Assembly (NCBI GenBank): GCA_015067375.1 | Contig: SVMQ01000034.1 | Location: 1-13,723 of the forward strand | Direction of reading: 5' to 3' | Length of the DNA stretch: 13,723 nucleotides | Source: Oscillospiraceae bacterium | Lineage (GTDB): Bacteria; Bacillota; Clostridia; Oscillospirales; Ruminococcaceae | In this document: in pieces, positions 1 through 13,723 of the stretch | How the letters are laid out: each line of letters begins with the position of its first letter | Numbering within the stretch: the first letter of the stretch is position 1 | The notes under the pieces: model-generated | What the model was told of the DNA's origin: nothing | Seen by the model: the letters and a program-made list of their open reading frames with translations, nothing else | The model's database searches: none | Program-made: the position numbers and the translations under genes

Positions 1-1421
1 CTTTCATGGACAGTATAGCGGTCATCTGAAAATATCCAGTAAGCCATGGGTCGATCCTCGCCTGTGCCGCCTGAAACGGGAGTGTCGATAGGCGCGTTGA
101 CGGCAGAGGTTGCATCGTTTCCGTCAAAACCGCCGAATGCGAGGTTGTAGTCCCACGGCAGCATTGCAAGCTTGCCGTCCTCCTCATAGAGGTAATAGTT
201 GTGTATCATGTTACCTGTGTAGCTGTCGCCGTTGCACACGAAGTTATGCACCACGAAATAACGGATAACATCCTCGATGAATACGGCAGATGTGTCCTGC
301 TTGCCGAGTGCTTTGAGAGCCTCTATCATGCGCTGCTTGTCGGTGGCGTTGATATCGGTCTTTGCGCTGTCGAATATGGTGGAATAGCTGTCGGGGTCGT
401 CGTCGATATACTGCAGCTTTACATCGCTGCTGCCCATGATGCCCATGCCGCCCTTTCCACCGCCTGTTGGAGCGCGGTCTGTCATTATCTCGCGCATATC
501 AAAGCCCTCTGGAAGCGCGGCGATAAGCTCCTGCATGGTCGCGCCCTCGGGCAGTGACTGTACTATCTCATACAGCTCGCTGTCCTTGTCAAGTGTTTCG
601 ACTAGGGCGGAGATATCGAGATCCTGTGAGGGGTCGCCGAAACCGCGCATATTGCCGTGTTCTCCGTTATGATGATATTGCACGCGTTCCTCGGTGGAGC
701 TGTTTTCGGTGATGCCTTGTGTTGCAGTGGGGTCAAATCTGCCGTCGTCATCGGTGAACTCGCCTATGTCGAAGCCTTTGCCGTTGCCGCGGCCGCCTCC
801 CATGCTCATGCTGTCGGGCTTGTACAGCTCGCCGTGATCGCTGCCGTAATTGCGCTGCAGGAACGAATCCTCGACTGCTTCCACAGCAAGATAAAGTCCC
901 CAGTCATTGCCGTTAACGGTGATGTAGGCAAAGCTGCACAAGGGGGCTTTTGCGCCGTATTCCAGCATCATCTGATACACTAAAAAGTCCTTCATATATG
1001 TGTTGTCCTGAATGATGTTGTTAAGGCACAGCTTATCCAGTCCGTGGTAGGTATTCGTGCTGTCGAAGTGGTCGAATTCCAGCTTGAAGCTGTAGCGGTC
1101 GTTACCGTAGTTTTTTACAGAGGACAGAGAGGTGTTGCCCTTTGCACGCAAGGCGATGTTCCTGTAAGCCTCGCCGTCGATAACCGCGGTACATTCGATG
1201 TATTCCTCGTCTGTACAGGTGGCAAGGAAGCCATCCCAGTCGTCAACAACGAGGTCTATTGTATGTACTTCGGTGTAGTTAAAAAGGCGGTCTTCATAGC
1301 CCATAGCGCGTGAGGCGGGGGTGATGCCGAGCGCCTCTCCGTTCATGAAAAGCACGGTTATCAGCAGCGCCAGCGCCAGAACGATGCAGCATATCCTGTC
1401 AAAATGCTTGCTTGTAGACAT
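1..1421 (-). CDS. CotH-family protein kinase-like protein, C-terminus cut by window edge
   Basis: The frame is open for 473 codons from ATG at 1421 to the window edge, with an AAGGAG site just upstream that overlaps the end of the DUF4956 gene. Residues about 11-27 form one hydrophobic signal-anchor, so the rest is probably extracytoplasmic. CotH-family landmarks are visible: LRAKGNTS (91-98), KLCLNN (130-135), a VNGNDWGLYLAVE block (169-181) followed by LYKP (199-202), HNF.CNGDSYTGNMIHNYYLY (392-412), LPWDYNLAFGGF (421-432) and DRPMAYWIF (456-464). CotH proteins are atypical kinases; Bacillus CotH phosphorylates spore coat proteins. The segment between about 203 and 333 is a Gly/Met/Asp-rich, probably flexible insertion between the kinase lobes. 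The target is unknown. It is the last gene seen of a unit with a polyphosphate polymerase and DUF4956. No frame break is present; the missing C-terminus prevents judging full length. Confidence 0.9.
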   Translation of the reverse strand, partial: MSTSKHFDRICCIVLALALLITVLFMNGEALGITPASRAMGYEDRLFNYTEVHTIDLVVDDWDGFLATCTDEEYIECTAVIDGEAYRNIALRAKGNTSLSSVKNYGNDRYSFKLEFDHFDSTNTYHGLDKLCLNNIIQDNTYMKDFLVYQMMLEYGAKAPLCSFAYITVNGNDWGLYLAVEAVEDSFLQRNYGSDHGELYKPDSMSMGGGRGNGKGFDIGEFTDDDGRFDPTATQGITENSSTEERVQYHHNGEHGNMRGFGDPSQDLDISALVETLDKDSELYEIVQSLPEGATMQELIAALPEGFDMREIMTDRAPTGGGKGGMGIMGSSDVKLQYIDDDPDSYSTIFDSAKTDINATDKQRMIEALKALGKQDTSAVFIEDVIRYFVVHNFVCNGDSYTGNMIHNYYLYEEDGKLAMLPWDYNLAFGGFDGNDATSAVNAPIDTPVSGGTGEDRPMAYWIFSDDRYTVHE

Positions 1422-1430
1422 AGACGCTCC

Positions 1431-2102
1431 TTAATTCATATAGTCGCCGTTGTAGCTGACCATTACCGCGCTCTGCACTCCGTCAAGCGCTGCAAGCTCG
1501 TTTATGAAATCGGTGTTGTCCTCTTTCAGACGTATCTCCATGTTAAGCTCTACCGATCCCTTTTGCGCTGTCTTGCTTTTTACGACACAACGCTGAACGT
1601 GTTTTTCAAGCAGCGATCTTGCAGCAGTCTCGCTGTTGTGGTCATCGCAGCGGATAACAACGATATAGGGGTGGGTGTGCGACTTTTTGTTCACGAATAT
1701 CAGCAGCACAAGACCTATCACAACGCTGCCGCCTACTGCAAGAGGTATCATGCCTGCTGCAAGGACTATGCCTGCACCGATAGACCAGAAGAGATAGCAG
1801 ATATCAAGCGGCTCCTTTATCGCTGTGCGGAAACGGACGATGGACAGTGCACCGACCATACCGAGCGAGAGCACTACATTCGAGGTCACGGCCAGTATCA
1901 CAACAGTCGTTATCATGGTCATGGCAATGAGCGAAACACCTAAGCTTGCCGAGTACATAACGCCGTTATATGTCTTTTTATAGATAAGGAAGATGAAAAG
2001 TCCGATGCCGAATGCCAGCACCAGCGCAAGAGCCATGTCGAGAATGCTTATGCTTCCGATATTTTCAAGGAAGCTTGATTTGAATATGTCCTGAAATGTC
2101 AT
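1431..2102 (-). CDS. DUF4956 family membrane protein
   Basis: A 223-residue integral membrane protein. Hydrophobic segments lie near 20-40, 52-73, 78-89, 103-118 and 120-138, followed by a soluble C-terminal domain (about 144-223) with alternating strand/helix character resembling a small ACT- or MgtC-tail-like domain. The hallmark is the charged membrane-proximal motif VGALSIVRFRTAIKEP (83-98), typical of DUF4956 proteins. Biochemical function is not established. Members commonly sit beside VTC-domain polyphosphate polymerases and CotH proteins, as here, suggesting a membrane partner in that process (inference). The start has an AGGAG site (atcaggagaaaacact before ATG). The upstream VTC gene ends 84 nt before; the downstream CotH gene starts 9 nt after this stop. 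Confidence 0.88.
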   Translation of the reverse strand: MTFQDIFKSSFLENIGSISILDMALALVLAFGIGLFIFLIYKKTYNGVMYSASLGVSLIAMTMITTVVILAVTSNVVLSLGMVGALSIVRFRTAIKEPLDICYLFWSIGAGIVLAAGMIPLAVGGSVVIGLVLLIFVNKKSHTHPYIVVIRCDDHNSETAARSLLEKHVQRCVVKSKTAQKGSVELNMEIRLKEDNTDFINELAALDGVQSAVMVSYNGDYMN

Positions 2103-2123
2103 AGTGTTTTCTCCTGATGTTTT

Positions 2124-2140
2124 TTATACTAAACGTATAA
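2124..2140. repeat. Short perfect inverted repeat in the VTC-DUF4956 gap
   Basis: Arms TTATAC (2124-2129) and GTATAA (2135-2140) are perfect complements around a 5-nt loop. They lie in the 84-nt AT-rich spacer just upstream of the DUF4956 ribosome site. It could be an operator, a weak RNA hairpin or a processing site. The arms are only 6 bp, so chance is possible. Confidence 0.3.
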
Positions 2141-2186
2141 TTGTTATGCGATTTACTTTAGGTATATATCGCCCGATACCACGCTA

Positions 2187-2855
2187 TCAGCCGTACATCC
2201 TGCAGGCAGCGTATTTTGAGAACGCGCCTGTACGCGTGTCGTCTAGTTGTACTGCATCTCTAATTACAGATGGTAAAAACTCATCCCATTTTACTTCTAG
2301 TATTATTGCGTTGCCTGTAGGGACAGTGATACAGTGCGCGTTCAGAAGCTCAGTGCAGTCCAGCCCTGTGCGGATGTCGTAGTCCAGTGTGACGCGGACG
2401 TTACCTGCAGGAAAAACGAACGGCTCGCGTGTGTAGTCTACGATGGTGCGCGGCCTCAAGCCTTGTGAGCGTATCCTGCTGTACAGCTCTGTTACGAGCG
2501 GTCGGTCGTCTGATGCCATCCAGTCTGTATCACAGTGTGCTATGCGGTCGGCTTCATCTGCAGTGAGGCGAACGCTTTCCTTGCTGCATAGTCCGTTTAT
2601 CTTCGATTTCTTTTCCAGCTTTATCAATGAGGAGTCACAGTTATACAGCCGTATGCGGAATTTCTCGCGGCAGTTTACGCCGTCCTGTTTTTCGCGTAGT
2701 GCCTTGTCGTACACGTTGTCAAAATACAGGCTGCGTATACGGTAGCTTCCGTCAGGGGCGTGAGGGTCGTGCTGGGCTATTGCACTCAGCCTGTGACGAA
2801 GCGAGAGCATATCGCTTATAGATATCTCATGCTTACATTCATGTCGGAATTTCAT
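2187..2855 (-). CDS. VTC-domain polyphosphate polymerase
   Basis: A 222-residue protein of the VTC/CYTH tunnel fold. By homology with yeast Vtc4 it should make inorganic polyphosphate from ATP on the cytoplasmic side of the membrane. Visible family motifs are an N-terminal FRHECKHEI (residues 3-11), YRIRSLYFDN, a REKFRIRLYN strand with alternating arginines, LIKLEKKSK, VDYTREPFVF, and near the C-terminus ILEVKWDEFLP with the Glu and Lys expected to line the tunnel. I chose ATG 2855 because AGGAAG lies 6 nt upstream and homology begins there. The frame stays open to an ATG at 2993, but that extension runs through the terminator of the preceding operon and looks non-coding. It lacks SPX or membrane domains, so it probably relies on DUF4956 for membrane contact (inference). 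Codons 2244-2309 have unusual A/T-ending usage. Confidence 0.88.
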   Translation of the reverse strand: MKFRHECKHEISISDMLSLRHRLSAIAQHDPHAPDGSYRIRSLYFDNVYDKALREKQDGVNCREKFRIRLYNCDSSLIKLEKKSKINGLCSKESVRLTADEADRIAHCDTDWMASDDRPLVTELYSRIRSQGLRPRTIVDYTREPFVFPAGNVRVTLDYDIRTGLDCTELLNAHCITVPTGNAIILEVKWDEFLPSVIRDAVQLDDTRTGAFSKYAACRMYG

Positions 2856-2893
2856 GACCCACTTCCTTTCGTTTTTGCTTGCATTTAACAAGA

Positions 2894-2922
2894 TATCACA
2901 CATTTTTGTTGTTTTTGTGATA
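2894..2922. repeat. 7-bp inverted repeat overlapping the candidate VTC promoter
   Basis: TATCACA (2894-2900) and TGTGATA (2916-2922) are perfect inverted copies separated by 15 nt. The right arm covers the proposed -10 element of the minus-strand VTC promoter and the left arm lies just downstream of the start site. That geometry suits a repressor operator. The binding protein is unknown and the arms are short. Confidence 0.35.
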
Positions 2923-2945
2923 AAATGCGGAAATAGAAATGTAAA
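2917..2945 (-). promoter_or_regulatory. Candidate promoter for the VTC-DUF4956-CotH unit
   Basis: Read on the minus strand: TTTACA (2945-2940), a 17-nt spacer, then TATCAC (2922-2917). The -35 matches the sigma-A consensus at 5 of 6 positions and the -10 at 4 of 6. It lies between the upstream operon's terminator and the VTC start, leaving a leader of about 55 nt. The weak -10 keeps confidence modest. Confidence 0.4.
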
Positions 2946-2951
2946 TAGTTT

Positions 2952-2991
2952 GTAAGAATAAAGACGACCGCTCCTTATAAAAGAAGCGGTC
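2952..2991 (-). terminator. Rho-independent terminator after the CorC-like gene
   Basis: On the minus strand GACCGCT (2991-2985) pairs with AGCGGTC (2972-2966) across a 12-nt loop that can pair partly with itself. A T-rich run, gtctttattctt, follows. It begins 4 nt past the CorC-like stop codon, so it closes the metG-tatD-CorC group and separates it from the VTC unit. The U-tract is interrupted, so termination may be incomplete. Confidence 0.65.
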
Positions 2992-2995
2992 AAAG

Positions 2996-3970
2996 TTATT
3001 CTTCGTTATTATTCTGTTCAGCGACAGGCTCTGCTTTGGATGCCCGAACCTTTATTATGCATCTGTCCTCTATCAGCATAGCCACCAGATGCACGCCGTT
3101 ATAGTCCACGGACGGGGGAACTATCTCGTCGCCCTCAGGGATATATCCGAGCTTGTCTGTGATAAAGCCTGCTATCGTGCGGTATTCATGCTCCTCGGGA
3201 AGCTGCGTGCCGAAGAGCGCGAAGACCTCTTCGGGGTCTGCCTCGCCCATTATATCGTATTGATCCTCGCCGATCTTTACTATCTCAGACTTTTCGTCGT
3301 CGTATTCATCCTGAATGTTGCCCATGATAGCCTCGATGATATCCTCAAGCGTCACGATGCCTGCTGTGCCGCCGTATTCGTCCACGACTACCGCCATACC
3401 CGATTTGAGCGCGGTCAGCGACTGGAAGGTATCCGAGCATGGACAGGCCTCGGGAATGAATATAACATCGCGCAGGAAGTCCTTCAGATCAAAAGAGCTA
3501 AGCTCCTTTTCTCCGACAAGGCATAACAGATCCTTTACGATGATGATGCCGATTATCTTGTCGATGCTGCCGTCGTACACGGGTATTCTTGAAAATCCCA
3601 TATCCAGCGCAAGGTATATGATATCATCCAGAGATACGTTTTTTTCCACGCCGACGATATTGGTGCGGTGGGTCATTACGTCAGCGGCGGTGAGGTCGTT
3701 GAACTCAAAGATGTTGTTTATCATCTGCGCTGAAGCTTCCTCGATAACGCTGTCGTCACCGTCGTCGCCCGGGGTCTTTGCAAGCGCATCCACCATATCC
3801 AGCACCTCGTCCTCGGTGACATCCATGTAGTCTGTGCCAAGCGCGCTTTTCAACAGCTTTGTGATGCCCTTGTTCAGCGCGATGAGCCATCCCAGCATAA
3901 ATCTGCGGAACTTACGCGGTTTAGGTTTTTCGTTGTTTTCGGTTGTTGTACTTCGACTGTCTGCGTCCAT
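2996..3970 (-). CDS. CorC/TlyC-like protein: CBS pair plus transporter-associated domain, no DUF21
   Basis: A 324-residue protein. It has a Ser/Lys/Pro-rich N-terminus, one marginally hydrophobic stretch (about 22-44), a CBS pair (about 97-150, containing ADVMTHRTNI and GFSRIPVYDG; and about 165-220, containing GMAVVVDEYGGTAGIVTLED), and a C-terminal CorC/HlyC transporter-associated domain (about 232-310, with YDIMGEADPEEV and AGFITDKLGYIPEGDEI). Most Firmicute relatives (UPF0053, 'hemolysin C') begin with a four-helix DUF21 transport domain, which is missing here; the layout instead resembles proteobacterial CorC. CBS pairs bind adenine nucleotides and Mg-ATP. A link to divalent cation efflux is by family only. 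The start is ATG 3970 with AAGGAG 7 nt upstream. It follows tatD after 41 nt and ends at a terminator, so it is the last gene of the metG group. Confidence 0.87.
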   Translation of the reverse strand: MDADSRSTTTENNEKPKPRKFRRFMLGWLIALNKGITKLLKSALGTDYMDVTEDEVLDMVDALAKTPGDDGDDSVIEEASAQMINNIFEFNDLTAADVMTHRTNIVGVEKNVSLDDIIYLALDMGFSRIPVYDGSIDKIIGIIIVKDLLCLVGEKELSSFDLKDFLRDVIFIPEACPCSDTFQSLTALKSGMAVVVDEYGGTAGIVTLEDIIEAIMGNIQDEYDDEKSEIVKIGEDQYDIMGEADPEEVFALFGTQLPEEHEYRTIAGFITDKLGYIPEGDEIVPPSVDYNGVHLVAMLIEDRCIIKVRASKAEPVAEQNNNEE

Positions 3971-4011
3971 AGTAACTCCTTAATTAAAAATATCTTCAGG
4001 CTCATGTCCAA

Positions 4012-4770
4012 TCATATCCCGAACAGCCTTTCAGCGTTCTGTCTTGCGATATCTATCATTTCCTCGGTGGAAACGCCTTTTATCTCAGCCATTCTTGCTG
4101 CGGTGAATGGAAGCATAGAGCTGTCACAGCGTTTTCCTCTGTGCGGTACGGGTGCCATGTATGGGCAATCTGTTTCAAGCAGCAGCCTGTCCAATGGCAC
4201 TGCCTCGCACGCGGCAAGTGCTTTTTTCGCATTTTTGAATGTCAGCACTCCCGTAAATCCTACATACATTCCGAGCTTTACGACCTCGGCTGCTGTCTCG
4301 GCGCTGCCGGAGAAGCAGTGAAGCACTCCGCGCGGTCTGTGCTTTTTGAGGATAGTCATAGTGTCCTCGCACGCATCGCGAGAGTGGATGATTACAGGCA
4401 TGTCAAGCTTTTGTGCAAGCTCCAGCTGTCTTTCAAACACCTCTGCCTGCACGGTTTTGTCGGTGTTGTCGTAGTGGTAGTCAAGTCCTATCTCGCCGAG
4501 GGCGCATATCCTGTCGTCCTGCATCAGCCTTTCAAGCTGCGTCAGCCAGTCTGAGGGCAGGTCGTAGCAGTTTTCGGGATGCACGCCCGCTGCCGCAAAA
4601 ATATAGCTGTAGCGGTGCGCCAGTGCTATCTCCTCGGCGCTAGACCTCAGGTCGTAGCCGACCGCAACTATCTTCTCGATGCCGTTAGAGGGCATATTGT
4701 CAAGGAGCGGATAAAGTTCCTCTCCGAAGTCCTCGAGAAGATAGTGCGCGTGTGTATCAATTATTCCCAT
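4012..4770 (-). CDS. tatD: TatD-family metal-dependent hydrolase (DNase)
   Basis: A 252-residue amidohydrolase-fold TIM barrel of ordinary TatD length. The metal ligands are all present: His7 and His9 in DTHAHY, Glu93 in GEIGLDYHY, His129 in PVIIHSRDA, His151 in LHCFSG and Asp201 in LLLETDCPY. The family motif RGKR follows at 211-214; the residue after it is Cys where many members have Asn, leaving the active site intact. TatD enzymes are Mg2+-dependent 3'-5' exonucleases acting on damaged or single-stranded DNA; the substrate here is not shown by sequence. The gene starts 13 nt after the preceding stop with only a weak GGTGAT ribosome site, so translational coupling is likely. metG followed by a tatD homologue is a recurrent Firmicute arrangement (metS-yabD in Bacillus subtilis). 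Confidence 0.93.
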   Translation of the reverse strand: MGIIDTHAHYLLEDFGEELYPLLDNMPSNGIEKIVAVGYDLRSSAEEIALAHRYSYIFAAAGVHPENCYDLPSDWLTQLERLMQDDRICALGEIGLDYHYDNTDKTVQAEVFERQLELAQKLDMPVIIHSRDACEDTMTILKKHRPRGVLHCFSGSAETAAEVVKLGMYVGFTGVLTFKNAKKALAACEAVPLDRLLLETDCPYMAPVPHRGKRCDSSMLPFTAARMAEIKGVSTEEMIDIARQNAERLFGI

Positions 4771-4783
4771 CGGGTATCACCGT

Positions 4784-5407
4784 TTATTTGAAATATTCCA
4801 GAACAAGAGCCTTTGTTTCGTAACATTCGAGCGGAAGTCTGCCGCGTCCGCCGTAAAGCTGCTCGGTGTCATTGAATGCGCCGATAAAGGACTGCTCCAG
4901 CATCGTCATCTTATCCTCGCCGTCAAGCGAAACGCAATCAAAGAACATTGTCAGGCGCTCCGCGGTAGGCTCGGCTGCCCAGCTTTCCTCGCTGTTGTCC
5001 ACCCTGCCGTAGAGTGCGGAGAGCTGCTGCAGAAGCTCCTCGGCATACAGCTTTGCACCGATGCTCGGAACATTGCCCGACAGCACCTCGCCCTGTTTCA
5101 CGAACATTGCGCGGATGATGTGGCGCACGCCTTCCACCATGAGCTCGGCATTGCCCTTGCCCTCGCGCTGCTTGATCGCACCTACCTTATCCTCGGCATC
5201 CTCGCGCTGAAGCAGGTTGTTGTCGCTGTTCTGCTTTTTGGCGGAGCTTTTTGTGTAGGCGGGAGTAAATGCTTGCTGCGACTTTATAAAGCTGTCGGTA
5301 TGCTCGGAGGCAAGAGTGGAGCTTTTTGTCATCGTCCTGTGTTCCGAGGATTTTGTTAATGTTGTCTGATTTACCGAGGCGATATTCGCCATTCTTGATA
5401 CATCCAT
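4784..5407 (-). CDS. Uncharacterised 207-residue protein between metG and tatD
   Basis: I do not recognise this family with confidence. Residues 1-85 are rich in Ser, Thr, Lys and Gln and look disordered, with three TKSS tetrapeptides (18-21, 27-30, 52-55) and SEH twice (21-23, 34-36). Residues 86-207 look folded and mainly helical, with GNAELMVEGVRHIIRAMF, SIGAKLYAEELLQQLSALYGRV, then an acidic segment and a closing stretch GGRGRLPLECYETKALVLEYF. The tail weakly recalls clostridial DUF5610-like proteins, but I cannot test that. No signal peptide or membrane segment is seen. ATG 5407 is chosen because AAGGAGG (5422-5416) lies 8 nt upstream; another ATG at 5414 is out of frame and too close. 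It follows metG by 46 nt without a terminator, so it is probably co-transcribed. Confidence 0.82.
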   Translation of the reverse strand: MDVSRMANIASVNQTTLTKSSEHRTMTKSSTLASEHTDSFIKSQQAFTPAYTKSSAKKQNSDNNLLQREDAEDKVGAIKQREGKGNAELMVEGVRHIIRAMFVKQGEVLSGNVPSIGAKLYAEELLQQLSALYGRVDNSEESWAAEPTAERLTMFFDCVSLDGEDKMTMLEQSFIGAFNDTEQLYGGRGRLPLECYETKALVLEYFK

Positions 5408-5453
5408 ACTTCATGCCTCCTTGCTTATGGATTAGTATTGTGAGAACGTCTTG

Positions 5454-7391
5454 TTATCTTATTGTGCTGCCGTTGGGTGTGTCGCTGTCAAGGAACAGCA
5501 CGCGTACATCATTGTCGCCTGCATCACACGCGAGTATCATGCCCTGGCTCTCTTCGCCGCAGAGCTTTGCGGGAGCAAGGTTTGCAACGAACACGATCTT
5601 CTTGCCGATAAGTTCCTCAGGTGTGTACCACTGTGCGATGCCCGAAACGATCTGTCTGCCGCCTCTGCCGTCGTCTACCTGTAGCTTGAGCAGCTTCTTT
5701 GCCTTCTTTATCTTCTCGCAGGCTGTTATCTCGCCGCTTCTGAGCTTGACGTTTGCAAATTCCTCGATACCGATGATGTTAGCCTTGTCGAGATCCTCGT
5801 CCTCGCGGTATTCCTGCTTGGGTGCGAGCATTGCGTTAAGCTCCTCGATCTCCTTGTCCATGTCTATTCTGGGGAAGAGAACGTCGCCCTTCTTTACTGT
5901 AACGTCAGCGGCAAGTGTGCCGAATACATTGAGTGTATCGTAGCTTGTGCAAGCCTCGCAAGCGCCGATCTGCTCCCATACCTTGGGCATTGTCGTGGGC
6001 ATGAACGGGAACAGCAGACCCGAGCAGATGCGTACTGTTTCGAGCAGGTTGTAGAGAACTGTCGCAAGTCTTGTCTTGTTAGCCTCGTCCTTTGCGAGTA
6101 TCCAGGGTGCAGTCTCGTCGATATACTTGTTTGCGCGGGAAACTACCTTGAATATCTCCTCAAGTGCCTTGGAGAGCTGTGCCTCGTCAACAAGGGGAGC
6201 GATCTTGTCGCGCAGTGCGGTCGCCATGCTCTTGAGCTCGTCGTCGAGAGCGTCAGCCTGTCTGTCCGTGGGCAGAGTGCCGCCGAAGTATTTTTCAACC
6301 ATCGCAACGGTACGGGAAACGAGGTTTCCGAGATCGTTTGCGAGGTCTGTATTGATGCGACCGATCATGATCTCGTTGGAGAAGTTGCAGTCGCTGCCGT
6401 AGGGCATATCGCGGAGTATCTGGTAACGTACTGCGTCAACGCCGTAGCGCTCACCGAGGATGAACGGATCAACGACATTGCCGAGAGATTTCGACATCTT
6501 AGCGCCGTTGAATGTGATCCAGCCGTGACCGTAAAGGCGCTTGGGGAGCGGCTCATCCAGCATCATCAGGATTATAGGCCATACGATAGAGTGGAAGCGC
6601 ACGATCTCCTTTGCGGTCATGTGCATATCAGCAGGCCAGTACTTGTTGTAGTCATCGTAAGCGTCGTTTTCGTAGCCGAGCGCCGAGATATAGTTTGTGA
6701 GCGCGTCTACCCATACATATACGACGTGCTTGGGGTCGAAGTCAACAGGGATGCCCCATGTGAAGCTCGTTCTGGATACGCAGAGATCCTCCAGACCTGG
6801 CTTGATGAAGTTGTTGACCATCTCGTTTACGCGGCTCTTGGGCTGGAGATAATCGGTTTCTGTGAGGAATTTCTCGATCTTATCTGCAAAGTCGGACAGG
6901 CGCAGGAAGTATGCTTCCTCGTTTGCGTCGATGACCTCTCTGCCGCAGTCGGGACACTTGCCGTCAACGAGCTGTGACTCTGTCCAGAAGCTCTCGCAGG
7001 GTGTGCAGTACTTGCCTGTGTACTTGCCCTTGTAGATGTAGCCCTTGTCGTACAGCTTGCGGAATACGCTCTGTACGGTCTTGATGTGATGATCGTCAGT
7101 TGTGCGGATATAGCGGTCGTAGCTGACGTTCATGAAGCTCCACAGCTTCTTGAAGTTGTCAACGATGGGATCAACGTACTCCTTGGGGGTAACGCCGATC
7201 TCCTTTGCCTTGTTCTCGATCTTCTGACCATGCTCATCCGTTCCTGTCAGGAACATCACGTCATATCCCTGCATCCTCTTGAAGCGCGCGATGGAGTCAC
7301 ACGCAACAGTCGTATAGCAGTGACCGATATGGGGATTGCCCGAGGGGTAGTATATCGGGGTGGTTATATAAAACTTTTCTCCATTACTCAT
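5454..7391 (-). CDS. metG: Methionyl-tRNA synthetase with C-terminal tRNA-binding domain
   Basis: Class I aminoacyl-tRNA synthetase charging tRNA-Met, 645 residues. The HIGH signature is at 21-24 (GNPHIGHCYTT), LTGTDEHGQK at 48-57, a single Cys4 zinc knuckle at Cys129, Cys132, Cys146 and Cys149, a GIPVDFDP..VVYVWVDAL block near 213-231, and KMSKS at 298-302. An anticodon-binding helical domain follows. The last hundred or so residues form an EMAP-II/Arc1p-like tRNA-binding OB domain (VKLRSGEITACEKIKKAKKL, then a GKKIVFVANLAPAKL segment) that aids dimerisation and tRNA binding. The start ATG 7391 has a GAGGT site 10 nt upstream and fits the family; an upstream in-frame ATG at 7430 would add 13 residues with no good ribosome site. 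It has its own promoter, and its 5' leader of roughly 75 nt is too short for a T-box. Confidence 0.97.
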   Translation of the reverse strand: MSNGEKFYITTPIYYPSGNPHIGHCYTTVACDSIARFKRMQGYDVMFLTGTDEHGQKIENKAKEIGVTPKEYVDPIVDNFKKLWSFMNVSYDRYIRTTDDHHIKTVQSVFRKLYDKGYIYKGKYTGKYCTPCESFWTESQLVDGKCPDCGREVIDANEEAYFLRLSDFADKIEKFLTETDYLQPKSRVNEMVNNFIKPGLEDLCVSRTSFTWGIPVDFDPKHVVYVWVDALTNYISALGYENDAYDDYNKYWPADMHMTAKEIVRFHSIVWPIILMMLDEPLPKRLYGHGWITFNGAKMSKSLGNVVDPFILGERYGVDAVRYQILRDMPYGSDCNFSNEIMIGRINTDLANDLGNLVSRTVAMVEKYFGGTLPTDRQADALDDELKSMATALRDKIAPLVDEAQLSKALEEIFKVVSRANKYIDETAPWILAKDEANKTRLATVLYNLLETVRICSGLLFPFMPTTMPKVWEQIGACEACTSYDTLNVFGTLAADVTVKKGDVLFPRIDMDKEIEELNAMLAPKQEYREDEDLDKANIIGIEEFANVKLRSGEITACEKIKKAKKLLKLQVDDGRGGRQIVSGIAQWYTPEELIGKKIVFVANLAPAKLCGEESQGMILACDAGDNDVRVLFLDSDTPNGSTIR

Positions 7392-7472
7392 AGTATAAAA
7401 TACCTCTTTTTCTACAATTTTTAATAACATTTCAGAAAAACAAAGTTCCCCAAAATATATTTATTCCATTTT

Positions 7473-7501
7473 ATTATATTACTTTTTGCGATAATTTTCA
7501 A
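7473..7501 (-). promoter_or_regulatory. sigma-A-type promoter of metG
   Basis: Read on the minus strand: TTGAAA (7501-7496), 17-nt spacer, TATAAT (7478-7473). This is a perfect -10, a 5/6 -35 and optimal spacing, embedded in AT-rich DNA. The predicted start is near 7466, giving a leader of about 75 nt before metG. It faces away from the promoter of the regulator gene. Confidence 0.75.
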
Positions 7502-7549
7502 GCGGCTCGAAAAAAAACAAGAAACTTTTACATATTATATAAAAAAGAC

Positions 7550-7578
7550 TTGATTTTTTTTGTTTTTTTTAGTACAAT
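7550..7578 (+). promoter_or_regulatory. Strong promoter with T-tract spacer upstream of the structured leader
   Basis: TTGATT (7550-7555), 17-nt spacer made almost wholly of T (7556-7570, with one G), then TACAAT (7573-7578). Hexamers match sigma-A at 4/6 and 5/6 with ideal spacing. A-tracts lie upstream (7510-7518, 7541-7546). The predicted start is near 7585. The T-run suggests bent or stiff DNA and may affect promoter strength. Confidence 0.7.
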
Positions 7579-7584
7579 ATAGAG

Positions 7585-7775
7585 TGAGAGTATATACTCC
7601 CTGCGTTAGCTCTGTCATTTTTCGGGGAACCTGATGTGAAAAATGCACAAAGCGGCGCAAACTACATACAGACACAGGAGGCTCAGCTTCCGTCCGACCT
7701 GCCGACCCAGAGGGGTCTGTCCAATGGCTTGGGGAGGAGGAACGGCACTCCGCGACATTCAGAAAGAGGTAAAAA
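7585..7775 (+). ncRNA. Candidate structured RNA (long leader or ncRNA) before the PucR-like gene
   Basis: About 195 nt lie between the predicted transcription start and the regulator's start codon. Although one frame stays open from 7636, the encoded residues look like translated non-coding sequence. Potential helices are plentiful: CATTTTTC (7616-7623) pairs perfectly with GAAAAATG (7638-7645) around a G/A-rich loop, extendable by TGT/ACA with one bulged base; GACCC AGAG GGGTC forms a tetraloop hairpin (7705-7718); ACAGAC (7668-7673) can pair with GTCTGT (7715-7720) to enclose it, or with TCTGT (7611-7615) instead; TGCCG (7700-7704) matches CGGCA (7743-7747); GGAG (7736-7739) matches CTCC (7748-7751). 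There is no internal U-tract terminator, so it reads into the gene. I could not match a T-box, SAM, ydaO, glycine, SRP or RNase P signature. raiA-type RNA and 6S RNA remain untested possibilities. Endpoints are approximate. Confidence 0.5.
7588..7599. repeat. Perfect 12-bp palindrome at the transcription start
   Basis: GAGTATATACTC is fully self-complementary and falls at about +4 to +15 of the predicted plus-strand transcript. This is a natural place for a repressor operator, possibly autoregulation by the downstream PucR-like protein. It could alternatively be a small 5' hairpin of the RNA. Confidence 0.4.
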
Positions 7776-7779
7776 CAAA

Positions 7780-8865
7780 ATGTCCAACAGATTGTTCCAG
7801 GGTATTGTTCATCAGATGAAGGACGCTGTAAACAGAGTTATCGGCGTTATTGATGAAAACGGCACGATCATTGCCTGCAGCGACCTGACCCGTGTGGGCG
7901 GCGGCAACGACTTTTTCTCGATTGAGCTTGGCGATTCCCACGAGGTGTTCATCCGCGACGGCTACACCTACAAGCCTTTCGGTGTTCATGTAAAGCCCGA
8001 CTATGCAGTTTTCGTAGAGGGTACTGACGAGCCTGCTGCAAAGTACGCGAGCGTTATCGCTATCTCCCTTTCGGGCATCAAGCAGTACTACGACGAAAAA
8101 TACGACAGAAACAATTTTGTTAAGAATATCATTCTGGACAACGTGCTGCCCGGTGATATCAGCCTTAAGGCGCGCGAGCTGCACTTCAACGCTGACATCA
8201 GCAGAGTTGTGTTCCTTATCAGCGTTATCAGCTCCAACGATGTTTCCGCTTATGACGTTATCCAGAACCTTTTCCCCGACAAGAACAAGGATTTCGTTTT
8301 CAATATCACAGAAACTGACATCGTTCTCGTCAAGGAAGTTAAGAACAACATCGACGTGCGCGACCTTGAGAAGCTTGCGCGCTCCATTTCCGACACGCTT
8401 TCAAGCGAGTTCTTTACAAAGGTCAACGTTGGTATCGGCACTCCCGTTATCGGCGTAAAGGATCTTGCTCGCTCCTTCAAGGAGGCGCAGACAGCGCTTG
8501 AGGTAGGAAAGGTATTCGATACCGACAAGAACATCGTAAGCTACGACAACCTCGGTATCGCCAGACTTATCTATCACCTGCCCACAACACTGTGCGAGAC
8601 ATTCCTGAAAGAGGTGTTCAAGAAGAACTCCATCGAGTCGCTCGATCACGAAACACTGTTCACTATCCAGAAGTTCTTCGAGAACAGCCTGAACGTTTCC
8701 GAGACCTCCAGAAAGCTGTTCGTACACAGAAACACACTGGTTTATCGTCTTGACAAGATCAAGAAGCTGACAGGCCTTGATCTGCGCGAGTTCGACCATG
8801 CTATAATCTTCAAGATCGCGCTCATGGTCAAGAAGTATCTCGCTGCAAATCCGACAAAGTTCTGA
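7780..8865 (+). CDS. PucR/CdaR-type transcriptional regulator
   Basis: A 361-residue cytoplasmic regulator. Residues 1-105 resemble a ligand-sensing domain of the sugar-diacid-recognition type (LFQGIVHQMKDAVNRVIGVI, then IIACSDLTRVG). Residues about 138-250 form the degenerate GGDEF-like domain of CdaR/PucR proteins (VVFLISVI, VNVGIGTPV, SFKEAQTALEVGK). The C-terminus carries the PucR helix-turn-helix (about 303-345): LNVSETSRKLFVHRNTLVYR, LDKIKKLTGLDLREF. The ligand is unknown; relatives sense purine metabolites or sugar acids. The start ATG 7780 has AGAGGT 9 nt upstream and opens the homologous region. An ATG at 7636 is in frame, but the intervening sequence looks like RNA leader, not protein. 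The gene is monocistronic, closed by a terminator, and sits behind a long structured leader. It does not neighbour an obvious metabolic target. Confidence 0.85.
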   Translation: MSNRLFQGIVHQMKDAVNRVIGVIDENGTIIACSDLTRVGGGNDFFSIELGDSHEVFIRDGYTYKPFGVHVKPDYAVFVEGTDEPAAKYASVIAISLSGIKQYYDEKYDRNNFVKNIILDNVLPGDISLKARELHFNADISRVVFLISVISSNDVSAYDVIQNLFPDKNKDFVFNITETDIVLVKEVKNNIDVRDLEKLARSISDTLSSEFFTKVNVGIGTPVIGVKDLARSFKEAQTALEVGKVFDTDKNIVSYDNLGIARLIYHLPTTLCETFLKEVFKKNSIESLDHETLFTIQKFFENSLNVSETSRKLFVHRNTLVYRLDKIKKLTGLDLREFDHAIIFKIALMVKKYLAANPTKF

Positions 8866-8878
8866 TCCACAAAAATAA

Positions 8879-8925
8879 ACGGCTGCCCCGAATCAGCGTT
8901 CGGGACAGCCTTTGAAATGTTTTTG
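8879..8925 (+). terminator. Strong Rho-independent terminator after the PucR-like gene
   Basis: GGCTGCCCCGAA (8881-8892) pairs with TTCGGGACAGCC (8899-8910) across a 6-nt loop, with a single C/A mismatch. The tract tttgaaatgttttt follows. It lies 15 nt after the stop codon and separates the regulator from ftsEX. Confidence 0.85.
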
Positions 8926-8989
8926 GACGTAATAGAAATAGCCGCACGGATACAGGCGGCAAGGGGAATTATTATTTTAGGAGTTATAA

Positions 8990-9676
8990 ATGGTAGAGTT
9001 CAAGAACGTCAGCGTGCATTATTCCAGCGGCGTTGACGCACTTCAGAATATAAATCTCAGAATCAACGACGGAGAGTTCGTGTTCATCGTCGGTGAGAGC
9101 GGCGCGGGCAAGTCCACGCTGATGAAGCTGATGATGCGCGAGGTGGTTCCGTCCTCAGGCAGAGTATTCGTAAACGGATACAATCTCGCCAAGACCAAGG
9201 GCAACAAGATCGCAAAATTCCGCCGTTCCATCGGAATGGTGTTTCAGGATTTCCGTCTTATCCCTGAGTTGAACGTTTATGAAAACGTGGCATTTGTCCT
9301 GCGCATTGCAGATCAGCCCATGAAATTCATCAAGCAGCGCGTGCCTTATGTACTCAATCTTGTCGAGCTTCAGCATAAAGCAAAGAGCCGTCCCAAGGAG
9401 CTTTCGGGCGGCGAGCAGCAGCGTGTTGCGATCGCGCGTGCGCTCGCAAACGATCCCAGCCTTATCATTGCGGACGAGCCTACGGGCAACATCGACCCCA
9501 AGCTGTCTTACGAAATAGTGGAGCTGCTGAAGGAGATCAACCGCTGCGGTACTACTGTTGTCATGGTAACTCATGAGCATGACCTTGTGAAATATTTCGG
9601 CGGTCGTATCATCAACCTTGACGGCGGTACTATCACATTTGATGAAAATATCGGAGGTCAGAATGAGGACGAGTAA
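8990..9676 (+). CDS. ftsE: Cell-division ABC transporter ATPase FtsE
   Basis: A 228-residue ATPase with Walker [10 protein letters not shown] (35-43), Q-loop VFQDFR (Gln86), signature LSGGEQQR (138-145), Walker [13 protein letters not shown] (158-169) and H-loop His195. Length and sequence fit FtsE. FtsE binds FtsX at the membrane and, by ATP hydrolysis, drives conformational changes that activate extracellular peptidoglycan hydrolases during division or elongation. ATG 8990 has an AGGAG site 8 nt upstream. The region between the preceding terminator and this start (8926-8989) must hold the promoter, but I found no convincing hexamer pair. The end overlaps ftsX by 14 nt, indicating coupled translation and equimolar production. 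Confidence 0.96.
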
Positions 9677-10568
9677 TGTCACATACCTTGTAAAAAAAGG
9701 CGTATCCTCGGTATGGAAGAACTTCGTCATGTCATTAGCGAGCTTCAGTATACTGATGGTCAGCCTGCTGCTTGTCAGCAGCACAGTACTGCTCATGATA
9801 AATGTCAATATCGTCATGGGCAATATCGAGAACACAAATGAGATAGCCATATATCTCGAAGAGGGCGTAACAGATGCTCAGATGTCGCATATACGCGAGG
9901 TGCTGGAGAGCAACAGCGATCTCAACGACATACAGCATATCACCAAGGAAGAAGCCTTTGAATCCTTCCGCGAGGATATACCTGAGTATTCCGAGCTTCT
10001 GGATAACCTTGAAAGCAACCCCATGCCCGAAACCTTTATGGTGCACGTTTCCGATCTGACCAAGATCCGCCACATCGTAAACGTTATATCAGAGCTGGAC
10101 GGCGTTGAAAAGGTAAAGGCGCCGTATGACTTTGCGGGCATCCTTGTGAATATCCGCAACACGTTTACTGTGATCGCATCGGCAGTGCTGCTGGTGCTGG
10201 TGATCGTCAGCGTGGTCATAGTTTCCAATACGATAAGAGCAAGCGTGTTCTCCAGACGCAACGAGATCAGCATCATGAAGTATGTTGGCGCGACCAACGG
10301 CTTCATCAAAGCGCCGTTCTTTGTGGAGGGTATGTTCATCGGTGCTGTGGCAGGTATTGCAGCGTGGGGACTTACATGGGTGTTCTACAATTCTGTATTT
10401 TCCATGTTCAGCGGAAATGATATTACGCTGTGGCAGATGTTCGGATTTTTTGATCTGATCGCATTTGATGATATCAAGTGGCTGGTGCTGTTGATCAACT
10501 GCGTTGCAGGCGCATTTCTTGGCGCAGTGGGCACTGTTATCAGCACAGGAAAGTACCTCAGTGTTTAA
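9663..10568 (+). CDS. ftsX: Cell-division permease-like protein FtsX
   Basis: A 301-residue protein with the FtsX topology: cytoplasmic N-terminus, TM1 (about 22-48), a large extracytoplasmic loop (about 49-167), TM2 (about 168-190), a short loop with the coupling-type sequence SRRNEISIMKYVGATNGFI (197-215), TM3 (about 218-243) and TM4 (about 271-296). The loop is the part that contacts hydrolases or their activators in Gram-positives. The start ATG 9663 lies inside the ftsE end and has GGAGGT 3 nt upstream (9654-9659), a tight but usable spacing. Earlier in-frame ATGs at 9618 and 9642 would add residues lying within the ftsE frame and precede the normal FtsX N-terminus. It is followed after 34 nt by an S41 protease. 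Confidence 0.94.
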   Translation: MRTSNVTYLVKKGVSSVWKNFVMSLASFSILMVSLLLVSSTVLLMINVNIVMGNIENTNEIAIYLEEGVTDAQMSHIREVLESNSDLNDIQHITKEEAFESFREDIPEYSELLDNLESNPMPETFMVHVSDLTKIRHIVNVISELDGVEKVKAPYDFAGILVNIRNTFTVIASAVLLVLVIVSVVIVSNTIRASVFSRRNEISIMKYVGATNGFIKAPFFVEGMFIGAVAGIAAWGLTWVFYNSVFSMFSGNDITLWQMFGFFDLIAFDDIKWLVLLINCVAGAFLGAVGTVISTGKYLSV

Positions 10569-10587
10569 GTATTAATTCGTACCATAG

Positions 10588-10594
10588 AAAGGAA
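10588..10594 (+). promoter_or_regulatory. Ribosome site supporting a TTG start
   Basis: AAAGGAA lies 8 nt before TTG at 10603. No ATG or GTG occurs in frame at the right distance, and the TTG-initiated reading begins directly with a Lys-rich N-terminus leading into a signal anchor. The non-AUG start is therefore the best choice. Confidence 0.6.
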
Positions 10595-10602
10595 TCTTTC
10601 GC

Positions 10603-11799
10603 TTGAATAAAAAGATATCTCTTGGTGTAGCGATAAGCCTTGTGGCGATCGGCTGTGCCATTACATTCGTACTGACATGGGCTGTATCGCTGAATGTGTA
10701 CAACTCAAAGATCGGTACTGCCGAAAAATATGAGGGTATGTATGCGAAGCTTCGCGAGATAGATGCTGCGGTAAGAACGAACTACATCGGCACTTTCGAT
10801 GAGGAGGCGATAGAAGCCTCCGCGATAAGCGGATATATCACAGGTATCGGAGATAAGTACGCAAGCTATATGACAGGCTCGACTTATTATGAGATACAGC
10901 AGACAAATAACGGCGTTATCCTTGGCGCGGGCTTTGAGGCAGAGGACGACGGCAGCGGATATCTGAAGATAACGACCGTGTACAGCGGCAGCTCTGCAGA
11001 CATTGCAGGTGTTAAGGTCGGTGATGTTATCACCGCGATCGACGGAAAGAGCCTGCTTTCAATGGAGGCAGGAACAGCCGCTGAAAAGCTTTCGGGCGAG
11101 GTGGGAACCCGTATTTCGCTGAAGCTTCTTCGCAACGGCGAGGCGCTGTCGGTGAACCTTATCAGACAGCAGCTTGAGATAGAGTCTGTTACAGGCGACA
11201 TCCTTGATAACAATGTAGCTTATATCAGGATAAGCTCCTTTAATGCAAAGACAGCGGAGCAGTTCGGCAATACGCTGAATTCCATCACCGCGGTGGGTGC
11301 AAAGTCGCTTATCATCGACCTCAGACAGAACAGCGGCGGTGTAACATCCGCGCTGAAGCCCATGCTCAACCGATTTGTATCTTCAGCGATAATCGCGACT
11401 GCTGAGTATGCTGACGGAAGCCGTAAGGCTATCATAGAAACCGACTCGGGCACGATCGTTGATATGCCTGTGGCGGTACTTGTTGACGGCGGCACCGCTT
11501 CGGCTGCTGAGCTGTTTGCGGGAGCGCTGCGCGATGAATACGGCGCGGTCATCATTGGCACTCAGACGATGGGCAAGGCGCTTATCCAGAACACATACGA
11601 GTTCTCGGACGGCAGTGCGCTGACCATTTCCACAGCAAGAGTGTATCTCACCAAATCAGGCACATGGGAGGGTACAGGAATAAAGCCTGACTATGTTGCA
11701 GAGCTTACGCTCGACACACTTCCCGAAAACCTGACCTATGAGATAGATTCTCAGCTGCAGAAGGCGGTAGAGATACTGTCCGCAACAGCCGCACAGTAA
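10603..11799 (+). CDS. S41 family carboxy-terminal processing peptidase (CtpA/CtpB-like)
   Basis: A 398-residue secreted, membrane-anchored serine protease. Residues about 6-32 are a signal-anchor. A short helical region (41-100) precedes a PDZ domain (about 100-185; VILGAGFEAE, VYSGSSADIAGVKVGD, ITAIDGKSL) that senses substrate C-termini. The S41 core follows, with YIRISSF (207-213) and IDLRQNSGG (238-246). The catalytic Ser300 lies in GGTASAAELFAGAL and Lys325 in GTQTMGKALIQ, with Gln329 as the expected third residue. Such proteases cleave extracytoplasmic proteins, often cell-wall hydrolases or signalling proteins. It starts with TTG. It sits 34 nt after ftsX with no terminator between, so co-expression with ftsEX is likely; Bacillus subtilis also places an S41 protease (CtpB) beside ftsEX. 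The substrate is not evident from the window. Confidence 0.94.
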   Translation: MNKKISLGVAISLVAIGCAITFVLTWAVSLNVYNSKIGTAEKYEGMYAKLREIDAAVRTNYIGTFDEEAIEASAISGYITGIGDKYASYMTGSTYYEIQQTNNGVILGAGFEAEDDGSGYLKITTVYSGSSADIAGVKVGDVITAIDGKSLLSMEAGTAAEKLSGEVGTRISLKLLRNGEALSVNLIRQQLEIESVTGDILDNNVAYIRISSFNAKTAEQFGNTLNSITAVGAKSLIIDLRQNSGGVTSALKPMLNRFVSSAIIATAEYADGSRKAIIETDSGTIVDMPVAVLVDGGTASAAELFAGALRDEYGAVIIGTQTMGKALIQNTYEFSDGSALTISTARVYLTKSGTWEGTGIKPDYVAELTLDTLPENLTYEIDSQLQKAVEILSATAAQ

Positions 11800-11803
11800 A
11801 GTA

Positions 11804-11831
11804 TTTTCACGGCAATGACCGTATATATTAT
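11804..11831 (+). promoter_or_regulatory. Candidate promoter for greA-lysS
   Basis: TTTTCA (11804-11809), 16-nt spacer, TATTAT (11826-11831), within the 59-nt gap between the S41 protease and greA. Matches are 4/6 and 5/6. No terminator is visible before it, so greA could also be reached by readthrough. Confidence is modest. Confidence 0.35.
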
Positions 11832-11858
11832 AAAAAATAAACGGAGGACAACATAATT

Positions 11859-12347
11859 ATGAACAAGCCTATTACAGTTTTAACAAAAGACGGCGTAGCA
11901 AAGCTTGAGGCAGAGCTTGAAGAGCTCAAGACCGTCAAGCGCCGCGAGGTGGCTGAGAAGATCAAGGTAGCTCTTTCTTTCGGTGACCTTTCCGAGAACA
12001 GTGAGTACGACGAGGCAAAGAACGAGCAGGGTATCGTAGAGTCGCGTATCGCTGAGATCGAAGCTACTCTCGCACACGCACAGGTTATCGACGCCGATGA
12101 TATCACAACTGAAAAGGTCGGCATCGGTACAGTTGTAAAGATACTCGATATGGAGATGGAAGAGGAGATGGAGTTCCAGATCGTTGGCACAAGCGAGGCT
12201 AACATCGACAAGGGACAGATGTCAGACGAGTCGCCTATCGGCGCTGCGCTCATTGGCCACAAGATCGGTGAGGTGGTCGATGTAGAAACTCCCTCGGGCG
12301 TTTTACAGTTCGAGATCCTTGACATCAGCAAGAAGGAGGAAGAATAA
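11859..12347 (+). CDS. greA: Transcript cleavage factor GreA
   Basis: A 162-residue protein of normal GreA length. The N-terminal antiparallel coiled coil spans about 10-78, with the catalytic tip in FGDLSENSEYDEAK (41-54), including Asp43 and Glu46, which enter the RNA polymerase secondary channel and stimulate cleavage of backtracked transcripts. The C-terminal FKBP-like domain (about 85-158) contains the conserved SPIGAALIGHKIGEVV (125-140). The start ATG 11859 has GGAGG 11 nt upstream. The stop TAA shares its last base with the lysS start (TAATG), so the two genes are translationally coupled, a common Firmicute pairing. Confidence 0.97.
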   Translation: MNKPITVLTKDGVAKLEAELEELKTVKRREVAEKIKVALSFGDLSENSEYDEAKNEQGIVESRIAEIEATLAHAQVIDADDITTEKVGIGTVVKILDMEMEEEMEFQIVGTSEANIDKGQMSDESPIGAALIGHKIGEVVDVETPSGVLQFEILDISKKEEE

Positions 12348-13723
12348 TGGCAGACGAGCAGATCGAGATGACCGAGCTTTCCGCGGAGGAGCTTGACGAA
12401 CAGCACCGCGTAAGGCTTGAAAAGCTTGCCGCACTCAAGGAGGCAGGCAAGGATCCCTATACTATCACAAAGTACGATGTAAATATCTACAACAAGGATA
12501 TCCGCGACCGTTTTGAGGAGCTTGAGAACACCGACGTTACCATCGCAGGCAGAATGATGACAAGACGCATCATGGGCAAGGCAAGCTTCATGGATATCCG
12601 CGACGGCTCTGACAGAATGCAGGTATATGTGCGCAAGGACGATGTCGGAGAGGATGTATACGCTGATTTCAAAAAGTGGGATCTTGGCGATATCATCGGT
12701 ATCAAGGGCAAGGTATTCCGCACAAAGATGGGCGAGATCTCTGTTCATGCAGAGGAGATAACCCTGCTGTCCAAGTCCCTGCTTCCGCTTCCTGAGAAGT
12801 GGCATGGTCTGAAGGACAAGGAGGAGCGTTACAGAAAGCGCTACCTCGACCTTATCGCAAACCCCGAGAACAAGGATACATTCGTTAAGCGCTCGCTTAT
12901 CCTGCGCGAGATCAGAAACTTCCTTGACTCTCACGGATACATCGAGGTAGACACCCCTGTTCTCCACACACTGGAGATTGGTGCTGCCGCACGTCCGTTC
13001 AAGACGCACCACAATGCGCTGGATATAGATATGTATATGCGTATCGAAACAGAGCTGTACTTAAAGCGCCTTATCGTTGGTGGCTTCGACAAGGTATACG
13101 AGGTAGGCCGTATCTTCCGCAATGAGGGTATGGACGCTACGCACAACCCCGAGTTCACCTCTATCGAGATGTATCAGGCATACATCGACTACTTCGGCAT
13201 GATGGATCTTATTGAGGATCTGTACAGAACAGTTACTCTCAATGTTTGCGGCACTGACACCGTTCCCTACATGGGTCACGAGATCGCTGTCGGCAAGCCC
13301 TGGGAGCGCCTTACAATGATCGAGGCTGTTAAGAAGTACGCAGGTGTTGACTACTTCGACTGGGCTGACGACGCAGCCGCAAGAGCGTGCGCAAAGGAGC
13401 ATCACATCGAGGACGAGCTTGACGACAACTCCACAAAGGGTCATGTGCTTATCGCGTTCTTCGAGGCATTCGTTGAGGACAAGCTTATCCAGCCTACTAT
13501 CATCTACGATTATCCTGTAGAGAATTCTCCGCTTGCTAAGCGCAAGCCTGATTTCCCTGCATTCACAGAGCGTTTTGAATACTTCATCAACGGTACAGAG
13601 TTCGGTAACGCGTTCTCCGAGCTTAACGACCCGCTTGACCAGCGCGACCGCTTCGTTAAGCAGGTTGCCGCAAAGCGCGCACAGGGCGGCAACGATGCAC
13701 AGGTGGATGAGGACTTCATCACC
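12347..13723 (+). CDS. lysS: Class II lysyl-tRNA synthetase, C-terminus cut by window edge
   Basis: The frame is open for 459 codons from ATG 12347 to the last base; complete bacterial LysRS has about 500 residues, so only motif 3 and the C-terminal end are missing. An N-terminal helix is followed by an OB-fold anticodon domain (about 63-142; VTIAGRMMTRRIMGKASF, GIKGKVFRTKMGEISV). Then come RYRKRYLDL (161-169), motif 1 (about 185-206), GAAARPFKTHHNALD (212-226), and motif 2 with YEVGRIFRNEGMD..HNPEFTSIE (251-274). The segment ENSPLAKRKP (392-401) is also family-typical. It attaches lysine to tRNA-Lys in the cytoplasm. Before GAAARPF the sequence reads HTLEI, where many relatives have a Gly- or Pro-rich turn; this is minor variation. 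The ribosome site GGAGGA lies within the greA end. Confidence 0.97.
   Translation, partial: MADEQIEMTELSAEELDEQHRVRLEKLAALKEAGKDPYTITKYDVNIYNKDIRDRFEELENTDVTIAGRMMTRRIMGKASFMDIRDGSDRMQVYVRKDDVGEDVYADFKKWDLGDIIGIKGKVFRTKMGEISVHAEEITLLSKSLLPLPEKWHGLKDKEERYRKRYLDLIANPENKDTFVKRSLILREIRNFLDSHGYIEVDTPVLHTLEIGAAARPFKTHHNALDIDMYMRIETELYLKRLIVGGFDKVYEVGRIFRNEGMDATHNPEFTSIEMYQAYIDYFGMMDLIEDLYRTVTLNVCGTDTVPYMGHEIAVGKPWERLTMIEAVKKYAGVDYFDWADDAAARACAKEHHIEDELDDNSTKGHVLIAFFEAFVEDKLIQPTIIYDYPVENSPLAKRKPDFPAFTERFEYFINGTEFGNAFSELNDPLDQRDRFVKQVAAKRAQGGNDAQVDEDFIT

Follow-up and report, generated by a model that had tools for sequence, protein, structure and literature searches.

The window, the whole 13,723-nt stretch of DNA analysed here, carries metG on the minus strand, a divergent promoter region, a leader and the gene of a PucR/CdaR-type regulator (7780..8865, plus strand), which is followed on its 3′ side by an ABC ATPase gene (ftsE) adjoining that of an FtsX protein, and then by genes for an S41 peptidase and a GreA protein; the labels metG and ftsE were assigned in the present analysis. 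The source genome (G000) is 73.79% complete, and its close relatives bear names such as Oscillospiraceae, Ruminiclostridium and Ruminococcus. Pfam models recognise Diacid_rec-like, GGDEF_2 and HTH_30 regions in the regulator, and it is by HTH_30 (66.8 bits against a cut-off of 27) and GGDEF_2 (52.8 bits against 24.5), both above the Pfam cut-offs, that the protein qualifies as a PucR/CdaR-type regulator. Searches recovered it in 42 of 43 genus genomes and, at E <= 1e-120, in 183 of 197 family genomes, and for a transcription factor it is unusually conserved. The true start codon is that at 7780, the same MSN start being present in all 122 sequences compared, a set that includes duplicate loci. 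Identity of the regulator runs at 91-100% within the genus and, among the matches listed, at 66-88% in other family rows. On its 3′ side ftsE was found in 41/41 relative loci, while divergent metG was found in 40 of the 41 checked; no metG was seen in the remaining locus, where the upstream stretch is short. Relatives retain the order metG / leader / regulator / ftsE at this junction.

Transcription of the regulator would start from a sigma-A type promoter, TTGATT-17-TACAAT (7550..7578, plus strand), which was also seen in the genus leaders read. The initial annotation called it near-consensus; the promoter is indeed present, at a moderate strength of 9/12 to consensus in a pattern scan. Lying upstream of the -35 box and overlapping it is a 33-nt conserved element, TTTACATATTATATAAAAAAGACTTGATTTTTT (7527..7559, plus strand), located by pattern match within an imperfect inverted repeat (dyad 7510-7560) that is 76% complementary. 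Together with the -35 part of the promoter the element is found at <=3 mismatches in 41/43 genus genomes, as a single site in 29 of the 41 and with 1-2 extra, weaker sites elsewhere (2-3 mismatches) in the other 12. The element and dyad are operator-like and form a candidate operator of presumed function, and the dyad may possibly take part in autoregulation of the regulator. A similar sequence was also noted in several sister-genus leaders. Across the genus, the promoter, the upstream element and the start codon 7780 are kept.

The segment of about 195 nt between this promoter and the ATG (7585..7779, plus strand, from a presumed transcription start) is the 5′ leader of the regulator mRNA, as its position between a conserved promoter and a conserved ribosome-binding site (RBS) and ATG bears out. 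A Shine-Dalgarno sequence, AAAGAGG (7763..7769, plus strand), is similar in relatives and predicted unpaired in the window (0.87-1.0). Two AGGAGG strings also occur in the leader (7676-7681 and 7735-7740), neither with a start codon at the usual spacing, and both are absent from G026 and G061. Of the 42 genus genomes with the regulator, about 39 had their leaders read by eye (all but G002, G033 and G065), and loci L047-L050 were assigned to genomes via their coordinates. Eight related leaders (G000, G026, G061, G016, G004, G011, G021 and G014) were compared most closely. These share no start codon or frame, which agrees with the earlier impression that the segment does not look like protein, and no upstream small ORF with a common start codon was found among them. 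A longer fused protein from GTG 7636 was likewise rejected, as its start and frame are not common and the distance from hairpin to ATG varies, out of frame, across the eight leaders. The leader is not, as had been suggested, more GC-rich than its flanks: its GC content of 0.52 is close to that of the flanking coding DNA (0.455-0.55), and the AT-rich DNA nearby is the promoter region only (0.225).

Taken alone, the window leader has an overall structure that is not confirmed beyond chance. It folds at an energy of -57.8, where shuffled versions average -53.85 (z -0.90; 32/200 shuffles equally stable), and with slightly different ends the z score is -1.51 (24/300 shuffles equally stable); the predicted fold consists of several separate stems. 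Whole-leader z scores are negative in all eight leaders (G000 -1.51, G026 -2.63, G061 -1.24, G016 -0.17, G004 -0.94, G011 -3.22, G021 -3.01, G014 -3.89), and those of the 3′ domain range widely (G000 -0.33, G026 -1.88, G061 -2.27, G016 +1.06, G004 -1.25, G011 -1.81, G021 -2.34, G014 -3.00), 258/300 shuffles of the G016 3′ domain being equally stable. In a DNA search of 61 genomes, G026 was the only other genome to match along the full leader (74%); nine more gave short partial matches, of which eight fell next to the gene and one next to the promoter. Outside the hairpin described below, leader identity to the window stays at or below the shuffled maximum in six of seven relatives and exceeds it in G026 only. 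Most of the leader is unconserved, and taken whole it is no conserved RNA; its remainder is best described as fast-evolving sequence prone to stems. One such stem-loop, placed at the 5′ side by folds and alignment (7602..7659, plus strand), contains the perfect 8-bp helix reported earlier, CATTTTTC (7616-7623) with GAAAAATG (7638-7645). This helix is identical in G026; G061 has a rough replacement for it, and none of the other clade leaders showed it.

A single part of the leader stands apart from this pattern. The hairpin GACCC-AGAG-GGGTC, which the initial annotation had picked out, is confirmed at 7704..7717 (plus strand) and forms a conserved core, here termed P2, that is present in 8/8 clade leaders and has pair probabilities of 0.93-0.97 in the window. 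It is enclosed by an inner helix, P1, in which GCC (7701-7703) pairs with GGC (7726-7728) in folds and in the six-species alignment (7701..7728, plus strand), and which is extended outward with gaps in relatives. The outermost of its three inner pairs is G-C in three, U-A in two and C-G in one of the six species, and is also predicted as C-G in G021 (1.00) and G014 (0.30). Between P2 and P1 the alignment leaves a 3′ bulge (7718..7725, plus strand) that measures 8 nt in six of the eight species, with an invariant A at its seventh position in those six; the two remaining species have extra sequence inside the bulge.

Covariation was analysed in the six species with the 8-nt bulge, against 500 shuffles and six slid structures. 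P1/P2 is paired in 87.9% of cells and reaches a covariation score of 0.327 against 0.177 in shuffles, each value being matched by 1/500 shuffles; P2 is paired in 30/30 cells and P1 in 77.8%, and all six slid structures pair less than P1/P2 (35-59%). Pairs with both partners changed are not unusually numerous in these six species (80/500 shuffles reach their number), nor are further pair types (335/500), and two of the slid structures, too, show three double-sided changes. RNAalifold on all eight leaders recovered P2 and not P1, and in G014 an alternative fold rivals P2, whose pairs there have probabilities of 0.2-0.66. As a conserved structure that covaries by some of these measures and lies in the 5′ UTR of orthologues, P1/P2 fits, on 6-8 sequences, the structural description of a cis-regulatory leader element. 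The earlier view of the segment as structured RNA is thereby upheld for P1/P2 and not for the rest of the leader, which is unconserved.

The sequence of the element is as distinctive as its pairing. The longest word common to at least seven of the eight leaders is 13 nt long (GACCCAGAGGGGU, in 7/8); GACCCAGAGGGGT is likewise in 7/8 and CCAGAGGG in 8/8, compared with words of <=5 nt in 200 sets of shuffled leaders. The exact 14-mer GACCCAGAGGGGTC occurs once per genome in 6/43 genus genomes, at the regulator leader; G016 has the variant GGTCCAGAGGGACC, and the G014 version ends in TT. In all, 8 genomes among the 42 of the genus that hold the regulator yielded P1/P2, always in the regulator leader, and the other 34 gave no sign of it (31 leaders by eye, 3 by pattern and model); it is therefore not needed in general. 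A search with model R1 over the 43 genus genomes gave, among the candidates scored, matches in ten at E <= 1 and none at E <= 0.05 away from the regulator. Six of these, the strong ones, are the R1 training sequences, so that the search speaks to the lack of other copies and not to an independent discovery; the G021 leader followed at E 0.055, three more matches (E 0.29-0.37) lie elsewhere and G014 was missed. In the family, 5/118 other genomes matched at E 0.01-0.08, which is chance level among the candidates scored. No convincing copy away from the regulator was thus seen in 43 genus or 119 family genomes among the candidates scored, a set from which divergent copies could have escaped given its limited size and the missed G014. 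On a 40-row tree of the regulator gene all eight carriers fall to the same side of one branch (support 70/86, also seen in 72% of 200 bootstrap trees) and need one change. Three outgroup rows join beside the carriers, which leaves room both for a single gain and for an older origin followed by loss in other members of the genus. The initial annotation would have abandoned a structured RNA had relatives that keep the metG/regulator junction lacked conservation and covariation; that is what most of the leader displays, but not P1/P2.

We propose, as a reading that is probable though far from assured, that P1, P2 with its AGAG loop and the 3′ bulge together form a lineage-specific cis element of a single gene, set in an otherwise unconserved leader and most likely post-transcriptional. 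The P1/P2 core (7701-7728) lies 52-79 nt upstream of the start codon, from where it would act on the regulator mRNA, either as a protein binding site or as a stem altering mRNA stability or RBS access. A metabolite-sensing switch or an attenuator is an unlikely role for it. The element is real, yet small, modest and lineage-limited, without a Rfam match. If functional, it would be a small cis element foreign to Rfam that controls a regulator found in 183 of the 197 family genomes sampled, and it would give a clear example for following the gain and loss of leader RNAs beneath an unchanging promoter and protein.

The alternative that survives best, an unlikely one in our view, is that GACCC-N4-GGGTC is a palindromic DNA site bound by a transcription factor (which may be the regulator) and that the RNA hairpin is only apparent. 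A short palindrome downstream of a promoter would suit such an operator, as would the occurrence of the exact site once per genome, at the regulator locus, in all six genomes that have it. However, the non-palindromic AGAG spacer and its orientation are kept, and the arms are changed in G016 while pairing is retained: two of the five P2 pairs there carry compensatory changes on both sides, and G014 has one G-U pair. P1, moreover, differs in sequence between species, yet pairing persists in part of it. Rather unlikely, too, is that the hairpin has no function and survives in a fast-evolving leader by chance or recent descent. The ordinary folding energy of the window leader, the similarity outside P2 that does not rise above the shuffled maximum in six of seven relatives, and the 34 of 42 genus members in which the element was not found are all consistent with this, but a 13-14-mer kept amid diverging surroundings, with compensatory changes, argues against it.

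A riboswitch, in which the leader would bind a small ligand and toggle exclusive pairings to control the regulator, is improbable. The sequence of the window does hold such pairings, since ACAGAC (7668-7673) can pair with TCTGT (7611-7615; 5 pairs) or with GTCTGT (7715-7720), as was first noted, but the ACAGAC/GTCTGT alternative is present in one of the eight species only, and the mutually exclusive pairings taken at first for a switch are accordingly not a conserved feature. Masking of the RBS is conceivable, as most of its GAGG is predicted to be paired in five of the eight leaders (G016, G004, G011, G021 and G014); yet GAGG is predicted open in the window (0.87-0.95) and partly open in G026 and G061, and where it is paired the partners differ: G011, G021 and G014 use a local hairpin, G016 and G004 sequence far off on the 5′ side. 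Masking may therefore occur, but it is no common trait linked to P1/P2, and with RBS access differing between species no common RBS mechanism is visible. A scan of plus-strand window 7300-7900 found no terminator, and where a riboswitch aptamer would be expected in several genes or lineages, the conserved part here is about 38 nt, small for an aptamer, and was found before one gene in eight species among the candidates scored.

Neither raiA (RF03072) nor 6S (RF00013), both named at the outset as possibilities, nor any other family is supported, for the Rfam search of the window returned nothing at the gathering threshold, as did that of 15 relative loci. Relaxing the search of window positions 7400-7900 to E up to 10 gave eight weak matches, with neither raiA nor 6S RNA among them; PreQ1 was rejected, its weak matches lying in the AT-rich promoter DNA at 16.6-17.8 bits against 39. 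6S RNA is also disfavoured by the predicted fold, which is one of several stems and not of one long hairpin. A stand-alone small RNA (6S-like, raiA-like or new) reading through into the regulator could claim its own promoter and a length of about 195 nt, but it is very improbable given the missing Rfam match, the lack of a plus-strand terminator in window 7300-7900, the recovery of the whole leader in just 1/60 other genomes, and a conserved RBS and ATG directly downstream into which the transcript would read.

Other leaders of the same gene carry hairpins of their own. A different hairpin was seen in six sister-genus leaders (L051:1919-1961, L053:1919-1962, L061:1930-1968, L063:1926-1965, L069:1901-1940 and L118:1935-1972), consisting of an outer stem, a GC or GNC helix of 2-3 pairs, a G, a hairpin, AGA and the partner helix, with stems that covary, for example GAC/GUC in L063 and GUC/GAC in L061. 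A descriptor of this motif, post hoc and drawn from the same sequences, fits 6/129 leaders compared with 3 matches in 20 shuffled sets of 129. MAFFT aligned the motif poorly; model R2, built from two leaders, found L051 weakly (E 0.11) and missed L053, L061 and L063 among 19 loci, and in the family matched 1/197 genomes, at E 0.027 and away from the regulator gene. A GGCACAAA...ACUGUGCA-type hairpin recurs at the presumed 5′ end (first 50 nt) of L029, L031, L034, L035, L036, L037, L040 and other genus leaders. In three of them (L034, L037 and L040) an ACCCC further downstream is complementary to the loop GGGGU, so that a pseudoknot is possible. In the L020 leader (G030) the RBS is immediately preceded by a near-perfect hairpin of ~23 bp, with no counterpart seen among the rest of the leaders that were read, and the L107 leader has tandem CAAGAGAGTCATT-like units upstream of the regulator.

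Speculatively, and with much less confidence than for P1/P2 itself, the regulator leader may have been refitted with different RNA elements in each lineage: the P1/P2 AGAG hairpin, the G/AGA internal-loop hairpin of the sister genera and a GCACA/UGUGC hairpin. The first two would sit within the last ~100 nt before the start codon and the third, in much of the remaining genus, where the transcript presumably begins. If true, cis-regulatory RNA would be turning over fast while the promoter and the protein stay as they are.

Among known systems, C. glutamicum GabR (PMC7652997) belongs, by name, to the same PucR-type family as the regulator studied here, which differs in its place between metG and ftsE/ftsX. 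Going by titles among the papers listed, none treats a leader element of a PucR-type regulator or the present locus, and none turned up for PucR together with leaders or candidate structured RNAs; this covers the papers as indexed, as distinct from motif tables in supplements (PMC8040213, for instance). Riboswitches share with the present leader a structured segment upstream of a gene, whereas here there is no conserved alternative pairing, terminator (in the window), set of multiple gene contexts or Rfam match. The RNAs raiA (RF03072) and 6S (RF00013) are ~200 nt long and resemble the leader in that length only; the leader has no match to either even at E up to 10 (7400-7900) and is unconserved as a whole. 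Although P1/P2 has no Rfam match, was seen in one eight-species group only and would bind a partner that is hypothetical, it resembles the cis-acting protein-binding leader hairpins, of which ribosomal-protein leaders are an example, in being a small hairpin, with a conserved loop and bulge on a stem that varies, placed ahead of one gene's RBS.
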